Below the pieces are notes generated by a model. It was not told the origin of the DNA and made no database searches. It was given only the letters and a program-made list of their open reading frames with translations. This document shows positions 1 through 64,000 of a stretch of DNA of 64,000 nt, in pieces. The number at the start of each line of letters is the position of its first letter. The stretch's first letter is position 1. Position numbers and translations under genes: made by a program. Origin of the DNA: Dehalococcoidia bacterium (GTDB lineage: Bacteria > Chloroflexota > Dehalococcoidia > UBA2979); the NCBI GenBank assembly GCA_009692725.1, contig SHYP01000005.1:1-64000 (forward strand), written 5' to 3'.

Positions 1-353
1 AGGTGGACCGCCTGCTCCTCGTCCGTCGAGGGGTACTCGTCGCGCAGCAGCAGCGCATACGCGCCGACCCGGGAGCTGAAGCGGCTGAGCTGCAGATTCC
101 AGTCGTACCACCAGCGCGGATACTTCTGGCGGAACACCAGCATCAGCACCAACGGCAAAAACGTCAGCCCCCCCGCGGCGAACACCAGGCCGGGGCCGTT
201 GCCATCGTCGCCGAGGTTTTGCGGCTCCAGCAGCGCGAGCACGATCACGATCGGGATCACCATCAACAGCCGCAGCAGCACCGACAGGCGATCCCGCTGC
301 TCGGGGTAATCGACATCGAAGCTCAATGGATACGACACGTTCGACGCAGCCAT
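1..353 (-). CDS. DUF4389 membrane protein, C-terminus cut by window edge
   Basis: 117 codons are visible from ATG 353, preceded by a GGAGG ribosome site. The protein has two hydrophobic segments at about residues 24-42 and 56-74. These are followed by the motif YPRWWYDWN (79-87) and then LSRFSSRVGAYALLLRDEYP, which is the pattern I know from DUF4389 (two or more membrane helices and a W/Y-rich juxtamembrane stretch). The function of that family is not known to me. The C-terminus lies outside the window. The gene follows purQ on the same strand after 76 bases, so it may share the transcript. Confidence 0.75.
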   Translation of the reverse strand, partial: MAASNVSYPLSFDVDYPEQRDRLSVLLRLLMVIPIVIVLALLEPQNLGDDGNGPGLVFAAGGLTFLPLVLMLVFRQKYPRWWYDWNLQLSRFSSRVGAYALLLRDEYPSTDEEQAVH

Positions 354-429
354 CGGAACCCTCCGCGTCTCCGCCGCCGCCCGAGCTTAGCAGGTCCGCA
401 CGCTCGTGCTCAGCGCAGCAGCTCGATGC

Positions 430-1128
430 TCACGCCGGCAGGCCGACGCTCGCCAGCACCGACTGCCAGATCGCGTTGCCGTCCTCCCCGCCCAGCAGCG
501 CGTCGCACGCCCGCTCCGGGTGCGGCATCATCCCGAGCACGTTGCGCCCCGCCGACAGCACGCCGGCGATGTTGCGCAGCGACCCGTTCGGGTTCGCCTC
601 CGCTGTCGCGCGCCCCTGTACGTCGCAGTAGCGGAAGGCCACGAGTCCCTCGCGCTCGAGGAGGTCGAGCGACACCGCGTCCGCGTAATAGTTACCCTCG
701 CCGTGCGAGATCGGCACGGCGAGCACGCGCCCCGGCGCGATGCTACGCGTGAACGCCGACTCATGCTCCGCCGCGACCAGTAGCGTCGGCGCGCAGCGGA
801 ACTGCAGCGAGGCGTTGCGCATCAGCGCGCCGGGCAGCAGCCCCGCCTCGCACAGGATCTGGAAGCCGTTGCAGATGCCGATCACTAGCCCGCCTGCGTC
901 CGCGTGCGCACGCACGGACTGCATCACCGGCGAGAACCGCGCGATTGCCCCGCAGCGCAGGTAGTCGCCGTACGAGAAGCCGCCCGGCAGCACGACGAGC
1001 TCGTCGCGCGCGAACGCCGGCGTCTCGCGATGCCACACCCGCCGCGCCTCGATGCCCACCCGCCCGAGCGCGTACATGCAGTCGCGATCGCTCCACGTCC
1101 CCGGAAACACCACCACCGCAGCGCGCAT
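430..1128 (-). CDS. purQ: Phosphoribosylformylglycinamidine synthase, glutaminase subunit PurQ
   Basis: This subunit supplies ammonia from glutamine for the FGAM synthase step of purine synthesis, working with PurL and PurS. At 232 residues it is the usual length. The class I amidotransferase nucleophile Cys86 sits in GICNGFQ; an oxyanion-region GGFSYGDYLRCGA motif and the C-terminal MMPHPERA His/Glu pair are present. A GGGAGG site precedes the ATG. purL and purS are not in the window; the other pur genes lie 8-14 kb further on the same strand, so the pathway is clustered loosely rather than as one operon. Confidence 0.95.
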   Translation of the reverse strand: MRAAVVVFPGTWSDRDCMYALGRVGIEARRVWHRETPAFARDELVVLPGGFSYGDYLRCGAIARFSPVMQSVRAHADAGGLVIGICNGFQILCEAGLLPGALMRNASLQFRCAPTLLVAAEHESAFTRSIAPGRVLAVPISHGEGNYYADAVSLDLLEREGLVAFRYCDVQGRATAEANPNGSLRNIAGVLSAGRNVLGMMPHPERACDALLGGEDGNAIWQSVLASVGLPA

Positions 1129-1293
1129 GCCACCTCCCGCAAAGGTCCGAGGGCTAGTCTACGGCGACCGGCGCAACGCGCCCCACCCCCGCCGCGCGGT
1201 CCCCTCGCCCTTCCCGAGGCGTGACGAACGGCCGCGAGCGCTCCGAGCGACCGGCGAGCACCCACCCCCAACGACGAACCTCAACCCATGCCC

Positions 1294-1326
1294 GTCACGG
1301 CAAGTGACCCCGGCACAGCGAGTGAC
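1294..1326 (-). repeat. GTCAC-N5-GTGAC 3'-end element, copy 1 (double unit)
   Basis: Read on the minus strand, directly after the stop of the HD-domain gene, there is a degenerate unit (GTCACTCGCTGTGCC), then GGG, then GTCACTTGCCGTGAC and GGGCATGG. The same element follows purM, the M23 peptidase gene and a sulfur carrier gene, in the same orientation relative to the upstream gene. Confidence 0.6.
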
Positions 1327-1328
1327 AC

Positions 1329-3617
1329 CTAGGGCGTGTCCTCCGACAGCTCCTCGCCCGCCGCCGCGTCGCGCGCCCCTGGCTCGCCCGCCTGCGCCTG
1401 CGCGCGGCTGCGACGCAACCCGCGCGCGCCCTGCCGCAGGCCCGCCTCCGCACCCGCCGGCTCCCCCCACTCGGGCACGCGCTCGACGCGCCGCTCCGCG
1501 AGCTCACGCTCCGTCGGCTCCGGGTACTGCACGCGCGGGTGATACACCGCGGTCAGCGTCGCCGTGTAAGACTCCGCCACCACGCGCAGGTCGCGCAACG
1601 AGATCTCGCACTCGTCGAACTGCCCCTCCGCCAGCTGCTCGCGGATCAACCCATCGACAAGCGCGCGGATGCGCTCCGCCGATCGGTCGGCGCTCGCGCG
1701 CACCGTCGCCTCGGCGCTGTCCGCGAGCATTACCAGCGCCGTCTCGCGCGATTGCGGCCGCGGCCCCGGGTAACGGAAGAACGCCGGGTCAACGTCCGGG
1801 TCCAGTTCCGCCGCCCGGCGGTAGAAAAAGCTCACCAGCCGCGTCCCGTGATGCTGCGGGATGAACTGCACCACCGCCTCCGGCAGCCCCTCGTCCCGCG
1901 CGATCTCCATGCCACGCGTCACGTGCTGCAAGATCACCCGCGCGCTCTGCTGCGGGTCCAGCGTGCGATGCGGCGTCGCCTCACCACTGTTCTCGATGAA
2001 GAACGGCGGCGCCGTCAGCTTGCCGATGTCGTGGTAGTACGCGCCGATGCGCACCAGCAACGCGTTCGCGCCGATGCGCTCCGCCGCGCGCTCCGCCAGG
2101 TTGCCGACGACGATCGAGTGCTGGAACGTCCCCGGCGCCTCGTCCTGCAGCCGCCGCAGCAGCGGGTGGTTCAGCTGCGTCAGCTCCATCAGCTCCACCC
2201 GTGTCACGATGCCGAACGGCCGCGCGAACAGCACGAAGCTGCCCACCGCGATCACCGCCGCGAGCACGCCCCCAGTCGCCGAGGCACCCGCGCCCCACAC
2301 GAGGTCCAGCGCGCGCCGGTCCGCGTCCACCGCCCAGATCGCCAGCAGCGACGCCGCCCCCGCCGCCCCCGCCAGCGCGCCCGCCAGCAAGAACCGATGC
2401 AGCCGCTCCGCGCGTGCGACCGCGAAGCTCCCGGCCGTCGCCGACGCGAGCACCATGAGCCACACCCGCGACACCTCCAGCGACCCGCCACCCGCCGCGT
2501 TCGCGAGTGGCAACGCCACCGCCACGAACCCGGCGATCGCCGCCAGCAGCGTCGCCAGCACCAGCGCCGTACCCAGCTCCAGCAGCACCGCCGCAGCCAT
2601 CGGCGCGGCCGCCAGCGGCAGCGCATACGCCAGGAAGTGGCGGTCGTGATCCGGCAGCAGCAGCGGCAGCGCCGTCTTCGCCGCCAGTGCCGGCAGCACC
2701 AGCAACAACACCAGCAGCGCGTGCCGCCGCACGCCCGCCAGCGACGGCGGGTCGATGAGCGTCACGTACGCACCCAGGGCGCCCGCCACCAACAGCGCTA
2801 CCAGCGCGCCCGCAGCGATATCCATCGCGCGGGGGCCCGCCGTGCGCAGCCCTGCCGCGGCCAGCAGCTCCACGTCCGCCGCCGTCAACGACTGCCCCGT
2901 CGACGCCAGCCGCTCGCCCCGCGCGTGGCTCACGCGCACCGGCGACTGGTTGCGGCGCGCCTCGTCGCGCAACACCGCCGTGCGCTCCCCGTCGACGACG
3001 AGCGTCGGCACCACCAGCGGCGCGATCAGGTCCGCGACAGCCTGCTGCTGATCCGGCGTGAGCGCCGCGGTCACCAGCCCCACCGCGCGCTGCCGCGCCG
3101 CCGGCAGCTCCCCCTCGCGCACCGTTCCGGACAGCGTGCGACCCAGCGCGCTACGCGCCTCGCTCGACAGCAGCTCCCACTCCGCAGCGCTCGCCGCGCC
3201 CAGCGTCGCCGCGGCGCGCGGCGACAGCAGCGTGCCCCCGGTCGCGCGGATCGCCGTCTCGCGCGTCGACCCCGCGAGCCCCGCCTCGGCGCGTGCGCGC
3301 GTGATGCCCGCGAGCTGCAGGTCCAGCCCCGCGAGCTGGCGCTCGCGCACCCGCGGGTCCAGCACCAGCACGTCCGTGACGGCTGCAGCCGCCTCCGCGC
3401 GCGCCTGAGCGGTGCGCACCTCCGAGTCGAACGAGACATCGCGCGGCGCGATCAGCGCGAACGGCGCCTGGTCGCCCTCGCCGATCGCCGTGCCGCCTGG
3501 GTACCACGGAAACAGCACCACCAGCAGCAGCGCGAACACCACCCCCGCCAGTGCAAGCCCCGCGAACGGCCGCCGCGGCGCGCGGGTATCGGGTCCCCCC
3601 CGGCGCCCCCGCGGCAC
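1329..3617 (-). CDS. 7TM-HD family phosphohydrolase, PgpH-like c-di-AMP phosphodiesterase
   Basis: Membrane protein of 762 residues. The order is an N-terminal helix (about 20-37), a large extracytoplasmic region (40-260) matching the 7TMR-HDED type, a block of hydrophobic helices (about 265-465), then a cytoplasmic HD domain. Catalytic metal ligands are visible as YYHDIGK (His529, Asp530), H500 and QHHGT (589-590). Characterised relatives (Listeria PgpH, Bacillus YqfF) hydrolyse c-di-AMP; the substrate here is inferred. The start is GTG 3617, 11 bases after the yqeY stop, so the two are probably cotranscribed. The family's usual neighbour ybeY is absent. Confidence 0.88.
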   Translation of the reverse strand: MPRGRRGGPDTRAPRRPFAGLALAGVVFALLLVVLFPWYPGGTAIGEGDQAPFALIAPRDVSFDSEVRTAQARAEAAAAVTDVLVLDPRVRERQLAGLDLQLAGITRARAEAGLAGSTRETAIRATGGTLLSPRAAATLGAASAAEWELLSSEARSALGRTLSGTVREGELPAARQRAVGLVTAALTPDQQQAVADLIAPLVVPTLVVDGERTAVLRDEARRNQSPVRVSHARGERLASTGQSLTAADVELLAAAGLRTAGPRAMDIAAGALVALLVAGALGAYVTLIDPPSLAGVRRHALLVLLLVLPALAAKTALPLLLPDHDRHFLAYALPLAAAPMAAAVLLELGTALVLATLLAAIAGFVAVALPLANAAGGGSLEVSRVWLMVLASATAGSFAVARAERLHRFLLAGALAGAAGAASLLAIWAVDADRRALDLVWGAGASATGGVLAAVIAVGSFVLFARPFGIVTRVELMELTQLNHPLLRRLQDEAPGTFQHSIVVGNLAERAAERIGANALLVRIGAYYHDIGKLTAPPFFIENSGEATPHRTLDPQQSARVILQHVTRGMEIARDEGLPEAVVQFIPQHHGTRLVSFFYRRAAELDPDVDPAFFRYPGPRPQSRETALVMLADSAEATVRASADRSAERIRALVDGLIREQLAEGQFDECEISLRDLRVVAESYTATLTAVYHPRVQYPEPTERELAERRVERVPEWGEPAGAEAGLRQGARGLRRSRAQAQAGEPGARDAAAGEELSEDTP

Positions 3618-3628
3618 CGCTCGACCCG

Positions 3629-4081
3629 CTATCCGGACGCGGTGAGCAGCTCGCGCACCAGCGCGCTCACCCGTCCGCCCTCGGCCCGGCCCGCCACGCG
3701 CTGCATCAGCGGCCCCATCACCCGTCCGATGTCGGCCGCCGAGCCCGCGCCCACCAACGCGATCACCGCCTCCGCCTGCGCGCGCAGCTCCACGTCATCG
3801 AGCTCCGCCGGCAGGTACGCCGCGATCACTTCCAGCTCGTCCTCCTCGGCGCGCGCCAGGTCATCGCGGCCGCCCGCCCGGTACTGCTCGATCGAGTCGC
3901 GCCGCTGCTTCGCCTCGCGCTGCAGCGCCACCACACTCTCGGCATCCGACAGCTCGTGCCGCGCCGCGATGCGCGCGTTGTCGAGCGCCGCGATCAGCAG
4001 CCGCAGGATGTCGCGCCGCCGCGTGTCGCCCCCGCGCACCGCGGCCGTGAGCTCGTCGCGCAACGAATCGTGCAGCGTCAT
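3629..4081 (-). CDS. yqeY: GatB/YqeY domain protein
   Basis: 150-residue single-domain YqeY protein. The N-terminus, with DELTAAVRGGD and RRDILRLLIAALDNARIA, and the C-terminal ADIGRVMGPLMQRVAGRAEGG stretch match the family, which resembles the C-terminal tRNA-binding part of GatB. Its precise role is not established; it is often next to rpsU, as here. An AGGTGG site precedes the ATG. It is followed after 11 bases by the HD phosphohydrolase gene. Confidence 0.9.
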   Translation of the reverse strand: MTLHDSLRDELTAAVRGGDTRRRDILRLLIAALDNARIAARHELSDAESVVALQREAKQRRDSIEQYRAGGRDDLARAEEDELEVIAAYLPAELDDVELRAQAEAVIALVGAGSAADIGRVMGPLMQRVAGRAEGGRVSALVRELLTASG

Positions 4082-4134
4082 GCGCCCACCTCAGCCCTCA
4101 CCCGGCCCGCGCGACACCGACGCGACCGATAGCA

Positions 4135-4187
4135 CAAACCCCGGCGCAAGCGCCGGGGTTTGCAGTAGTGTCCGGCGCTAGCGCCGG
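4135..4187. terminator. Perfect hairpin plus palindrome between rpsU and yqeY
   Basis: A 13-base-pair perfect inverted repeat (4135-4147 with 4150-4162, AAACCCCGGCGC core) is followed by a 16-base perfect palindrome CCGGCGCTAGCGCCGG at 4172-4187. The first hairpin has A/T-rich flanks on both sides and could end or attenuate transcripts in either direction. It lies in the rpsU-yqeY gap, so it may uncouple the two genes. Confidence 0.6.
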
Positions 4188-4299
4188 GATTCGCAACAGA
4201 GCTCGCGTCCACGTCGGGTTCGACCGGCAGAGTTGCACGCTTCGGGCCTCGCGCCGCACACTGGCCCGCGCCGGTGCCGCACCCGCGCCCGGCCACGCG

Positions 4300-4506
4300 C
4301 TAGGGCTGACGAGCGGCCTGCGTGCGCAGCGCCTTCCGCAGTTTGCGGATGCGCGCCGCCTCCTTCTTCTTGCGGCGCACGGACGGCTTCTCGTAGAACT
4401 CGTGCCGCCGCGCGTCCGCCAGGATGCCGTCCGCCTGCACGCGCTTGTTAAAGCGCTTCAGCGCCGACTCCAGCGATTCCGTGTCGCCAACCTGAACTTC
4501 GCTCAC
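4300..4506 (-). CDS. rpsU: 30S ribosomal protein S21
   Basis: From GTG 4506 the product is 68 residues and starts (M)[18 protein letters not shown], the family N-terminus. The basic C-terminal region has [21 protein letters not shown]. An upstream in-frame ATG at 4539 would add 11 residues that S21 proteins do not have. A GGAG lies 14 bases before the GTG, which is rather far, so the start is not fully settled. The protein sits in the small-subunit head region and helps mRNA binding. Confidence 0.9.
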
Positions 4507-4620
4507 CGCGTGCTCGCCATCTCCGGCCGCGACCGGCATCCGCGCCGCCCGGCCGCCCCGATCCTAGGAGCACGCCCGCGGCACGTCAAACCACGCTCCT
4601 GAACGGGTGGTGCCTCGCGC

Positions 4621-4764
4621 CTAGTCCGCGGATGGAAGCACCTTCGGCTGCAGCTCCTCGAGCCCGCGCCCGTCAACGTTGAGGGCGCAGTTCCCGGGCT
4701 TGATGCAGAGCACCTCCACGCCGGAGTTCTCGTCCTTGTACCGCTTACCCAGTGCGACCGCCAT
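4621..4764 (-). CDS. Degenerate desulforedoxin-like small protein
   Basis: 47-residue protein with an AGGAGG ribosome site. It begins MAVALGKRYKDENSGVEVLC and ends LQPKVLPSAD, which follows the desulforedoxin-type layout (KRYxCxxCGxEV... ending in PLPSSD). The first CxxC pair is replaced by DENS, leaving only Cys20 and Cys26 in CIKPGNC, so a normal four-Cys iron or zinc site cannot form. It lies 10 bases after the intact-looking paralogue at 4775-4894. The function is unknown. Confidence 0.7.
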   Translation of the reverse strand: MAVALGKRYKDENSGVEVLCIKPGNCALNVDGRGLEELQPKVLPSAD

Positions 4765-4774
4765 GCGGAGCCTC

Positions 4775-4894
4775 CTACAGCTGCTGGAGCGCCGTGTTGT
4801 TGCAGCCGCGGAGCTCGCCGTCACCGCCACGAGTGACGATGAACTCGGCGCCGCACTCCGCGCACTTGTACCGCTTACCCGTCGCCACCGGCAT
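4775..4894 (-). CDS. Desulforedoxin-like metal-binding small protein
   Basis: 39 residues: it begins MPVATGKRYKCAECGAEFIV and continues TRGGDGELRGCNN. Cys11 and Cys14 form a CxxC knuckle; the second knuckle has only one Cys (RGCNN, where the family usually has CC). These peptides bind one iron or zinc, often as dimers. It lies downstream of the cytochrome complex on the same strand. The role could be electron transfer or a zinc ribbon; the sequence cannot tell. Confidence 0.72.
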   Translation of the reverse strand: MPVATGKRYKCAECGAEFIVTRGGDGELRGCNNTALQQL

Positions 4895-4937
4895 CGCACA
4901 CCCCCTCCGCCCGACCGGGCGTCACCGCTTCCCGAAG

Positions 4938-6029
4938 CTACTCCACCGTGAACCCGACACGCATCCCGGACTGGTAGTGCGCCGGCACGTTGCAGATCAG
5001 CACGTACTTGCCGGCTTGCAGATTCCCGCCCACGTTCGCCGACCGTCCAGCCGCAAGGTCGGCCGACTTCGCCACCACCTGCACGGCCCCCTCGTTCACG
5101 CGCCCGCCCGAGACCGGCAACTGCGCGATCGCGAGGTCCGACTTGATGATGTAGAAGTTGTGCGCGACCTGCCCCTTGTTTTGCACCCGGAAGCTCACGT
5201 CGCCCGCGGGCGCCCGCTCCGCCGCAACGACGAGCTTGAACTCGCTCAGCTCCGCGCCGAGCGCGCCCGCCGCGGCCCCGCCGCCACCATCCCCGCCCCC
5301 GCTCGGCGCCTGCGTCGGCGAGGCGACCGTCGGCGGCGGCGTCGCGCTCAGCGGGTCGCGATTGCGCACGTCGGCGCCGGTCTCTGACGTGAACTGCCCG
5401 CAGTTCCTCGTCACAGCCGACAACAGCGCCGGGGTCTGCTCGAGGATCTGCTTACTTACCTTCTCCTTGACGTCGGCCGGAACCTCGCCCGCCGCGATGC
5501 GCGCGATGCGCGCGTGCTCCGACAAGCCTGGCAGCGCGCCCTTGTACGTGTCCTTGAACTGCGCGTAGTCGTGCTCCGCGCCGATCTCCTTCACGAGATC
5601 CCAGCGGCCCTCCGTGATCATCGTCACCAACTGCTTCACCTGCGTGTCCGAGAGCGAACCGCCGAAGCGCTGCGCCCACGTGGGCATGAACGTCCCCGTG
5701 CGCCCGCACGAGATCGTGTTGAACAAGAAGTTGTGCACGAGCTCCACTTCGCCCTGCGACGTCGGCAGCGCCCCGTACTGGTTCTCCTCGCCGAGGATCA
5801 AGAACGCCTTCACGTTCAGCGGCGGCCCGACATGGCCCTCGCCCTCCATGCCGTGGCAGTTCCGGCAGTTGTTCACGAACAGGCGCGCGCCCCGCTCGGC
5901 GACGCGCTCCGTGATTTCCGTGCGCGCCTCCGCCTGGCGATTGCCCTCATTGAGCATGTACGCGCCAAACATGAGCACAGACAGCCCGAGCACGCCGATC
6001 ATGATATTGACCTGTTTGCTCGTGTTCAT
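4938..6029 (-). CDS. Membrane-anchored cytochrome c fused to a cupredoxin domain
   Basis: 363 residues. An N-terminal uncleaved helix (about 8-26) anchors a cytochrome c domain with heme-binding CRNCH at 55-59 and a candidate axial Met in TFMPTW (115). A Pro/Gly-rich linker (230-256) joins a C-terminal blue-copper domain whose type 1 ligands are visible: His290 (VAHNF), Cys346, His351 and Met356 (CNVPAHYQSGM). It probably takes electrons from the Rieske/cytochrome b complex encoded just upstream and passes them to a terminal acceptor outside the membrane. Having both carriers in one chain is unusual. Confidence 0.88.
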   Translation of the reverse strand: MNTSKQVNIMIGVLGLSVLMFGAYMLNEGNRQAEARTEITERVAERGARLFVNNCRNCHGMEGEGHVGPPLNVKAFLILGEENQYGALPTSQGEVELVHNFLFNTISCGRTGTFMPTWAQRFGGSLSDTQVKQLVTMITEGRWDLVKEIGAEHDYAQFKDTYKGALPGLSEHARIARIAAGEVPADVKEKVSKQILEQTPALLSAVTRNCGQFTSETGADVRNRDPLSATPPPTVASPTQAPSGGGDGGGGAAAGALGAELSEFKLVVAAERAPAGDVSFRVQNKGQVAHNFYIIKSDLAIAQLPVSGGRVNEGAVQVVAKSADLAAGRSANVGGNLQAGKYVLICNVPAHYQSGMRVGFTVE

Positions 6030-6077
6030 CGGGCCACCATTCGGGAAGTCGCCGAGGTCACCACCACGCCCGCGCGC

Positions 6078-6767
6078 CTAGCTCGGCAGCTGCGGGTGCT
6101 TGATCGCCCGTTTCGCGTTGTCGGTCCCACCCGGCGTACGGTCGCCCGTCTGCACGACGACGTTGCCCGACGCGTCGATGTCGATCGCCATCGTGTCCAT
6201 CGACCGCGGCGCCGGGCCGTACACGCGCACGCCTGACTTCGTGTACGTTGAACCGTGGCACGGGCAGCGGAACCAGCCCTGATCGCCCTCGTAGTTGAAA
6301 TCGCCGCGCCACGGCACCGTGCAGCCTAGGTGCGGGCACTTGTGCCACAGCGCCAGCAGCCCGGCCGCCCCGCCCGAACCGCCCGGCCGCGTTTCCGCCG
6401 GATCGAGGTTCACCAGCCAGAACTGGCCATCCGCGAAGTGCTTCGGCGCCGCGCCCTTCGCGTAATCCGTGACCTTCCCCGCCGCCACCGGACCGCCGAA
6501 GCCCTTCACGCCGCGCGGGTAGAGGAAGTCCAGCAAGAAGCCAACCGAGCCCAGCAGCGCCACGCCCAGCCCGCCGAAGAACGACGCACGAATGAACTGC
6601 CGGCGCGACGCATCGACGTCCGGTCGCGACGCCTGCGCACCGGGAACGCGCGCCCCCGGCGCTTCCGCCGTCTTGCGCGTGGCGATCGCCTGGTTCCAGG
6701 CGTCGCCGCTCACGCCCGCCGCCGGCGAGCTGCCAATCTCCGGAGTCTCCCGCGTCTCGGTCGCCAT
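6078..6767 (-). CDS. Rieske iron-sulfur protein of the cytochrome b complex
   Basis: 229 residues from ATG 6767, which has a GAGGAG site; an ATG further upstream is out of keeping with the family. A twin-arginine stretch SRRQFIR (54-60) precedes the anchor helix (62-82). The 2Fe-2S ligands are Cys144 and His146 (CPHLGC) and Cys168 and His171 (CPCHGS), with Cys149 and Cys170 placed for the conserved disulfide. It oxidises quinol together with the two cytochrome b polypeptides encoded directly upstream. Confidence 0.94.
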   Translation of the reverse strand: MATETRETPEIGSSPAAGVSGDAWNQAIATRKTAEAPGARVPGAQASRPDVDASRRQFIRASFFGGLGVALLGSVGFLLDFLYPRGVKGFGGPVAAGKVTDYAKGAAPKHFADGQFWLVNLDPAETRPGGSGGAAGLLALWHKCPHLGCTVPWRGDFNYEGDQGWFRCPCHGSTYTKSGVRVYGPAPRSMDTMAIDIDASGNVVVQTGDRTPGGTDNAKRAIKHPQLPS

Positions 6768-6869
6768 CGAGGTTCTCCTCAGGTGTCGTTCAGCGGCCGT
6801 CCGGCCGCGCTCACCCTGTGCTGCGCCCGCGCCGCGGAACTCCGCCACGGCCGCACCGCGCGCTATCCA

Positions 6870-7751
6870 TTATGACACGGGCGGCACCACATCCTGCGGC
6901 CACAGCAGCTCCATGCCCTGCCCGCGGAACGCCGTACCGATGAGCGTCAGCACCACGTACACCGCGATGAAGCCGGAGAACTGCGCGATCATGTGGTCGC
7001 GCTTCGTCCGCGCGATCCCGCGCCGATGCAACACCAGCGACATCAGGATCGGCAGCCCGATCATCATCGTCACTGGCAGCACCTGCTCGACCAGCAACGC
7101 GGGCAGGTTCACGTTCAGATCGATGCGCGGCAGCCCCAGTAGGTCCGTGCGCAACACCTTCGAACCGAGCGGGATCGTCGTCAGCTCAGACGGCCAGTTG
7201 ATGTCGTCCTGCAACGCGCGGGCGTTCTTCAGCCAGTTCAGGTTGGTCGGCCACTCCTTGACGTTGTTCCCGGTCAGCCGCGCCCACAGCACCACGTGCT
7301 TCGAGCTGTCCCAGACGATCAGCAGCAACGTGCCCACGGTGCCGACGACCGCGCCGATGATCATGTTCAGCTTCGCGCGCGGCGTCGCGAACCACTCGCC
7401 CTGCCCGTCGTGCGAGCGGTCGAAGTACGGGATCGCGCCCAGCGCGATCAGCGCCACCGTCGGCACGATCACGCCCGCCAGCGCCGGGTGCATGTGCAGC
7501 AGCAGCTCCTGCAGGTTCAGGAAGTACCACGGCGCCTTCGAGGGGTTCGGCGTCACGCCCGCATTCGCGCGGTCGAGCAGCGGCGCGTTGATGAGGATCG
7601 ACAGCGCCGTCATCGACAGCGTGAACACCACCGCCGCGATGAACTCCACGAAGACGAGGTCCGGCCAGACCAGCAGCTCCTCGTCCCGCTGCCGGCGCGC
7701 GCGTGCGCGCACGGCGGGGGAGGCGGCGGTCTCTTGCGTCGTGGCAACCAT
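6870..7751 (-). CDS. Cytochrome b C-terminal domain protein (subunit IV type)
   Basis: 293-residue membrane protein corresponding to the C-terminal half of cytochrome b, encoded separately as in b6f complexes. The PDLVFVEF... region is followed by several hydrophobic helices and [21 protein letters not shown], which resembles the quinol-site PEWYF region (here APWYF). The N-terminal 30 residues are polar and Arg-rich. It starts 15 bases after the stop of the cytochrome b6-like gene and has a GAGGAG site, so the two are cotranslated partners. Confidence 0.92.
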
Positions 7752-7766
7752 GCTCGTGCTCCTCGC

Positions 7767-8522
7767 CTACAGCGGCCGGGCGAGGCCGCCGTCGCGGCGG
7801 ATGCGCCAGAAGTGCACGGCCATGAAGATCGCCGCCAGCAGCGGCAGCCCGATCACGTGCAGCGTATAGAAGCGGATCAGCGCGGCCGGCCCCACCACGA
7901 ACCCACCGATCAGCGCGAAGCGGTTCGGCTCGCCGAGGATCGGCGCGGACCCCACCATGTTCGTGCCCACCGTGATCGCCCAGAACGCCAGCTGGTCCCA
8001 CGGCAGCAGGTAGCCCGTGAACGACAGCAGCAACGTGAGCACCAGCAGCACCACGCCGACCACCCAGTTGAACTCGCGCGGCGGCTTGTACGCGCCCGTG
8101 TAGAAGACCCGCATCATGTGCAGTAGCACCATGATCACCATGCCGTGCGCCATCCAGCGATGCATGTTGCGCATCAGGATGCCGAACCGCACGTCCGTCT
8201 CCAGCGCCAGGATGTCCTCGTACGCACGTTCCACGGACGGCACGTAGTAGAACATCAGCAGCACGCCGGTAATCGTCAGCCCCAGAAACAGGAAGAACGA
8301 CAGCCCCCCGAGGCAGTACGTGTGCGTGATCTTGACGTGCGTGCGGTGGATGCGCGTCGGGTGGAGGTGCAGGAACACGTTCGTGGCCACCACGAGCATC
8401 TGGTTGCGCGGCGTGTTCGGGTACCCGGAGCGAAAGATCGACTGCCACACATAATTGTGGAACAGCATGTCATACACCCGGTCGCCGAGGCTCCGTCCCT
8501 CAGGACGCTCCGTGCTCGCCAT
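7767..8522 (-). CDS. Cytochrome b6-type N-terminal subunit
   Basis: 251 residues, four main membrane helices. Two heme-ligand pairs are visible: His-x13-His in [20 protein letters not shown] and His-x14-His in [20 protein letters not shown]; the second spacing is b6-like rather than bc1-like. HTYCLGG carries a Cys (residue 70) at the position that binds the extra heme (c_i/c_n) in cytochrome b6. It forms the quinol-oxidising core with the downstream subunit and Rieske protein. Confidence 0.94.
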
Positions 8523-8657
8523 CAGCGCACTCCCCGCCCATGCCCACCGCGCCCGCGGCCGCCCGCCACGACGACCGTCACCGCACGCGCCACTCGCCGG
8601 GCCGACGACCGCGCTCGCAGCGCCGGCCCCGACCTCCGCGTCAACCCGCGCTTCAGC

Positions 8658-8765
8658 CTACGTCTCCCAGAACTTGCCGAGCATGACCATCACGAACAGC
8701 GACGCGAACACGGTGACGACCACGCCCAGCAGCTCTTTCGCCTCACCGACTTCGCCGAAAATCAT
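8658..8765 (-). CDS. Small single-helix membrane protein at the head of the cytochrome cluster
   Basis: 35 residues from ATG 8765, preceded by GAGGGG at nine bases. The product is a polar N-terminus (MIFGEVGEAKE) and one hydrophobic helix of about 20 residues, ending GKFWET. It is the first gene of the cytochrome b cluster, 135 bases before the b6-like gene, and may be a small accessory subunit like the Pet peptides. No family is recognised. A longer reading from 8843 exists but lacks a good ribosome site. Confidence 0.6.
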   Translation of the reverse strand: MIFGEVGEAKELLGVVVTVFASLFVMVMLGKFWET

Positions 8766-8970
8766 CGCGAGCATCCCCTCGGCCAGTGCCTCGTCGACCC
8801 CTCCGCGACCCTCGGGCGTGCGTGGCGCACGCGTGCCGCGCACCCGCCCGTGCCAGAGTTCACAAGCGGGGCGATACTAGCCAGCGCCCTGAGTAGCGTC
8901 AAGAAAACGGCCCGCCCAGACACTCCGGCCTCGCTCTCCCGACAATGCGCGCCCACACAAGCCGCTCCGT

Positions 8971-9723
8971 CTATCGCGCACGTTCCTCGACACGGCTCGC
9001 CGCGCGCGCCACCCGCGGCACGCCACCGCGACGCAGCCGCCAGATGCCCCGCAGATCCTCGAACGCCGTGCTCACGATATGCACGCGCGTGTCCGTGTCC
9101 TCGTCCCAGCGCACCGGCACCTCGCGGAGGCGATAGCCGTTCTCCTGCGCTATCAGCAGCAGCTCCGAATCGAAGAACCAGCGCGTGTCCCGCACCAGCG
9201 GCACCACCGCGCGCGCTACGTCCCGCCGGATCGCCTTGAACCCGCACTGCGCATCCGACACCCGTAACCCGGCGGCGAGCCGCAAGATCAGTACGTACGT
9301 TCGCGAGATGAGCTCCCGCTTCAGCGAGCGCTGCGTCTGCGACAGCCGGTGCAGCCGCGTCCCGTAGCTCACGTCCGCCTCGTCCGCGACCAGCGGGTCG
9401 ACGAGCGCCGACACGTGCGCGAGGTCCGTCGAGAGGTCGACGTCCATGTACGCCGATACGTCCGCATCGGACGTGAGCCACGCCACCCGCAGCGCGATGC
9501 CGCGGCCCTTCACCGGCACGTCGAGCGCCACCACCCGCCCCGGGTGGGCCGCCTCGAGCCCTCGCGCGATCGCCAGCGTGCCGTCCGTCGAGGCGTTGTT
9601 CGCCACCACCACGCGCCAGCGATGCTCCGGGTGCGCGTCGCACCACGCGAGCACCCGCGCGACGCTCGTCGCCAGGACGTGCTCTTCGTTGTACACGGGG
9701 ATGACGAGATCGACGAGCGCCAT
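8971..9723 (-). CDS. Family 2 glycosyltransferase, dolichyl-phosphate glucosyltransferase-like
   Basis: 250-residue GT-A enzyme without a membrane anchor. It begins MALVDLVIPVYNEEHVL, has NNASTDGTL for nucleotide-sugar binding, the metal-binding DxD in YMDVDLSTD, and QCGFKAIRR plus WFFDSELL typical of the Alg5/DPG synthase group. It probably transfers a hexose to a polyprenyl phosphate on the cytoplasmic face for envelope glycans. It lies 73 bases after purH, with which it has no obvious functional link. Confidence 0.85.
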   Translation of the reverse strand: MALVDLVIPVYNEEHVLATSVARVLAWCDAHPEHRWRVVVANNASTDGTLAIARGLEAAHPGRVVALDVPVKGRGIALRVAWLTSDADVSAYMDVDLSTDLAHVSALVDPLVADEADVSYGTRLHRLSQTQRSLKRELISRTYVLILRLAAGLRVSDAQCGFKAIRRDVARAVVPLVRDTRWFFDSELLLIAQENGYRLREVPVRWDEDTDTRVHIVSTAFEDLRGIWRLRRGGVPRVARAASRVEERAR

Positions 9724-9796
9724 GCGCGCTCCATCCTAGGCCAGTCGCGCGCTCAGGTCACCCCGCCCGCCACGCCCGCGACCCGCGCAATCCGCG

Positions 9797-11371
9797 CTAG
9801 TGCCGAAAGTGCCGCACGCCCGTGGTGCACAGCGCCAGCCCGTGCGCGTCCGCCACCTGTACCGACTCCGCGTCGCGCATCGACCCGCCGGGATGGATCG
9901 CCGCCGTCACACCCGCCGCCGCCGCGACCTCGATCGTGTCCGGGAACGGGAAGAACGCGTCCGACGCCAGCACCGCCCCGCGCGCACGCTCACCCGCCGC
10001 GCGCACGGCCAGCCGCGCGCTCTCCACCCGATTCGGCTGCCCCGCGCCCATGCCCACCAGCACCCCGTCCCGCACCAGCACGATCGCGTTCGATTTGACG
10101 TGCTTGCACACCGTCCACGCCACCCGCAGGTCCGCGAGCTCCCGCGCCGTCGGCGCGCGCAGCGCGCTCGACACAGGCGCACGGCCGTCGCCATCGTCCC
10201 CGGCGTCGACGTCCTGCACAAGGACGCCACCGCGCACCGAGCGCAGCTCCTGCCGCGCCGCCCCCGGCTCGCCGAGCGGCGCCTCGAGGATACGCAGGTC
10301 CGCCGACTTGCGTTGCAGGTGCGCCAGCGCCCCGTCCGCGAACCCCGGCGCGATCACGATCTCGAAGAACATGCGCACGCTCGCCACCGGGCTCAGCCGC
10401 TCCCGCAGCGCGCTCGCCAGCGCCATGTCCAGCGGCCGGTTCACCGCCACGATGCCGCCGTACGCCGACACCGCGTCGCCCTGCGTGAGCGCCCGCTCGT
10501 ACAGCTCAGCAAGCGGCAGCGTGCCCGTCGCGAAGCAGCACGGGTTCGTGTGCTTGATGATCGCCAGCGCCGGCTCGGCGCACTCCGCGACCAGCGCGAA
10601 CGCCGCGTCCGCGTCCAGCACGTTCGTGTACGACATGCCCTTACCGTGGTGCTGCACCGCCGCACCGATGCCCGCCGCCACCTCGCGCAGCGAGTCACGC
10701 CGGTAGAACGCCGCCCGCTGGTGCGGGTTCTCGCCGTAGCGCAGCGCGTCGCCCGCGCGCGTCAACGCCACCGTCAGCTGCTCCGGGAACGGCTCCTCGC
10801 CTCCCCGCAGGTACTCCGCGACCAGCGTGTCGTAGTGCGCGACGTGCTGGAACGCCTTCGCCGCCAGCGCGCGCCGCCGCGCCTGGTCCAGCGCCCCCGC
10901 GCGCAGCGCCTCAAGCACCGGCGTGTAGTCCGTCGGGTCGACGAGCGGCACCACCCACGGGTGGTTCTTCGCGGCCGCGCGGATCATCGCCGGCCCGCCG
11001 ATGTCGATCTCCTCGAGCGCACGCTCCAGCGGCAGCTCCGCATCCCCGCGCACCGTCTCCGCGAACGGGTACAGGTTTGCCACGACCATCTCGATCGCGT
11101 CGATGCCGTGCTCCCGCGCCTCCGCCTCGTCACCCGCGTGCCCGCGCCGGAACAACAGCCCCCCGTGCACCTTCGGATGCAGCGTCTTCACGCGCCCGCC
11201 GAAGACTTCCGGATGCCCGGTCAGCTCCGCCACCGCGCGCGCCGGCACGCCGCCCGCGACGAGCACGCGCTGCGTGTTGCCCGTCGAGTACAGCTCCCAG
11301 CCGAGCGCGTGCAGCCCCGCCCCCAGCTCGACGATGCCCGCCTTGTCGTACACCGCGAGCAGTGCCCGCAT
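9797..11371 (-). CDS. purH: Bifunctional AICAR formyltransferase / IMP cyclohydrolase
   Basis: This enzyme carries out the last two steps to IMP. From ATG 11371, with an AGGAGG site, the product is 524 residues, the normal length. The N-terminal cyclohydrolase domain has YSTGNTQRVL and GGRVKTLHPKVHGGLL; the C-terminal transformylase has KHTNPCC and KSNAIVLVRDG. The upstream extension to 11455 is not family-like. purM lies 120 bases upstream on the same strand, with a GTCAC element in the gap. Confidence 0.95.
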   Translation of the reverse strand: MRALLAVYDKAGIVELGAGLHALGWELYSTGNTQRVLVAGGVPARAVAELTGHPEVFGGRVKTLHPKVHGGLLFRRGHAGDEAEAREHGIDAIEMVVANLYPFAETVRGDAELPLERALEEIDIGGPAMIRAAAKNHPWVVPLVDPTDYTPVLEALRAGALDQARRRALAAKAFQHVAHYDTLVAEYLRGGEEPFPEQLTVALTRAGDALRYGENPHQRAAFYRRDSLREVAAGIGAAVQHHGKGMSYTNVLDADAAFALVAECAEPALAIIKHTNPCCFATGTLPLAELYERALTQGDAVSAYGGIVAVNRPLDMALASALRERLSPVASVRMFFEIVIAPGFADGALAHLQRKSADLRILEAPLGEPGAARQELRSVRGGVLVQDVDAGDDGDGRAPVSSALRAPTARELADLRVAWTVCKHVKSNAIVLVRDGVLVGMGAGQPNRVESARLAVRAAGERARGAVLASDAFFPFPDTIEVAAAAGVTAAIHPGGSMRDAESVQVADAHGLALCTTGVRHFRH

Positions 11372-11475
11372 CACGCGCCTCCTTCGCTCGCCCGGCCCGC
11401 CAGCGGCGCCGCCCAACGCTCGCCCCGCCTTACTCGGGCCCGCGGCGCTGCGCACGCGCTTCCTGACCCGTGCCC

Positions 11476-11490
11476 GTCACGGCGAGTGAC
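11476..11490 (-). repeat. GTCAC-N5-GTGAC 3'-end element, copy 2
   Basis: On the minus strand the sequence GTCACTCGCCGTGAC followed by GGGCACGGG begins one base after the purM stop codon. Arms GTCAC/GTGAC flank a 5-base centre. Confidence 0.65.
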
Positions 11491-11491
11491 C

Positions 11492-12565
11492 TCAGGCGAG
11501 CGGTAGGCCGCGCACCCCCGGTGCGCCCACGCCGCGGGCCTCCACCGCCCCCAGCGCCCACGCCTCGGGCAACGCAGCCAGCACGCCGGGCGCGTCCTCC
11601 GCGGCCACCGCGAGGATCGCGCCCACCCCCATGTTGAACGTCCGATACATCTCGCCGTCCGCCACGCGCCCCTGCCGCTGGATCACCTCGAACAGCGGCG
11701 GCGTTCGCCACGACCCGCCGTCGATGAACGCGCCCAGGCCGTCCGGCAGGATGCGCGGCAGGTTGCCCGGGATGCCGCCCCCGGTAATGTGCGCCCAGCC
11801 ACTGATGCGCGGCAGCAGCGGCTGCAGCACGCCGAGGTACGAGCGGTGCACCGCCAGCAGCGCGTCGCCCAGCGTCCCGCCCAGCTCGTCGTACGCCGTC
11901 TCCAGCACCGCGCGGTCGTGCGCCGCGCCCTTGCCCTTCGCCAGCCCGAACGCCGCGCGCACCAGCGAGTAGCCGTTCGTGTGCAGCCCGCTCGACGGCA
12001 GCGCCACCAGCACGTCGCCCGCGCGGATGCGCGAGCCGTCGATCACGGCGTCGCGCTCTACCGCCCCCACGATGAACCCCGCGATATCGTAGTCGCCCGA
12101 CCGGTACAGGTCCGGCAGGTCCGCCGTCTCCCCGCCGATCAGCGCCACGCCGTTCTCCTCGCACGCCCGCCCGATCCCCGCGACGATCTCCACCCGCTGC
12201 GCCTGCGGCAGGTCCGCCGTCGCCAGGTAGTCGAGGAAAAACAGCGGCTCCGCGCCCGTCGTCAGGATGTCGTTCACGCAGTGATTGACCAGGTCCTGGC
12301 CCACCGTGTCGAAGCGCCCCGCGGCCGCGGCCACCAGCACCTTCGTCCCCACGCTGTCCGTGCTGCTCGCCAGCACCGGGTCGCGGTACCCCTGCAGCCG
12401 GAACAGCCCCGCGAACGACCCGATGCCCCCCAGCACCTCCGGCCGCTGCGTCCGCCCTGCGATCTCGCGGTAACGCGCCACCGTCGTCTCCGCCGCGTCG
12501 ATGTCGACGCCGGCGTCGGCGTAGCGCAGCGGCTGCTCGCGAGGGATGGTCATTGAATCCGTCAC
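11492..12565 (-). CDS. purM: Phosphoribosylformylglycinamidine cyclo-ligase (AIR synthetase)
   Basis: This enzyme cyclises FGAM to AIR using ATP. The 357 residues contain LASSTDSVGTKVLVA (phosphate/ATP site), NHCVNDILTTGAEPLFFLDY, GGETADLPDLY and ITGGGIPGNLPRILP, all signature stretches of PurM. The start is GTG 12565, one base after the stop of the SRPBCC gene; an ATG twelve bases further in (MTIPREQ) is an equally plausible start. The purF-SRPBCC-purM-purH run is likely one transcript. Confidence 0.95.
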   Translation of the reverse strand: MTDSMTIPREQPLRYADAGVDIDAAETTVARYREIAGRTQRPEVLGGIGSFAGLFRLQGYRDPVLASSTDSVGTKVLVAAAAGRFDTVGQDLVNHCVNDILTTGAEPLFFLDYLATADLPQAQRVEIVAGIGRACEENGVALIGGETADLPDLYRSGDYDIAGFIVGAVERDAVIDGSRIRAGDVLVALPSSGLHTNGYSLVRAAFGLAKGKGAAHDRAVLETAYDELGGTLGDALLAVHRSYLGVLQPLLPRISGWAHITGGGIPGNLPRILPDGLGAFIDGGSWRTPPLFEVIQRQGRVADGEMYRTFNMGVGAILAVAAEDAPGVLAALPEAWALGAVEARGVGAPGVRGLPLA

Positions 12566-12566
12566 C

Positions 12567-13298
12567 CTAGGCTCGCGTGCTACAGCGCGGTAAGCCCCCG
12601 ACCGCGTGGCCGCCGTCGAGTATCACCTGAAGTCGCACCAAGCGCCTCACCTGCCCACTGACGGCCGCGTCGAGCTCGTCCTTCACCCTTCGCGGCAGCA
12701 TCAGTTCCGAAAAACGCCGCTGCTCGAGGTCCACGAGCAACTCGTCGGCCGTCCTTCCGGTGGCCTTCGCGAGTATCCACCTCCGCACGCCTCTCGGTGG
12801 ACGCTCGCGCAACCGCCGCTGCACAGCCTCGTCGGCGTGAAACCCCCAGCGATCGAGCCGCTCAACAACCTTTCCGCCGCGCCACCACGTCACCGTAACA
12901 CGACTTCCGGCATCCCCTTCCTCGATACGCACATCGAACCGTTCGATGCTATCGCTCCCGCCATCGGAGTCCGCGGTCCGCTCCTCCCAGGCGATTCGCC
13001 ACGGCCGTGCGAGCGCTGTGATCTCGCAGCGCGCCACCCGACTGCGCTCCCACAGCCGGGCCCCGTGGAGCAGTGCGTACCACCAGCCCGCAGGCGCCAG
13101 ATTGGCATAGACCTTCGTGAACGTCGCGCCGATTCCCGCCCTGAAATCGTCGGCGTGGCGGACCTCCGCCAGATCAGGCGCCCACTCCATGTGATGCCGA
13201 ACGTCCAGCAAGTAGTCGTGTACAACCTGCGGTGACGCGCTCGTTGACCAGCCAAATTCCCAGCCGAGCGATCCCAGCGCCCTCGAGGTGACAGCCAC
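12567..13298 (-). CDS. SRPBCC (START-like) superfamily protein
   Basis: 243 residues. The N-terminal part looks like a helix-grip hydrophobic-ligand fold: WEFGWSTSASPQVVHDYLLDVRH, then HMEWAPDLAEVR and GATFTKVYANL, followed by strands ending in SRVTVTWWRGG. The C-terminal 90 residues are Arg-rich and helical. This group includes polyketide cyclases and lipid-binding proteins; no catalytic residue is evident and no ligand can be named. It lies between purF and purM with one base to purM, which suggests coexpression rather than shared chemistry. Confidence 0.6.
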   Translation of the reverse strand: MAVTSRALGSLGWEFGWSTSASPQVVHDYLLDVRHHMEWAPDLAEVRHADDFRAGIGATFTKVYANLAPAGWWYALLHGARLWERSRVARCEITALARPWRIAWEERTADSDGGSDSIERFDVRIEEGDAGSRVTVTWWRGGKVVERLDRWGFHADEAVQRRLRERPPRGVRRWILAKATGRTADELLVDLEQRRFSELMLPRRVKDELDAAVSGQVRRLVRLQVILDGGHAVGGLPRCSTRA

Positions 13299-13366
13299 TG
13301 CCTGCCCTCTACCTGCCCAACGGCACCCAGCGCACCGCCACGAGCCGAGCAGCCGCCACTACGGGC

Positions 13367-14887
13367 CTAGCGCCCCGAGGGCGGAGCCGCCGCTGCCGCC
13401 GGAACAGCGTGCCGGTCCCGTGCCCCCGGCTGCTCCAGCACAAACTTGTCCAGCTGCAGCGGCACCTCGCGCGGGTACTGACCCGTGAAGCACGCCGTGC
13501 ACAGCGTCTCCTCCGGCTGCCGCGTCGCCGCCGCCGTCGCCTCGATCGAGAGGTAGCCGAGCGTGTCCGCGCCAATGTGCTGCCGGATCGCGTCCACCCC
13601 TTGGTGCGCCGCGATCAGCTCGCCCCGCGTCGCCATGTCCACCCCGTAGAAGCACGGATGCTCGATCGGGGGCGAAGTGATGCGCATGTGCACCTCGCGC
13701 GCTCCCGCCTTGCGCAGCATCGCCACCACGCGCGGCGTCGTCGTCCCGCGCACGATCGTGTCGTCCACCACCACCACCCGGCGCCCCTCCAGCAGCTCCG
13801 GCAGCGGGTTGAACTTCAGCTGCACGCCGCGGTCCCGCAGCCGCTGGTCCGGCTGGATGAACGTGCGCCCCACGTAGCGGTTCTTCACCAGCGCCTCGAC
13901 GTACGGAATCCCCGACCCGCGCGCGTAGCCGATCGCCGCCGCCGTCGCCGAGTCCGGGATGCCGATCACGATGTCCGCGTCCGCCGGGTGCTCGATCGCC
14001 AGTTGCTCCCCCATGCGCATCCGCGCCTGGTACAGCAGCTGCCCGCGCATCCGCGAGTCCGGCCGCGCGAAGTAGATGTACTCCAGCAGGCACAGCGCCG
14101 GCCGCAGCGGCTCCGCCACCCGCCACGACGTGATCCCGTACTGGTCGATGCGCACCACCTCGCCCGGCTCCACCTCGCGCACGAACGTCGCGCCCAGGTG
14201 GTCCAGCGCGCACGTCTCCGACGCGAACACGTACCCCGTGTGCCCCGCGTCCAGCTTGCCGATGCACAACGGGCGGATGCCGTTCGGGTCGCGCACGCCG
14301 AAGATCGCGTCGCGCGTCAGCACCGTCAGCGAGTACGCACCGTTCGCGCGCCGCATCAGCGTCGCGAAACGCGCCTCCCAGGTCGCCCCGGGCGCCGTCG
14401 CCAGCAGCTGCGCCAGCACCTCGGAGTCCGTCGTCGTCTCGAACTCGACACCCTGCGATTCGAGGTCCGCACGCAGCACATCCGCGTTCACGATGTTGCC
14501 GTTGTGTGCCAGCGCCAGCTGCCGCGGCTGACCGTCGATCAGCGGCAGATAGCCCGCGCGGTCCTCCACCAGCAGCGGCTGCACGTTGCACGCCACGTTC
14601 CCGCCGGTCGTCGAGTAGCGCGTGTGCCCGATCGCCGCAATGCCCTGCAGCCCCTCGAGCGCCGGCTCGTCGAACACCTGCGAGACCAGCCCCATCTGCG
14701 CGTAGAGCGAGATGCGCTCCCCGTCGCTCGAGGCGATCCCCGCCGATTCCTGCCCACGATGCTGCAAGGCATGCAGCCCGAAGAAGGTGAGCCGAGCCAC
14801 GTCTTCGCCCGGAGCGAAGACACCAAACACGCCGCATTTCTCGTCAATCGTCGAGATACGCCGCCGCCTTTCGGCTCGCCCTGGCAC
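13367..14887 (-). CDS. purF: Amidophosphoribosyltransferase
   Basis: This is the first step of purine synthesis, forming phosphoribosylamine from PRPP and glutamine. The catalytic Cys of the N-terminal nucleophile domain is in DEKCGVFGVF; GHTRYSTTG and NGNIVNA bind glutamine, and VVVVDDTIVRGTTT is the PRPP loop. No ATG lies near the expected N-terminus. The best start is GTG 14887, giving a 17-residue propeptide to be removed before Cys18. An ATC or ATT closer to the Cys is conceivable. From this start the length is 506. Confidence 0.92.
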   Translation of the reverse strand: MPGRAERRRRISTIDEKCGVFGVFAPGEDVARLTFFGLHALQHRGQESAGIASSDGERISLYAQMGLVSQVFDEPALEGLQGIAAIGHTRYSTTGGNVACNVQPLLVEDRAGYLPLIDGQPRQLALAHNGNIVNADVLRADLESQGVEFETTTDSEVLAQLLATAPGATWEARFATLMRRANGAYSLTVLTRDAIFGVRDPNGIRPLCIGKLDAGHTGYVFASETCALDHLGATFVREVEPGEVVRIDQYGITSWRVAEPLRPALCLLEYIYFARPDSRMRGQLLYQARMRMGEQLAIEHPADADIVIGIPDSATAAAIGYARGSGIPYVEALVKNRYVGRTFIQPDQRLRDRGVQLKFNPLPELLEGRRVVVVDDTIVRGTTTPRVVAMLRKAGAREVHMRITSPPIEHPCFYGVDMATRGELIAAHQGVDAIRQHIGADTLGYLSIEATAAATRQPEETLCTACFTGQYPREVPLQLDKFVLEQPGARDRHAVPAAAAAPPSGR

Positions 14888-14955
14888 GGGCGGAAGTGTA
14901 CCACCTCCGCCCGTGCCGCTCCCGCGCTCCCACGGCCGCCCCGAAGGGCGGAGGC

Positions 14956-15604
14956 TCACACCTCGTACAGGATGCTGATCGTGGTCGACACCGCGGTCAC
15001 CACGCCCGCCTGCATCGCCCGGACGAGTAGGTCCTGGTCGCCCGCAGCCGTGCTCCTCGCGATATACGCGTCGATCGCCGCCATGCTCTCGTTCGTCGCG
15101 CTGCGCAGCAGCTGCCCCGTCGCCGGACCAGCCGCGGCCAGTTGGGAGTTCAGCACCCGCAGCCCCAGCCTCTCGCTGCGCTCGCGCGCCGCCTCCAGCG
15201 CCGCGATCGCCTCCGCCCGGCTCGCCTCCGCGGTCTGGAAAATGCGCGCCACCAGGACCGTTCGGCGGCGGAGCCGGCGGCTCGGACGCGCGGGCCCCAA
15301 CCCCGTTCAAGAACGACCGGCGCAGCAGCGTCGCCGGCGGGCTCGCCACCCCCATCGCCTTCACCATCGGGTTATTCGCACGGTCCGCCAGTATCTTGTC
15401 CAGCGCCGCCGCCCGCGCCGCCGTATCCGTGTGCAAGGTCACCATCAAGACTTGGCCGGCCGCCTCACCGCCGTACAGCGTCTGCCGGAAGTGCGTCTCA
15501 CCCCCGAAGGTATCCAGGTAGCGCTTATACGCGCCCGCCAGGCTCCGGAACTCCTCGCCCTTGCCCGCCGCGATCCGGTACACCGTCACGCTCGAGGCAA
15601 CCAC
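14956..15604 (-). pseudogene. Frameshifted two-domain ABM-like protein
   Basis: Two reading frames make one sensible protein. From ATG 15604 comes a domain with VTVYRIAAGKGEEFRSLAGA and QVLMVTLHTD, ending PPATLLRRSF. The second half, in another frame, starts near TVLVARIFQTAEASRAEAIA and runs to the stop at 14956. Both halves look like ferredoxin-fold monooxygenase-like (ABM/NIPSNAP-type) repeats. The total of 649 bases is one over a multiple of three, and the break falls at about 15255-15295 in a GC-rich stretch. It is either decayed or a sequencing indel. It precedes purF on the same strand. Confidence 0.65.
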
Positions 15605-15828
15605 AGCTGTCTCCCTCTCACCTCACGACCAGTAAGCCCCCCTCCTAGTCCTTCTCGGCCCGTCGGGTCAACATCGTGCATACGGGCGCACGCACAATCG
15701 CGCGCACGCTTTTCGTCCGCCCACCCCGCGTCAGCGAACCTGGCCTGGTCACGCAACGGTCAGCGCCTGCGCGGCAGTTTCCCGAGCGCGAAAGAAGCGC
15801 CGAGCTGCTTCGGCGCAGCGCTCCCGGC

Positions 15829-16749
15829 CTAAGCCCGCACCAGCACGTCCAGCCGGTGCCGCGCCAGCTCCGCCTTGATGCGCTCCTGCGCCGCCTCCGA
15901 CGCGCGCACTAGCGGCAGCCGCGGGTCGCCCACGCCGAAGCCGAGGTGGCCCAGCGCCCACTTCACCGGGATCGGGTTCGTCTCCACAAAGCACACGTTG
16001 AAGAGCGGCATCAGCCGCGCCTCCTCCCCGCGCGCCTCGTCCCAGCGTCCCGCCGCCGCCAGGTCCACCATCGCGTGGATCTGCGCCCCCACGAGGTGCG
16101 CCGCCACCGAGACCACGCCCCAGCCGCCATGCTGCATCACGTCCAGCGTCGCGCTGTCGTCCCCAGACCACACGCGGAAGCCCGCCGGCGCGCCCGCGAC
16201 GATCGCGTCCACCTGCGCCAGATCGCCTGCCGCCTCCTTGATGCCCACGATGTTCGGCACCTCGCGCGCCAGCCGCAGCGTGGTCTCGGCCGTCATGTTG
16301 AGCGAGGTGCGGCTCGGGATGTTGTAGAGGATGCACGGCAGCGGCGTCGCCTCCGCCAGCGTGCGGAAGTGGCGGTACAGCCCCTCCTGCGGCGGCTTGT
16401 TGTAGTACGGCACGGTGAACATCAGCGCGTTCATGCCCGCACCGGCGCCCTCACGCACCATCTCCAGCGACTCCGCCGTCGAGTTCGTCGACGCCCCCGC
16501 GACCAGCACCGCCTCCGGCCCGACCGCCCGGCGCACCGCCCGCCATACCTCCACCTGCTCGGCGATGGAGAGCGTCGGCGTCTCGCCCGTCGTCCCCGTG
16601 AGCACGAGCCCGTCCGACCCGGACCCCAGCAGCGCGCGCGCCAGCTCCCCGCACGCCGCGTAGTCCACCGACCCGTCCGGCGCGAACGCCGTGACCATCG
16701 CCGTCATCACGCGACCCAACTCGATGCGCCCAGGCTCGACGGCCATCAC
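15829..16749 (-). CDS. dapA: 4-hydroxy-tetrahydrodipicolinate synthase
   Basis: Condenses pyruvate with aspartate semialdehyde in lysine/diaminopimelate synthesis. The 306-residue TIM barrel has the Schiff-base Lys171 (VGIKEAAGD), Tyr142 (LYNIPSRT) and the TGTTGE phosphate-like loop. asd and dapB lie upstream on the same strand, so three consecutive pathway genes are clustered, though a 371-base gap with repeats separates dapA from asd. Confidence 0.95.
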   Translation of the reverse strand: MMAVEPGRIELGRVMTAMVTAFAPDGSVDYAACGELARALLGSGSDGLVLTGTTGETPTLSIAEQVEVWRAVRRAVGPEAVLVAGASTNSTAESLEMVREGAGAGMNALMFTVPYYNKPPQEGLYRHFRTLAEATPLPCILYNIPSRTSLNMTAETTLRLAREVPNIVGIKEAAGDLAQVDAIVAGAPAGFRVWSGDDSATLDVMQHGGWGVVSVAAHLVGAQIHAMVDLAAAGRWDEARGEEARLMPLFNVCFVETNPIPVKWALGHLGFGVGDPRLPLVRASEAAQERIKAELARHRLDVLVRA

Positions 16750-17120
16750 CCACCTCCGCGCTGCGCCCTCGCAAGCCCGCCCATTCTAACGAGTCGCGTC
16801 GAGCGTCAGCAGAAGCGCACTACACGCGTCACGCTACCGATTCGAGCCGCGACCAATGACGCTCCGCACATCGGCTGCGACACAACCGGGAGCGCGAGGG
16901 CGCAACCGCTCGCACAGGAACGGGCGGGCGGGCCTCCGGCCCAGGGGCCGTTCCAATCTCTGGGCCGCTATCACGCGGCGGGCGAAGCCCGCCTGCGCCG
17001 GGAGCGCGAGTGGCGGCATGCCCGCATCGCGGGGAGCGCGAGGGCGCAGCCCTCGCAGGAGAAGAGGGCGGGGGGGTCCCCCACCGCGGAGCGGGGTCGA
17101 TAGCTCCGGCCGCGACAGCG
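16750..17120. repeat. Gene-free asd-dapA gap with direct repeats and hairpins
   Basis: No credible gene is present. The unit GGGAGCGCGAGGGCGCA occurs at 16888-16904 and 17032-17048, with a shorter copy GGGAGCGCGAG at 17000-17010. The two long copies are each followed by a CTCGCA stretch and a GGGCGGG-rich segment. Several GGC/GCC hairpins lie between. It could be a small dispersed repeat family or a leader; nothing identifies it. Confidence 0.5.
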
Positions 17121-18143
17121 TTAGAGCTTGCCTCGGCGGATCAGCTCCTCCGCGATCTGGATTGCGTTCGTCGCCGCGCCCTTGCGCAAGTTGTCCGTCA
17201 CGCACCAGAGCGCCACCCCGTGCTCGACCGAGGGGTCGAGCCGCAGCCGGCCGACGAACGCGCGGTCGTCCCCGGCCGTGTTCAGCGGCGTCGGGTACAC
17301 CGAGCGTGCCGGGTTGTCCCGCAGCGCGAGCCCCGCCTGCGCCTCGATTGCGGCGCGCAGCGCGGCCAGCGGGGCCGGCCCGTCGAACTCCACGTGCACC
17401 GCCTCCGCGTGCCCGATGATCGTCGGCACGCGCACGCACGTCGCCGAGAACGGCAGCTCCGGCAGGTGCAGGATCTTGCGCGTCTCGTTGCGCATCTTCG
17501 CCTCTTCGGCCGTGTAGCCGTCCTCGCCGAACACGTCGACCTGCGGCATCACATTTAGCGCGATCTGGTGCGGGTACACCTGAGGCGCCGGCAGCGGCTC
17601 GCCGCGCCCGTACGCGGACAGCTGCGCCTGCAGCTCGGCGACGGCCGACGCGCCCGTGCCGGACACCGCCTGGTACGTCGCCACCACCACGCGCCGCAGC
17701 GGCGCCACCTGCCGCAGCGCGTGCAGCGCCATCACCAGCGGCGTCGTCGTGCAGTTCGGAATCGAGAGGATGCCCTCGTGCCAGTCGACGTCGTCGCCGT
17801 TCACCTCGGGCACCACCAGCGGCACGTTCGCCTGCATGCGGAACGCCGAGCCATCGTCGATCATCACCGCGCCGAGCTTCGTGATCTCCGGCGCCCACTC
17901 GCGCGAAGCCGCCGACGTCGCCGAGCAGAACACGAGGTCCGCCCCGCGTAGCGCCTCGAGCGTGGTCTCTTCCACGGTCAGCGCGTCACCGCGGAAGCGC
18001 ATCGTCTTGCCCGCCGAGCGCTTCGTCGCCAGCAGCTTGAGCTGACCGATGGGGAACTGGCGCTCCTCGGCGACGCGGAGGAACACCTCCCCCACCGCCC
18101 CCGAGGCGCCGATCACGGCGACGTTTGGCTGCTGCCTGGCCAT
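17121..18143 (-). CDS. asd: Aspartate-semialdehyde dehydrogenase
   Basis: Reduces aspartyl phosphate to aspartate semialdehyde, the branch point for lysine, threonine and methionine. The 340 residues include the NADP loop VIGASGAVGEVF, catalytic Cys131 in SIPNCTTTPL and RVPTIIGHAEAVH carrying the acid/base His. It is placed between dapB (55 bases upstream) and dapA, on the same strand. Confidence 0.95.
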   Translation of the reverse strand: MARQQPNVAVIGASGAVGEVFLRVAEERQFPIGQLKLLATKRSAGKTMRFRGDALTVEETTLEALRGADLVFCSATSAASREWAPEITKLGAVMIDDGSAFRMQANVPLVVPEVNGDDVDWHEGILSIPNCTTTPLVMALHALRQVAPLRRVVVATYQAVSGTGASAVAELQAQLSAYGRGEPLPAPQVYPHQIALNVMPQVDVFGEDGYTAEEAKMRNETRKILHLPELPFSATCVRVPTIIGHAEAVHVEFDGPAPLAALRAAIEAQAGLALRDNPARSVYPTPLNTAGDDRAFVGRLRLDPSVEHGVALWCVTDNLRKGAATNAIQIAEELIRRGKL

Positions 18144-18198
18144 GCTCGCACGCTCCTTCGCGTCCGCTCGCGGACAGCTATGATACGGGCGCGACGCG

Positions 18199-18987
18199 TC
18201 AGCTACGCAGCCCGATTAGCGCATCGAGCCCCTCGACCAGCGCCTCCCGCTGCATCACCTCGCGCACCGCCAGCAGCACCCCCGGCATGAACGACTCGCG
18301 GCCGGTCGAGTCGTGGCGCAACGTCAGTGTCTGCCCGAGTCCGCCGAAGATCACCTCCTGCGAGGCCACGAAGCCCGGCAGCCGCACCGAGTGCAGCCCC
18401 ACGCCCCCCTCGACGGCACCCCGCGCCCCCGGCACATGCTCGAGCTCGGACGTCTGGTGCGCGAAGTCGGCGCCACGCACCGCGCGCATCAGCCGCGCGG
18501 TCGCGAGCGCCGTCCCAGACGGGCTGTCCACCTTGCGGTCGTGGTGCAGCTCGATCACCTCGGCCGCGTCGAAGTAGCGCGCAGCGATCTGCGCCAGGTG
18601 CATCAGCACTACCGCCCCCAGCGCGAAGTTCGCCGCTACCACGCCGCCGAGGCGGCGCTCCGCGCAGCCGACGCGCAGCGCATCGACGGCGGTGATCGGC
18701 ACGCCCGACGTGCCGATCACCGGCCGCACGCCCGCCGCCAGCGCCGCCTCCGCGAGCCGCGGCGTCCACGCGGCATTCGTGAAGTCGACGACCACGTCCG
18801 GGTGCACCGTCGCGAAGAGCGTCGCAGGGTCCGCGTGGATGCCGTAGACGGCGCCGCCCGTCGCCGGCGCGCCGCCCCCCTGCAGCGGCTCGAGCACACC
18901 CACGACCTCCATGTCGTCCTGCGCCTCGACCGCCGCCACCACCGTGCGACCCATCTGCCCGTAGCCGCTGACCACCACGCGAATCAT
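18199..18987 (-). CDS. dapB: 4-hydroxy-tetrahydrodipicolinate reductase
   Basis: The NAD(P)H-dependent second step of the diaminopimelate pathway. ATG 18987 follows a GGGAG site and gives 262 residues; the longer open frame upstream is not DapB-like. Motifs: VVVSGYGQMGRTV for the cofactor, VDFTNAAWTP, EVIELHHDRKVDSPSGTA with the catalytic His and Lys. It is the first of the dapB-asd-dapA group. Confidence 0.94.
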   Translation of the reverse strand: MIRVVVSGYGQMGRTVVAAVEAQDDMEVVGVLEPLQGGGAPATGGAVYGIHADPATLFATVHPDVVVDFTNAAWTPRLAEAALAAGVRPVIGTSGVPITAVDALRVGCAERRLGGVVAANFALGAVVLMHLAQIAARYFDAAEVIELHHDRKVDSPSGTALATARLMRAVRGADFAHQTSELEHVPGARGAVEGGVGLHSVRLPGFVASQEVIFGGLGQTLTLRHDSTGRESFMPGVLLAVREVMQREALVEGLDALIGLRS

Positions 18988-19056
18988 CGCCCACTCCCGC
19001 CGCGCTCGCCCGGACGCGGAGCACCCCTCGACCGCTCCGGAACGCCCCGGGACAGC

Positions 19057-19084
19057 ACTGCGCCCCGGATGTCCGGGGCGCAGT
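19057..19084. terminator. Perfect 13-bp hairpin between pnp and dapB
   Basis: ACTGCGCCCCGGA (19057-19069) pairs with 19072-19084 around a two-base centre. It has no T-run on either strand, so it is a stable stem rather than a classical intrinsic terminator. It lies 40 bases after the pnp stop in the direction of transcription. Confidence 0.5.
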
Positions 19085-19123
19085 CTACTGCATCGCGATC
19101 GCGCTACCGCGGCGCGGCGGCCG

Positions 19124-21742
19124 CTACCAGCGGCGCCCACCCTGCGGGCGCGAGGGAGGCGGAGGCGCCGAGCGCTCGCTATCGCCACCGCCGCCACCAG
19201 AGGCGCCGCCGCTACCAGCGCCGCCCCCGGAGTCGCCGCCCGAGCCGCCACCGGCCGGCCGGCCCCGGCCACCGCCGTAGCCGCCGCCGCTGCCAAAGCC
19301 ACCACCACCACCGCCACTCGAGCTGCCGCCGCCACCGCCCTGGCCGCCCTGACTACCCTGGCCGCCGTCGGCCGGGCGCCGGCCGTAGCCGCCACCACCA
19401 CCGCCGCCGCCACCGGGCCCGCGACTGCCACCACCGCCACCGCCACGACTGCCACCACCACCGCCCGGCGCGCCACGACCGCGGCCGCCGAAGCCACCGC
19501 CGCCCGGCCGCACACCGCCGCTCCCGCCCGTGCCAGCGGTCACCGAGCGCGGCGCCGTGCCCGGCGCGGGCCGCCGCGGGATCGCGTCCTCATCGAACTC
19601 TTCCTCGTCCTGGTCGGGCGGCGGCGGCGGCCCGTCGGCCTCGCCACCGTCATCGGAGCCGTCGAGCAGCGCTCGCCGCGACAGATTCACGCGGCCCAGG
19701 TTGTCGATCTCGATCACCACCACCTTGACGCGGTCTCCGAGGTTGACCACGTCCTCCACGCGGTTCACGCGCTCGGCGGCCAGCTCCGAGATGTGGACCA
19801 GCCCCTCCTTGCCCGGCAGCAGCTCCACGAACGCGCCGAAGGTCATGATCCGCGTCACCGGACCCTCGTACTGCTCGCCGATCTGCACCTCCCGCGTCAG
19901 CCCGCGAATCATCTCGATCGCGCGGCGCACGCCGTCCGGGTCCACCCCGCCGACGCGGATCGTGCCGTCGTCCTCGACGTCGATCGTCGCGCCCGTCTCC
20001 TCCACCATGCCGCGGATAATGCGTCCGCCTGGCCCGATCACCGCGCCGATCTTCTCGCGGTCGATCTTGATGACCTCCGTCCGCGGCGCGTACGGCGACA
20101 ACTCGTCGCGCGGCGCCGCGATCGCCTCGGCCATCGAAGCCAGCACCTGCAGCCGCGCCACCCGCGCCTGCTCCAGCGCCGTCGCGAACAGCCCGGCCGG
20201 CAGCCGCTGCAGCTTGATGTCCATCTGCACCGCGGTGATGCCCTCCGCGGTCCCGGCGACCTTGAAATCCATGTCGCCGTACGCGTCCTCGATGCCGGCG
20301 ATGTCCGTCAGCACGCGGTAGTTATCGCTGCCCTCGTCCGTGATCAGCCCCATCGCGATGCCACCGACCGGCGCGCTGATCGGCACGCCCGCGTCCATCA
20401 GCGCCAGCGTCGAGCCGCACACCGACGCCATCGAGCTCGACCCGTTCGACATCAGCACGTCGGACACGCAGCGGATCGCGTACGGGAAGTCCTCCGCGCT
20501 CGGCAGCACCGGCAGCAGCGCGCGCTCCGCCAGCAGCCCATGCCCGATCTCCCGCCGCCCGGCGCCGCGCAACGGCCGCGCCTCGCCCACCGAGAACGGC
20601 GGGAAGTTGTAGTGATGCATGTACCGCTTGAACTGCACCGGCGCGATCGAGTCCAGCCGCTGTCGGTCCGCGATCGGCCCCAGCGTCGCCGCCGTCAGCA
20701 CCTGCGTCTGTCCGCGCCGGAACAGCCCGGACCCGTGCGTGCGCGGCAGCAGCCCCACCATCGAGCTCAGCTCGCGGATCTCGTCGTGCGCCCGGCCGTC
20801 CGGCCGCAGCCCCAGCTCCAGCACCCGGCGCCGCACGAACGGCTTCGTCACGCTCTCGATGATCGGCATCACGGCGCGCCGGTCGAGCGTCGCGTCGCCG
20901 ATCTCCGCCAGCACCTCCACCGCGAGCGTGTCGAGCCCGCGCGACCCCTCCTCCGTGACCGCGTCGAGCATCTGCTGCTCACGCGCACCGAGGATCTCGC
21001 GCACCCGCGCGGCCAGCGCCGCGTCGGGCGCGGCCGGCGGGTCGAACGCCAGCTTCGGACGGTTGATCACCGCGAAGACCTCGCGCTGCAGCGCGTTCAG
21101 CTCCGCGATCACGCCCTGTGCGTACTCGAGCGCCTCCAGCACGTCCGCCTCGGGCACCCCGGACGCACCCGCCTCCACCATCACGATCGAGTGCTCCGTG
21201 CCCGCCACGATCAGGTCGAGGTCGGACTCGTCGAGCTCCTCGTACGTCGGGAACGCCTTCCACTGCCCCTCGACGCGCGCCACGCGCACCGACGAGACCG
21301 GCCCGGTGAACGGGATCTGCGACATCCCCAGCACCAGCGACGCACCCGTCGTACCCAGCACGTCCGCCGGGTTCGAGCGGTCCGAGGACAGCAGCGTGAG
21401 CACCACCTGCACCTCGCGGCGGTAGCCCTTCGGGAACAGCGGCCGGATCGGCCGGTCCGTCATGCGCGCCGCCAGCGTCGCCTCGTTCCCCGGCCGCCCC
21501 TCGCGGCGGAAGAACGACCCCGGGATCTTGCCGATCGCGTACATCCGCTCCTCGAAGTCCACGGTGAGCGGGAAGAAGTCGATGCCCGGCCGTGGGTCGC
21601 CGTCGCAGACCGTGGCCAGCACCACGGTCTCGCCGTAGCGGATCGTGCATGAGGCGTCCGCGTTCAGGGCCAGCAGGCCGGTGCCGACCTCAAACGTGAG
21701 GCCCTCGATCTCGCGGGTGAACGTGCGGGGCTGAATGTTCAA
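19124..21742 (-). CDS. pnp: Polynucleotide phosphorylase with glycine-rich tail
   Basis: 3'-5' exoribonuclease. From TTG 21742, which has GAGGAAGG ten bases upstream, the N-terminus is (M)[13 protein letters not shown], as in the family; no ATG fits. In order it has two RNase PH domains ([24 protein letters not shown]), a KH domain ([18 protein letters not shown]) and an S1 domain ([24 protein letters not shown]). The final 179 residues (about 694-872) form an acidic stretch followed by a long G-rich tail with RG/RGG pairs, far beyond the usual length of about 700. Confidence 0.94.
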
Positions 21743-21801
21743 GGACAGGTAGCCTTCCTCGCCGCGCCCGCAGGCGTGGCGCCGAACCGCAACGCGGCTC
21801 G

Positions 21802-21831
21802 ATTGCTGGGCGCGTAATTGCTGGGCGCGTG
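21802..21831. repeat. Tandem 15-bp duplication in the rpsO-pnp gap
   Basis: ATTGCTGGGCGCGTA is followed immediately by ATTGCTGGGCGCGTG. It lies in the 249-base leader of pnp, a region where autoregulatory stems occur in other bacteria. Confidence 0.6.
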
Positions 21832-21991
21832 ATGGCGGTAGCTGCGGTGAGGCGCACACGCAGCGGCGCTGGTCGGCGCAAGCTCTGGTTCAACGAACGG
21901 ACGATCGGTCAGACGTCAGTCCTGACGGTCACCGCCCCAGGCAGCCCTCGCAGGTGCTGCCCCGGCGGGCGCCTCGCGGTATGGCCCGCGG

Positions 21992-22258
21992 TTAGCGGCG
22001 AAGCCCGAGCCGCGTGAGCAGGGAGTGGTACCGATCCACGTCGGTGCGGCTCAGGTACCGCAACTGCCGCCGGCGCTGCCCCACCAGCATCAGCAGCCCC
22101 CGACGCGTGTCGAAGTCATGCCGATGCTGCCGCAGGTGGTCGGTGAGGCTCCGGATGCGATCGGTGAGCAGCGCGACCTGTACCTCGGGCGAACCAGTGT
22201 CGCCCGGGAACCGCTCGAACTCGCCGATGATTTCGCTCTTGCGCTCTGTCGTCTGCAT
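21992..22258 (-). CDS. rpsO: 30S ribosomal protein S15
   Basis: 88 residues starting [16 protein letters not shown], the normal S15 length, with [17 protein letters not shown] and [14 protein letters not shown]. It binds the 16S rRNA central domain. The ribosome site is weak, and the frame stays open upstream to 22501, but those residues are unlike S15. The rpsO-pnp order is widely conserved. Confidence 0.95.
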
Positions 22259-22544
22259 CCGTGTCTCAGCCGGCCCGACCAGCGGCGCGTGCGCCGTGGC
22301 CGTGCTGCCGGGTCCTATGCGGGCCACGCCCGCTCGCCGTCCCTGGGGATCACTCCTGAGAACGCCAACGTTGAACCAGTGCTGCTCAATCTCCCACACA
22401 CTCGGGAGAGCCAGCTGCGCGCATCCGCGCCACACCTGACCCCGCGCTCTCGTCGCTGTGCTTCGCCGCGATCCCGATGAGCGTGCGTCGTACGCTAGCA
22501 CAGCACCCCGCCCCCGGCAATCGCGCCCGGACCGCGAACCACGC

Positions 22545-23378
22545 TCACTCTTCGACGGCCACGCCCCCCCACGCCGCCAGCCGCCGCCGCAACAGCGGGT
22601 ACCCCGTCGCCTGCAGCCACAGCGCGACTACCAGCGCGACCACGCACACCGCCACCCCCACGACGCCATCGATGACGAAGTGGTTGCCCGTGGCCACCAC
22701 CGCCACCGACTGCGCCACGAGCACCAGCAGCGATCCGCCCCGCGCCGCCGCGCTCCCCGTCGCGCGGAACACAGCGACCACCAGCAGCAACGCCCAGCCC
22801 ACGTGCAGCGAGGGCAGCGCCGCGTACGGGTTCACGAACGGCTGCATCGACTGCGCCTGGTACGACAGCTGTGCGAACTGCTGCAGCGTGTCGACGATGC
22901 CCAGCTCAGGCACCAGCCGCGGGGGCGCCACCGGGATCAGCGCGTACATCACCAGCGCCATGCCCCCGGAGATCAGGCACGCGTCGCGCAGGAACGTGTA
23001 GCAGCCCCGCCGTGTGACGAACATCACCACGCCCACGCCGACGATCAGCGGGAAGTCGCACCAGAAGTAGACGAAGTTCGCCGTGCGCCACAAGAGCTCG
23101 TTGCCCAGCGCCCAGCGCTGCACGTCTCCCACGACGAAGATCCCCAGTGCCTGCTCCAGGTCGACGATCGCCCGCGCGTTCGCCAGCGCCTCGTCCGCGC
23201 GATCGACGACCGCCCCGCGCACGAGGAAATAGAGCAGGAACGCGAACGCGGCGAGCGCGAACTCGGACAGGTCCCACCACGATCCCCCGCGGCGCTGCGG
23301 GTCAGTGGCGGCCACCACCCACGCCGCCACCGCGCGCGAGCGCCGCGGGGGTACTGTCCTGGAGGTCGCCTGGCGCAT
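22545..23378 (-). CDS. PAP2-superfamily membrane protein (inositolphosphotransferase/phosphatase type)
   Basis: 277 residues from ATG 23378, with about six hydrophobic helices. The phosphatase motifs are [13 protein letters not shown] (first His) and [11 protein letters not shown] (second His and Asp). This arrangement is typical of the Aur1/Ipt1-like PAP2 branch, which acts on lipid phosphates or transfers phospho-inositol. The substrate is unknown. It is divergent from pepA, with 136 bases between the starts. Confidence 0.8.
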
Positions 23379-23514
23379 AGGTCGATCAGTGTAGCCTGCA
23401 CCCCGTGCACTGCAGCCGGCGCGGCGTTGCCGCGCTCCGCGCGCCGGGCCTATGCTCGCGCTCGCCGCGACAGCGCTACCCGGAGCGCGCCGGTGACAGG
23501 AACGGAGCGCCGCG

Positions 23515-25023
23515 ATGGACCCGATCGACGTGCAAACCGCCGGCGGCGGCATCGCCCAACAGCTGGCGGACTGCCTCGTCGTCGAGCTCGCCGAGGACGC
23601 GCGCCGGCTCACCGGCGCCGCGGCGCAGGTCGACACCGCATTGCGCGGCGCCATCGCCGCCATGCTGCGCGACGGCCTGATCACCGGCCGCGCCGGCGAG
23701 GTGGTGTCGGTGCCCACGGGGGGGCGAGTACCGGCGAAACGCGTCGTCGTGCACGGCACCGGCAAGGACGCCCGCACCATCGACCAGCTCCGCCGCCAGG
23801 CGGGCAACCTCGCGCGCGCACTCCGCGGCCTGAACGCCGGTCGCGTCGCGCTGAGCACCGAGGCCGCAACCGACCGCCTCGACCCCGAGGACGCGGCGCG
23901 CGCATTGACCGAAGGCTTCGCGCTGGGCCTCTACCGCTTCGACCGCCATCACACCCGAGCCGAGGACCGCCCGCGCGGCGCCGTCAGCGCGCTCACGCTC
24001 GTGGAGCCCGCACCGCGCAAGCTCGCCGCCGTGCGTCGCGGCGTCAAGGTCGGCCGCGTGCTCGCCGAAGCCACCAACCTCACGCGCGACCTCGCGAACG
24101 AGCCCGCGAACCTGATGACCCCCACGATCGTCGCCGAACGCGCCCAGGCCGTCGCCGCCGCCGGCGGCCTCGAATGCACCATCATCGAGCGCGCCGAGGC
24201 CGAGCGTCTCGGCATGGGCTCGTACCTCTCCGTGGCGAACGGCTCCTCGCAGCCCCCGAAGTTCATCGTGCTGCGCTACCGCGGCGCCGGCCGCACCCGC
24301 CCGCTCGGCCTCATCGGCAAGGGCATCACCTTCGACACCGGCGGCATCTCGCTCAAGCCGGGCGCCGGCATGGAGCGCATGAAGGGCGACATGACCGGCG
24401 CCGCCGCGGTCATCGGCGCGATGCAGGCAATCGCCGCGCTCGCCCCGGCCGTGAACGTGCTCGCCGTCGCCCCCTGCACCGAGAACATGCCCAGCGGCAG
24501 CGCCACCAAGCCCGGCGACGTCGTCTACGCTATGGACGGCCAGTCCATCGAGGTCCTGAACACCGACGCCGAGGGCCGCCTCGTGCTCGCCGACGGCCTC
24601 GCCTACGCCCGCCGCCAGGGCTGCACCGCGCTCGTCGACGTCGCCACGCTCACCGGCGCCATGTCCATCGCGCTCGGCAACGTGCGCATCGGCACCTTCG
24701 CGAACAACGACCGCCTCTACCAGGACCTCGAGCGCGCCGCCGCCGCCTGCGGCGAGCGCCTCTGGCGCATGCCGCTCGACCCAGAGTACGGCGAGCTCAT
24801 CAAGTCGGACGTCGCCGACATCAAGAACACCGCCGGCCCCGCCGCCGGCTCCATCACCGCCGCCAAGTTCCTGGAGCGCTTCGCCGGCGACACCCCGTGG
24901 GCGCACCTCGACATCGCCGGCGTCATGGATTCGACCAGCGACACGGGCGTGCTCGTGAAGGGCAACTCCGGCTCCCCTGTGCGCACGCTCGTGCACCTCG
25001 CGCTCGCCCGCGCCCGCGCGTAA
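23515..25023 (+). CDS. pepA: Leucyl aminopeptidase (M17)
   Basis: 502 residues. The C-terminal catalytic domain has GKGITFDTGGISLKPG with metal-binding Lys and Asp, MKGDMTGAAAV, and the family signature NTDAEGRLVLADGL. The enzyme removes N-terminal residues with two divalent metals as a hexamer. A GGAG precedes the ATG. The C-terminal third overlaps, on the opposite strand, a frame continuing from the decayed gene at 25037-25378. Confidence 0.95.
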   Translation: MDPIDVQTAGGGIAQQLADCLVVELAEDARRLTGAAAQVDTALRGAIAAMLRDGLITGRAGEVVSVPTGGRVPAKRVVVHGTGKDARTIDQLRRQAGNLARALRGLNAGRVALSTEAATDRLDPEDAARALTEGFALGLYRFDRHHTRAEDRPRGAVSALTLVEPAPRKLAAVRRGVKVGRVLAEATNLTRDLANEPANLMTPTIVAERAQAVAAAGGLECTIIERAEAERLGMGSYLSVANGSSQPPKFIVLRYRGAGRTRPLGLIGKGITFDTGGISLKPGAGMERMKGDMTGAAAVIGAMQAIAALAPAVNVLAVAPCTENMPSGSATKPGDVVYAMDGQSIEVLNTDAEGRLVLADGLAYARRQGCTALVDVATLTGAMSIALGNVRIGTFANNDRLYQDLERAAAACGERLWRMPLDPEYGELIKSDVADIKNTAGPAAGSITAAKFLERFAGDTPWAHLDIAGVMDSTSDTGVLVKGNSGSPVRTLVHLALARARA

Positions 25024-25036
25024 CGCATCGCGAACC

Positions 25037-25378
25037 CTAGGAATTCATCCTCTTCTTGGTAGCGCGGGGCGGGCGGAACCGCGCGCTCCAGCGTGATCCT
25101 GACACGCTCCGCGCTCGCGGCCTCGACACGGAACCAGATGAGGGACTCGGCGACGCCGAGGTAGCCCGGCTCAGTACCAAGCGCTCCCTGAGGCCCGCTG
25201 CCGATCAGCAAGCTCCGCCATTCGCGCTGCAGGCGCCACTCGATCGCGTCACGCACGAAGTAGAAGCGTTGCGTCGGGTCCGGAACGAACTCCGCAAGTG
25301 AGGCATCGAACCCCGGCCGAAACCGATCTCGGGCTGGTCGGGTTCGTGCTCACACCGATTCGGGGGCTCGCGCGTCAC
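25037..25378 (-). pseudogene. Frameshifted partner of the Panacea gene, candidate toxin
   Basis: It starts at GTG 25378, ten bases after the Panacea stop. The frame reads MTREPPNRCEHEPDQPEIGF; after a one-base slip near 25320 it continues RPGFDASLAEF, VPDPTQRFYFVRDAIEWRL and GTEPGYLGVAESLIWFRVE to LERAVPP. A second slip near 25055 would give a natural TAG at 25037-25039; otherwise the frame runs about 300 bases into pepA. I do not recognise the family. Its place behind a Panacea domain gene suggests the toxin half of a toxin-antitoxin pair. About 110 residues if intact. Confidence 0.5.
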
Positions 25379-25387
25379 CGAACCGCT

Positions 25388-25886
25388 CTACACGAGCTCG
25401 CGTGGCAACGGCCGGCGGTCAGAGAGATACACCGTCTCGTACGGAATCGGCTCGCGATTGCGCGCGATTTGCCAGCCGACCTCGAGGTGCGACAGCGCGG
25501 AGACCTGCGCGGCGTTCAGATATCGCAACTCATCGAGTACCCCTCGGACGATCTCGATCTCAGACCCGGTGAATAGCCCCGGGTCCGCGCGCCGCAGAGC
25601 GCGGACGCGTCGCTGCTTCAGGTGAAAGTACGCGCGCTCCTCCACCGCCACGTCGCCCGCATCCTCCAGCTCGCGCAGCGTAGCGAGCACCTCGCGAGGC
25701 GCCGGCCCGTAGTCGAGCCGCTGGTAGGTGGCGCCCGTGATCGGTGCCCCGAACAGGCCGAACGCGTGGAAGTCCGAGAAGTACAGCTCCTTGTTCAGCT
25801 TCGTCATGCCGAACCGCGGGTCGTCTTCCGACTCCTGCGCGATGAACAGGACGCAGCTTACGTCGGTCGAGCTGGAAATCAGCCAT
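25388..25886 (-). pseudogene. Panacea (DUF4065/SocA-like) antitoxin, frameshifted near the start
   Basis: From ATG 25886, with a GGAGG site, the frame reads MADFQLDRRKLR. The family continuation LFIAQESEDDPRFGMTKLNK and ELYFSDFHAFGLFGAPITGA then follows in another frame, to the TAG at 25388. The slip lies at about 25847-25851. 499 bases is one over a multiple of three. An internal ATG 25807 opens the downstream part but lacks the first strand. Panacea domains act as antitoxins or chaperones for adjacent toxins in PanAT/SocAB-type modules. The break may be decay or an indel error. Confidence 0.68.
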
Positions 25887-25948
25887 CGCTCTCGCCTCCG
25901 TTACCGGCAGCGTAACACCAATAGAACGCCTGCTCTACAGCCCGCCCC

Positions 25949-27151
25949 CTAGCCCCGCACCCGCAGCAATGGCACGACGCGGTCGAGCAGCCGCTGCCCC
26001 ACCTCGTACTTCGAGAGCAGCGGCAGCTCGTCGCTGCCCCCGTACGCGTCGAGGATCGTCACGCGGTTCGTGTCGACGCCGAACCCGGCGTCGGGCGCGG
26101 TCACGTCGTTCGCCACCATCAGCTGCGCGCCTTTGGCGACGAGCTTCTTGCGGGCGTTCGCCAGCAGGTCGTCCGTCTCCGCCGCGAACGCGACCTTCAC
26201 GAAGTCCCCGCTCACGCTCGCCACGATGTCGGGGTTCTGCACCAGCTCCACGCTGCGCGCGTCCACCCCGGCCCGCTTGATTTTGCGCGCCGCCACCTCG
26301 GCCGGCCGATAATCCGCCACCGCCGCCGCCATGATCAGCGCATCCGCTTGCGCGCATTCCGCCTGCACCGCGCCAAGCATGTCCCGCGCAGACTCCACCG
26401 CCACCATCCGCACGCCACCCGGCGCCGGCAGCGCCGACGACGAGATCAGCACTACCGAAGCGCCCCGATCACGCGCAGCTTCCGCGATTGCGTAGCCCAT
26501 CTTTCCGCTCGAATGATTGCCCACAAAACGCACCGGATCGATCGCCTCTCGCGTGCCGCCCGCACTCACCACGATCACGCGCCCCGCGAGGTCGCCGTGC
26601 TCGCGTCCCAGCCGCGCCTTCACCAGATCGACGATCGCCGCAGGCTCGATCATGCGGCCCGCGCCCACGCGCCCTGACGCGAGCCGCCCGCTCGCCGGTC
26701 CCAGGAACTGCACGCCGCGCTCCGCAAGCAACGCGCGGTTCGCCTGCGTCGCCGCGTGCGCCCACATCTGGCTGTCCATCGCCGGCGCCACCAGCACCGG
26801 CGCCTGCGTCGCCAGCGCCGTCAGCGATACCGCGTCGTCCGCGAGCCCGTGCGCGAGCCGTGCCAGCGTCGAAGCGCTCGCCGGCGCGATCAGCAGCAGC
26901 TCCGCGCGCCGCGCCAGCTCGACGTGCGCCTCTCCCTCCGCGCCGTCGCGAAACATGTCGACGTACGGCGCGCGCCCGGTCAGCGCGCGGAACGTCAGCG
27001 GCGTGATGAACTCCGTCGCCGCACGCGTCAGCGCCACCTCCACCCGCGCGCCCGCCTGCACCAGCCGGCTCGCGATCTCCGCCGCCTTGTACGAAGCGAT
27101 CGACCCGCTGACGCCCAACACCACCGTCCGACCGTCCAGCGGCCCGCTCAT
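25949..27151 (-). CDS. coaBC: Bifunctional CoaBC (PPC synthetase/decarboxylase)
   Basis: Makes 4'-phosphopantetheine from phosphopantothenate in two steps. ATG 27151 has a GGGAGG site and gives 400 residues. The N-terminal flavoprotein domain has LGVSGSIASYKAAEI, AHVEL with the catalytic His, and PAMDSQMW where many homologues have PAMN. The C-terminal synthetase has SAGGTREAIDPVRF and NHSSGKMG. Its ATG overlaps the coaX stop (ATGA), so translation of the two CoA genes is coupled. Confidence 0.94.
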   Translation of the reverse strand: MSGPLDGRTVVLGVSGSIASYKAAEIASRLVQAGARVEVALTRAATEFITPLTFRALTGRAPYVDMFRDGAEGEAHVELARRAELLLIAPASASTLARLAHGLADDAVSLTALATQAPVLVAPAMDSQMWAHAATQANRALLAERGVQFLGPASGRLASGRVGAGRMIEPAAIVDLVKARLGREHGDLAGRVIVVSAGGTREAIDPVRFVGNHSSGKMGYAIAEAARDRGASVVLISSSALPAPGGVRMVAVESARDMLGAVQAECAQADALIMAAAVADYRPAEVAARKIKRAGVDARSVELVQNPDIVASVSGDFVKVAFAAETDDLLANARKKLVAKGAQLMVANDVTAPDAGFGVDTNRVTILDAYGGSDELPLLSKYEVGQRLLDRVVPLLRVRG

Positions 27152-27927
27152 CGATTCACCTCCCACACCCGCCGCAGCCCCTCGAGGTTCAGCTGCTCCT
27201 CCACAGCGTCGAAGCAATCGACCTCCACCGCCAGGATCGACGCGTAGCCACCCGTGGCGATCACCGTCGCATCCTCGCCGATCTCCGCTTTGAAGCGCCG
27301 TACCATACCCTGCACCATCTCCACGTACCCGTAGAAGATGCCGGACTGCATCGCGTGCACCGTGTTGTGACCGATCACCCCGTCCGGACGCTCGATGCTC
27401 ACGCGCCGCAACATCGCCGCGCGCGCGAACAACGCCTGCGACGCAATGCCGATGCCCGGCGCGATCGCGCCACCCAGATAGTCCCCCTCGCGTGACACGA
27501 TGTCGAACACCAGCGCCGTGCCGATGTCCACCACGATGATCGGCGGCGGGTACTTCGCCAGCGCCGCCACGGCGTGCAGGATGCGGTCCGCGCCCACCTC
27601 GCGCGGATTGTCGACGCGCACGCGCACGCCCGTGCGCACACCCGTCCCCACGACGAGCGGCTCGACGTGAAAGTACATGCGCGCGACCTCGACGAACGTC
27701 GGCACGAGCGCCGGCACCGTTGATGACAACGCGACCGCGGTGATCGCCAGCGGATCGATCTCCCGCGAGCGCAGCAGCGACAGCAGCAACATCGCGTACT
27801 CGTCCGGCAGGTTCTCCTGGTCGGTCGCGATGCGCAGCGTCGCGACCAGCACCTCACCGTCGTACACGCCGGCGGCGATGCTCGTGTTCCCGATGTCGAT
27901 CGCCAACAGCAACGCGCGCGCGGGCAT
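27148..27927 (-). CDS. coaX: Type III pantothenate kinase
   Basis: First step of CoA synthesis. 259 residues from ATG 27927. LLLAIDIGNTSIAAGVY holds the N-terminal phosphate loop, VVDIGTALVFDIV the catalytic acid, and VIATGGYASIL the third nucleotide motif. A further upstream ATG at 27960 would add 11 unneeded residues. It overlaps coaBC by four bases. Confidence 0.93.
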   Translation of the reverse strand: MPARALLLAIDIGNTSIAAGVYDGEVLVATLRIATDQENLPDEYAMLLLSLLRSREIDPLAITAVALSSTVPALVPTFVEVARMYFHVEPLVVGTGVRTGVRVRVDNPREVGADRILHAVAALAKYPPPIIVVDIGTALVFDIVSREGDYLGGAIAPGIGIASQALFARAAMLRRVSIERPDGVIGHNTVHAMQSGIFYGYVEMVQGMVRRFKAEIGEDATVIATGGYASILAVEVDCFDAVEEQLNLEGLRRVWEVNR

Positions 27928-28339
27928 GAGTCCTGTTTCCGTGTCTCTTCCGTGTACCATCGCGTACAGTTACACTGCGCAGCGCGGCGTCACAGGCGCG
28001 CCGAGTATAACGCGGCGGCGTGATCCGCCCGCCGAACGTTACAACTCGAGGAACATCGCAACAGACTCCACATAAGCTCCTTGATCCGCCCGAACCACCA
28101 CTGCTATGTTCCGGCTTGGTCGTTCGTCAGCTGGCAGCAGCGGGGGCAGCGGCAGTCTGACGGACGGGGAGCAAGGAAGCATTACACCCACTGGGCGCCT
28201 CTCTTCGGCGTCCGCGGCAAGCGTCTCGGTCGGGCCACCTACCCACTGATTGTGCACCACTGTTGAATTCGTCACTTCAGCAGCGGCGCACGGTCGTGTC
28301 GGCGTCCCCGAACGCACTTCCCGCTGGAGGGGCACCCGT
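27928..28339. other. Gene-free region between divergent coaX and dnaA
   Basis: 412 bases without a credible gene. It must hold both promoters. TGATCCGCCCG occurs twice, at 28021-28031 and 28082-28092. No DnaA box close to consensus is evident here, unlike the other side of dnaA. Confidence 0.5.
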
Positions 28340-29713
28340 TTGCCAAGCAGTCATACGACCGGGGGCTCGGCCACCGATGATGCGTCCGAGCTCTGGCAAC
28401 AGGCGCTCCGCCATCTCGCCCAGCTCGTCTCGCCGCAGAACTACGAGACCTGGCTCGCGGGCACCGAAGGCCTGCGCCGCTCGGAGTACCTGCTCGTCGT
28501 CGGCACCCGCTCCGAGTTCATCACGGAGTGGCTCCAGAAGCGCCTGCGCCCGCTGATCGTGCGCACCCTCACCGAGCTTGCCCAGGAACCGCTCGACGTC
28601 CGCTTCGAGCCGCTGCGCTCTGCCGGCGAGAGCGGCCCCGCGTTGCGCGGCCTCGAGGCCGAGCACGACTCCCGCCCGCCGCGCCCGCGCCTGCGCGAGC
28701 GCTACACCTTCGACCATTTCATCATCGGCCCCAGCAACCGCCTTGCCTTCGCCGCCTCGGAGGGCGTCGCCGGCGCGCCTGGGCACCTCTACAACCCGCT
28801 CTTCCTCTACGGCGGCGTCGGCCTCGGCAAGACGCACCTGCTCCAGGCGATCGGCCACCACACCGCCGACGCCGAGCTGAGCGTGGTCTTCCTCTCCGCC
28901 GAGCAGTTCACCAACCAGCTCATCACCGCCATCCAGCAGCGCAAGCAGGAAGAGTTCCGCCGCCGCTACCGCTCCGCCGACGTGCTGCTGATCGATGACA
29001 TCCAGTTCATCGCCGGCAAGGAGCAGACGCAGCAGGAGTTCTTCCACACCTTCAACGAGCTCCACGAGGACGGCCGCCAGATCGTCATCACCTCGGACAA
29101 GAGCCCCGCGCTCATTCCCCAGCTCGAGGAACGCCTGCGCACCCGCTTCGAGTGGGGCATGATCGCCGACATCCAGCCGCCCGACATCGAGACGCGCGTC
29201 GCCATCCTCCACGCCAAGGCCGAAGAGCAACACGCCCGCGTCCCGGACGAGGTCCTGCACGCCATCGCCGCCCGCTTCACCAGCAACATCCGCGAGCTCG
29301 AAGGCTCGCTCACCCGCGTGCTGGCCTTCCAGCGGCTGACCGGCGACCCGCTCAACGCAGAGCTCGTGCAGTCCGCGCTCGCCTCGCTCCAACCGGACGA
29401 GCCCCGCCTCCCCCCTACCCCAGACTTGATCATCGCGGTCGTCTGCCGCTACTTCGGCATCGACCGCGTTGACCTGCTCTCACAGAGCCGCGAGAAGCGC
29501 GTCGCCTACCCGCGCCAGCTCACGATGTACTTCATGCGCGAACTGGCTCAGCGCTCCCTCGTCGAGATCGGCGTCGCGCTCGGCGGCCGCGACCACTCCA
29601 CCGTCCACCACGGCTGGAGCAAGATGCAGCGCTCGCTCGTGATCGACCCGGACACCAAGCGCGACGTCGCCAGCCTCCGCGAACTCATCGAGCGCGCCCG
29701 CCTCGTCGCCTGA
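28340..29713 (+). CDS. dnaA: Chromosomal replication initiator DnaA
   Basis: Binds DnaA boxes and opens the origin. TTG 28340 has GGAGGGG seven bases upstream and gives 457 residues, the normal length; the frame is open to 28250 but that extension is atypical. Domain I starts near ELWQQALRHLAQLVSPQNYETWL. The AAA+ domain has YTFDHFIIGPSNRLAFAA, Walker A GGVGLGKTH and Walker B VLLIDDIQFI. Domain IV has the DNA-binding GGRDHSTVHHG. Confidence 0.96.
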   Translation: MPSSHTTGGSATDDASELWQQALRHLAQLVSPQNYETWLAGTEGLRRSEYLLVVGTRSEFITEWLQKRLRPLIVRTLTELAQEPLDVRFEPLRSAGESGPALRGLEAEHDSRPPRPRLRERYTFDHFIIGPSNRLAFAASEGVAGAPGHLYNPLFLYGGVGLGKTHLLQAIGHHTADAELSVVFLSAEQFTNQLITAIQQRKQEEFRRRYRSADVLLIDDIQFIAGKEQTQQEFFHTFNELHEDGRQIVITSDKSPALIPQLEERLRTRFEWGMIADIQPPDIETRVAILHAKAEEQHARVPDEVLHAIAARFTSNIRELEGSLTRVLAFQRLTGDPLNAELVQSALASLQPDEPRLPPTPDLIIAVVCRYFGIDRVDLLSQSREKRVAYPRQLTMYFMRELAQRSLVEIGVALGGRDHSTVHHGWSKMQRSLVIDPDTKRDVASLRELIERARLVA

Positions 29714-30085
29714 GGCTCAGGCGCTCGAGCCCCGGCAGCCAGCCGCCACGAAACCATCCACGCCGCACGCCGCACGCCGCATAGCTATCTATGCCCTTGT
29801 TGGGACGTGCGCTGCGCTGTGGATATACCAGGGGGGTCTGCCCACAACCCGGTACCCATCGTTGACAAACGCCGGATACATTAACCGCTGAAGTGAATAT
29901 TCAATTACTGCGAGCCAGTCCATCCACACCTGCAAGCACGCCATCCACACCCTGCACTGCCCGCTCGCCCTGCCTGCCACTCATTTCCTCCCTATCCACG
30001 CTCCTACGACTACGATGAATACGTTGCACCTCAATCCAGCTCGCTCGGCACCTTCCACCGCACACCCATCCACTTGCGGGGATAG
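29714..30085. other. Probable replication origin with DnaA-box-like sites
   Basis: The dnaA-obg gap. Five sites resemble TTATCCACA: TGTGGATAT 29818-29826 (reverse), CCATCCACA 29920-29928, CCATCCACA 29941-29949, CTATCCACG 29992-30000 and CCATCCACT 30066-30074. An unusually AT-rich stretch for this genome, about 29870-29910 (TACATTAACCG, GAATATTCAATTACTG), could be the unwinding element. The location beside dnaA fits. None of the boxes is an exact consensus. Confidence 0.7.
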
Positions 30086-31372
<1,287 letters not shown>

Positions 31373-31374
31373 CG

Positions 31375-31989
31375 GTGCGCACGGGCGTGCTGGGTGGCAC
31401 CTTCGACCCGCCACACCTCGCGCACCTCGTGCTCGGCGCCGCCGCGTGGCGGGCGCTGCAGCTGGACCGCGTGCTGTTCGTGCCGGCAGGCGAGCCGTGG
31501 CGCAAGACCGAACGCAGCGTGACGCCCTCCGCCCTCCGCCTCGAGCTCGTGCGGGCCGCTGTCGCACCGCTGCCGTGGGCCGAGGTCAGCACCATCGAGG
31601 TCGACCGCAGCGGGCCGACGTACACGGCCGACACGTTGCGCGAGCTCGCGGGTGCAGGCGGCGACTGGTGGTTCCTGCTGGGCGCCGACGCCCTCGCCGA
31701 CCTGCCTCGCTGGCACGAGCCCACCGCGATCATCGCGCTGGCAAGGCTGGGCCTTGCCTCCCGCGCGCTGGACGCCTCGACAGCGGGGGGGCCCTCTGCG
31801 GCGGCCGAAGCGCAACTGCCCGGCCTCGCGCAGCGCATCGCCGAACGCATCGACGTAGTGCCGATGCCGCCGCTCGAGATCGCCGCGACCGACCTGCGCG
31901 CGCGCATTCGCGACGGCCGCCCGACGCGTTACCTGCTCCCGGAGGCGGTACGTGCGCTCATCGACCAGCACGCCCTCTACCGCGACTAG
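31375..31989 (+). CDS. nadD: Nicotinate-nucleotide adenylyltransferase
   Basis: Forms deamido-NAD. GTG 31375, with GGAGGG upstream and two bases past the obg stop, gives 204 residues starting (M)RTGVLGGTFDPPHLAH with the GTFDPxH nucleotidyl motif; FLLGADALADLPRWHEP and the C-terminal RYLLPEAVRALI follow. The frame is open upstream inside obg but that part is not NadD. The stop overlaps the stop of the convergent methyltransferase by four bases. Confidence 0.93.
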   Translation: MRTGVLGGTFDPPHLAHLVLGAAAWRALQLDRVLFVPAGEPWRKTERSVTPSALRLELVRAAVAPLPWAEVSTIEVDRSGPTYTADTLRELAGAGGDWWFLLGADALADLPRWHEPTAIIALARLGLASRALDASTAGGPSAAAEAQLPGLAQRIAERIDVVPMPPLEIAATDLRARIRDGRPTRYLLPEAVRALIDQHALYRD

Positions 31990-32753
31990 CCCGTCGGGGC
32001 AGCGGGTGTTTCACGTGAAACATCAGTTCGCTCCGGCGCGGCCCCGGCGTGCCAGCCTTCCGGGGCACGGCCCAGCAACACTGAGGCGCGCGGGATCGGC
32101 GGCAGCAGGAACGGTCGCAGTCGCGCCGGGCGCACCAGCTCGAACCCGGCAGCGCGCCCGGCCGCGACGAGTGCACCCGTCGAGCGCAGCCGTGGCGCCC
32201 GCACCGCCGGCGAGAGCCAGCGCTCGTTCCAGCGATCGAGGCGCGCGCTGCCGGACGGCGCGAACTCCCACAGCAGCGCCAGCCCGCCCGGTGCGAGCAC
32301 CCGCCGCACCTCCCCCAGCGTCGTGACGAGCTCGCTGTCGTCGAGGTGCTTGAGCACGTAGCCCGCGGTCACCACCTCGAAGCTGCCGCTGGCGAACGGC
32401 AGCGCCGTCGCGCTCGCTCGCGCCAGGCTCACGCGCCGGGCGACCTGCGCCAGGTTGTTCAGAAGGTCGCGTCGCGCGAAGCTCAGCGCCGCCCCCGAGA
32501 AGTCCACGCCGACCGGCGGCTGCACGAAGCGCACCCGGTCCGCCACGAGCCGCAGCAGCCCCGCGCGCCCGCAGCCGATATCGAGCCAGCGCTGCTCGGG
32601 CTGTACGCGCAGCTCCTCCGGCAGGCGCAGCAGCGGGGTGTTCACCAGCCACTGCCCGGTGCCGCTCATCGCCCAGCGGATCGCCGCGCCGCTCAGGCTG
32701 CCCCCGCGCAACCAGCGCTCGTACTCACGTCCCCGCTCGGCTTCAGCTGGCAT
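31986..32753 (-). CDS. Class I SAM-dependent methyltransferase
   Basis: 255 residues from ATG 32753. Motif I is WLDIGCGRAGLL; GVDFSGAALSFARRDL and ALPFASGSFEVVTAGYVLKH follow, the UbiE/Coq5-like pattern. The substrate is unknown. The C-terminal codons for DVSRET contain a perfect parS site (32007-32022), so the last residues may be set by the DNA signal rather than by protein function. It converges with nadD. Confidence 0.82.
   Translation of the reverse strand: MPAEAERGREYERWLRGGSLSGAAIRWAMSGTGQWLVNTPLLRLPEELRVQPEQRWLDIGCGRAGLLRLVADRVRFVQPPVGVDFSGAALSFARRDLLNNLAQVARRVSLARASATALPFASGSFEVVTAGYVLKHLDDSELVTTLGEVRRVLAPGGLALLWEFAPSGSARLDRWNERWLSPAVRAPRLRSTGALVAAGRAAGFELVRPARLRPFLLPPIPRASVLLGRAPEGWHAGAAPERTDVSRETPAAPTG
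32007..32022. promoter_or_regulatory. parS centromere site for ParB
   Basis: TGTTTCACGTGAAACA is an exact match to the conserved 16-base parS palindrome. It lies inside the 3' end of the methyltransferase gene, about 2 kb from the putative origin, where parS sites normally cluster. parA and parB are not in the window. Confidence 0.93.
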
Positions 32754-32776
32754 CGCGGGCGATCCTAGCAGCCCGC

Positions 32777-33229
32777 TCAGTCGAGGCGGAACGTGAGACG
32801 GACGCGCGCGCCGTGCTCGGCGGCCCAGACGCTCATCGCGGCGAGCTCGTCGAGGCGGTCCCCTAGCGTGTCGTAGCCCTCGACGAGCTCGCGCAGCTCG
32901 GCGTCGTCGGAGCGGAGCGCCGCAGCGGCAGCCGTGCACGCCGCGGCGAGCGGCAGCGCGTCCTGCCACGCGTGGTCGAGCTGGTGGCGGTCGTCGTCGT
33001 CCTCGACGTCACGGTCGGCATACGTCGTCAGCGGGCGCATGTCGACCTTGTGCCGGCGCTGGAGGTGCAGCGCCGCGCGCGCGAGCTCATGCGTGCCGCC
33101 CAAGCGCACCGAGTACGCCCAGGACATGAAGGAGAGCAGCACGGTGGGGTCGCCGGCGAAGCCGAGCGGACACGGCTCGCCGGCGTCGAACTCGACGTGG
33201 AGGCCGTGACTCGGGGTGAATAGAGGCAT
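32777..33229 (-). CDS. Hypothetical protein
   Basis: 150 residues from ATG 33229 (AGGA nearby). The sequence MPLFTPSHGLHVEFDAG, a stretch LGFAGDPTVLLSFMSWAYSV, an acidic DRDVEDDDDRHQLDH and a helical C-terminus show no motif I recognise; it looks soluble. It lies 23 bases before the methyltransferase gene and after the small membrane gene that follows gyrB, so it may be on the gyrB transcript. Confidence 0.6.
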   Translation of the reverse strand: MPLFTPSHGLHVEFDAGEPCPLGFAGDPTVLLSFMSWAYSVRLGGTHELARAALHLQRRHKVDMRPLTTYADRDVEDDDDRHQLDHAWQDALPLAAACTAAAAALRSDDAELRELVEGYDTLGDRLDELAAMSVWAAEHGARVRLTFRLD

Positions 33230-33240
33230 CCAGAGTCCTG

Positions 33241-33516
33241 TTAGTTGGTGTACGCGGAACCCGCAGCCGATGCCCATATGAGGAGGAACCAGAGCGGTAG
33301 GGCTCCGAAGCCGATTCCAACCAGGGTGCTGGTCCAGCGCACCGAGCGAACGAACGGCGCGGCGGCGAACGCGAATGGTGTGGCGGCACAGCAGACGTGG
33401 AACGTGATCATGAACATGGCGGAAACACGTTCAGTCGCGCCGAACCAGCTCGCCGCAGCACCCAAGATCGCCAAGAGCAGCGCCGCAGTGGAGGCAGTGA
33501 CCTTCCACGCGCGCAT
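33241..33516 (-). CDS. Small membrane protein, unknown function
   Basis: 91 residues from ATG 33516 with three hydrophobic segments (about 8-25, 33-55 and 64-84). FGALPLWFLLIWASAAGSAYTN ends it. No family is recognised. The start is five bases after the gyrB stop, so it is likely read from the gyrB transcript. Confidence 0.6.
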   Translation of the reverse strand: MRAWKVTASTAALLLAILGAAASWFGATERVSAMFMITFHVCCAATPFAFAAAPFVRSVRWTSTLVGIGFGALPLWFLLIWASAAGSAYTN

Positions 33517-33521
33517 CGGTG

Positions 33522-35711
<2,190 letters not shown>

Positions 35712-35725
35712 CTATCATCGGCGGC

Positions 35726-36163
35726 ATGCACGGAATCACGCTTGCGCCGATCGGCGCCGTCGAGGGCGCGGGCGACGACGTCGCGCGGCAGGACTGGTCG
35801 CGCGTACGCAGCGCCATCCGCCTGCGCTCCAACCTGGCCGAGGCGCTGCTCGGCCTCGGCGGCTACTCACACGTGATCGTCATCGCCTGGCTCGACCGCA
35901 TCCCCGCGGAGCTGCGCGAGCGGCGCCAAGCCTACCCTGCTGGCGACGAGCGCCTACCGCTGCAGGGCGCCCTCGCGCTGCGTGGCGGCGCGCGCCCGAA
36001 CCCGCTCGCCGTGACCGTCTGCCGCCTGCTCGCGGTCGAGGGCGAGCTGCTGCGCCTCGAAGGCCTCGACCTCGTCGACGGCACGCCGGTGCTGGACGTG
36101 AAGCCGTACATCCCGCACTACGACGCGGTGGGGAAGGCGACGATTCCGCGCTGGGCGCGATAA
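35726..36163 (+). CDS. trmO: tRNA (N6-threonylcarbamoyladenosine37-N6)-methyltransferase TrmO-like
   Basis: 145 residues of the TsaA/UPF0066 beta-barrel family. GYSHVIVIAWLDRI, LRGGARPNPLAVTVCRLLAV and DGTPVLDVKPYIPHYDAV are its signature. It methylates t6A37 in tRNA-Thr using S-adenosylmethionine. The short form lacks the C-terminal extension of the E. coli enzyme. No close operon partner is seen. Confidence 0.85.
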   Translation: MHGITLAPIGAVEGAGDDVARQDWSRVRSAIRLRSNLAEALLGLGGYSHVIVIAWLDRIPAELRERRQAYPAGDERLPLQGALALRGGARPNPLAVTVCRLLAVEGELLRLEGLDLVDGTPVLDVKPYIPHYDAVGKATIPRWAR

Positions 36164-36212
36164 CGCGCTGGTGCCAGCGCCCCGGGGCTTGCTGAGGTCG
36201 CTGTCCGGGTCA

Positions 36213-37002
36213 CTACGCTGGCCGCCGGCCCCGGGCGATGACTTGAAGCGGTCCCCACCAGCGGAGCTCCGGGTTGTCGTACACGGAGAGCGCGGATTCG
36301 ACTTCGGCGGCATCGAGCTCACCGGCCGCAGCCATCGGAACGAGCGACGCGGCGGCGGTGCGCCGCCAGAACGTCGCCCAGTCGGTCGCGCCGCGGAGGA
36401 AGAGCTGGTAGGAGTCAATGTCGACGTCGCTGAGACCGCGGCTGAGGAGCATGCATGGGAGGCGAGTGGCCAACGTGAGGTCCTGGCCCGCCCGCAGCTC
36501 GGCCACCCTGCGGTGCCTCACGACCCATTCGAACCGCTCCGCAAGTTCAGGAGGCGTGCTCTCGTCGGGCACTTCGCGCCGGAAATCGGCGCTGTGGACC
36601 ACGGCCCAGCTGCCGGGCCTGAGCGAGCCGACGAGCGCGTCCAGCACGGCCTCTCGTTCCGGGATGTGAATGAGCACCGCGCGCGAACACGATGTCGAAC
36701 GCGTCGTGCTCGAGATCGTGCGCGACGATATCGACCTTGCGCACTTCGAGGTTGGGGTGGCCCAGACGCTCGACGTTCTGCGTGTCGAGGTCGATCGCGA
36801 CTACCCGACCCGTTGGTCCCACGCTCCGGCACAACCAGTCCGTCATCGACCCGCCGCCGGCGCCGAGGTCCAGGCACGCCCAGCGCTCGGCGATGCCGAG
36901 GCGCTCGATCACCGCGATGTGGTGCTCGTCGTTGGCAGCGAGCTGGCGCAGGCGCGCCTGCCCGGCTTCGCCCTGGTCGAGGTAGTAGTTTCCGGTCGTC
37001 AC
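36213..37002 (-). pseudogene. Frameshifted UbiE-like methyltransferase
   Basis: From GTG 37002: TTGNYYLDQGEAGQARLRQL, then motif I CLDLGAGGGSMTDWL and AIDLDTQNVERLGHPNL, reaching AFDIVFAR. The expected continuation VLIHIPEREAVLDAL is in another frame and runs to the stop at 36213. The slip is in a CG repeat at about 36674-36688. 790 bases is one over a multiple of three. Either a contraction in the repeat or a sequencing error. The substrate is unknown. Confidence 0.72.
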
Positions 37003-37089
37003 GGCGGCAGTGTAGCGCCGCCTGCCGACAGACCGCGCAGCTCGGCCAGTCTGCTTGCCCCGCCACGTCCCCGCACCGAGACTAACCCC

Positions 37090-38181
37090 ATGGACCTTGG
37101 CATCATCGGGCTCACACGCGCAGGCAAGACGTCGTTCTTCAACGCGGTGACGCGGGGGGAGGCGCAGGTCGGGGCGTTCAGCGCGCAGACCGAGCCGAAC
37201 GTCGGCGTCGCGCGCGTGCCCGACGCGCGCGTCGACGCGCTCGCTCGCGTCTACGCGCCCAAGAAGACCACGTACGCCGAGATCCGCTGGGTGGACTACC
37301 CCGTGGGCGGATTCGGCGCTGAGGGGCCAGGCGCACGCTTCGTTGCCGAGATCGCGGGCCTCGATGCGCTCGTGCACGTGGTGCGCGCGTTCGACGACGA
37401 GGCGGTGCCACACCCGCTCGTCACCATCGACCCCGCGCGCGACATCGAGTCGCTCGACCTGGAGCTCGCGTTCGCGGACCTCGCGCTGATCGAGCGGCGG
37501 CTCGGACGCATCGAGGCGGAGCTGCGCTCGGTGAAGGCGGGCGAGCGGGGGCGCCTCGAGGCGGACCGCGCGCTGCTCGTGCGCCTGCAAGGGGAGCTCG
37601 AGGCGGGGCGGGCCGTGCGCGGCGTGACGCTCAACGAGGCCGAGCGCAGGCAGCTCGCGATGTACCAGTTCGTGACGCGGCTGCCGGTGCTGCTGGTCGT
37701 GAACATCGGCGAGGGCCAGCTTGCGGACGCGGCGGCGATCGAGGCGGAGTACGCGGCGCGCTTCGGCGGGCCGGGCGTCGCGGTGGCGGCTCTGTGCGCG
37801 AAGCTCGAGGCGGAGCTCGCGCTGCTCGACGCGGGCGAGGCGGCGGAGTTCAGGCGCGACCTCGGCCTGCCGGCGGAGTCACCGCTGGACCGCGCGATCC
37901 AGGCGGCGTACGCGCTGCTCGGGCTGCACTCCTTCCTGACCGCGGGCGAGGACGAGTGCCGCGCCTGGCCCGTGCGGCGCGGCGCGACCGCGCCCGAGGC
38001 CGCCGGCCGCATCCACTCGGACCTCGAGCGCGGCTTCATCCGCGCGGAGGTGGCGGCCTGGGACGAGCTGGTCGCCGCGGGCTCGATCGCGGAGCTGAAG
38101 AAGCGCGGCCGGCTGCGCACCGAGGGCAAGAGCTACGAGGTGCACGACGGTGACGTGCTGAACATCCTCTTCAACTTGTAG
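37090..38181 (+). CDS. ychF: YchF/OLA1-family P-loop nucleotidase
   Basis: 363 residues from ATG 37090. The P-loop is GLTRAGKTSFFNAV rather than the usual GxPNVGKSTLFNAL; switch/G3 is WVDYPVGGFGAEG; a coiled-coil region (about 125-190) is followed by VVNIGEG in place of NKxD and a C-terminal TGS domain (SFLTAGEDECRAWPVRRG, ending HDGDVLNILFNL). The family binds ATP more than GTP and associates with ribosomes. The P-loop and G4 differences make it a divergent member. Confidence 0.85.
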   Translation: MDLGIIGLTRAGKTSFFNAVTRGEAQVGAFSAQTEPNVGVARVPDARVDALARVYAPKKTTYAEIRWVDYPVGGFGAEGPGARFVAEIAGLDALVHVVRAFDDEAVPHPLVTIDPARDIESLDLELAFADLALIERRLGRIEAELRSVKAGERGRLEADRALLVRLQGELEAGRAVRGVTLNEAERRQLAMYQFVTRLPVLLVVNIGEGQLADAAAIEAEYAARFGGPGVAVAALCAKLEAELALLDAGEAAEFRRDLGLPAESPLDRAIQAAYALLGLHSFLTAGEDECRAWPVRRGATAPEAAGRIHSDLERGFIRAEVAAWDELVAAGSIAELKKRGRLRTEGKSYEVHDGDVLNILFNL

Positions 38182-38208
38182 GGAGGACCCCCCACCCACC
38201 CTTGAGAA

Positions 38209-38225
38209 CGGGGGCTGCGCCCCCG
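38209..38225. terminator. GC hairpin after ychF
   Basis: CGGGGGC-TGC-GCCCCCG, 28 bases after the ychF stop. There is no T-run, so terminator function is tentative. Confidence 0.4.
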
Positions 38226-38385
38226 GGCCCGCCGAACAGCTGAGCCTTGGCGCCGCCGATGCACGCAAGCGGGGGGTGGTTCAGCCGCGACGCAGTCAAG
38301 CCGAGAGCGCGCCCGCCGACCGACGCATGCTATCCCGGCCCTGGCAAGTGACGAGGTGCTGGTAGCGCCGAAGCCGGAGCCGCCC

Positions 38386-38400
38386 GTCACGGCGAGTGAC
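38386..38400 (-). repeat. GTCAC-N5-GTGAC element, copy 3
   Basis: Minus strand GTCACTCGCCGTGAC followed by GGGC. This copy is the exception: it lies 40 bases upstream of a plus-strand gene and no gene end abuts it. Confidence 0.6.
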
Positions 38401-38440
38401 TGACCTATCATGCTTGGGTGGCGGGCGCGGGAGGCAGGGC

Positions 38441-39307
38441 ATGACGGAGTCGTGGGTGGGGGCCGGCGGCTCTGCGCTGGGCGCGATCATGACCGAGGTC
38501 GAGCGCGCGCTCGGCGGTGGCGCGGCCGTCGTAGTCGCGACCGTAGTGCACGCGGGCGTGGCCGAGCTGCAGGTGGGCGGCAAACTGCTCGTGCGGCGCG
38601 ACGGCACGAGCATCGGTGCGATCGACCCGGCCATCGACGGCCCGGTGCAGGAGGCGGCGCTCGCGGCCTTCGACGCGTTCCCCCGCGTGATGGCGCAGAC
38701 GCTCTACGTGGGCGCCGACGGGCGCAGCACGCTGCGCCGCTCGCAGGCGCGCGCCGACGACGCGCAGCTGCTGTTCGAGCTCTACATGGCGCCCTCGAAG
38801 CTCGTGATCGTCGGCGGCGGCCACGTGGGCCTGGCGATCGCGCGGCTCGGCGAGCTCGTCGGCTTCACGATCGCGGTGCTCGACGACCGCGAGGAGTTCG
38901 CGAACAGCGAGCGCTTCGCGATGGCCGACGAGGTCGTGCGCGGCGAGATCGGCCCGTCGCTCGACGCGATGCGCATCGACGACAGCTGCTACGTGGTGCT
39001 CGTCTCTCGCGGCCACATGCAGGATGCGATCGCGCTGCGCCACGTGGCGGAGCGCAGCGCCGCGTACGTCGGCATGATCGGCAGCCGGCGGCGCACCGCG
39101 ACGGTGCTGGAGCAGCTGGCCGCCGAGGGCGTATCGAGCGCTGCGCTTGAGCGCGTGCACACCCCGATCGGCCTCGACATCGGCGCGGAGACGCCGGAGG
39201 AGATCGCGCTGGCGATCCTCGCGGAGATGGTGCTCGTGCGGAATGGCGGCAGCGGACGCCAGCTCTCGAAATTGCCGAACCGGCGCGCGGCGGAGCGCGG
39301 CGACTAG
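38441..39307 (+). CDS. XdhC/CoxI-family protein with Rossmann C-domain
   Basis: 288 residues from ATG 38441, with GGAGG upstream. The N-terminal 95 residues are a weak XdhC_CoxI domain (GKLLVRRDGTSIGAI; the usual GGGCxE is replaced by IDPAIDG). The C-terminal domain has the Rossmann loop LVIVGGGHVGLAIARLG and VGMIGSRRRTATVLEQL with HTPIGLDIGAETPEEIALAI. Relatives deliver or sulfurate molybdenum cofactor for xanthine/CO dehydrogenases. No such dehydrogenase is in the window. Confidence 0.85.
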   Translation: MTESWVGAGGSALGAIMTEVERALGGGAAVVVATVVHAGVAELQVGGKLLVRRDGTSIGAIDPAIDGPVQEAALAAFDAFPRVMAQTLYVGADGRSTLRRSQARADDAQLLFELYMAPSKLVIVGGGHVGLAIARLGELVGFTIAVLDDREEFANSERFAMADEVVRGEIGPSLDAMRIDDSCYVVLVSRGHMQDAIALRHVAERSAAYVGMIGSRRRTATVLEQLAAEGVSSAALERVHTPIGLDIGAETPEEIALAILAEMVLVRNGGSGRQLSKLPNRRAAERGD

Positions 39308-39691
39308 CCGTGGCGCTTCAGGGGCACTAGCGCGGCGATGGTACTATCTGCGCAGTCCGAGCGGCCTGCGACGGTCGGCGCGGACTGCGTACGCCAGCCC
39401 CTTCCGAGTCGGGAGTCGTCCCTCTCGGGGGTATCCCTCTGGGGCAGGGAGGCCGAGCAATCGGCCTTCGTGCTATCCGCTCACAAATCGCACGACTGGC
39501 GCTGCCCGTGAACGTGAAACGCGCCGGAAGGCCGAGGCCGCACCGGCGCGCCTACCCCCCTCGTGGGGGTATCCCTCTACAGCGAGTACGGCAGCGGTCG
39601 CGCCGAGGATTCAACCCCCTGCGTCGAGTCCCCCGAGCCCGGGCGGACGCGCGCGCAGTATACTCGGGGCCACAGATGGAGGCAGAGCGCG
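39308..39691 (+). other. Gene-free region between the two XdhC-type genes, possibly structured RNA
   Basis: 384 bases without a credible gene. GGGGGTATCCCTCT occurs twice about 140 bases apart, near 39427 and 39566. The second copy closes a hairpin ACCCCC-CTCGT-GGGGGT. The region also has GGCCGAGCAATCGGCC-like pairing near 39450. It could be a leader RNA for the following gene; I cannot match it to a known riboswitch. Confidence 0.35.
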
Positions 39692-40006
39692 ATGTCGCGA
39701 GAGCTGTTCACGGAGATTCTGCAGGCGCGTGAGAGCGGTGAGGCCCGCGTGCTGGCGACGGTCGCCTCGGCGCGCGGCTCGACGCCGCGCGGGCCCGGCG
39801 CGCACCTGCTGCTGCGCCCGGACGGCAGCTTCGCCGGCACCATCGGCGGCGGCTGCGGCGAGGCAGAGGTGTGGCAGGAGGCGATGGAGACGATGGCCGA
39901 CGGCCGCCCGCGCATCGTCGTGGTCGACCTCACCGAGCCCGTCGATGGCGAGGACAAGATCTGCGGCGGCGTGATGGAAGTCTTCATCGAGCGCGTCTCG
40001 GGCTAG
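39692..40006 (+). CDS. XdhC/CoxI N-domain protein
   Basis: 104 residues from ATG 39692. RVLATVASARGSTPRGPGAH, LLLRPDGSFAGTIGGGCGEA and the end KICGGVMEVFIERVSG are the complete XdhC_CoxI signature, with the conserved Cys in GGGCGEAE and in CGG. It lacks the Rossmann domain, which is carried by the gene upstream. The two may act as a split XdhC in molybdenum enzyme maturation. Confidence 0.85.
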   Translation: MSRELFTEILQARESGEARVLATVASARGSTPRGPGAHLLLRPDGSFAGTIGGGCGEAEVWQEAMETMADGRPRIVVVDLTEPVDGEDKICGGVMEVFIERVSG

Positions 40007-40169
40007 CGAGCAGCATCCGCGCGACGCGCGGCGCGCGTACCACCGCCACCGGCGCACGTAGCCGGCGGGCCGCAGCGCTGCCACGAGGGGTGTAGGATCG
40101 ATCAGCGCGCGGCGACCGCCCCAGGCTCGGGCCCGTGATGCGGGCGCCGGATGCGGAAGAAGGTGGCAG

Positions 40170-40388
40170 ATGTTCGGTAGTCTCGGCTGGCAAGAACTGC
40201 TCATCGTCTTGGTGATCCTCGCGCTCGTGTTCGGCGCGTCGCGCGTCGCAGACCTCGGCGGGGCGCTCGGGCGCGGCATCCGCGAATTCCGTTCCGAGGC
40301 AGTCAGCAAGGGCGACGACGACGATGGCAAGAAGGCCGGCACCGGCACGACCGCCGCGGGCGAGACGCCACGCGACAAGTCTGGCTAA
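40170..40388 (+). CDS. tatA: Sec-independent protein translocase TatA/E
   Basis: 72 residues. Short N-terminus, one membrane helix (about 6-22; GWQELLIVLVILALVFGASR), then the amphipathic helix VADLGGALGRGIREFRSEAV and a charged tail. The pattern is TatA with the usual LPxLG hinge replaced by VADLGGALG. It exports folded proteins with twin-Arg signals; candidates in the window are the Rieske protein and the M23 peptidase. tatC is not here. Confidence 0.9.
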   Translation: MFGSLGWQELLIVLVILALVFGASRVADLGGALGRGIREFRSEAVSKGDDDDGKKAGTGTTAAGETPRDKSG

Positions 40389-40413
40389 CGGCTCCGCCCC
40401 CGTCATCATCACT

Positions 40414-40444
40414 CGACGCGCGGGCATCCCGCGCGTCGTTGTTT
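40414..40444 (+). terminator. Intrinsic terminator after tatA
   Basis: An 11-base-pair stem CGACGCGCGGG / CCCGCGCGTCG (40414-40424, 40428-40438) with loop CAT is followed by TTGTTT. It lies 26 bases past the tatA stop. Confidence 0.8.
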
Positions 40445-40538
40445 CCCGCCGCTCCGGCGCGCGCCGCGGCGGCTGCACCGCGAGCCGCGGCGATCGGCGG
40501 CGGGGCGTCCCGCCCCTCGTCCCGCTGGAGCTGGCCCG

Positions 40539-41942
40539 ATGACGGTCGGTGGCGCATGGCGGCGGCGCGGCGCCTTGCTCGCGGGCCGGGCGGCGGGCGG
40601 CGCGGCGCGCAGCCTCGGGCGCGGCGGAGGCACGGCGCTGCCGGGCCTGGTCGCGGGCGCGATCGCCCCCGACCTGCTCGAGAGTGTGCTCGCGCAGCTC
40701 GGGCACGGCGTGCTCACCGTCACCGGCACGAACGGCAAGACGACCACCACGCACCTGCTGGCGGCGATCGCGCGCGCGAGCGGCCTGCGCGCGCTCACCA
40801 ACCGCTCCGGCTCCAACCTCGAACGCGGCCTCGTGAGCGCTTGCATCGACGCGACGGACGGGCGTGGCATGCTCACGCAGCCCGCCGAGCGCGTCGGCCT
40901 GCTCGAGGTGGACGAGGCGGCCTGGCCCGTGCTGCTGCCGCGGCTCCGTCCCGGCGCGGCGGTGTTCCTGAACCTCTTCCGCGACCAGCTCGACCGTTAC
41001 GGCGAAGTCGACTCGGTCGCCGAGGGGTGGTGGCGCGCGCTCGCGGCGTACGCACGGCCGCTCACGCTCGTGCTCAACGCCGACGACCCCGCCGTCGCGC
41101 AGCTGGCCGAGGCGGCGCGCGGGCGGGTGATCGCGTTCGGCGTCGACGACGACGCGGTGGCGCTAGCGGGGGCTGAGCACGCCGCAGACGCGCGCTTCTG
41201 CGGCTGCGGGGCGGCGTTCACGTACGAGGCCATCTACATGGGGCACGTCGGGCGCTGGCGCTGCCCCGGCTGCGGCCGCGCGCGGCCCCCGCTGGACGTA
41301 TGCGCGCGCCACGTCGAGCTCGGCGCGGAGCAGACGCGCTTCGAGCTGCACGCGCAGGGCCGGGTGCTGCACGTGCAGCTCGCGCTCGCGGGCCTCTACT
41401 CCGTCTACGACGCGCTCGCGGCCGCGGCGGGCGCGCTCGCGCTCGGGCTGCCGCTCGAGGCGGTCGGCCGCGCGCTGGACGAGGTGGGCCCCGCCTTCGG
41501 GCGGCAGGAGCGCTTCACGCTCGCGCACTGCAGCGCGCGGCTGTTGCTCGCCAAGAATCCGACCGGCCTCAACGAAGTTGTGCGTACGCTCGCGGCGACC
41601 GCCGAGCCGGTGACGCTGCTGCTGATGCTGAACGATGGCATCCAGGACGGCCGCGACGTGTCCTGGATCTACGACGCCGACCTCGAGCGGCTGCGCGGCC
41701 GCGTGCGCACGCTCGTCGTGGGCGGCACGCGCGCCGACGACATGGCGCTGCGCTGCGCGCTTGCGGGTGTGGAGCCCGCGGCGGTGGTGCCCGCTAGCGC
41801 GGGCGCGCTCGACGAGGCGCTGGCGCGCACACCGGCCGGCGGGCGGCTGGACATCGTCGCCACCTACACCGCCATGCTGGACGTGCGGGCGGAGCTCGCG
41901 CTGCGCGCGCGCGCGCGCGCGTACTGGGAGGAGCGCGCGTGA
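40539..41942 (+). CDS. murT: Lipid II amidotransferase Mur-ligase subunit MurT
   Basis: 467 residues. Mur-ligase ATP loop LTVTGTNGKTTTTHLL, NRSGSNLERG and FLNLFRDQLDRYGE are MurT hallmarks. A zinc-ribbon insertion (FCGCGAAF ... RCPGCG) lies at about 226-247, as in MurT, and a DUF1727-type C-domain has KNPTGLNEVV. With GatD it amidates the D-Glu of lipid II. Its stop overlaps the gatD start (GTGA). Confidence 0.92.
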   Translation: MTVGGAWRRRGALLAGRAAGGAARSLGRGGGTALPGLVAGAIAPDLLESVLAQLGHGVLTVTGTNGKTTTTHLLAAIARASGLRALTNRSGSNLERGLVSACIDATDGRGMLTQPAERVGLLEVDEAAWPVLLPRLRPGAAVFLNLFRDQLDRYGEVDSVAEGWWRALAAYARPLTLVLNADDPAVAQLAEAARGRVIAFGVDDDAVALAGAEHAADARFCGCGAAFTYEAIYMGHVGRWRCPGCGRARPPLDVCARHVELGAEQTRFELHAQGRVLHVQLALAGLYSVYDALAAAAGALALGLPLEAVGRALDEVGPAFGRQERFTLAHCSARLLLAKNPTGLNEVVRTLAATAEPVTLLLMLNDGIQDGRDVSWIYDADLERLRGRVRTLVVGGTRADDMALRCALAGVEPAAVVPASAGALDEALARTPAGGRLDIVATYTAMLDVRAELALRARARAYWEERA

Positions 41943-42718
41943 ACGGTCACGCGGAGCGGGCGCCTGCGCGCGAGCTGCGCATCGTCACGCTGTACCCCGA
42001 GGTGATGGCCGTCTACGCCGACCGCGGCAACCTGATCGCGCTGGTGGCACGCTGTCGCGCGCGCGGGCTCGGCACGAGCGTTACGGCGGTGAGCATCGGC
42101 GAGCCGCTGCCGGCCGCGGCCGACCTGGTGCTCATCGGTGGCGGCCAGGACAGCGAGCAGCGACGCATCGCCCCCGACCTCGTGACGAAAGGCGCGCAGC
42201 TGCGCGCGTGGGCCGACGCGGGCGTCGCGTTTCTCGCCGTGTGCGGCGGCTTCCAGCTGTTCGGCCACAGCTACCGCACGGCTGACGGCGAGGAGCTGCC
42301 GGGCGTCGGGCTGTTCGATGTGACCACGGTGGCCCCGCCGCCGGGCGGGCCGCGCTGCATCGGCGACGTGCTCGCCGTGGCGGAGGACGCGGCGCTCGGC
42401 GAGCTCGTGGGCTTCGAGAACCACGGCGGGCGCACGTACCTCGGCGCGCGTGCGCGCCCGCTGGCGCGTGTGCGCTACGGCTTCGGCAACAACGGCGATG
42501 ACGGCACCGAGGGCGCGCTACAACACGCAGCGATCGGCACGTACCTGCACGGCTCGCTGCTGCCGAAGAATCCCGCGGTCACCGATCGGCTGATCGCCAG
42601 CGCGCTCGCGCACCGCTACGGCGCGCAGCCCGCCCTCCCCCCGCTCGCCGACGCCTTCGCTGAGCGCGCGCACGTGGCAGCCGCGGCCGTCGCGCAGCGC
42701 CGCGGGCGGCGCGCCTGA
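41939..42718 (+). CDS. gatD: Lipid II glutaminase subunit GatD
   Basis: 259 residues from GTG 41939, overlapping murT by four bases. Class I amidotransferase with YPEVMAVYADRGNLIAL at the start, the nucleophile Cys in AFLAVCGGFQLFGH and the catalytic His in IGTYLHGSLLPKNP. It feeds ammonia to MurT to make D-isoglutamine stems, a trait best known from Gram-positive bacteria. Confidence 0.92.
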   Translation: MNGHAERAPARELRIVTLYPEVMAVYADRGNLIALVARCRARGLGTSVTAVSIGEPLPAAADLVLIGGGQDSEQRRIAPDLVTKGAQLRAWADAGVAFLAVCGGFQLFGHSYRTADGEELPGVGLFDVTTVAPPPGGPRCIGDVLAVAEDAALGELVGFENHGGRTYLGARARPLARVRYGFGNNGDDGTEGALQHAAIGTYLHGSLLPKNPAVTDRLIASALAHRYGAQPALPPLADAFAERAHVAAAAVAQRRGRRA

Positions 42719-42730
42719 CGGCGCTGCGCA

Positions 42731-43615
42731 GTGGCCGGCGCGTTTGACGGTGCCGATCGCGCTCCCGATGCTGGGCCGGTGACGATCAACAGGCGCCGCT
42801 TCCTCGTCGTGGCAGGCAGAGCAGCGCTCGCCGCGCCGCTGCCCTTCGCGCTCGCGGCGTGCGGCGGCGGCGACGAGCCGCCGGTCGTCGCGACCGCCGC
42901 AAGCACGTCGCGAGCGACGGCGACCGCGACCCGAGCCGGCGAGCCGACCGTGCTGGCGACCACTGCCGCTGCGGCGACCGTGCTCCCGCGCGTGAGCGGC
43001 CCGCCGCGCCCGTCGACGGCGCCGTGCGGCCCGGAGCTCGACCCGACCGACCTGTGCGGCTTCGCGTTCCCGATCGCGGGCGCGTGCATGGTCGAGAGTG
43101 AGCTGCTGATGCCGAACGCACCCCGCACATACCGCAACGGCGTGCACGAAGGCATCGACTTCTACCCCGGGCTGGCTTGCGCGACCGTGCGACTCGGCAC
43201 GCCGGTGCTCGCGATGCGCGCGGGGACCGTCGCGCGCGCTGACCTCGGCTATCACGACCTGACCGTCGAGGAGCTGCGCGCGCTGCGCGCGCAGACGACG
43301 CGCCTCGGCTACAGCGACGAGGAGACGCTCGACATGTACCGCGGGCGCCAGATGTGGGTCGACCATGGGCGCGGTATCGTGACGCGTTACGCGCACCTGT
43401 CCAGCATCGCGCCGGGCATCCAGAGCGGCGTCGCCGTGAGCGCCGGACAGGTGCTCGGCGGCGTCGGCGAGTCCGGCACGCCCGAGGCGATCGAGGCGCC
43501 GGGCACGGAGCTGCACCTGCACATGGAGCTGCGCATCGGGCGCTCGTTCCTCGGCGCCGGGCTGCCTGCGGGCACCGTGCGCGCGCTCTACCAGCGCGTC
43601 TTCGGCGTGGCATAG
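42731..43615 (+). CDS. Tat-exported lipoprotein, M23-type peptidase
   Basis: 294 residues. The signal has twin Arg (NRRRFLVVAG) and a lipobox LAACG, so it is probably Tat-exported and lipidated by Lgt, whose gene follows. A Thr/Ala-rich linker leads to an M23 LytM domain with GVHEGIDFYPG (His and Asp), RYAHLSSI and ELHLHMELRI (HxH), the full zinc site. It probably cuts peptidoglycan. The start is GTG 42731; GTG 42779, directly before the signal, is also possible. Confidence 0.86.
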   Translation: MAGAFDGADRAPDAGPVTINRRRFLVVAGRAALAAPLPFALAACGGGDEPPVVATAASTSRATATATRAGEPTVLATTAAAATVLPRVSGPPRPSTAPCGPELDPTDLCGFAFPIAGACMVESELLMPNAPRTYRNGVHEGIDFYPGLACATVRLGTPVLAMRAGTVARADLGYHDLTVEELRALRAQTTRLGYSDEETLDMYRGRQMWVDHGRGIVTRYAHLSSIAPGIQSGVAVSAGQVLGGVGESGTPEAIEAPGTELHLHMELRIGRSFLGAGLPAGTVRALYQRVFGVA

Positions 43616-43630
43616 GTCACTCGCAGTGAC
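43616..43630 (+). repeat. GTCAC-N-GTGAC 3'-end element, copy 4
   Basis: GTCACTCGCAGTGAC starts on the base after the M23 peptidase stop and is followed by GAGCACGGGG. Here the arms are six bases (GTCACT/AGTGAC). Confidence 0.65.
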
Positions 43631-43653
43631 GAGCACGGGGTGAGGGAGCATCG

Positions 43654-44538
43654 ATGCTGACTGCGTGGCTGGTGATCGAGATCCCCTGGAGCCCGAACAT
43701 CGTCACAATCGGCAGCTTCCTGCTGACCTGGCACGGCCTGTTCACGGCGATCGGCATCCTCGCGGGGGTGCAGCTCTCGCTGCGCATGGCGCGCGTCACC
43801 GGCTTCGGGGTGGACGAGGCGTACAACGCGGCGCTCATCGGCGTGCCTGCGGGCATCGTCGGCGCGCGGCTGCTGTTCGTGGGCGAGCACTGGGACTTCT
43901 ACGGCGCGCACCCCTGGGAGATACTCGCGATCAACGAGGGCGGCATCTCGATCTGGGGCGCGGTGCTGGGCGGCGTCGCGGGCGGCGTCGCGTTCGCGCG
44001 CTGGCGCGGCTACCAGATCGGCCGCGGCCTGGACACGACCGCGTTCGGGCTGATCCTCGGTATGGCGATCGGGCGGCTTGGCGACCTCGTGAACGGCGAG
44101 CACCTCGCGCGCGCGAGCAACCTGCCGTGGGCAGTGCTGTACACGAACCCGGAGTCGCCGGCGTTCGCGCACTCTCTGGTCGTCGGGCCGCACCACCCCG
44201 CGACCACGTACGAGCTGATCGGCGACCTCGTCATCCTCGGCGTGCTGTTCTGGGCGCTCAGGCGGCCGTTCCGCGACCGGCCGGGGCTGACGTTCTTCGT
44301 GTTCTTCGTCGGCTACGCCGTGATGCGCTTCTTCCTCACCTACCTGCGCGTGGACTCGGACGAGGCGCTGGGGCTGCGCATACCCCAGCTCGTGTCGATC
44401 GCCGTCGTCGTGGGGTCGTTGCCGGCGATCGCCTACTTCGCTCGCCAGTCGCGCACTCGGGACGGCAGTGCGGGCGGTGCGCCGCCGCCGCCGCCCGCAC
44501 CGCCGCCGGGCGCACGCGTGCCCGTGCGGCGTCGCTAG
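43654..44538 (+). CDS. lgt: Prolipoprotein diacylglyceryl transferase
   Basis: Transfers diacylglycerol to the lipobox Cys of prolipoproteins in the membrane. 294 residues with about seven helices. LLTWHGLFTAIGILAG, the signature IGRLGDLVNGEHLAR and HPATTYELIGD match Lgt. The C-terminal 35 residues are a Pro/Gly/Arg-rich tail. It directly follows a lipoprotein gene that would be its substrate. Confidence 0.93.
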   Translation: MLTAWLVIEIPWSPNIVTIGSFLLTWHGLFTAIGILAGVQLSLRMARVTGFGVDEAYNAALIGVPAGIVGARLLFVGEHWDFYGAHPWEILAINEGGISIWGAVLGGVAGGVAFARWRGYQIGRGLDTTAFGLILGMAIGRLGDLVNGEHLARASNLPWAVLYTNPESPAFAHSLVVGPHHPATTYELIGDLVILGVLFWALRRPFRDRPGLTFFVFFVGYAVMRFFLTYLRVDSDEALGLRIPQLVSIAVVVGSLPAIAYFARQSRTRDGSAGGAPPPPPAPPPGARVPVRRR

Positions 44539-44551
44539 CCCGCGACGCGCC

Positions 44552-44806
44552 GTGACCGAGCTCGTGTTGTACGGGGCCGCGGGCTGCACGCTGTGCGCCG
44601 AGGCGGCCGCGCAGCTCGCGCCGCTGCGGCGGGTCTACAGCGTCGAGTACCGCGAGGTGGACATCCACAGCGACGCCGCGCTGGCGCGGCGCTACTTGAT
44701 CGAGGTCCCCGTCGTCACCGTGAACGGCGTCGTCGCGAGCGCAGGCTCCCTCGACCTCGACGCAGTGCGCGCGGCACTCCGGCTGGCCGGCGCGCCTGCT
44801 TCGTAG
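44552..44806 (+). CDS. Glutaredoxin-like thiol protein
   Basis: 84 residues from GTG 44552. LVLYGAAGCTLCAEAAAQL contains the CxxC redox pair, and EVPVVTVNGVVASAG the cis-Pro. This is the DUF836/glutaredoxin-like family. It is 13 bases after lgt and converges with the VWA gene. Confidence 0.85.
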   Translation: MTELVLYGAAGCTLCAEAAAQLAPLRRVYSVEYREVDIHSDAALARRYLIEVPVVTVNGVVASAGSLDLDAVRAALRLAGAPAS

Positions 44807-44815
44807 CGGGCGGCG

Positions 44816-45933
44816 CTAGCGGATCAGGTAGACGTTCGTCAGGTCGGCGATCTGCTGGAACGCAGAAGTGAGGCCTGCGGCATCGGGCGAGTAGAGGTAA
44901 ATGCCGTCGCCGGTGTCGGCGATCGCCTGCAACAGCGAGTGATTGACGCCGGTGCCCATGCCGATGACGTGGATCACGATACCGGCGTCGTGCGCTTGCT
45001 GGGCTTGGCCGAGAGTGAACGCGTTGCACGCGGATCCGGAGCAGGTGACCCAGCCGGTTGACACCGTCCAGGGGAGACGCCGCAGCTGCTGAGGCTGCCA
45101 GTGTTCCTGATATTGGGCACACCGTCGGTGAGCAGTACGATCACGCGGACGGCGTCCGGGCGGGAGCGCGCGGAAAGCAGCTCGCAGCGCGCCTGGTAGA
45201 GGGTGTAGCCGATGTTGGTGGTGTTCTGGGGCTTGAGCCCCATGATCGCGGCGTTGTACGGCGTGCCGGGGCCGAAGTTGTGCGTGAGCGGCTGATCGAG
45301 GGTAGACGTGGTGGCGTACGAGGTGAGGCCGAGCTGGTCGTACTGGGGGGCGAAGAGGTTCGCGAAGTTTACGGCGGCGTTTTGCACGGAAGTGAAGGGC
45401 TGCCAGGGCCCGGTCGAGTTGCCGCCGCCGCCGCCGCCGCCCGCGTCGTTGCACATCGAGCCGGAGCGGTCGAGCGCCAGTACCACGTCGCGCGGCGAGC
45501 TGCGCGCCTCCGCCTCGCGCCGCACCGTCACGCCGGAGACGCCGAAGAGCTTACCGAAGGTGCTCGGGATGACGGCGACCGCCTCGATGTGCACGCGCGC
45601 GTCTGTGCCGGGCGGGAACGTGACGTCGATGCAGGTCGACTCACCAGGCGGGCAGTCGTTGATCTCGCCGGAAGCGATCCGCAGCTTGTTGAGATCGAAA
45701 TACTCGTAAGCGGTCGCCTGCGCCACGCCGATGTCCGGCAGCCGCTGGGCGCTCGCGTGCGCCGCGGCGTCGGCGGCGTTCTGCAGCTCGCGCTGCAGCG
45801 TGAAGAAGCGCGTCACGTCGACGGTCAGCGCCGTCATGCCGAGCATCGCCGTCATCAGCATCGTGGTGAGGATGATGGCGATGCCGTGTTCCTCGGCCGC
45901 CAGCCGCCGAAGGAGACCGCGAAGACCGCGCAT
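44816..45933 (-). pseudogene. Frameshifted TadE/G-like VWA protein
   Basis: From ATG 45933 (GGGAG site): an N-terminal helix (IAIILTTMLMTAMLGMTAL) typical of Tad pilus-associated proteins, then LQRELQNAADAAAHASAQ, and a VWA domain with the metal-site motif DRSGSM. The frame continues to about SLSSCGVSP; the natural end (AHDAGIVIHVIGMGTG ... IADLTNVYLIR) is in another frame. The slip is near 45070 at a CCCC run. A Gly8 run lies in the VWA domain. No other tad genes are in the window. Confidence 0.72.
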
Positions 45934-46103
45934 GCTGCTGCTCCCTGCCACCCGGGCCCACCGGCGGGCCCGTCCTGCTGCGATCTGTGTACAGGGGAAT
46001 GGCGGCAGGATTCATCGGGGGTCCCCCTAGGCGCCGGAATCCGGCTCGGCTCGCGCGAGGTTTGACAGGTCGCCGAGCGGGACCTAGCCTCGCTGTACGC
46101 ACC

Positions 46104-46132
46104 CCGTCGAGGCGGTCCGGAGCCGCCGACGG
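46104..46132 (+). other. Stable hairpin upstream of the SAM riboswitch
   Basis: CCGTC (46104-46108) pairs with GACGG (46128-46132), and GGCGG with CCGCC around TCCGGAG, with a two-base bulge. The apex matches hairpins at 46397-46415 and 61332-61354. It may end upstream transcription or mark a recurring element. Confidence 0.4.
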
Positions 46133-46143
46133 CCCAATGTGCG

Positions 46144-46270
46144 GTTCATCGAGAGTGGTGGAGGGCTCGGCCCCGCGAAGCCACGGCAACCTGCCCTCCC
46201 TGCCACGCGGCCGGGACGGCGACGGTGCCAAATCCGCCCCGACGCCTGAGCTGGCGCGGGAGAGATGAAC
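46144..46270 (+). promoter_or_regulatory. SAM-I (S-box) riboswitch
   Basis: Stem P1 is GTTCATC (46144-46150) with GATGAAC (46264-46270). Inside are the S-box conserved blocks: GAGAGTGGTGGAGGG, CTCGGCCCCGCGAAGCC, ACGGCAACC, then GGTGCCAAATCC and a P4 hairpin GCCTGAGCTGGC. It binds S-adenosylmethionine and normally switches off sulfur/methionine genes. Here it precedes a threonine-synthase-family gene by 208 bases. Confidence 0.93.
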
Positions 46271-46314
46271 TGGGAGCAACGATGGCGCAGCGGCACCGCC
46301 CTTATCTCCACCGT

Positions 46315-46427
46315 TATGTGCTGGCTCGCGCCCGGCGGCCGATGGCGATGCCCACGCCCGCTCGCGCCTGACCGCGAGCGGGCGTCACTCCCCGCAGCGC
46401 GGTCCGGAGCCGCGCGACCAGCACATA
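46315..46427 (+). promoter_or_regulatory. Nested hairpins, likely expression platform of the riboswitch
   Basis: TATGTGCTGG (46315-46324) pairs with CCAGCACATA (46418-46427). Inside lie a perfect 13-base-pair stem (46354-46366 with 46373-46385, loop CCTGAC) and GCGCGG-TCCGGAG-CCGCGC (46397-46415). No T-run follows, so the mode may be Rho- or translation-based. Confidence 0.6.
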
Positions 46428-46478
46428 CTGACCCCCGCCATCCACGCCGATGCCGGCGAGCCGGAGCGAAGTGCGACC

Positions 46479-47744
46479 ATGACGTTTGAAACGGCCCTGC
46501 GCTGCAGGGAATGCGGGCGCGAGTACGCGCTCACCCCGATCTACTCCTGCGAGTTCTGCTTCGGGCCGCTCGAGGTGGCCTACGACTACGACGCCATCCG
46601 CGAGGCGATGTCCCGCGATCGCGTGGCGGCTGGCCCGGCCACGCTCTGGCGCTACGCCGAGCTGCTGCCGTGCGACCCCGCCTACAAGGTCGACCTCGGC
46701 ACGGGCTTCACCCCGCTGCTCCGGGCGGATCGCCTCGCGAAGGCGGTGGGCCTCGACACGCTCTGGCTGAAGAACGACACGGTGAACCCGACATGGTCGT
46801 TCAAGGACCGCGTGGTGTCCGTGGCGATCGCGCGGGCGCGCGAGTTTGGCTTCGAGGCGATGGCCTGCGCCAGCACTGGCAACCTCGCCAACTCCGTGGC
46901 GGCGCACGCGGCGCGGGCGGGCATGGCCGCCTACGTCTTCATCCCGCAGGACCTCGAAGCGGGCAAAGTCGTGGGCAGCGCCATCTACGGCCCCACGCTC
47001 GTGATGGTGGAGGGCTCCTACGACGACGTGAACCGGCTGTGCTCGGAGGTCGCGGGCACCCATCCGTGGGCGTTTGTGAACATCAACGTGCGCCCGTACT
47101 ACGCCGAGGGCTCGCGCACGCTCGCCTTCGAGGTCGCGGAGCAGCTCGGCTGGCGCGCGCCGCAGCACTGCGTGGCGCCGATGGCCTCCGGCTCGCTCTT
47201 CACGAAGATCTGGAAGGGCCTCCAGGAGCTGCACAAGGTCGGGCTGACCGATGAAGCGCCGCGGACGCGCATGTCGGGCGCGCAGGCCGCGGGCTCGTCG
47301 CCGATCGCGACGGCGTTCAAGCACGGCACCTTCAACTTCGTGCCGCAGAAGCCGAACACGATCGCGCGCTCGCTGGCGATCGGCAATCCGGCGGACGGCT
47401 ACTATGCGCTGAAGGTGATGGAAGAGACGGGTGGCGGCGCGGAGCTCGCCACCGACGACGAGATCGTCGCGGGCATGCGTCTGCTCGCCGAGACCGAGGG
47501 CATCTTCGCGGAGACGGCGGGCGGCGTGACCGTGGCGTGCCTCCAGCGGCTTGTGGCGAGCGGCGCGATCCGCCGCGACGAGGAGACCGTGGCGTTCATC
47601 ACCGGCGGCGGCCTGAAGACGATCGAGGCGGTGCAGGGCAAGCTCGCGCCCGCGGTGCGGGTGCCGGCGAACGCGGCCGCGTTCGAGCTCGCGCTGGAGG
47701 CGCACCGCACCCGCGCGGCCGTGGGCGCGGCGGGAGGTGCGTGA
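46479..47744 (+). CDS. thrC: Threonine synthase-family PLP enzyme under SAM riboswitch
   Basis: 421 residues. A zinc-ribbon N-terminus (Cys9, Cys12, Cys24, Cys27) and GTGFTPLLRADRLA lead to the PLP Lys109 in SFKDR; STGNLANSVAAHAA binds the cofactor phosphate. The family converts O-phosphohomoserine to threonine. Control by a SAM riboswitch and coupling to a NIL gene and a sulfur carrier gene point instead to sulfur metabolism, possibly homocysteine formation from the same substrate. By sequence alone threonine synthase is the safe name; the other role is inference. TGATG overlap with the next gene. Confidence 0.85.
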   Translation: MTFETALRCRECGREYALTPIYSCEFCFGPLEVAYDYDAIREAMSRDRVAAGPATLWRYAELLPCDPAYKVDLGTGFTPLLRADRLAKAVGLDTLWLKNDTVNPTWSFKDRVVSVAIARAREFGFEAMACASTGNLANSVAAHAARAGMAAYVFIPQDLEAGKVVGSAIYGPTLVMVEGSYDDVNRLCSEVAGTHPWAFVNINVRPYYAEGSRTLAFEVAEQLGWRAPQHCVAPMASGSLFTKIWKGLQELHKVGLTDEAPRTRMSGAQAAGSSPIATAFKHGTFNFVPQKPNTIARSLAIGNPADGYYALKVMEETGGGAELATDDEIVAGMRLLAETEGIFAETAGGVTVACLQRLVASGAIRRDEETVAFITGGGLKTIEAVQGKLAPAVRVPANAAAFELALEAHRTRAAVGAAGGA

Positions 47745-47986
47745 TGGCGAATCGCAGGGTGCGCTTCACGTTCGAGCCGAAGCTCATCAAGGAGCCGGTG
47801 ATCTACCGTCTCGGCCAGGAGTTCCGGCTGGTCACGAACATCCGCATGGCGGACGTGGACGAGGACGTCGGCTGGGTGGTGCTGGAGCTCGAGGGCGATC
47901 CTGGCGAGATCGACCGCGGCATCGCGTGGGCGGAGCAACAGGGTGTGCGCGTCGACCCCGCGCTGGGCGACGTCGTCGAGGGGTAG
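47744..47986 (+). CDS. NIL-domain protein
   Basis: 80 residues. It begins MANRRVRFTFEPKLIKEPVI and has EFRLVTNIRMADVDEDVGWV and LELEGDPGEIDRGIAWAEQQ, the ferredoxin-like NIL fold found at the end of MetN transporters and in free-standing sulfur proteins. It carries no Cys. The ATG overlaps the thrC stop and has GGAGG upstream, so the two are translationally coupled. It probably senses or binds a sulfur amino acid or assists the PLP enzyme. Confidence 0.85.
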   Translation: MANRRVRFTFEPKLIKEPVIYRLGQEFRLVTNIRMADVDEDVGWVVLELEGDPGEIDRGIAWAEQQGVRVDPALGDVVEG

Positions 47987-48003
47987 GGTCGAGGGGTAAG
48001 GGC

Positions 48004-48279
48004 ATGGCCATCAACGTGAAGATCCCCACGCCGCTGCGCGGCCTGACCGGCGACGCCGATACCGTCGCGGCTGACGCGGCGACGCTCGGCGAGCTTGTCG
48101 GCGCGCTCGAACGCGGCTACCCCGGCATGCGCGAGCGGCTGTGCGACGAGACCGGCTCGCTGCGGCGCTTCGTGAACGTCTACATCAACGGCGAAGACGT
48201 GCGCTTCCTCGCAGGCCTCGACAGCGCGCTCAAGTCCGGTGACGAGGTCTCGATCGTGCCGGCCGTGGCGGGGGGGTAG
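48004..48279 (+). CDS. Ubiquitin-like sulfur carrier protein (MoaD/ThiS type)
   Basis: 91 residues, beta-grasp: MAINVKIPTPLRGLTGD ... RRFVNVYINGEDVRFL ... GDEVSIVPAVAGG. It ends exactly at Gly90-Gly91, ready for adenylation and thiocarboxylate formation. GAGGGG precedes the ATG, 17 bases after the NIL gene. Third gene of the SAM-riboswitch unit. MoaD is the generic alternative, but no molybdopterin synthase gene is adjacent. Confidence 0.88.
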   Translation: MAINVKIPTPLRGLTGDADTVAADAATLGELVGALERGYPGMRERLCDETGSLRRFVNVYINGEDVRFLAGLDSALKSGDEVSIVPAVAGG

Positions 48280-48589
48280 CAGCAGCGCCGATCGCGGGCT
48301 GCGGCCGCAGACCGTTTCGCCACCGGCGCGCGACTGCGCGCTGATCAGGTTGTGCAGCGCGAGCGCGACCTTCTTGGCTGGCGGGCGACGAAGCGAGGGA
48401 CACTACGAAGCCAGCCAGTCATCCTTACTGGACGGCCGCCGACTTTTAGCCCCCGTCCAAGAGTCAAAGCAGCCTGATGCCGCCAGCGGTTGGCACACAA
48501 GCCAACCCAGCTCGCCCGCCGCCATGCGTGGCAACTATACAACGGCCGCTATCACTCAGCTCCGTCCGAGCACCCGGCCCGCACCATGG

Positions 48590-48611
48590 TATGATGTTGA
48601 CCAACTTGGTC
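48590..48611 (+). promoter_or_regulatory. Promoter -10 and palindromic operator before the Rrf2 gene
   Basis: TATGAT (48590-48595) is a good -10 box. GACCAA-C-TTGGTC (48599-48611), a perfect inverted repeat, covers the expected transcription start 20-30 bases before the rrf2 start codon. This fits autorepression by the encoded regulator. The -35 is not clear. The rest of the 48280-48631 gap shows no gene. Confidence 0.55.
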
Positions 48612-48631
48612 GAGAATTCGGGCGGTGCTGT

Positions 48632-49075
48632 ATGCACATCGGGACGAAGGGCGACTACGGCGTGCGCGCGCTCATCGATCTCGCGCTCTACGGCGGGGAT
48701 CGCCCGGTGCAGCGCGCGGAGATCGCACGGCGCCAGCACATCCCGGAGTCGTACCTCGATCACCTGCTGGGGCAGCTGCGGCGGGACGGCTTCATCCGCT
48801 CCACGCGCGGCCCGGGCGGGGGGCACCAGCTGACCCGCCCTGCCGAGGAGTTCTGCCTGCTGCACATCCTCGAGAGCCTGGAGGGGTCGCTCGCCCCATT
48901 GCCCTGCCTCGAGGACGACGAGGTGGGCGAGCCGCACTCGGTGTGCGCGCAGCAGTGGGTGTGGCGCGAGATCTACGACGATATGCGCGAGCGGCTCGCG
49001 GCCGTGTCGCTGGCGGACCTCGCCGCCCGCGAGCGCGAGCGGCTGCGCACCGCCGCGCTCAGCTACGCGATCTAG
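48632..49075 (+). CDS. Rrf2-family transcriptional regulator
   Basis: 147 residues from ATG 48632. GDYGVRALIDLALYGG, IARRQHIPESYLDHLLGQLRRDGFIRSTRGPGGGHQL is the winged-helix domain. Cys residues in FCLLH, PCLEDD and SVCAQQ could bind an iron-sulfur cluster, but their spacing differs from IscR. Heading a cysteine cluster, it resembles CymR, the Rrf2 repressor of cysteine metabolism. It is followed after eight bases by cysK. Confidence 0.88.
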   Translation: MHIGTKGDYGVRALIDLALYGGDRPVQRAEIARRQHIPESYLDHLLGQLRRDGFIRSTRGPGGGHQLTRPAEEFCLLHILESLEGSLAPLPCLEDDEVGEPHSVCAQQWVWREIYDDMRERLAAVSLADLAARERERLRTAALSYAI

Positions 49076-49083
49076 GGCGATAC

Positions 49084-50025
49084 ATGGCGACGACCGAACA
49101 CGAAGCGTTGAGCGGTGAGGGCATCGTCGATTCCGTGCTCGAGCTGATCGGCGCGACGCCGCTCGTGCGGCTCGCGCGCGTGACGCCGGAGGGCTCCGCG
49201 GAGGTGCTCGGCAAGCTCGAGGCGCGCAACCCGGCTGGCTCCGTCAAGGATCGCATCGCGCTCTCGATGGTCGAGGCGGCCGAGCGCGAGGGGCGGCTGC
49301 TTCCCGGCGCGACGCTCGTCGAGCCGACCTCTGGCAACACCGGCATCGGGCTCGCGATGGTGTGCGCGCGCAAGGGCTACCGGCTCGTGCTGACGATGCC
49401 GGAGGACTACAGCGTGGAGCGGCGGCGGCTGCTGGAGCGCTTCGGCGCGGAGCTGCAGCTGACCCCGGCGATCGAGGGCATGACCGGCGCGGTGTTCGCC
49501 GCCCAGGAGCTCGTGGAGCAGCGCGGATACTGCATGCTGCAGCAGTTCGACAACCCCGCTAACCCGGAGGTGCATCGCCGCACCACCGGCCCCGAGATAT
49601 TGCGCGCGACCGCGGGGCGGCTCGACGCCTTCGTGGCGGGGGTGGGCACCGGCGGCACGATCACGGGCGTCGGCGAGGCGCTACGCTCGGCGGGCGTCGC
49701 GGCGCGCGTGGTAGCCGTGGAGCCGGCGCGCTCGCCGGTGCTGCAGGGCGGCCGGGCGGGGCTGCACGGTATCCAGGGCATCGGCGCCTCGTTCGTGCCG
49801 GGCGTGCTGAACCCCGACATCTACGACGAGGTCATCAGCGTGCGTGACGAGGATGCGTACGCGATGACGAAGCGGCTCACGCGGGAGGAAGGGCTGCTGG
49901 TGGGCATCTCCTCCGGTGCGAACGTGTGGGCGGCGCTGCAGGTGGCCGCGGAGCTGGGCCCCGGCCGCCGCGTGGTGACGATGTTGTGCGATACAGGCGA
50001 GCGCTACCTGAGCGTGGCGCTGTGA
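49084..50025 (+). CDS. cysK: Cysteine synthase (CysK type)
   Basis: 313 residues, fold-type II PLP enzyme. VLELIGATPLVRLARV, PLP Lys in NPAGSVKDRIA, phosphate-binding PTSGNTGIGLAM and GVGTGGTITGVG; GISSGANVWAAL near the end. It makes cysteine from O-acetylserine and sulfide. Second gene of the Rrf2-headed cluster, which also holds a distinct CysM. Confidence 0.92.
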   Translation: MATTEHEALSGEGIVDSVLELIGATPLVRLARVTPEGSAEVLGKLEARNPAGSVKDRIALSMVEAAEREGRLLPGATLVEPTSGNTGIGLAMVCARKGYRLVLTMPEDYSVERRRLLERFGAELQLTPAIEGMTGAVFAAQELVEQRGYCMLQQFDNPANPEVHRRTTGPEILRATAGRLDAFVAGVGTGGTITGVGEALRSAGVAARVVAVEPARSPVLQGGRAGLHGIQGIGASFVPGVLNPDIYDEVISVRDEDAYAMTKRLTREEGLLVGISSGANVWAALQVAAELGPGRRVVTMLCDTGERYLSVAL

Positions 50026-50062
50026 CGGTACGAACGCAGCTACAGCGGAGGGACGGCACCCC

Positions 50063-51244
50063 ATGCCCATAAGCGTCTACATCCCGTCGCCGTTCCGGCG
50101 GCTCACCCAGAACCGCGAGTACGTGTCCGTCGAGGGCGCCACGGTCGCGGAGGTGCTGGACGCCGTGAACGCGCGCTACCCCGGCTTCGAGATGCTCGTG
50201 TACGACCGCGAGCGTTCGATCCCGGCGCACATCAACATCTACGTGAACAATCTCGAGATCCACGAGCTCGGCGGCACCGCCACCGCGCTCCAGGACGGCG
50301 ACCAGCTCGCGGTGATCCCGGCGGTCGCCGGCGGCGCAGACGTGCCTGCCGGAGCGCCGGGCAACGGCGCGACGCCGGCTGCCGGCTCGGCGCTCAGCCC
50401 CGATGAGGTGATGCGCTACTCGCGGCACATCATCATGAACCAGGTGGGGCCCGGCGGGCAGCGCAAGCTGCGCAACGCGAAGGTGCTCGTGGTCGGCGCG
50501 GGCGGGCTCGGCTCGCCGGTGGCGATCTACCTCGCGCTCGCGGGCGTCGGCACGATCGGCATCGTCGAGTTCGATACCGTCGACCTCTCGAACCTGCAAC
50601 GGCAGCTGCTGCACCAGACCGGCGACGTCGGCAAGTCCAAGCTGCTGTCTGCGCGCGAGACGCTCGCGTCGTACAACCCGCATGTCACGGTCGTCGGGCA
50701 CGAGGCGCCGCTGACCTCGGATAACGCGTTCGAGATCATCCCGCAGTACGACATCATCGTGAACGGCGCGGACAACTTCGCGACGCGCTACCTCGTGAAC
50801 GACGCGGCGTACCTGTCCGGCAAGACGCTCGTCGACGGCTCGATCCTGCTGTTCGACGGGCAGGCGACGGTGTTCAAGCCGGGCTTCGGCTGCTACCGCT
50901 GCCTTTACCCCGCCCCACCGCCGCCCGGCCTCGTGCCGTCGTGCGCGGAGGCGGGCGTGCTGGGCGCGATCACCGGCATCGTCGGCTCCATCCAGGCGAC
51001 CGAGGTGTTCAAGCAGGTGCTCGGCATCGGCGAGCCGCTCGTCGGGCGGCTGCTGCTGGTGGACGCGTTGACGATGGAGTTCCGTGCGATGAAGCTGCGC
51101 CGCGACCCGGAGTGCCCGCTCTGCGGCGATCACCCCACGGTCACCGAGCTCATCGACTACGACCAGTTCTGCGGCTCGCCGCCGCTGGTCGCGCCGGAGC
51201 CGGCCATGCTGTCCGCTGGGGCGACGGTCGCCGGGGACAGCTAG
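50063..51244 (+). CDS. Sulfur carrier fused to E1-like adenylyltransferase (ThiS-MoeB/MoeZ type)
   Basis: 393 residues. Residues 1-91 are a beta-grasp carrier ending VAGG (Gly90-Gly91), followed by an Ala/Gly/Pro linker (92-110). Residues 111-393 are a MoeB/ThiF E1 domain: YSRHIIMNQVG, nucleotide loop VGAGGLGSP (144-152), DTVDLSNLQRQ, zinc pairs CYRC and CPLC, and Cys294 in PSCAEAG. It lacks the rhodanese domain of MoeZ. It should adenylate carrier C-termini for sulfur transfer. Its own GlyGly is internal and needs cleavage to be used. Confidence 0.9.
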   Translation: MPISVYIPSPFRRLTQNREYVSVEGATVAEVLDAVNARYPGFEMLVYDRERSIPAHINIYVNNLEIHELGGTATALQDGDQLAVIPAVAGGADVPAGAPGNGATPAAGSALSPDEVMRYSRHIIMNQVGPGGQRKLRNAKVLVVGAGGLGSPVAIYLALAGVGTIGIVEFDTVDLSNLQRQLLHQTGDVGKSKLLSARETLASYNPHVTVVGHEAPLTSDNAFEIIPQYDIIVNGADNFATRYLVNDAAYLSGKTLVDGSILLFDGQATVFKPGFGCYRCLYPAPPPPGLVPSCAEAGVLGAITGIVGSIQATEVFKQVLGIGEPLVGRLLLVDALTMEFRAMKLRRDPECPLCGDHPTVTELIDYDQFCGSPPLVAPEPAMLSAGATVAGDS

Positions 51245-51286
51245 CCGGGTCGGTCCAACAGCAGGCACGGGCGGAGGGGGCACGCG

Positions 51287-51574
51287 TTGGCGGTGCAGGT
51301 ACAGGTCACGTCGGTAATCCAGCGGGTCGTGGACGGCCAGCGGCAGCTTGCCGCCGAAGGGGTGAACGTCGCCGAGATCATCGACGATATCGAGCGGCGC
51401 TACCCCGGCTTCCGTGCGCAGCTGATGGACGAGCACGGGCAGCTGCACCGCTTCGTGAACATCTACCTCAACGACGAGGACATCCGCTTCTTGCAGGGCG
51501 CGGCCACCGCGCTCGCCGACGGCGACCGGGTGTCGATCCTGCCCGCCCTCGCCGGCGGGTGTCACCTGCCGTGA
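51287..51574 (+). CDS. Sulfur carrier protein with GlyGly-CHLP tail (CysO-like)
   Basis: 95 residues from TTG 51287 with GGAGGGG upstream. Beta-grasp with HRFVNIYLNDEDIRFLQG and RVSILPALAGG; Gly90-Gly91 is followed by Cys-His-Leu-Pro. Such tails are removed by JAMM proteases in related systems (QbsE/QbsD), and a JAMM gene lies 3 kb downstream. The tail codons fall in a GTCAC repeat unit, so they could also be an accident of repeat insertion. Confidence 0.85.
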   Translation: MAVQVQVTSVIQRVVDGQRQLAAEGVNVAEIIDDIERRYPGFRAQLMDEHGQLHRFVNIYLNDEDIRFLQGAATALADGDRVSILPALAGGCHLP

Positions 51575-51593
51575 CGGGGTCACTCGCCGTGAC
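51561..51593 (+). repeat. GTCAC-N5-GTGAC 3'-end element, copy 5 (double unit)
   Basis: GTCACCTGCCGTGAC (51561-51575) overlaps the carrier stop codon; after GGG, GTCACTCGCCGTGAC (51579-51593) and GGGCACGG follow. Same orientation to the upstream gene as copies 1, 2 and 4. Confidence 0.7.
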
Positions 51594-51705
51594 GGGCACG
51601 GACTTGCAGCCGACCGCGCTGAGCAGGGCGGACGACGCGGGATCGCGGCGGGGCGCTTCGGGGCGGTCGAGCTAGGCGCCGGCGGACAAGGGGCTCGGCA
51701 CTACG

Positions 51706-52641
51706 ATGCGCTACACGAGCATGCTCGAACTCGTCGGCAACACGCCGCTCGTGGAGATCGCCGCGCTCTCGCCCAAGCCATCCGTGCACCTGTGGGCCAA
51801 GCTGGAGGGTCAGAACCCCACCGGCTCCGTGAAGGACCGCATCGCCAAGTTCATGGTCGAGGCCGCTGAGCGCAACGGCACGCTGCGGCCCGGCCAGCGC
51901 ATCCTCGAGCCGACCTCCGGCAACACCGGCATCGCGCTCGCGATGATCGGGCGGCTGCGCGGCTACCCGGTGACGGTGGTGATGCCCGATGCGGTGAGCG
52001 CCGAGCGCATCGAGATCCTGCGCGCGTTCGGCGCGGAGATCATCTTCTCGCCCGGCGACCTTGGCACGAACGGCTCCGTGGCGATGGCGCGCGAGGTCGC
52101 GGCGCAGCACCCCGACTGGTTCATGCCCTTCCAGTACGAGAACGCCGAGAACCCGCGCGCCCACTACGAGACCACGGCGCCCGAGATCATCCGCGACCTG
52201 CCGGAGGTCGACGTGTTCGTCGCCGGGCTGGGCACGGGCGGCACGCTGACCGGCGTCGGGCGGCGGCTGAAGGAGCACAACCCCGCGGTGCGCATCGTGG
52301 CAGCGGCGCCGCACCCCGGCGACCTCGTGCAGGGGCTGCGCGCGCTCGAGGACGGCTATATCCCGCCCGTGTTCGACGAGACCGTGCTCGACGGGCGCAT
52401 CGTGGTGGACTCGCAGAGCTCGTTCCGCGCGACGCGCGACCTGACGGTGCGCACCGGCATCTTCGCCGGCGTCTCCAGCGGCGCCGTCGTGCGCGCCGCG
52501 CAGAAGGTGGCCGAACGCATGGACGGCGGCCACGTGGTCTGCCTGCTCGCCGACGGTGGCTGGAAGTACCTCTCCTCCGGCCTGTGGACGCAGGACTACG
52601 ACGCGATCGAGGAGCGGGTGGGCTCGCAGCTCTGGTGGTAG
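51706..52641 (+). CDS. cysM: Cysteine synthase CysM, O-phosphoserine/sulfur-carrier type
   Basis: 311 residues. MRYTSMLELVGNTPLVEI, PLP Lys in NPTGSVKDRIA and PTSGNTGIALAM. The C-terminus WKYLSSGLWTQDYD ... GSQLWW matches the mycobacterial CysM end, which closes over the active site. That enzyme uses O-phosphoserine and a thiocarboxylated CysO. The neighbouring carrier, E1 and JAMM genes support the same route here. Confidence 0.9.
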   Translation: MRYTSMLELVGNTPLVEIAALSPKPSVHLWAKLEGQNPTGSVKDRIAKFMVEAAERNGTLRPGQRILEPTSGNTGIALAMIGRLRGYPVTVVMPDAVSAERIEILRAFGAEIIFSPGDLGTNGSVAMAREVAAQHPDWFMPFQYENAENPRAHYETTAPEIIRDLPEVDVFVAGLGTGGTLTGVGRRLKEHNPAVRIVAAAPHPGDLVQGLRALEDGYIPPVFDETVLDGRIVVDSQSSFRATRDLTVRTGIFAGVSSGAVVRAAQKVAERMDGGHVVCLLADGGWKYLSSGLWTQDYDAIEERVGSQLWW

Positions 52642-52708
52642 CCTGCGCCGCGGCGGGCTCCGGCACGGCGCTTGACCTTCGAGTGGCTTGAATCGATAAG
52701 GTCGTCGC

Positions 52709-53329
52709 GTGGGCGAGACAGTCAGCATCGGGGTCGCGGCACGGGAGAGCGGGCTGGCGCCGTCCGCGATCCGGTACTACGAAGCTGCCGGTGTGCTGCC
52801 GCCCGCCGCGCGTGGCGACTCGGGGTACCGGCTGTACGCGGCGGACGACCTGCGGCGGCTCAGCTTCGCGCAGAAGGCGCGGGCGCTCGGGCTGCCGCTG
52901 GCGGACGTGCGCGCGCTCGTCGCGCTCGCCTTCGACGGCGACTGCGGCGAGTACGTCGACGACCTCACCGAGCGGCTACGCGCGCGGCGCAACGACGTAG
53001 AGCAACAGCTCGCGGCGCTCGACGCGCTGCGGCTGGAGCTCACACGGCTCGAGGAGCGCGCGCGGGCAGCGCAGTGCGACGACGGCGTCGCTACGCACTG
53101 CGCGCCGGACGGCGACTGCTGTCTCGGCAGCCCCTGTGGCGCGAGTCGAGCGCCAGCACGCGGGGAGGAGGAAACGCCATGCAACCAGGTTGCGAATGCG
53201 ACTGCGGCCAGTGCGACTGCGACAGCTGCTGCTAGCATCGCGCTAGCGATCGACCGGCGGCCGGGCATGCACGGCCCGCCGGGCGCTCCTCCACGATGCA
53301 GCGGCAGCACCAATAGCGGCGCGGCGTGA
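52709..53329 (+). CDS. MerR-family regulator with Cys-rich C-terminus
   Basis: GTG start at 52709; 206 residues if read to the stop. The helix-turn-helix is SIGVAARESGLAPSAIRYYEAAGVLPP, followed by GYRLYAADDLRRLSFAQKARALG and a coiled coil (about 85-125). Cys in GDCGEY, QCDDG, THC and GDCCLGSPCG suggest metal or thiol sensing. The last 55 residues are low-complexity and overlap a separate Cys-rich peptide gene, so the true end may differ. Confidence 0.82.
   Translation: MGETVSIGVAARESGLAPSAIRYYEAAGVLPPAARGDSGYRLYAADDLRRLSFAQKARALGLPLADVRALVALAFDGDCGEYVDDLTERLRARRNDVEQQLAALDALRLELTRLEERARAAQCDDGVATHCAPDGDCCLGSPCGASRAPARGEEETPCNQVANATAASATATAAASIALAIDRRPGMHGPPGAPPRCSGSTNSGAA
53179..53235 (+). 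CDS. 18-residue Cys-rich peptide, metallothionein-like
   Basis: MQPGCECDCGQCDCDSCC has seven Cys in 18 residues. A strong GGAGGAGG site lies eight bases before the ATG. It overlaps the end of the MerR gene in another frame. It could chelate metal or report cysteine supply through its seven Cys codons. Alternatively, a frame error would make it the tail of the MerR protein. Confidence 0.55.
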   Translation: MQPGCECDCGQCDCDSCC

Positions 53330-53360
53330 TCGCGCAGCGCGATACGAAGGGGGAGGCACC

Positions 53361-54185
53361 ATGGTCGATAAGCTGGTGACGGCGGACTGGGTGGCGCAGC
53401 ACGGCAACGACGCCGGCGTGCGCCTCGTCGAGGTGGACGTCGACACCACGGCGTACGGCGAGCAGCACATCGCGGGCGCCGCCGGCTGGAACTGGACGAC
53501 GCAACTCCAGGACCAGCAGCGCCGCGACATCATCTCGAAGGAGGGGCTCGAACAGCTGCTCTCGGCCTCCGGCATCGCGAACGACACCCACGTGGTGCTC
53601 TACGGCGACAACAACAACTGGTTCGCGGCGTACGCGCTGTGGCTGCTGGAGCTGTACGGCCACGAACGCGTCTCGCTGATGGACGGCGGCCGCGTGAAGT
53701 GGCTCGCCGACAGCCGCCCGACGACCGCCGACGTGCCGGGCGCGACCCCAACCACCTACCGCGCGCAGCCCGCGAACGCCGCCCTCCGCGCGAAGCGCGA
53801 CGACGTGCTCGGCGTGGTCACGGGCGGTGTCGCGCAGCTCGTGGACGTGCGCAGCCCCGCCGAGTTCAGCGGCGAGATTATCGCGCCGCCCGGCATGAGC
53901 GAGACCGCGCAGCGCGGCGGCCACATCCCCGGCGCGAAGAGCATCCCGTGGGCGCGTGCTGTGAACGAGGACGGCACCTTCAAGGCACCCGACGAGCTCC
54001 GCGCGCTCTACGGCGGCGCGGGCGTGGAGGCAGGCACGCCGACGATCGCGTACTGCCGCATTGGCGAGCGCTCCTCGCACACCTGGTTCGTGCTCAAGCA
54101 CATCCTCGGCTACGCCAACGTGCGCAACTACGATGGCTCATGGACCGAATACGGCTCGCTCATCGACGTCCCGATCGAGCGCTAG
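53361..54185 (+). CDS. Thiosulfate/3-mercaptopyruvate sulfurtransferase (two rhodanese domains)
   Basis: 274 residues. The N-terminal rhodanese domain (about 5-120) lacks an active-site Cys. The C-terminal domain has LVDVRSPAEFSGE and the catalytic Cys232 in YCRIGERSSHTWF, as in mycobacterial CysA/SseC-type enzymes. It could supply persulfide sulfur to the carrier proteins, replacing the rhodanese domain missing from the E1. GGGGGAGG precedes the ATG. Confidence 0.92.
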   Translation: MVDKLVTADWVAQHGNDAGVRLVEVDVDTTAYGEQHIAGAAGWNWTTQLQDQQRRDIISKEGLEQLLSASGIANDTHVVLYGDNNNWFAAYALWLLELYGHERVSLMDGGRVKWLADSRPTTADVPGATPTTYRAQPANAALRAKRDDVLGVVTGGVAQLVDVRSPAEFSGEIIAPPGMSETAQRGGHIPGAKSIPWARAVNEDGTFKAPDELRALYGGAGVEAGTPTIAYCRIGERSSHTWFVLKHILGYANVRNYDGSWTEYGSLIDVPIER

Positions 54186-54186
54186 C

Positions 54187-54606
54187 GTGACGGCAGACTC
54201 GACAGCGGCGCAGGCGCCGGGCGGCGTCGCGGACAGCGCGGCGACGCGCGCGCTGCAGCAGTTGCTGCTGCGGCGTGCGCTCGCCGCGGGCGAGCCCGGG
54301 CGGCTGCACGTGCGCTTCGATGCGCGCGTGCTGGACCGCTACCGCGAGCGCGGCGCGCAACTGCTGCGCACGCGCACCGTCGGGCGGGTCGCGATCCCCG
54401 GCGCATGGTCGCTCGACGTCGGCATCGCGGCGGAAGGCCGCGAGCTACACGTACCGTTCGACGACCTGCGCCAGCGGCTGCCGGAGGCCGAGCGCGAGCA
54501 CTGGCTCGCGCACCTGCTCGACGTGCCGCTCTCCGCAGCCTTCCTGCAGATGCGCCTGACACCCGGCGCCTGCATCGACGACGGCGAGACGGAGGCGTGG
54601 GGCTAA
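54187..54606 (+). CDS. Hypothetical protein in the cysteine/JAMM cluster
   Basis: 139 residues from GTG 54187, one base after the sulfurtransferase stop and abutting the JAMM ATG. ALQQLLLRRALAAGEPGRLHVRFDARVLDRYRER starts it, with VGRVAIPGAWSLDVG and HVPFDDLRQRLPEAEREHW later. It has one Cys (GACIDDGE). No family is recognised. The tight spacing on both sides suggests it works with the protease or sulfurtransferase. Confidence 0.65.
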   Translation: MTADSTAAQAPGGVADSAATRALQQLLLRRALAAGEPGRLHVRFDARVLDRYRERGAQLLRTRTVGRVAIPGAWSLDVGIAAEGRELHVPFDDLRQRLPEAEREHWLAHLLDVPLSAAFLQMRLTPGACIDDGETEAWG

Positions 54607-55044
54607 ATGGTGCACATCGCCCAGCCGGTGCTCGACGAGCTGTGGGCGCACGCGAACGAGGACCGCGAGCGCGAGGTGTGCGGCTTCATCCACGCGCTTG
54701 ATGGCCGGCTCACCGTGCACCGCGTGCGCAACGCCGCCGCGGACGGCGCCGGCAAGTGGCGCTACTTGATGGACTCGCAGGAGCAGTACGCGGTCGAGAA
54801 GGAGCGGGAGCGCTCCGGCGCGCAAGTCTTCGCGATCTACCATTCGCACGTGCAGTCGGTCGCGCAGCCCTCGGAAACGGACGTGCGCATGGCGATCTGG
54901 GAGCTGCCGGAGCCGATCGGGCGGGCGGCGGTGTACCCGGACGCCTACTACATCGTCGTCTCGCTCACGCACGAGCCGCGCATCCGCGCCTGGCGCATCC
55001 CGCTCGACGGCGTGCCGGTCGAGGAGCCGATCGAGGTCGCGTGA
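54607..55044 (+). CDS. JAMM/MPN+ metalloprotease (Mec-like)
   Basis: 145 residues with the complete JAMM zinc motif: Glu23 (REREVCGF), His79-x-His81 (YHSHVQS), Ser89 and Asp92 (PSETD). Mycobacterial Mec removes cysteine from the CysO-cysteine adduct; QbsD trims carrier tails. Here it could do either, and could also release the carrier from the E1 fusion. The start is directly after the preceding stop; it overlaps folP by GTGA. Confidence 0.92.
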   Translation: MVHIAQPVLDELWAHANEDREREVCGFIHALDGRLTVHRVRNAAADGAGKWRYLMDSQEQYAVEKERERSGAQVFAIYHSHVQSVAQPSETDVRMAIWELPEPIGRAAVYPDAYYIVVSLTHEPRIRAWRIPLDGVPVEEPIEVA

Positions 55045-56417
55045 CTCAGCCCGAGCCCGGCGCCCCGCCCGCGGCGACCGCGATCGGCCGCCACCGGTTC
55101 GTGTGGGGCACGCGCACGTACGTCATGGGCATCGTGAACGCGACGCCGGACTCCTTCTCCGGAGACGGCGTGCTGGACCCCGCGGCGGCCGCCGCGCAGG
55201 CGCGGCGCATGGTCGCCGACGGCGCGGACCTGCTCGACATCGGGGCGGAGTCGACGCGGCCCGGGCACGTCCCGCTCTCCGTGGACGTGGAGTGGGCGCG
55301 GCTGGCGCCGGTGCTGCACGCGGTCCGCGCGGCGGTCGCCGTGCCGCTCTCCGTGGACACCGCGAAGGCGGCCGTGGCCGCGCGCGCCTTCGCGGCCGGC
55401 GCCGACGCGCTCAACGACATCCACGGCCTGCGCGCCGACCCCGCGTTCGGCCCCTTGCTGGCGCGCACGGGCGGCGCGGCCGTGCTCATGCACAACCAGC
55501 GCGGGCGCCGCTTCTCCGGCGACGTCATCGCCGACGTCCGTGCCGGCCTGCGCGCCAGTCTGCAGCTCGCGCGCGACGCTGGCGTCGATGAGCGGCGCGT
55601 GATCCTCGACCCGGGGTTCGGCTTCGGCTGGGAGCCGGCGCAGAACCTCGAGCTACTGCGGCGGCTAGGCGAGCTGCGCGACCTCGGGCGGCCGCTGCTC
55701 GTGGGCACGTCGCGCAAGTCGACCATCGGGCACGTGCTCGAGCGCGCCGAGGGTGAGCGCGCGTGGGGCACGGCCGCGACGGTGGCGCTGGCGATCGCTG
55801 CGGGGGCGGACATCGTGCGCGTCCACGACGTGCGTGAGATGGCGGAGGTCGCGCGCGTGGCGGACGCGGTCGTGCGCGGCTGGCCGCCCGCGGAGCGGCG
55901 CGTCTGGCTCGGCCTCGGCGGCAACCTGGGCGACCGCCTTGCCGTGTTCCGGCGCGCGCTCGCCGGGCTCGAGGCGGGCGGCGTGGCGGTGCAGCTCGTG
56001 TCGGCGGCCTACGAGACGCCGCCATGGGGCGTCGTGGACCAGCCCCGCTTCGCGAACGCCGCGCTCCAGGGGCGCACCGCGCTCGCGCCGCACGCCCTGC
56101 TCGCGCTCGCCAAGCGGCTCGAAGCGGAGGCCGGACGCGACTTCGCCGCGCCGCGCAACAGCGCGCGGCCGCTCGACATCGACCTGTTGCTCATCGAGGG
56201 CGTGCAGCTCGACGAGTCGCAGCTCACGGTGCCGCACACCCATCTGCACGAGCGGGCGTTCGTGCTGGTGCCGCTCGCGGAGATCGCGCCGGCGCTGCGC
56301 CACCCGCGCCTCGGGCGGACGATGCGCGAACTGGCTGCCACCGTCGCCGCGGATGGGATCGAGTCGCTGGCGGACGCCGGCTGGTGGCTCCCTCCCGGCG
56401 ACGGCCGCGCGTCGTAA
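55041..56417 (+). CDS. folP-folK: Dihydropteroate synthase fused to HPPK
   Basis: 458 residues from GTG 55041. The N-terminal DHPS (about 25-290) has MGIVNATPDSFSGDG, DIGAESTRPG, ALNDIHGL and LVGTSRKS. The C-terminal HPPK (about 295-440) has WLGLGGNLGDR, YETPPWGVVDQPRFANAA and RPLDIDLLLI. The two consecutive folate steps are joined in the order P-K, reverse to the fungal/plant K-P form. Confidence 0.93.
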   Translation: MTQPEPGAPPAATAIGRHRFVWGTRTYVMGIVNATPDSFSGDGVLDPAAAAAQARRMVADGADLLDIGAESTRPGHVPLSVDVEWARLAPVLHAVRAAVAVPLSVDTAKAAVAARAFAAGADALNDIHGLRADPAFGPLLARTGGAAVLMHNQRGRRFSGDVIADVRAGLRASLQLARDAGVDERRVILDPGFGFGWEPAQNLELLRRLGELRDLGRPLLVGTSRKSTIGHVLERAEGERAWGTAATVALAIAAGADIVRVHDVREMAEVARVADAVVRGWPPAERRVWLGLGGNLGDRLAVFRRALAGLEAGGVAVQLVSAAYETPPWGVVDQPRFANAALQGRTALAPHALLALAKRLEAEAGRDFAAPRNSARPLDIDLLLIEGVQLDESQLTVPHTHLHERAFVLVPLAEIAPALRHPRLGRTMRELAATVAADGIESLADAGWWLPPGDGRAS

Positions 56418-56472
56418 GCATCCCCTCCGAGGTGCGACAGCGCTGTGACGGCGTTTGTGACAGTGCGTACCG

Positions 56473-56526
56473 CCGTTCGCCGAACGGGCGTCAGAGGCCA
56501 CCGCAGGTGGTACAACATACGTGTTG
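56473..56526 (+). promoter_or_regulatory. Two perfect inverted repeats, possible operators
   Basis: CCGTTCG-C-CGAACGG (56473-56487) and CAACA-TACG-TGTTG (56513-56526) lie in the 157-base gap before the small zinc-ribbon gene. No regulator can be assigned. Confidence 0.35.
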
Positions 56527-56574
56527 AACAAAGTGACGGGACGCGCGTGAGGCAGGTGCAGGGAGGCGAGTCGC

Positions 56575-56808
56575 ATGAGCTGGTGGCGAATCGGCCGCAA
56601 CAAGCAGGCGGAAGCAGCGGGCACCACGACGGCGGCGCCGTGCTCGCATATGGCGCTCGTGCCGCACTGGGACCGGGTGCAGGACATGGGCCGCGACGAG
56701 CTCGCGACGTCGTTCCGTTGCGAGTCCTGCCATACGCAGTTCGCGCCCGCCGAGGCCGCCGCGCTGCGGGCTGCCGAGGCGGAGCGCCTGCGTCGGCTGA
56801 CGGAGTAG
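56575..56808 (+). CDS. Small zinc-ribbon-like hypothetical protein
   Basis: 77 residues, GGGAGG site. MSWWRIGRNKQAEAAG starts it; CSHMALVPHW and CESCHTQF give Cys/His ligands for one zinc, then a short helix. No known family. Isolated between folP-folK and convergent minus-strand genes. Confidence 0.65.
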   Translation: MSWWRIGRNKQAEAAGTTTAAPCSHMALVPHWDRVQDMGRDELATSFRCESCHTQFAPAEAAALRAAEAERLRRLTE

Positions 56809-56857
56809 CGTTGGCGAGCGCCCGCCGCGGGCGTCGCTGTCGCGTCGGGGCGAAGCG

Positions 56858-57103
56858 CTAGCTGCTGCCGAGCTCCGGCTCGAGCGGCACCTCGGGCTCC
56901 AGCTCGTCGTCATCCCACTTCGACACGGCCATCGTGTAGCCCACCCAGAAGGCGAGCGCGGACACGACGCCGATGCCGATGAACACGGGGATCGCCAGCG
57001 TCGCGTACGAACGTCGCGCGGCGCCCACCGCGAAGAGCAGCAGCTGCACCACCGACAGCGCCATCAAGCCCTGCCCGAGCTGGCGGGAGCGTTCCGGAGT
57101 CAC
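56858..57103 (-). CDS. Small membrane protein with two helices
   Basis: 81 residues from GTG 57103. Hydrophobic segments at about 10-25 and 33-56, then an acidic tail WDDDELEPEVPLEPELGSS. Function unknown. It overlaps the stop of the Trm112-like gene by four bases (GTGA), so it is translated from the same message. Confidence 0.65.
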   Translation of the reverse strand: MTPERSRQLGQGLMALSVVQLLLFAVGAARRSYATLAIPVFIGIGVVSALAFWVGYTMAVSKWDDDELEPEVPLEPELGSS

Positions 57104-57291
57104 GTCGTGACTTCCGCGTCTAGCGCCCGGCGCAGCTCCGGCGGCAGCAAGTTCGGAATCCCATCCTGGATCGGATAGCGTTCGTCGCAAGCGGAACAGT
57201 GCAGCGCGCCGCTCATCACCTCGTCGCCCTCGACGCTTGCGATGGTGAGCGTGAGCGGGCCCTTGCAAACGGGACATGCGAGGATCTCCAT
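57100..57291 (-). CDS. Trm112-like zinc protein (UPF0434 type)
   Basis: 63 residues. MEILACPVCKGPLTL and LHCSACDERYPIQDGIPNLLP give two CxxC knuckles and the typical YPIxDGIPxLLP end. Trm112 proteins activate methyltransferases; the bacterial short forms are mostly uncharacterised. AGGA lies just before the ATG. Confidence 0.85.
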   Translation of the reverse strand: MEILACPVCKGPLTLTIASVEGDEVMSGALHCSACDERYPIQDGIPNLLPPELRRALDAEVTT

Positions 57292-57377
57292 CAGGTCCTG
57301 CAGCACACGCACCCCCGTACATCGATGATAGTGATGTGCGCGCGCGCGACGCAACTGCGTCCCGCGCTGTGCCGCAC

Positions 57378-58070
57378 ATGATGAGGAGCATCTTGCCCGA
57401 GCGCATCGCCCTGCAGCGGTCGGTGGCGACGATCGGCGAGGCGTCGATCGTCGTGCAGCCGTCGCGCGCGCAGCTCGGCGGGGCGCTCACGGAGCTCGCG
57501 ATCGCGGGCGGCGCGATCGTGCTGATCGTCGCGCTGTTCGACCGCCTGCCGCTCGTCGTGCTGGTCGCGCTGCTGCTGCTCGCCGTCGTGATCGGGCCGG
57601 TCGGCATGCTGGGAGTCGTCTACAACGTGGCCGGCACGAGCTTCCTGCTCGATCGCGTGAAGCGCAGCGCGCGCTGGCAGCAGGGCTTCCTCGGCATGGG
57701 CATCGGCACGACCGAGTTCGTGCCGTTCGACCGTATCGCGCGCATCGAGGTGCGCGGCGACGCCGCGGAACGGCTCGCGTCCGGCGAGCGCCAGGACGTC
57801 GCGCAGTGGACCGTGCTGCTGGTGAAGGACAACGGCCGCGAGCTCACCATCGGCACGGTCGTCGCGCCGGGCGCGCTCGCGGCAGAAGGCCTGGACCGCG
57901 CGAACCACCTCGCGGGCGCGATCGCGGCGATGGCCGGCGCGACCGTGCAGCTCGCCGCGCTGCCCGCGCCAGAGGGGGAGCGAGCGGCCGCGACCACGCC
58001 CGCCGGGCGCAGGCGGCGGAGGCGGCGTGTGCCACGCGCGGCGCCGCCTCCGCCTGCGCCCGGCACGTAG
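57378..58070 (+). CDS. Membrane protein with PH-like domain, unknown function
   Basis: 230 residues from ATG 57378; TTG 57393 with GAGGAG upstream is an alternative start. Two helices (about 38-58 and 59-80) precede a beta-rich region (FVPFDRIARIEVRGD, QWTVLLVKDNGRELTIGTVV) like a PH-type domain. The end is an RRRRRR stretch and Pro-rich tail. It converges with the minus-strand gene at 58084. Confidence 0.65.
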   Translation: MMRSILPERIALQRSVATIGEASIVVQPSRAQLGGALTELAIAGGAIVLIVALFDRLPLVVLVALLLLAVVIGPVGMLGVVYNVAGTSFLLDRVKRSARWQQGFLGMGIGTTEFVPFDRIARIEVRGDAAERLASGERQDVAQWTVLLVKDNGRELTIGTVVAPGALAAEGLDRANHLAGAIAAMAGATVQLAALPAPEGERAAATTPAGRRRRRRRVPRAAPPPPAPGT

Positions 58071-58083
58071 CACGCGCCGCTGC

Positions 58084-58590
58084 CTAGCCCCGCTCCGTCA
58101 GCCACGCCGCCCACTGCGCCAGCAGCCGCTGGCGTGCGCGCTCGTAGCCGAGGCGGTCGCCGTAGTAGCCGCCGACGACCCCGGCGAGCACGCGCCCGCC
58201 CACAAGCAGGATCAGCGCGTACACGATCGTCGCTGGCAGCAGGTGCGCGCGCAGGTATGGCACGCCGAGCACCACCGCCAGCCCACCCACGATGGCGATG
58301 ATCAGCCCGAGGTACGCGAACGAGTTGACGATCGTGCGCTCCGTGCCGCGTTGTGCGCGCAGCATCGCCACCACCGGCTCCGGGATCTGCTCCACCGGCG
58401 CGCGTGCGCCCACCGCCGTCGCGCAGTGCGGGCAGGCCACCGAATCCGGGCCCAGCGGCGTGTAGCAGTGCCCGCAGAAGCGCCCGCGGTTCGGCAGCTC
58501 GCCGCGCGTGTACGCCACGATGTGCTCCTCCAACCGCTCGCTGAAGAGCGGGCAGCCGTCGTCCGGCCGGTAGCGCCGCTCGACGCTCAC
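58084..58590 (-). CDS. Zinc-ribbon membrane protein
   Basis: 168 residues from GTG 58590. A zinc ribbon FCGHCYTPLGPDSVACPHC (about 42-60) is followed by two or three helices (about 93-115 and 120-150). The start overlaps the DNA glycosylase stop by GTGA. Function unknown. Confidence 0.7.
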   Translation of the reverse strand: MSVERRYRPDDGCPLFSERLEEHIVAYTRGELPNRGRFCGHCYTPLGPDSVACPHCATAVGARAPVEQIPEPVVAMLRAQRGTERTIVNSFAYLGLIIAIVGGLAVVLGVPYLRAHLLPATIVYALILLVGGRVLAGVVGGYYGDRLGYERARQRLLAQWAAWLTERG

Positions 58591-59171
58591 GCGCTCGCCG
58601 CGCCCGCCGCGCGATCGGCGGCGTCGAGCCAGCTCGCGAGCTCGCCCAGCACGCGCTGTACCTGCGGCCGGTACGCGGCCGCACGCCCGGAGGTCGAGGG
58701 CATGAGCCACACCGCCGCGCCGGACAGCGCCGCTGCGGGCACGGACGGCTGGTGCCCCCAGCTGCCGGACGCGCCGCCGCCGGGGAAGCACGCGCGGAAG
58801 CCGCGGGTGGTCGCGAAGCAGACGGCCCGCGGGCGCGCGTAGGCGATGCGCGCGCGGAACGCCGGCAGCGCCGCGCGCAGCTCCGCGTCCGTGACGCGGA
58901 GCGAGTCCGTCTCGACGCGCTTCACCACGTCGGTGAAGCCGATACCGGCGCGCGCGGGCATCGCGCGGTCGTCTTCAGGGCGCAGCGCGGCCCCGCGCGC
59001 GCCGCTCGCGGGGCCGGCGAGGCCGCTCGCCGCGAGCGCCGGCCAGAAGCTGTTGCCGGGATGCGCGTAGTAGTGCCGCTGCCGCGCGGACTCGACCCCC
59101 GGGTTGATGCCCACGAACACCACGCGCAGGCCCGGGCGCAATAGGTCCGGAAGCGTGCGCAGGCTGGGCAC
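58587..59171 (-). CDS. mug: G/T(U) mismatch-specific DNA glycosylase (Mug/TDG family)
   Basis: 194 residues from GTG 59171 (GGGGAG six bases upstream). VVFVGINPGVESARQRHYYAHPGNSFWPAL contains the catalytic-loop GINPG and the HPGN/FW pocket; LMPSTSGRAA is the second motif where Mug has NPSGLN. It removes uracil or thymine from mismatches, useful in a GC-rich genome prone to deamination. Confidence 0.85.
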   Translation of the reverse strand: MPSLRTLPDLLRPGLRVVFVGINPGVESARQRHYYAHPGNSFWPALAASGLAGPASGARGAALRPEDDRAMPARAGIGFTDVVKRVETDSLRVTDAELRAALPAFRARIAYARPRAVCFATTRGFRACFPGGGASGSWGHQPSVPAAALSGAAVWLMPSTSGRAAAYRPQVQRVLGELASWLDAADRAAGAASA

Positions 59172-59194
59172 GAGCTGCTCCCCGCCGCGCGCCG

Positions 59195-59716
59195 TCAGGA
59201 CGGCTGCAGCGAGTACGCGTGGTGGCCGAGCGTCGCCCCGAGGACCAGCAGCGCGATCGAGACGAGCAGCAGCATCGTCGAGAACAGGAACGACGCCTTG
59301 CGCGCCTGCTCGAGCGCCGCGGGCGCGGCCTCCCCGCGCTCGACCGCCTCGGACACGCGGCGGACGAGCCGCCCGAACACCGCCCCGTGCACCCCGATTA
59401 GCGCGACCAGCACCACCAGCAGCGTCATCTTCGTCATGAAGATGAGCCCCCAGCGGTAGTCCGCCATCGAGTCCTGGACCGGCTGCGGGACGATCGCGTC
59501 GTTGTAGAACTGGTACAGCCCAGTCACGAGCAGCCCGACGAGCGCCACCACCGTCATCGTGCCGAAGCGGCGCGTGACCACCATCGTCACACGCCGGCGC
59601 AGCGCCTCGTCTTCGATCAGCCATGTCGAGGGCACCACCGCGTAGAAGAGCAGCAGCTGCGGCCCGACGAGCGTCGCCGCGAGCAGCACATGGAGCGAGA
59701 GCGAGATCGTGTCCAG
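59195..59716 (-). CDS. Four-helix membrane protein, CopD/DUF2269-like
   Basis: 173 residues if CTG 59716 is the start (AAGGGA seven bases upstream); no ATG or GTG precedes the first helix. LDTISLSLHVLLAATLVGPQ, TMTVVALVGLLVTGLYQF, GLIFMTKMTLLVVLVALIGV and FLFSTMLLLVSIALLVLGAT are four helices. It lies 17 bases after the purA stop. The family name is tentative and the start uncertain. Confidence 0.6.
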   Translation of the reverse strand: MDTISLSLHVLLAATLVGPQLLLFYAVVPSTWLIEDEALRRRVTMVVTRRFGTMTVVALVGLLVTGLYQFYNDAIVPQPVQDSMADYRWGLIFMTKMTLLVVLVALIGVHGAVFGRLVRRVSEAVERGEAAPAALEQARKASFLFSTMLLLVSIALLVLGATLGHHAYSLQPS

Positions 59717-59733
59717 CGTCGAATCCCTTCGTG

Positions 59734-61050
59734 CTAAAGCGAGCCACCGAAGATGTCGCGCGTGACGATCGCCTGCTCGCGCTCCGGCCCCACCGAGATC
59801 ATGTCGACCGGCACGCCGAGCAGCTCCTCCACCCGCTGCACGTAGCGGCGCGCCGCCGGGGGCAGGTCGCCGAACGTGCGCACGTGCGAGATCTCCTCGC
59901 GCCACCCCGGCAGCTCCTCGTAGATCGGCTCGAGCGCCGTCATCTCCGTGAGCGCCCCGGGCAGCGTGTCCACGCGCTGCCCGCCGAGCTCGTAGCCCGT
60001 GCAAATCTTCACGCGGTCGAACTGCGCGAGCACGTCGAGCCGCGTCAGCACCACCGAGCTCACGCCGTTCAGGCGCGCCGTGTAGCGCGCCAGCACACCA
60101 TCGAACCAGCCGCAGCGGCGCGGCCGTCCCGTAGTCGTGCCGTACTCCCCCGTGCCCTGCGCGCGGCCGTGCTCGCGCAGCGCGTCGCCATCGGCGTCGA
60201 ACAGCTCCGTCGGCATCGGCCCGTGGCCGACGCGCGTCTGGTACGCCTTGTACACGCCCACCACCCGCGCGACGGCGCGCGGGCCCAGCCCCACGCCGAT
60301 GCACGCGCCGGCCGCGATCGAGGCCGGCACGGACGAGGTCACGTACGGGTACGTGCCGCTGTCCAGGTCCAGCAGCGCGCCCTGCGCGCCCTCTAGTAGC
60401 AGCTGCTCGCCACGCTCCTCGGCGTCCTGCACCACCGCCGCGGTGTCCGCGATGTACGGGCGCAGCAGCTCGCCGAACGTACGACACTCGTCGCGCACCG
60501 CCTCGTAGCGCAGCGGCTCGCCGCCGTAGAGCTTCGTGATCACCGCGTTCTTGTAGTCCAGCACGAAGCGCAGCTTCTGCTCCAGCGCCTCCGGCGTGAC
60601 CAGGTCGATGGTGCGGATGCCGAGCCGGCCGACCTTGTCCACGAACGCTGGGCCGGTGCCCGTGCCCGTCGTGCCGATGGCGTGTTCGCCGCGCAGCTGC
60701 TCGTCCAGCCGGTCGATCACCGGGTGCCACGGCATCACCACGTGCGCGCGATTGCTGACCAGCAGCTGCGAGGTGTCCACCCCGCGCTCCTCCAGCATCG
60801 TGATCTCGTTGACCAGCGCCTGCGGGTGGATCACCATCCCGTTGCCGATGATGCAGATCTTCTGCCCGTAGAAGATGCCCGCCGGCACCAGGTGCAGCGC
60901 GAACCGCCCACGCTCGTTGACGATGGTGTGCCCCGCGTTGCTGCCCGCCGAGTAGCGCGCGATCACGGAGCAGTCGCGCGCGAAGAAGTCCACGACGCGG
61001 CCCTTGCCTTCGTCGCCCCATTGCCCGCCTATGACTACGGTTGCAGGCAT
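59734..61050 (-). CDS. purA: Adenylosuccinate synthetase
   Basis: Converts IMP to adenylosuccinate with GTP. ATG 61050 (GGGGAG upstream) gives 438 residues. GGQWGDEGKGRVVD is the P-loop, GSNAGHTIV, GTTGTGTGPAFVDK and TTTGRPRRCGW follow. It completes, with the purF/H/M/Q genes elsewhere in the window, part of AMP synthesis. Confidence 0.96.
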   Translation of the reverse strand: MPATVVIGGQWGDEGKGRVVDFFARDCSVIARYSAGSNAGHTIVNERGRFALHLVPAGIFYGQKICIIGNGMVIHPQALVNEITMLEERGVDTSQLLVSNRAHVVMPWHPVIDRLDEQLRGEHAIGTTGTGTGPAFVDKVGRLGIRTIDLVTPEALEQKLRFVLDYKNAVITKLYGGEPLRYEAVRDECRTFGELLRPYIADTAAVVQDAEERGEQLLLEGAQGALLDLDSGTYPYVTSSVPASIAAGACIGVGLGPRAVARVVGVYKAYQTRVGHGPMPTELFDADGDALREHGRAQGTGEYGTTTGRPRRCGWFDGVLARYTARLNGVSSVVLTRLDVLAQFDRVKICTGYELGGQRVDTLPGALTEMTALEPIYEELPGWREEISHVRTFGDLPPAARRYVQRVEELLGVPVDMISVGPEREQAIVTRDIFGGSL

Positions 61051-61260
61051 TGTCGCTCCCCGTCGCCCCGCGTTGCGCCCCCGGCGCGGCGCGTCCAGCG
61101 CTTGCCCACGGCGCACATCGTCGCAGCATGCGTGGCCACCGGCCCGGGCCCGCGCGATCATACCGTAGGGCCTCGCGAAGCACCCGCACGCGGGCTGGCC
61201 GACGCAGCACCGGTTCGCCAGAGTGCGGAGGGCCGCCCGCTCGCCCGGTTCGCAGCCACC

Positions 61261-61354
61261 CCGCCCGGTGCGGAGCCGGGCGGGCAGAACGAGGCTGGCC
61301 CCGCCCGGTGCGGAGCTGCGCGGACAGACACCCGCCCGGTCCGGAGCCGGGCGG
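61261..61354. repeat. Three direct repeats forming GC hairpins between purA and the lipoprotein gene
   Basis: CCGCCCGGTGCGGAGC occurs at 61261-61276 and 61301-61316, and with one change (TCCGGAGC) at 61332-61347. The first and third close hairpins CCGCCCGG/CCGGGCGG. The 326-base divergent gap holds no gene. Confidence 0.6.
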
Positions 61355-61376
61355 ATAGAAAGCGACAGGAGCACGC

Positions 61377-62081
61377 ATGACGCTCAGGCGACCGTGGGGT
61401 GTGTGCGCGCGCGGCGCGGCGGCGAGCGCCGCCGCGCTGCTTGCGCTGCTCGCCGCCTGCGGCGCGCTCGCGCCGCCGCCGCGCAACCCGCTCGGCGCGT
61501 CCGAGCAGCTGGCGACGCCGCCGTCGACGGCGTCGCCCCTGCCCACGCAGCCCGCCACTGTCGCGAGCACCGCGCCGGCCGCCATCACCCCAGCGGCCGC
61601 TCCCGCCGCCGCCGCCGAGGCTGCCGTCGCGCGCGCGCTGGAGCAGCTCGCGGAATGGCTCGCGCTCCCCGCGCGCGACCTCGCGCTCGTCGCCGTCGAG
61701 CCCGCCACGTGGCCGGACGCGTGCCTCGGCGTCGCCAAGCCAGGTGAGACGTGCGCCCAGGTGTCCACCCCCGGCCTGCGCGTGGTGCTCCGCGACGCGC
61801 TGGGCGGCGCGCACACGTTGCACGCCGACAGCGGCGGCCGGCGCACGCGCTGGGCCGGCGAGCAGCGCGCGCGCGGCACCGTCACCGCCATCGACACACG
61901 CGCCCAGCGGCTCACGCTGGATGTCGACGGGCACGCGCTGGTGCTGCGGCTCGTCCCCGGCTCGAGCAGCCCGCTCGACGGTGGCACGCTCGGCCGCCGC
62001 GCCGTCGTGGCGTTCGACCCCGGCGGCGGCGACGGCCGCCCGCCCGCGCTCGCCTGGCTCGCGCTCGAGCCAGGGCCGTGA
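61377..62081 (+). CDS. Predicted lipoprotein
   Basis: 234 residues. Signal with lipobox LLAACG (Cys at about 28), a Thr/Pro/Ala-rich linker (38-80), then ALEQLAEWLALPARDLALV and WPDACLGVAKPGETCAQVS with a likely disulfide, and a beta-rich OB-like end (RGTVTAIDTRAQRLTLDVDG). Function unknown. It overlaps the next gene by GTGA. Confidence 0.7.
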   Translation: MTLRRPWGVCARGAAASAAALLALLAACGALAPPPRNPLGASEQLATPPSTASPLPTQPATVASTAPAAITPAAAPAAAAEAAVARALEQLAEWLALPARDLALVAVEPATWPDACLGVAKPGETCAQVSTPGLRVVLRDALGGAHTLHADSGGRRTRWAGEQRARGTVTAIDTRAQRLTLDVDGHALVLRLVPGSSSPLDGGTLGRRAVVAFDPGGGDGRPPALAWLALEPGP

Positions 62082-62671
62082 CGCGCGCCGTCCCCATCGT
62101 CCCGATCGTCGAGGTGAAGCGCCGCCTCGACGGCTCCGAGGCGCGCTTCGGCTGCGAGCTCGTCGCGCGCACCGCGAGCGCGCTCGTGGTGCGCTACCGC
62201 TTCCGCGACGCCGGTGGCCCGGTGGACTCGTATGGCTGGTTCTGGCCCCGTCGCCCCTACCTCTGCTACTACATGGTCCGCCCACGCACCGGCCGCCTAG
62301 TGGCCGTTCGCTTCGACGTGGTGCGTGATGTCGAGCTCGGCGCGCCGGGCGAGGTGCGCTACAGGGACCTGCTGCTGGACCTCTGGGTGCGCGACGGCGT
62401 TGCGACATGGGAGGACGACGACGAGTTGGCCGCGGCCACGGCCGCCGGCCTGCTCACCTTCGCCGACCGCGCGCGCATCGAGCGCGCCCGCCGCACGCTC
62501 GCACGCGGGCACGTCCGCATTGCCGCCGACCTGCGCCGCGCGCTCGTCGCGCTGGGTTGCCTCGCCGGCGCCCCCGCGCGCGGCGCGGCAGCCAGCGCTC
62601 GACACCACAGGGAGGGTGACGCGAGCCAATCGATCGCTCAACGTGAGCTCCTCCGGCAATCGCGAACGTAG
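62078..62671 (+). CDS. DUF402 domain protein
   Basis: 197 residues from GTG 62078. ALVVRYRFRD, YGWFWPRRPYLCYYM, VAVRFDVVRDVELG and VRYRDLLLDLWV with WEDDDELAAA match the DUF402/FomD-like fold, whose members hydrolyse nucleotidyl phosphoesters. The C-terminal 45 residues are an unconserved Arg/Ala tail. Substrate unknown. Confidence 0.78.
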   Translation: MTRAVPIVPIVEVKRRLDGSEARFGCELVARTASALVVRYRFRDAGGPVDSYGWFWPRRPYLCYYMVRPRTGRLVAVRFDVVRDVELGAPGEVRYRDLLLDLWVRDGVATWEDDDELAAATAAGLLTFADRARIERARRTLARGHVRIAADLRRALVALGCLAGAPARGAAASARHHREGDASQSIAQRELLRQSRT

Positions 62672-62703
62672 TCGCCTGACCGCCGCGCGAACATGGGGTG
62701 TGT

Positions 62704-63781
62704 ATGCCTGACGCGAACTATGCCGAGCAGCTCGAAGGACTGGAAGAGGCGGTCGAGGCGATCACGGAGGCGCTCGGGGAAGTCAAGGAAGGCGTCGAGC
62801 AAGCCGAGGAGCTCACCGAGCAGCTCGACGGGCTGACCCAGCGTATCAAGGACGCGCAGCAGAACCCGGACTCGCTCAACGCGGACACCTACGCGGATCT
62901 GGCGCTGGACCTGATCATGGTGATCCCGGACAACCTGCCGCTGCCGGACAGGGCCAAGAAGGCGCTCCGGGCGGTGGGGGCCGTCCTGGCCGCGTTTATC
63001 CAGGGCGCGACGGGGCTGGTGCTCGTCCTCGTAGGCCGTAGTTCCGGGGGCACCTGCAAGGGGGCCAGACTCCGGAGGAAGCGGCCAAGCTCGCCAGCGT
63101 CGACCCGCTCACGCAGCGCTGGCTCCTCGCGCAGCACAAGCTGGGCCTGCTCACCGAGGAGGGCGACAAGCGCGACACGAAGATGCCCTGGGAGTGGCTC
63201 TGGGACAAACTCGGAGACTTGCTCGGAAGCATGTTCGGCTTCCTTCCAGCTACGCTGCGCGATCCTCTCGCCGGCTGGCGGTCGCGGCGGTGCTCGTCGC
63301 ACTGCTGGCGGCAGTGGCCGTGGGGATCGGCATGCAGGGGGGTGATGACGGCCAGAGCGTGTCTGAGCTAGGCGCCGCAACGGCTACCGCTACGTTGACC
63401 GCGGCCGCGGTGGTGGTGCGCCCAATCGTCTCCGTCGCGGGGCAAGTCGTGACCGAGTACGCAGTCGAGGTCGAGGGGGCGCTGCCGCGCGAGACCATCA
63501 GCTACACGTGGTCCGGCGCGACATGCGGGACGGCCACGCCGAATCGCAGCCGCTACGCCTGGGACCACCGCGAACAGGTGGTTGGCGTTACCGGTGGACT
63601 GGGAAACAGGGAGCTCGGACGCAGCGGCGACTGCAATCACCGGGCAGACCCGGCGCACGGCAACCCGCTCATCGCCGTAGATATCACGGGCGAATCGTTC
63701 ACGGCGCGTTGCACGTTCCAGGGGGCGGGGAGCGGCACTGGCCCGGCCTGCTCGCTCAGCTCCAGGGCTGGCGCCCGCTGA
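62704..63781 (+). pseudogene. Multiply frameshifted membrane-anchored protein
   Basis: Three frames line up into one protein. From ATG 62704: an acidic coiled coil (LEEAVEAITEALGEVKEGVE) and DLALDLIMVIPDNLPLPDRA to ATGLVLVLVG. After a slip in G-runs at 63040-63065: TPEEAAKLASVDPLTQRWLL to GFLPATLRDPLAG. After a second slip near 63275: a helix LAVAAVLVALLAAVAVGIG and an outer domain to the stop at 63781. No family recognised. Two separate genes are an alternative reading. Confidence 0.5.
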
Positions 63782-63949
63782 GCCGGCCCGCGCGCGGCCG
63801 CCCCCACCAGCCGTAGCCTGTCCCGTCTGGCCACCTGCCCTCCGCGGCCGGCTCGTAGGGGTTCCCCCGAGCGCGAGCGGATGCCTCCCCGATACGATGG
63901 GTGCGCGCCGCTCCCCGGAGCCGCCGCGTGCGCCGGAGGGAGCCGCGCC

Positions 63950-64000
63950 GTGCGCCTTGCGCTTCGTCAACAGTTCGTCATCGCAGCGCTGCTCGCCGTG
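63950..64000 (+). CDS. Start of a gene cut by the window end, signal-anchor type
   Basis: GTG 63950 follows GGAGGGAG at seven bases and opens MRLALRQQFVIAALLAV, a basic N-terminus and the start of a hydrophobic helix. Only 17 codons are visible, so no product can be named. Confidence 0.5.
   Translation, partial: MRLALRQQFVIAALLAV

Follow-up and report, generated by a model that had tools for sequence, protein, structure and literature searches.

Between a SAM-I riboswitch and a sulfur carrier gene, the window (the whole stretch of 64,000 nucleotides that was analysed) contains a gene of the threonine synthase family, which raises the question of what an enzyme so regulated and so placed would make. 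The answer we prefer, with roughly two chances in three of being correct, is homocysteine: the operon would code for a homocysteine synthase under methionine control, which arose inside the threonine synthase family and uses a carrier thiocarboxylate, the product being released by a JAMM protease.

A SAM-I riboswitch precedes three tightly packed genes

The SAM-I (S-box) aptamer (46143..46271; all features are on the forward strand) matched RF00162 over the full length of the model (positions 1-108, E 2.5e-14) with 70.1 bits, well over the 44.4 bits required for gathering, and was the sole match above a gathering score within the 64 kb. The aptamer claimed in a preliminary description is thereby confirmed, and all of its details of the locus hold save that the riboswitch starts one base earlier, at 46143. 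A long hairpin between the aptamer and the enzyme gene (46312..46430), in which 46312-46330 pair with 46413-46430 in the MFE fold, is a candidate expression platform; no U-run follows it.

The tight packing of three genes that had been described was also found. The first encodes SR-ThrC, a ThrC-family PLP enzyme of 421 aa (46479..47744; PF00291), and its TGA overlaps the ATG of a free-standing NIL protein of 80 aa (47744..47986; PF09383, 57.7 bits) as TGATG. After 17 bases follows the gene of a CysO/MoaD-type sulfur carrier of 91 aa (48004..48279; PF02597, 65.4 bits), a beta-grasp protein that ends exactly in GlyGly as claimed (...VPAVAGG-stop) and whose closest solved relative is 3dwg_C (83.8 bits), which we take to be CysO. 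The NIL protein matches the NIL domain (MetN type) in both profile and fold and has neither a cysteine nor a ferredoxin part; a role as sulfur or electron carrier was rejected because no cysteine is present.

The carrier is a constant neighbour of SR-ThrC

Across 80 related loci the carrier gene lay at most 1.2 kb after SR-ThrC in 75; among the 73 loci whose fetched sequence ran on for over 1.5 kb, it followed in 70. The NIL gene was a less constant companion (50/80), and three loci (L053, L055 and L062) have the NIL protein with no carrier nearby. Thirteen of the 75 carriers end in GG-Ala; in a carrier tree built on few columns, those adjoining SR-ThrC need three changes, not one.

Further sulfur genes lie downstream in the window. 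An Rrf2-family regulator (IscR/CymR-like; 48632..49075; PF02082, 117.8 bits), which scores under the IscR and CymR equivalog cut-offs, is followed by cysteine synthase CysK (49084..50025; TIGR01139, 429.4 bits, cut-off 350.95), by a ThiS-ThiF fusion of the E1-like carrier activator type (50063..51244; PF02597 and PF00899) that has no rhodanese domain and whose ThiF part aligns to the MoeZ model (392 positions) from 13 to 289 only, and by a second carrier whose sequence ends ALAGG-CHLP (51287..51574; PF02597, 59 bits). The next gene, 4 kb downstream of SR-ThrC, encodes a CysM-like enzyme (51706..52641) aligning as far as its C-terminal ..QLW with 3dwg_A (303.5 bits), its closest solved relative and a carrier-dependent O-phosphoserine sulfhydrylase. 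A rhodanese protein with two matched stretches (53361..54185; PF00581, 99.9 bits) is a possible sulfur donor, and a JAMM (Prok-JAB) metalloprotease (54607..55044; PF14464, 65 bits) carries the motif HSHVQSVAQPSETD, of the pattern HxH..SxxD. The genes from CysK to the JAMM protease, which the preliminary description does not mention, might provide for activation and release in a carrier pathway. JAMM proteins scored over cut-off in 47 of 50 related genomes, 24 of which have the gene on the same contig as SR-ThrC at a distance of 4.7-11.1 kb.

This linkage bears most directly on the best surviving alternative, that SR-ThrC is a ThrC-family phosphohomoserine sulfhydrylase working with free sulfide and the carrier serves some other pathway. 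The regulation and the gene absences reported below would fit that enzyme equally well, as would the three loci with no nearby carrier and the presence of both CysK and a CysM-like enzyme in the cluster. We nevertheless consider it unlikely: the carrier is a constant neighbour over two phyla, beyond what is seen for the NIL gene, and JAMM and ThiS-ThiF genes lie near SR-ThrC in many loci.

The active site and regulation of SR-ThrC depart from those of threonine synthase

SR-ThrC scored 273 bits against TIGR00260 (cut-off 167.1) and 296.8 bits against PRK08197, slightly below the cut-off of 303. Both the threonine-synthase fold and the PLP lysine are present, the nearest solved structures to its structure model (pLDDT 87.3) are threonine synthases, and it shares 35-38% identity with solved bacterial enzymes and 25% with the plant one. 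Among the matches listed, database entries bearing a source name annotate it as threonine synthase.

The comparison with true ThrC that had been proposed gave a uniform result on the substrate side. All 81 SR-ThrC sequences retain the PLP lysine Lys61 (T. thermophilus numbers are used for residue positions) and all 81 carry the changes S155->N, N157->R, R160->Y and N188->S together with a replaced GNAGN loop; S155, R160, N188 and this loop we take to be substrate-side sites of threonine synthase. Among 12 ordinary ThrCs, namely that of T. thermophilus and 11 that share a genome with SR-ThrC, S155, R160 and N188 were present in all and N157 in 11, and an alignment of five solved threonine synthases, inspected by eye, keeps the substrate-side residues, including in the plant enzyme, where the loop reads GNLGN. 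Since Arg160 and Asn188 presumably bind the phosphate of the substrate in threonine synthase, their loss may point to some substrate besides O-phosphohomoserine. SR-ThrC formed one clade (SH-aLRT 100) when 28 of the 81 sequences were placed in a tree; its origin within the superfamily is unsure because long branches separate it from PRK08197-like paralogues. Members of the family are encoded by Acidimicrobiia and Dehalococcoidia MAGs, and the best 120 of 8000 matches in a protein search name only Acidimicrobiales and Actinomycetota MAGs.

A survey for SAM-I upstream of the gene, also proposed earlier, covered 50 related genomes; in 35 of them, from two phyla, the riboswitch lay 20-287 bases before SR-ThrC, counted up to where the protein match begins. 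Because of this position, and because the carrier follows in 75 of 80 loci, the arrangement is not due to chance. In 30 of the 35 it was the only SAM-I among the candidates scored, a count that for many genomes derives from a first look limited to 102 or 97 candidates and so denotes the only one found, not the only one present. Fifteen genomes had no SAM-I over cut-off upstream of SR-ThrC, and in the eight with none over cut-off at all, scanning the SR-ThrC loci (L015, L017, L028, L029, L041, L053, L066 and L076) below gathering scores yielded none. Where the gene after a SAM-I elsewhere was scanned (n=8), it was mtnA in five cases and metK in one, so that SAM-I mostly marks methionine/SAM genes in these genomes. 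Two closely similar loci, L067 and L074, have a T-box before SR-ThrC (69 bits, under the gathering score of 93) and are arranged as thrC-thrB-[SAM-I-like, T-box]-SR-thrC-carrier; the T-box loop, GAAG-AUG-A, contains AUG and is read as Met. A motif scan of the 80 SR-ThrC loci found upstream T-boxes only in these two, which are counted as one event because they are alike over the 40 bases compared.

These observations also weigh on the possibility that SR-ThrC is a second threonine synthase, SAM-controlled to balance threonine against methionine, with the MoaD-type protein serving molybdenum cofactor synthesis. Its score above the TIGR00260 cut-off and its nearest solved structures speak for such an enzyme. 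Against it stand the residues changed throughout SR-ThrC and kept in solved threonine synthases, the SAM-I and Met T-box on its gene, and the direction of control, as high SAM would be expected, on the basis of the plant threonine synthase, to favour threonine synthesis, not to repress it. Moreover, the search for a second thrC that had been suggested found a separate ordinary ThrC in 45 of the 50 related genomes (nearly all draft MAGs), on which all gene-content tests were taken. We regard this explanation as improbable, and in its plain form it was rejected on the changed active site and the Met-type regulation.

Conventional homocysteine genes are not found in most relatives

No MetB/MetC/MetY/MetZ-family (PF01053) protein above 60 bits was found in 37 of the 50 related genomes. 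Matches at E <=0.001 occurred in all 50 and matches over the Pfam cut-off of 27 bits in 41, but only those above 60 bits were counted, the others covering part of the profile at ~38 bits or less; the partial matches of 28 genomes (27-38 bits) were taken for cross-matches of other PLP enzymes. MetA was detected in one genome, and in five a MetX homologue scored at least 100 bits. MetX matches at E <=0.001 were present in 46, and the curated threshold of 500 bits was reached by no match, the 14 control genomes included; the 140-bit match in G003 may be another acyltransferase. DUF39 (PF01837) was found in 0/50 relatives and in 3/14 control genomes. A Wolinella-type MetY route and the DUF39 route were rejected on these counts. 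The preliminary description had asked after metA, metX, metB, metY and metZ, and had set against itself the case of a sole thrC beside a complete conventional pathway: for most relatives neither is what the genomes hold, the reservation being the 13 with a PF01053 protein. In two of those 13 it is present only as short pieces, and it is adjoined by MetX in four and by MetA in one; there the carrier/SR-ThrC route would be redundant or something else.

The same counts touch the idea that SR-ThrC takes cysteine as its nucleophile and makes cystathionine, as a fold-type II replacement for MetB, a MalY/PatB-type lyase completing the route. MalY-type lyases fall outside PF01053 and are thus compatible with the gap in that family; a PF01053 lyase was not found in the 37 genomes, and the linked carrier and protease would be left without a role, which makes this idea quite improbable. 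Candidate homocysteine methyltransferases were identified in 28 of the 37 genomes without PF01053, and no match was found in the other nine; such enzymes could also act solely in SAH recycling.

As thrB scored over cut-off in 39 of the 50 genomes, O-phosphohomoserine should be available. The weakest alternative, a SAM-repressed side route in which SR-ThrC acts with carrier sulfur on another activated amino acid, finds room in the electrophile left open by the loss of Arg160 and Asn188, but is very improbable given the Met T-box and given that thrB and, in L067 and L074, the adjacent thrC-thrB pair point to O-phosphohomoserine.

A proposed carrier-dependent route to homocysteine

Beside what the sequences themselves give, namely the regulator class, gene content, linkage, changed active site and, in most relatives, a failure to find any of the known alternatives, we infer a substrate, a sulfur donor, an order of steps and a NIL role that would be as follows. 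The ThiS-ThiF enzyme would adenylate the terminal glycine of the carrier, and sulfur would make the thiocarboxylate. SR-ThrC would bind O-phosphohomoserine via PLP and expel phosphate to give a vinylglycine-type intermediate, as in threonine synthase; the carrier thiocarboxylate, not water, would then attack at the gamma carbon to yield carrier-homocysteine. Cleavage by the JAMM protease would free homocysteine for methionine synthase. The aptamer, to judge from its class, would bind SAM and shut the operon, and the NIL protein would probably be a methionine-sensing partner. The earlier reading of a ThrC relative in homocysteine synthesis is thus supported; the replacement of phosphate by carrier-borne sulfur is a step that we infer.

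Passages of Price et al. 2018 (PMC5764234) hold that one or more further homocysteine pathways are still to be discovered, and name three organisms with no known pathway, Acidimicrobium ferrooxidans among them. SR-ThrC is a concrete, testable candidate for such a pathway: many environmental bacteria probably make homocysteine with this enzyme, whose role has hitherto gone unrecognised. A broader proposition, which we favour a little less firmly than the operon reading, is that an undescribed route spread over Chloroflexota and Actinomycetota, in which a threonine-synthase-derived PLP enzyme exchanges the phosphate group of O-phosphohomoserine for sulfur borne by a dedicated CysO-type carrier, controlled by SAM-I (in one lineage also by a Met T-box) and with a NIL methionine sensor in Chloroflexota, fills at least part of this gap for organisms such as Acidimicrobium. 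Titles and abstract openings in the open-access literature revealed no SR-ThrC/carrier homocysteine route. If the proposal is correct, routine annotation would credit such bacteria with two threonine synthases and wrongly class them as methionine auxotrophs. Neighbouring genes would then support cysteine and homocysteine synthesis side by side through carrier-based sulfur insertion, and gamma-replacement would be a chemistry newly acquired by a known enzyme family.

Comparison with known systems

The conversion of O-phosphohomoserine to homocysteine proposed here resembles that of Thermococcus TK1449, suggested to be a phosphohomoserine sulfhydrylase and compared with cystathionine beta-lyase and gamma-synthase; the passages of that source (PMC5120207) do not liken it to ThrC and mention no carrier. 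The DUF39/NIL-ferredoxin/COG2122 homocysteine route, as outlined in parts of PMC5764234, also includes a NIL domain. It differs in its DUF39 protein, found in none of the 50 relatives, and the NIL protein here has no cysteine or ferredoxin part. With threonine synthase, SR-ThrC shares the fold and PLP lysine but neither the GNAGN loop nor the residues of the substrate side, which are changed in 81/81.

The Wolinella system HcyS-HcyD-HcyF-MetY, which Krishnamoorthy and Begley are said to have described in 2011, reportedly makes homocysteine from a protein thiocarboxylate with release by a metalloprotease, and its MetY, of the PF01053 family, reportedly uses O-acetylhomoserine. Both features of sulfur supply and release are proposed here as well, and the 13 of 75 carriers ending in GG-Ala presumably resemble HcyS-Ala of Wolinella; the PLP enzyme, in contrast to MetY, is of PF00291 and the ThrC family, PF01053 not being found in 37 of 50 relatives.

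The CysO-CysM-MoeZ-Mec cysteine pathway of Mycobacterium, whose enzyme takes O-phosphoserine according to portions of PMC3227635, likewise combines a CysO-like GlyGly carrier, an E1-like activator, a JAMM protease and a fold-type II PLP enzyme, and the window also holds a CysM-like enzyme. Whereas MoeZ has a C-terminal rhodanese domain, the activator here is fused to ThiS, and rhodanese is encoded by a separate gene; SAM regulation and the NIL protein are further additions. The CysM substrate is one carbon shorter than O-phosphohomoserine, and the riboswitch-controlled enzyme, a ThrC-family member, would produce homocysteine by acting at the gamma carbon.

Results

A SAM-I aptamer in the window (46143-46271; RF00162, 70.1 bits against a gathering score of 44.4) is followed by a long candidate control hairpin (46312-46430) and then by a gene for a ThrC-family enzyme of 421 residues (46479-47744). 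The next gene, for an 80-residue NIL protein (47744-47986), overlaps the ThrC-like gene at TGATG, and a 91-residue MoaD/CysO-type sulfur carrier with a C-terminal GlyGly is encoded 17 bases after it (48004-48279). The hairpin is not followed by a U-run, so the riboswitch could act on either transcription or translation.

On the same strand, 3' of the carrier gene, lie genes for an Rrf2-family regulator, CysK, a ThiS-ThiF fusion, a second carrier, a CysM-like enzyme, a MerR regulator, a rhodanese protein and a JAMM protease in which the HxH..SxxD motif is present. From the Rrf2 regulator through the JAMM protease (48632-55044), this forms a complete-looking carrier-dependent cysteine cluster; its ThiS-ThiF fusion lacks a rhodanese domain, and its second carrier ends in ALAGG-CHLP. 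An open frame for a dihydropteroate synthase-HPPK fusion of folate synthesis (54756-56414, start codon uncertain) overlaps the JAMM gene.

A search of the genome collection with an alignment of ten sequences gave 158 encoding stretches, and the best 80 were taken. The 80 loci come from Chloroflexota, most bearing the title Chloroflexi or Dehalococcoidia, and from Actinomycetota, with many Acidimicrobiia. Downstream of the ThrC-like gene, 75 of them have a carrier gene within 1.2 kb, as do 70 of the 73 in which the fetched stretch still has over 1.5 kb left; a NIL gene is present in 50 of the 80. Among the 75 carriers, 39 end at GG, 34 have 1-4 residues beyond it (a single Ala in 13; the contig end probably truncates the one in locus L064) and 2 were unclear. 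Such tails would need trimming, for which Wolinella HcyS-Ala provides a precedent. By hand count from the table, an Rrf2-CysK-ThiS/ThiF-carrier-CysM block follows in 29 of the 80 loci (in two of them it is cut short where the fetched stretch ends). JAMM proteins over the cut-off were present in 47 of 50 related genomes, and on the contig of the ThrC-like gene, 4.7-11.1 kb apart, in 24. Nine loci (L110-L118) hold another group of ThrC-like paralogues: all nine have an N-terminal four-cysteine motif, and six have a PTGGGTG loop.

For 50 of the 80 loci, the genome was searched for SAM-I. Among the matches listed, 42 genomes had an element over the cut-off (22/24 and 20/26 in two sets). In 35 genomes it lay 20-287 bases 5' of the ThrC-like gene (median 174, measured to the start of the protein match), being the sole SAM-I among the matches listed in 30 of these. 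Five genomes (G018, G020, G021, G023, G035) had SAM-I only elsewhere among the matches listed, and two (G048, G050) combined an over-cut-off element elsewhere with one below threshold (37.9 and 30.4 bits) 5' of the ThrC-like gene. The matches listed held none over the cut-off for 8 genomes, whose loci, scanned below gathering scores too, revealed no SAM-I.

At eight SAM-I sites elsewhere the next gene was scanned. It was mtnA, of methionine salvage, in five (loci L089, L091, L092, L095 and L096, with an MTA phosphorylase gene after mtnA in L089) and metK in one (L098), indicating that SAM-I mostly tags methionine/SAM genes in these lineages. At L090 (2277-3403) the first long frame after the riboswitch codes for a GNAT-type acetyltransferase, and at L094 (6802-7980) for a universal stress protein, neither known to us as a SAM-I target.

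At loci L067 and L074 a T-box leader (69 bits, below the gathering score of 93) lies between the SAM-I-like element and the ThrC-like gene, and the two leaders are alike across the 40 bases compared. Their specifier loop, GAAG-AUG-A, was read as Met; AUG was assigned from its place relative to the Rfam consensus and from the general T-box architecture. Ordinary thrC and thrB lie directly 5' of these leaders in both genomes (G048 C291; G050 C9). L067 also carries a second T-box leader 3' of the carrier gene (7116-7542, 104.3 bits), whose loop, read as CUC, suggests a leucine specifier. Another locus, L029, has a sub-threshold Whalefall-1 RNA match (13071-13111; 28.8 bits against a gathering score of 37).

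In 45 of the 50 genomes (20/24 and 25/26) there is an ordinary ThrC distinct from the ThrC-like enzyme (at least 140 bits, with the match beginning at query residue 42 or later), and thrB over the cut-off was found in 39. PF01053 proteins (MetB, MetC, MetY, MetZ) exceeded 60 bits in 13, two of which (G021, G025) have short pieces. In the remaining 37 no match went beyond about 38 bits; 28 of these genomes still exceed the Pfam cut-off of 27 bits, but we take their matches for cross-matches, as these span just part of the profile. Within the 35 genomes with SAM-I upstream, 27 are without PF01053 above 60 bits. MetX homologues of at least 100 bits occur in five genomes, adjoining a PF01053 gene in G022, G041, G042 and G044 (the fifth being G003); MetA occurs in one (G049), again adjoining its PF01053 gene; and DUF39, from another known homocysteine route, in none of the 50. 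Candidate homocysteine methyltransferases (PF01717 of at least 100 bits or PF02574 over the cut-off) are encoded in 28 of the 37 genomes without PF01053, which does not prove de novo homocysteine synthesis, since SAH recycling yields homocysteine too. Nearly all 50 genomes are drafts without completeness figures; one genome's absence of a gene means little, and the same pattern across 37 means more.

Discussion

We consider it probable, at roughly two chances in three, that the ThrC-like enzyme makes homocysteine from O-phosphohomoserine with carrier-borne sulfur, the product being released from the carrier by the JAMM protease. The narrower claim, that it belongs to the methionine pathway rather than being the threonine synthase of the cell, is held with greater confidence.

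According to PMC5764234, at least one route to homocysteine is still to be discovered; Aquifex aeolicus, Pyrolobus fumarii and Acidimicrobium ferrooxidans are named there in this regard.

The matches listed from the open-access literature described neither a ThrC-family homocysteine synthase, nor SAM-I upstream of such a gene, nor the window's gene set. SAM-I, the ThrC fold, thiocarboxylate carriers and JAMM release are each known singly; their combination and the predicted reaction are new as far as that search extends.
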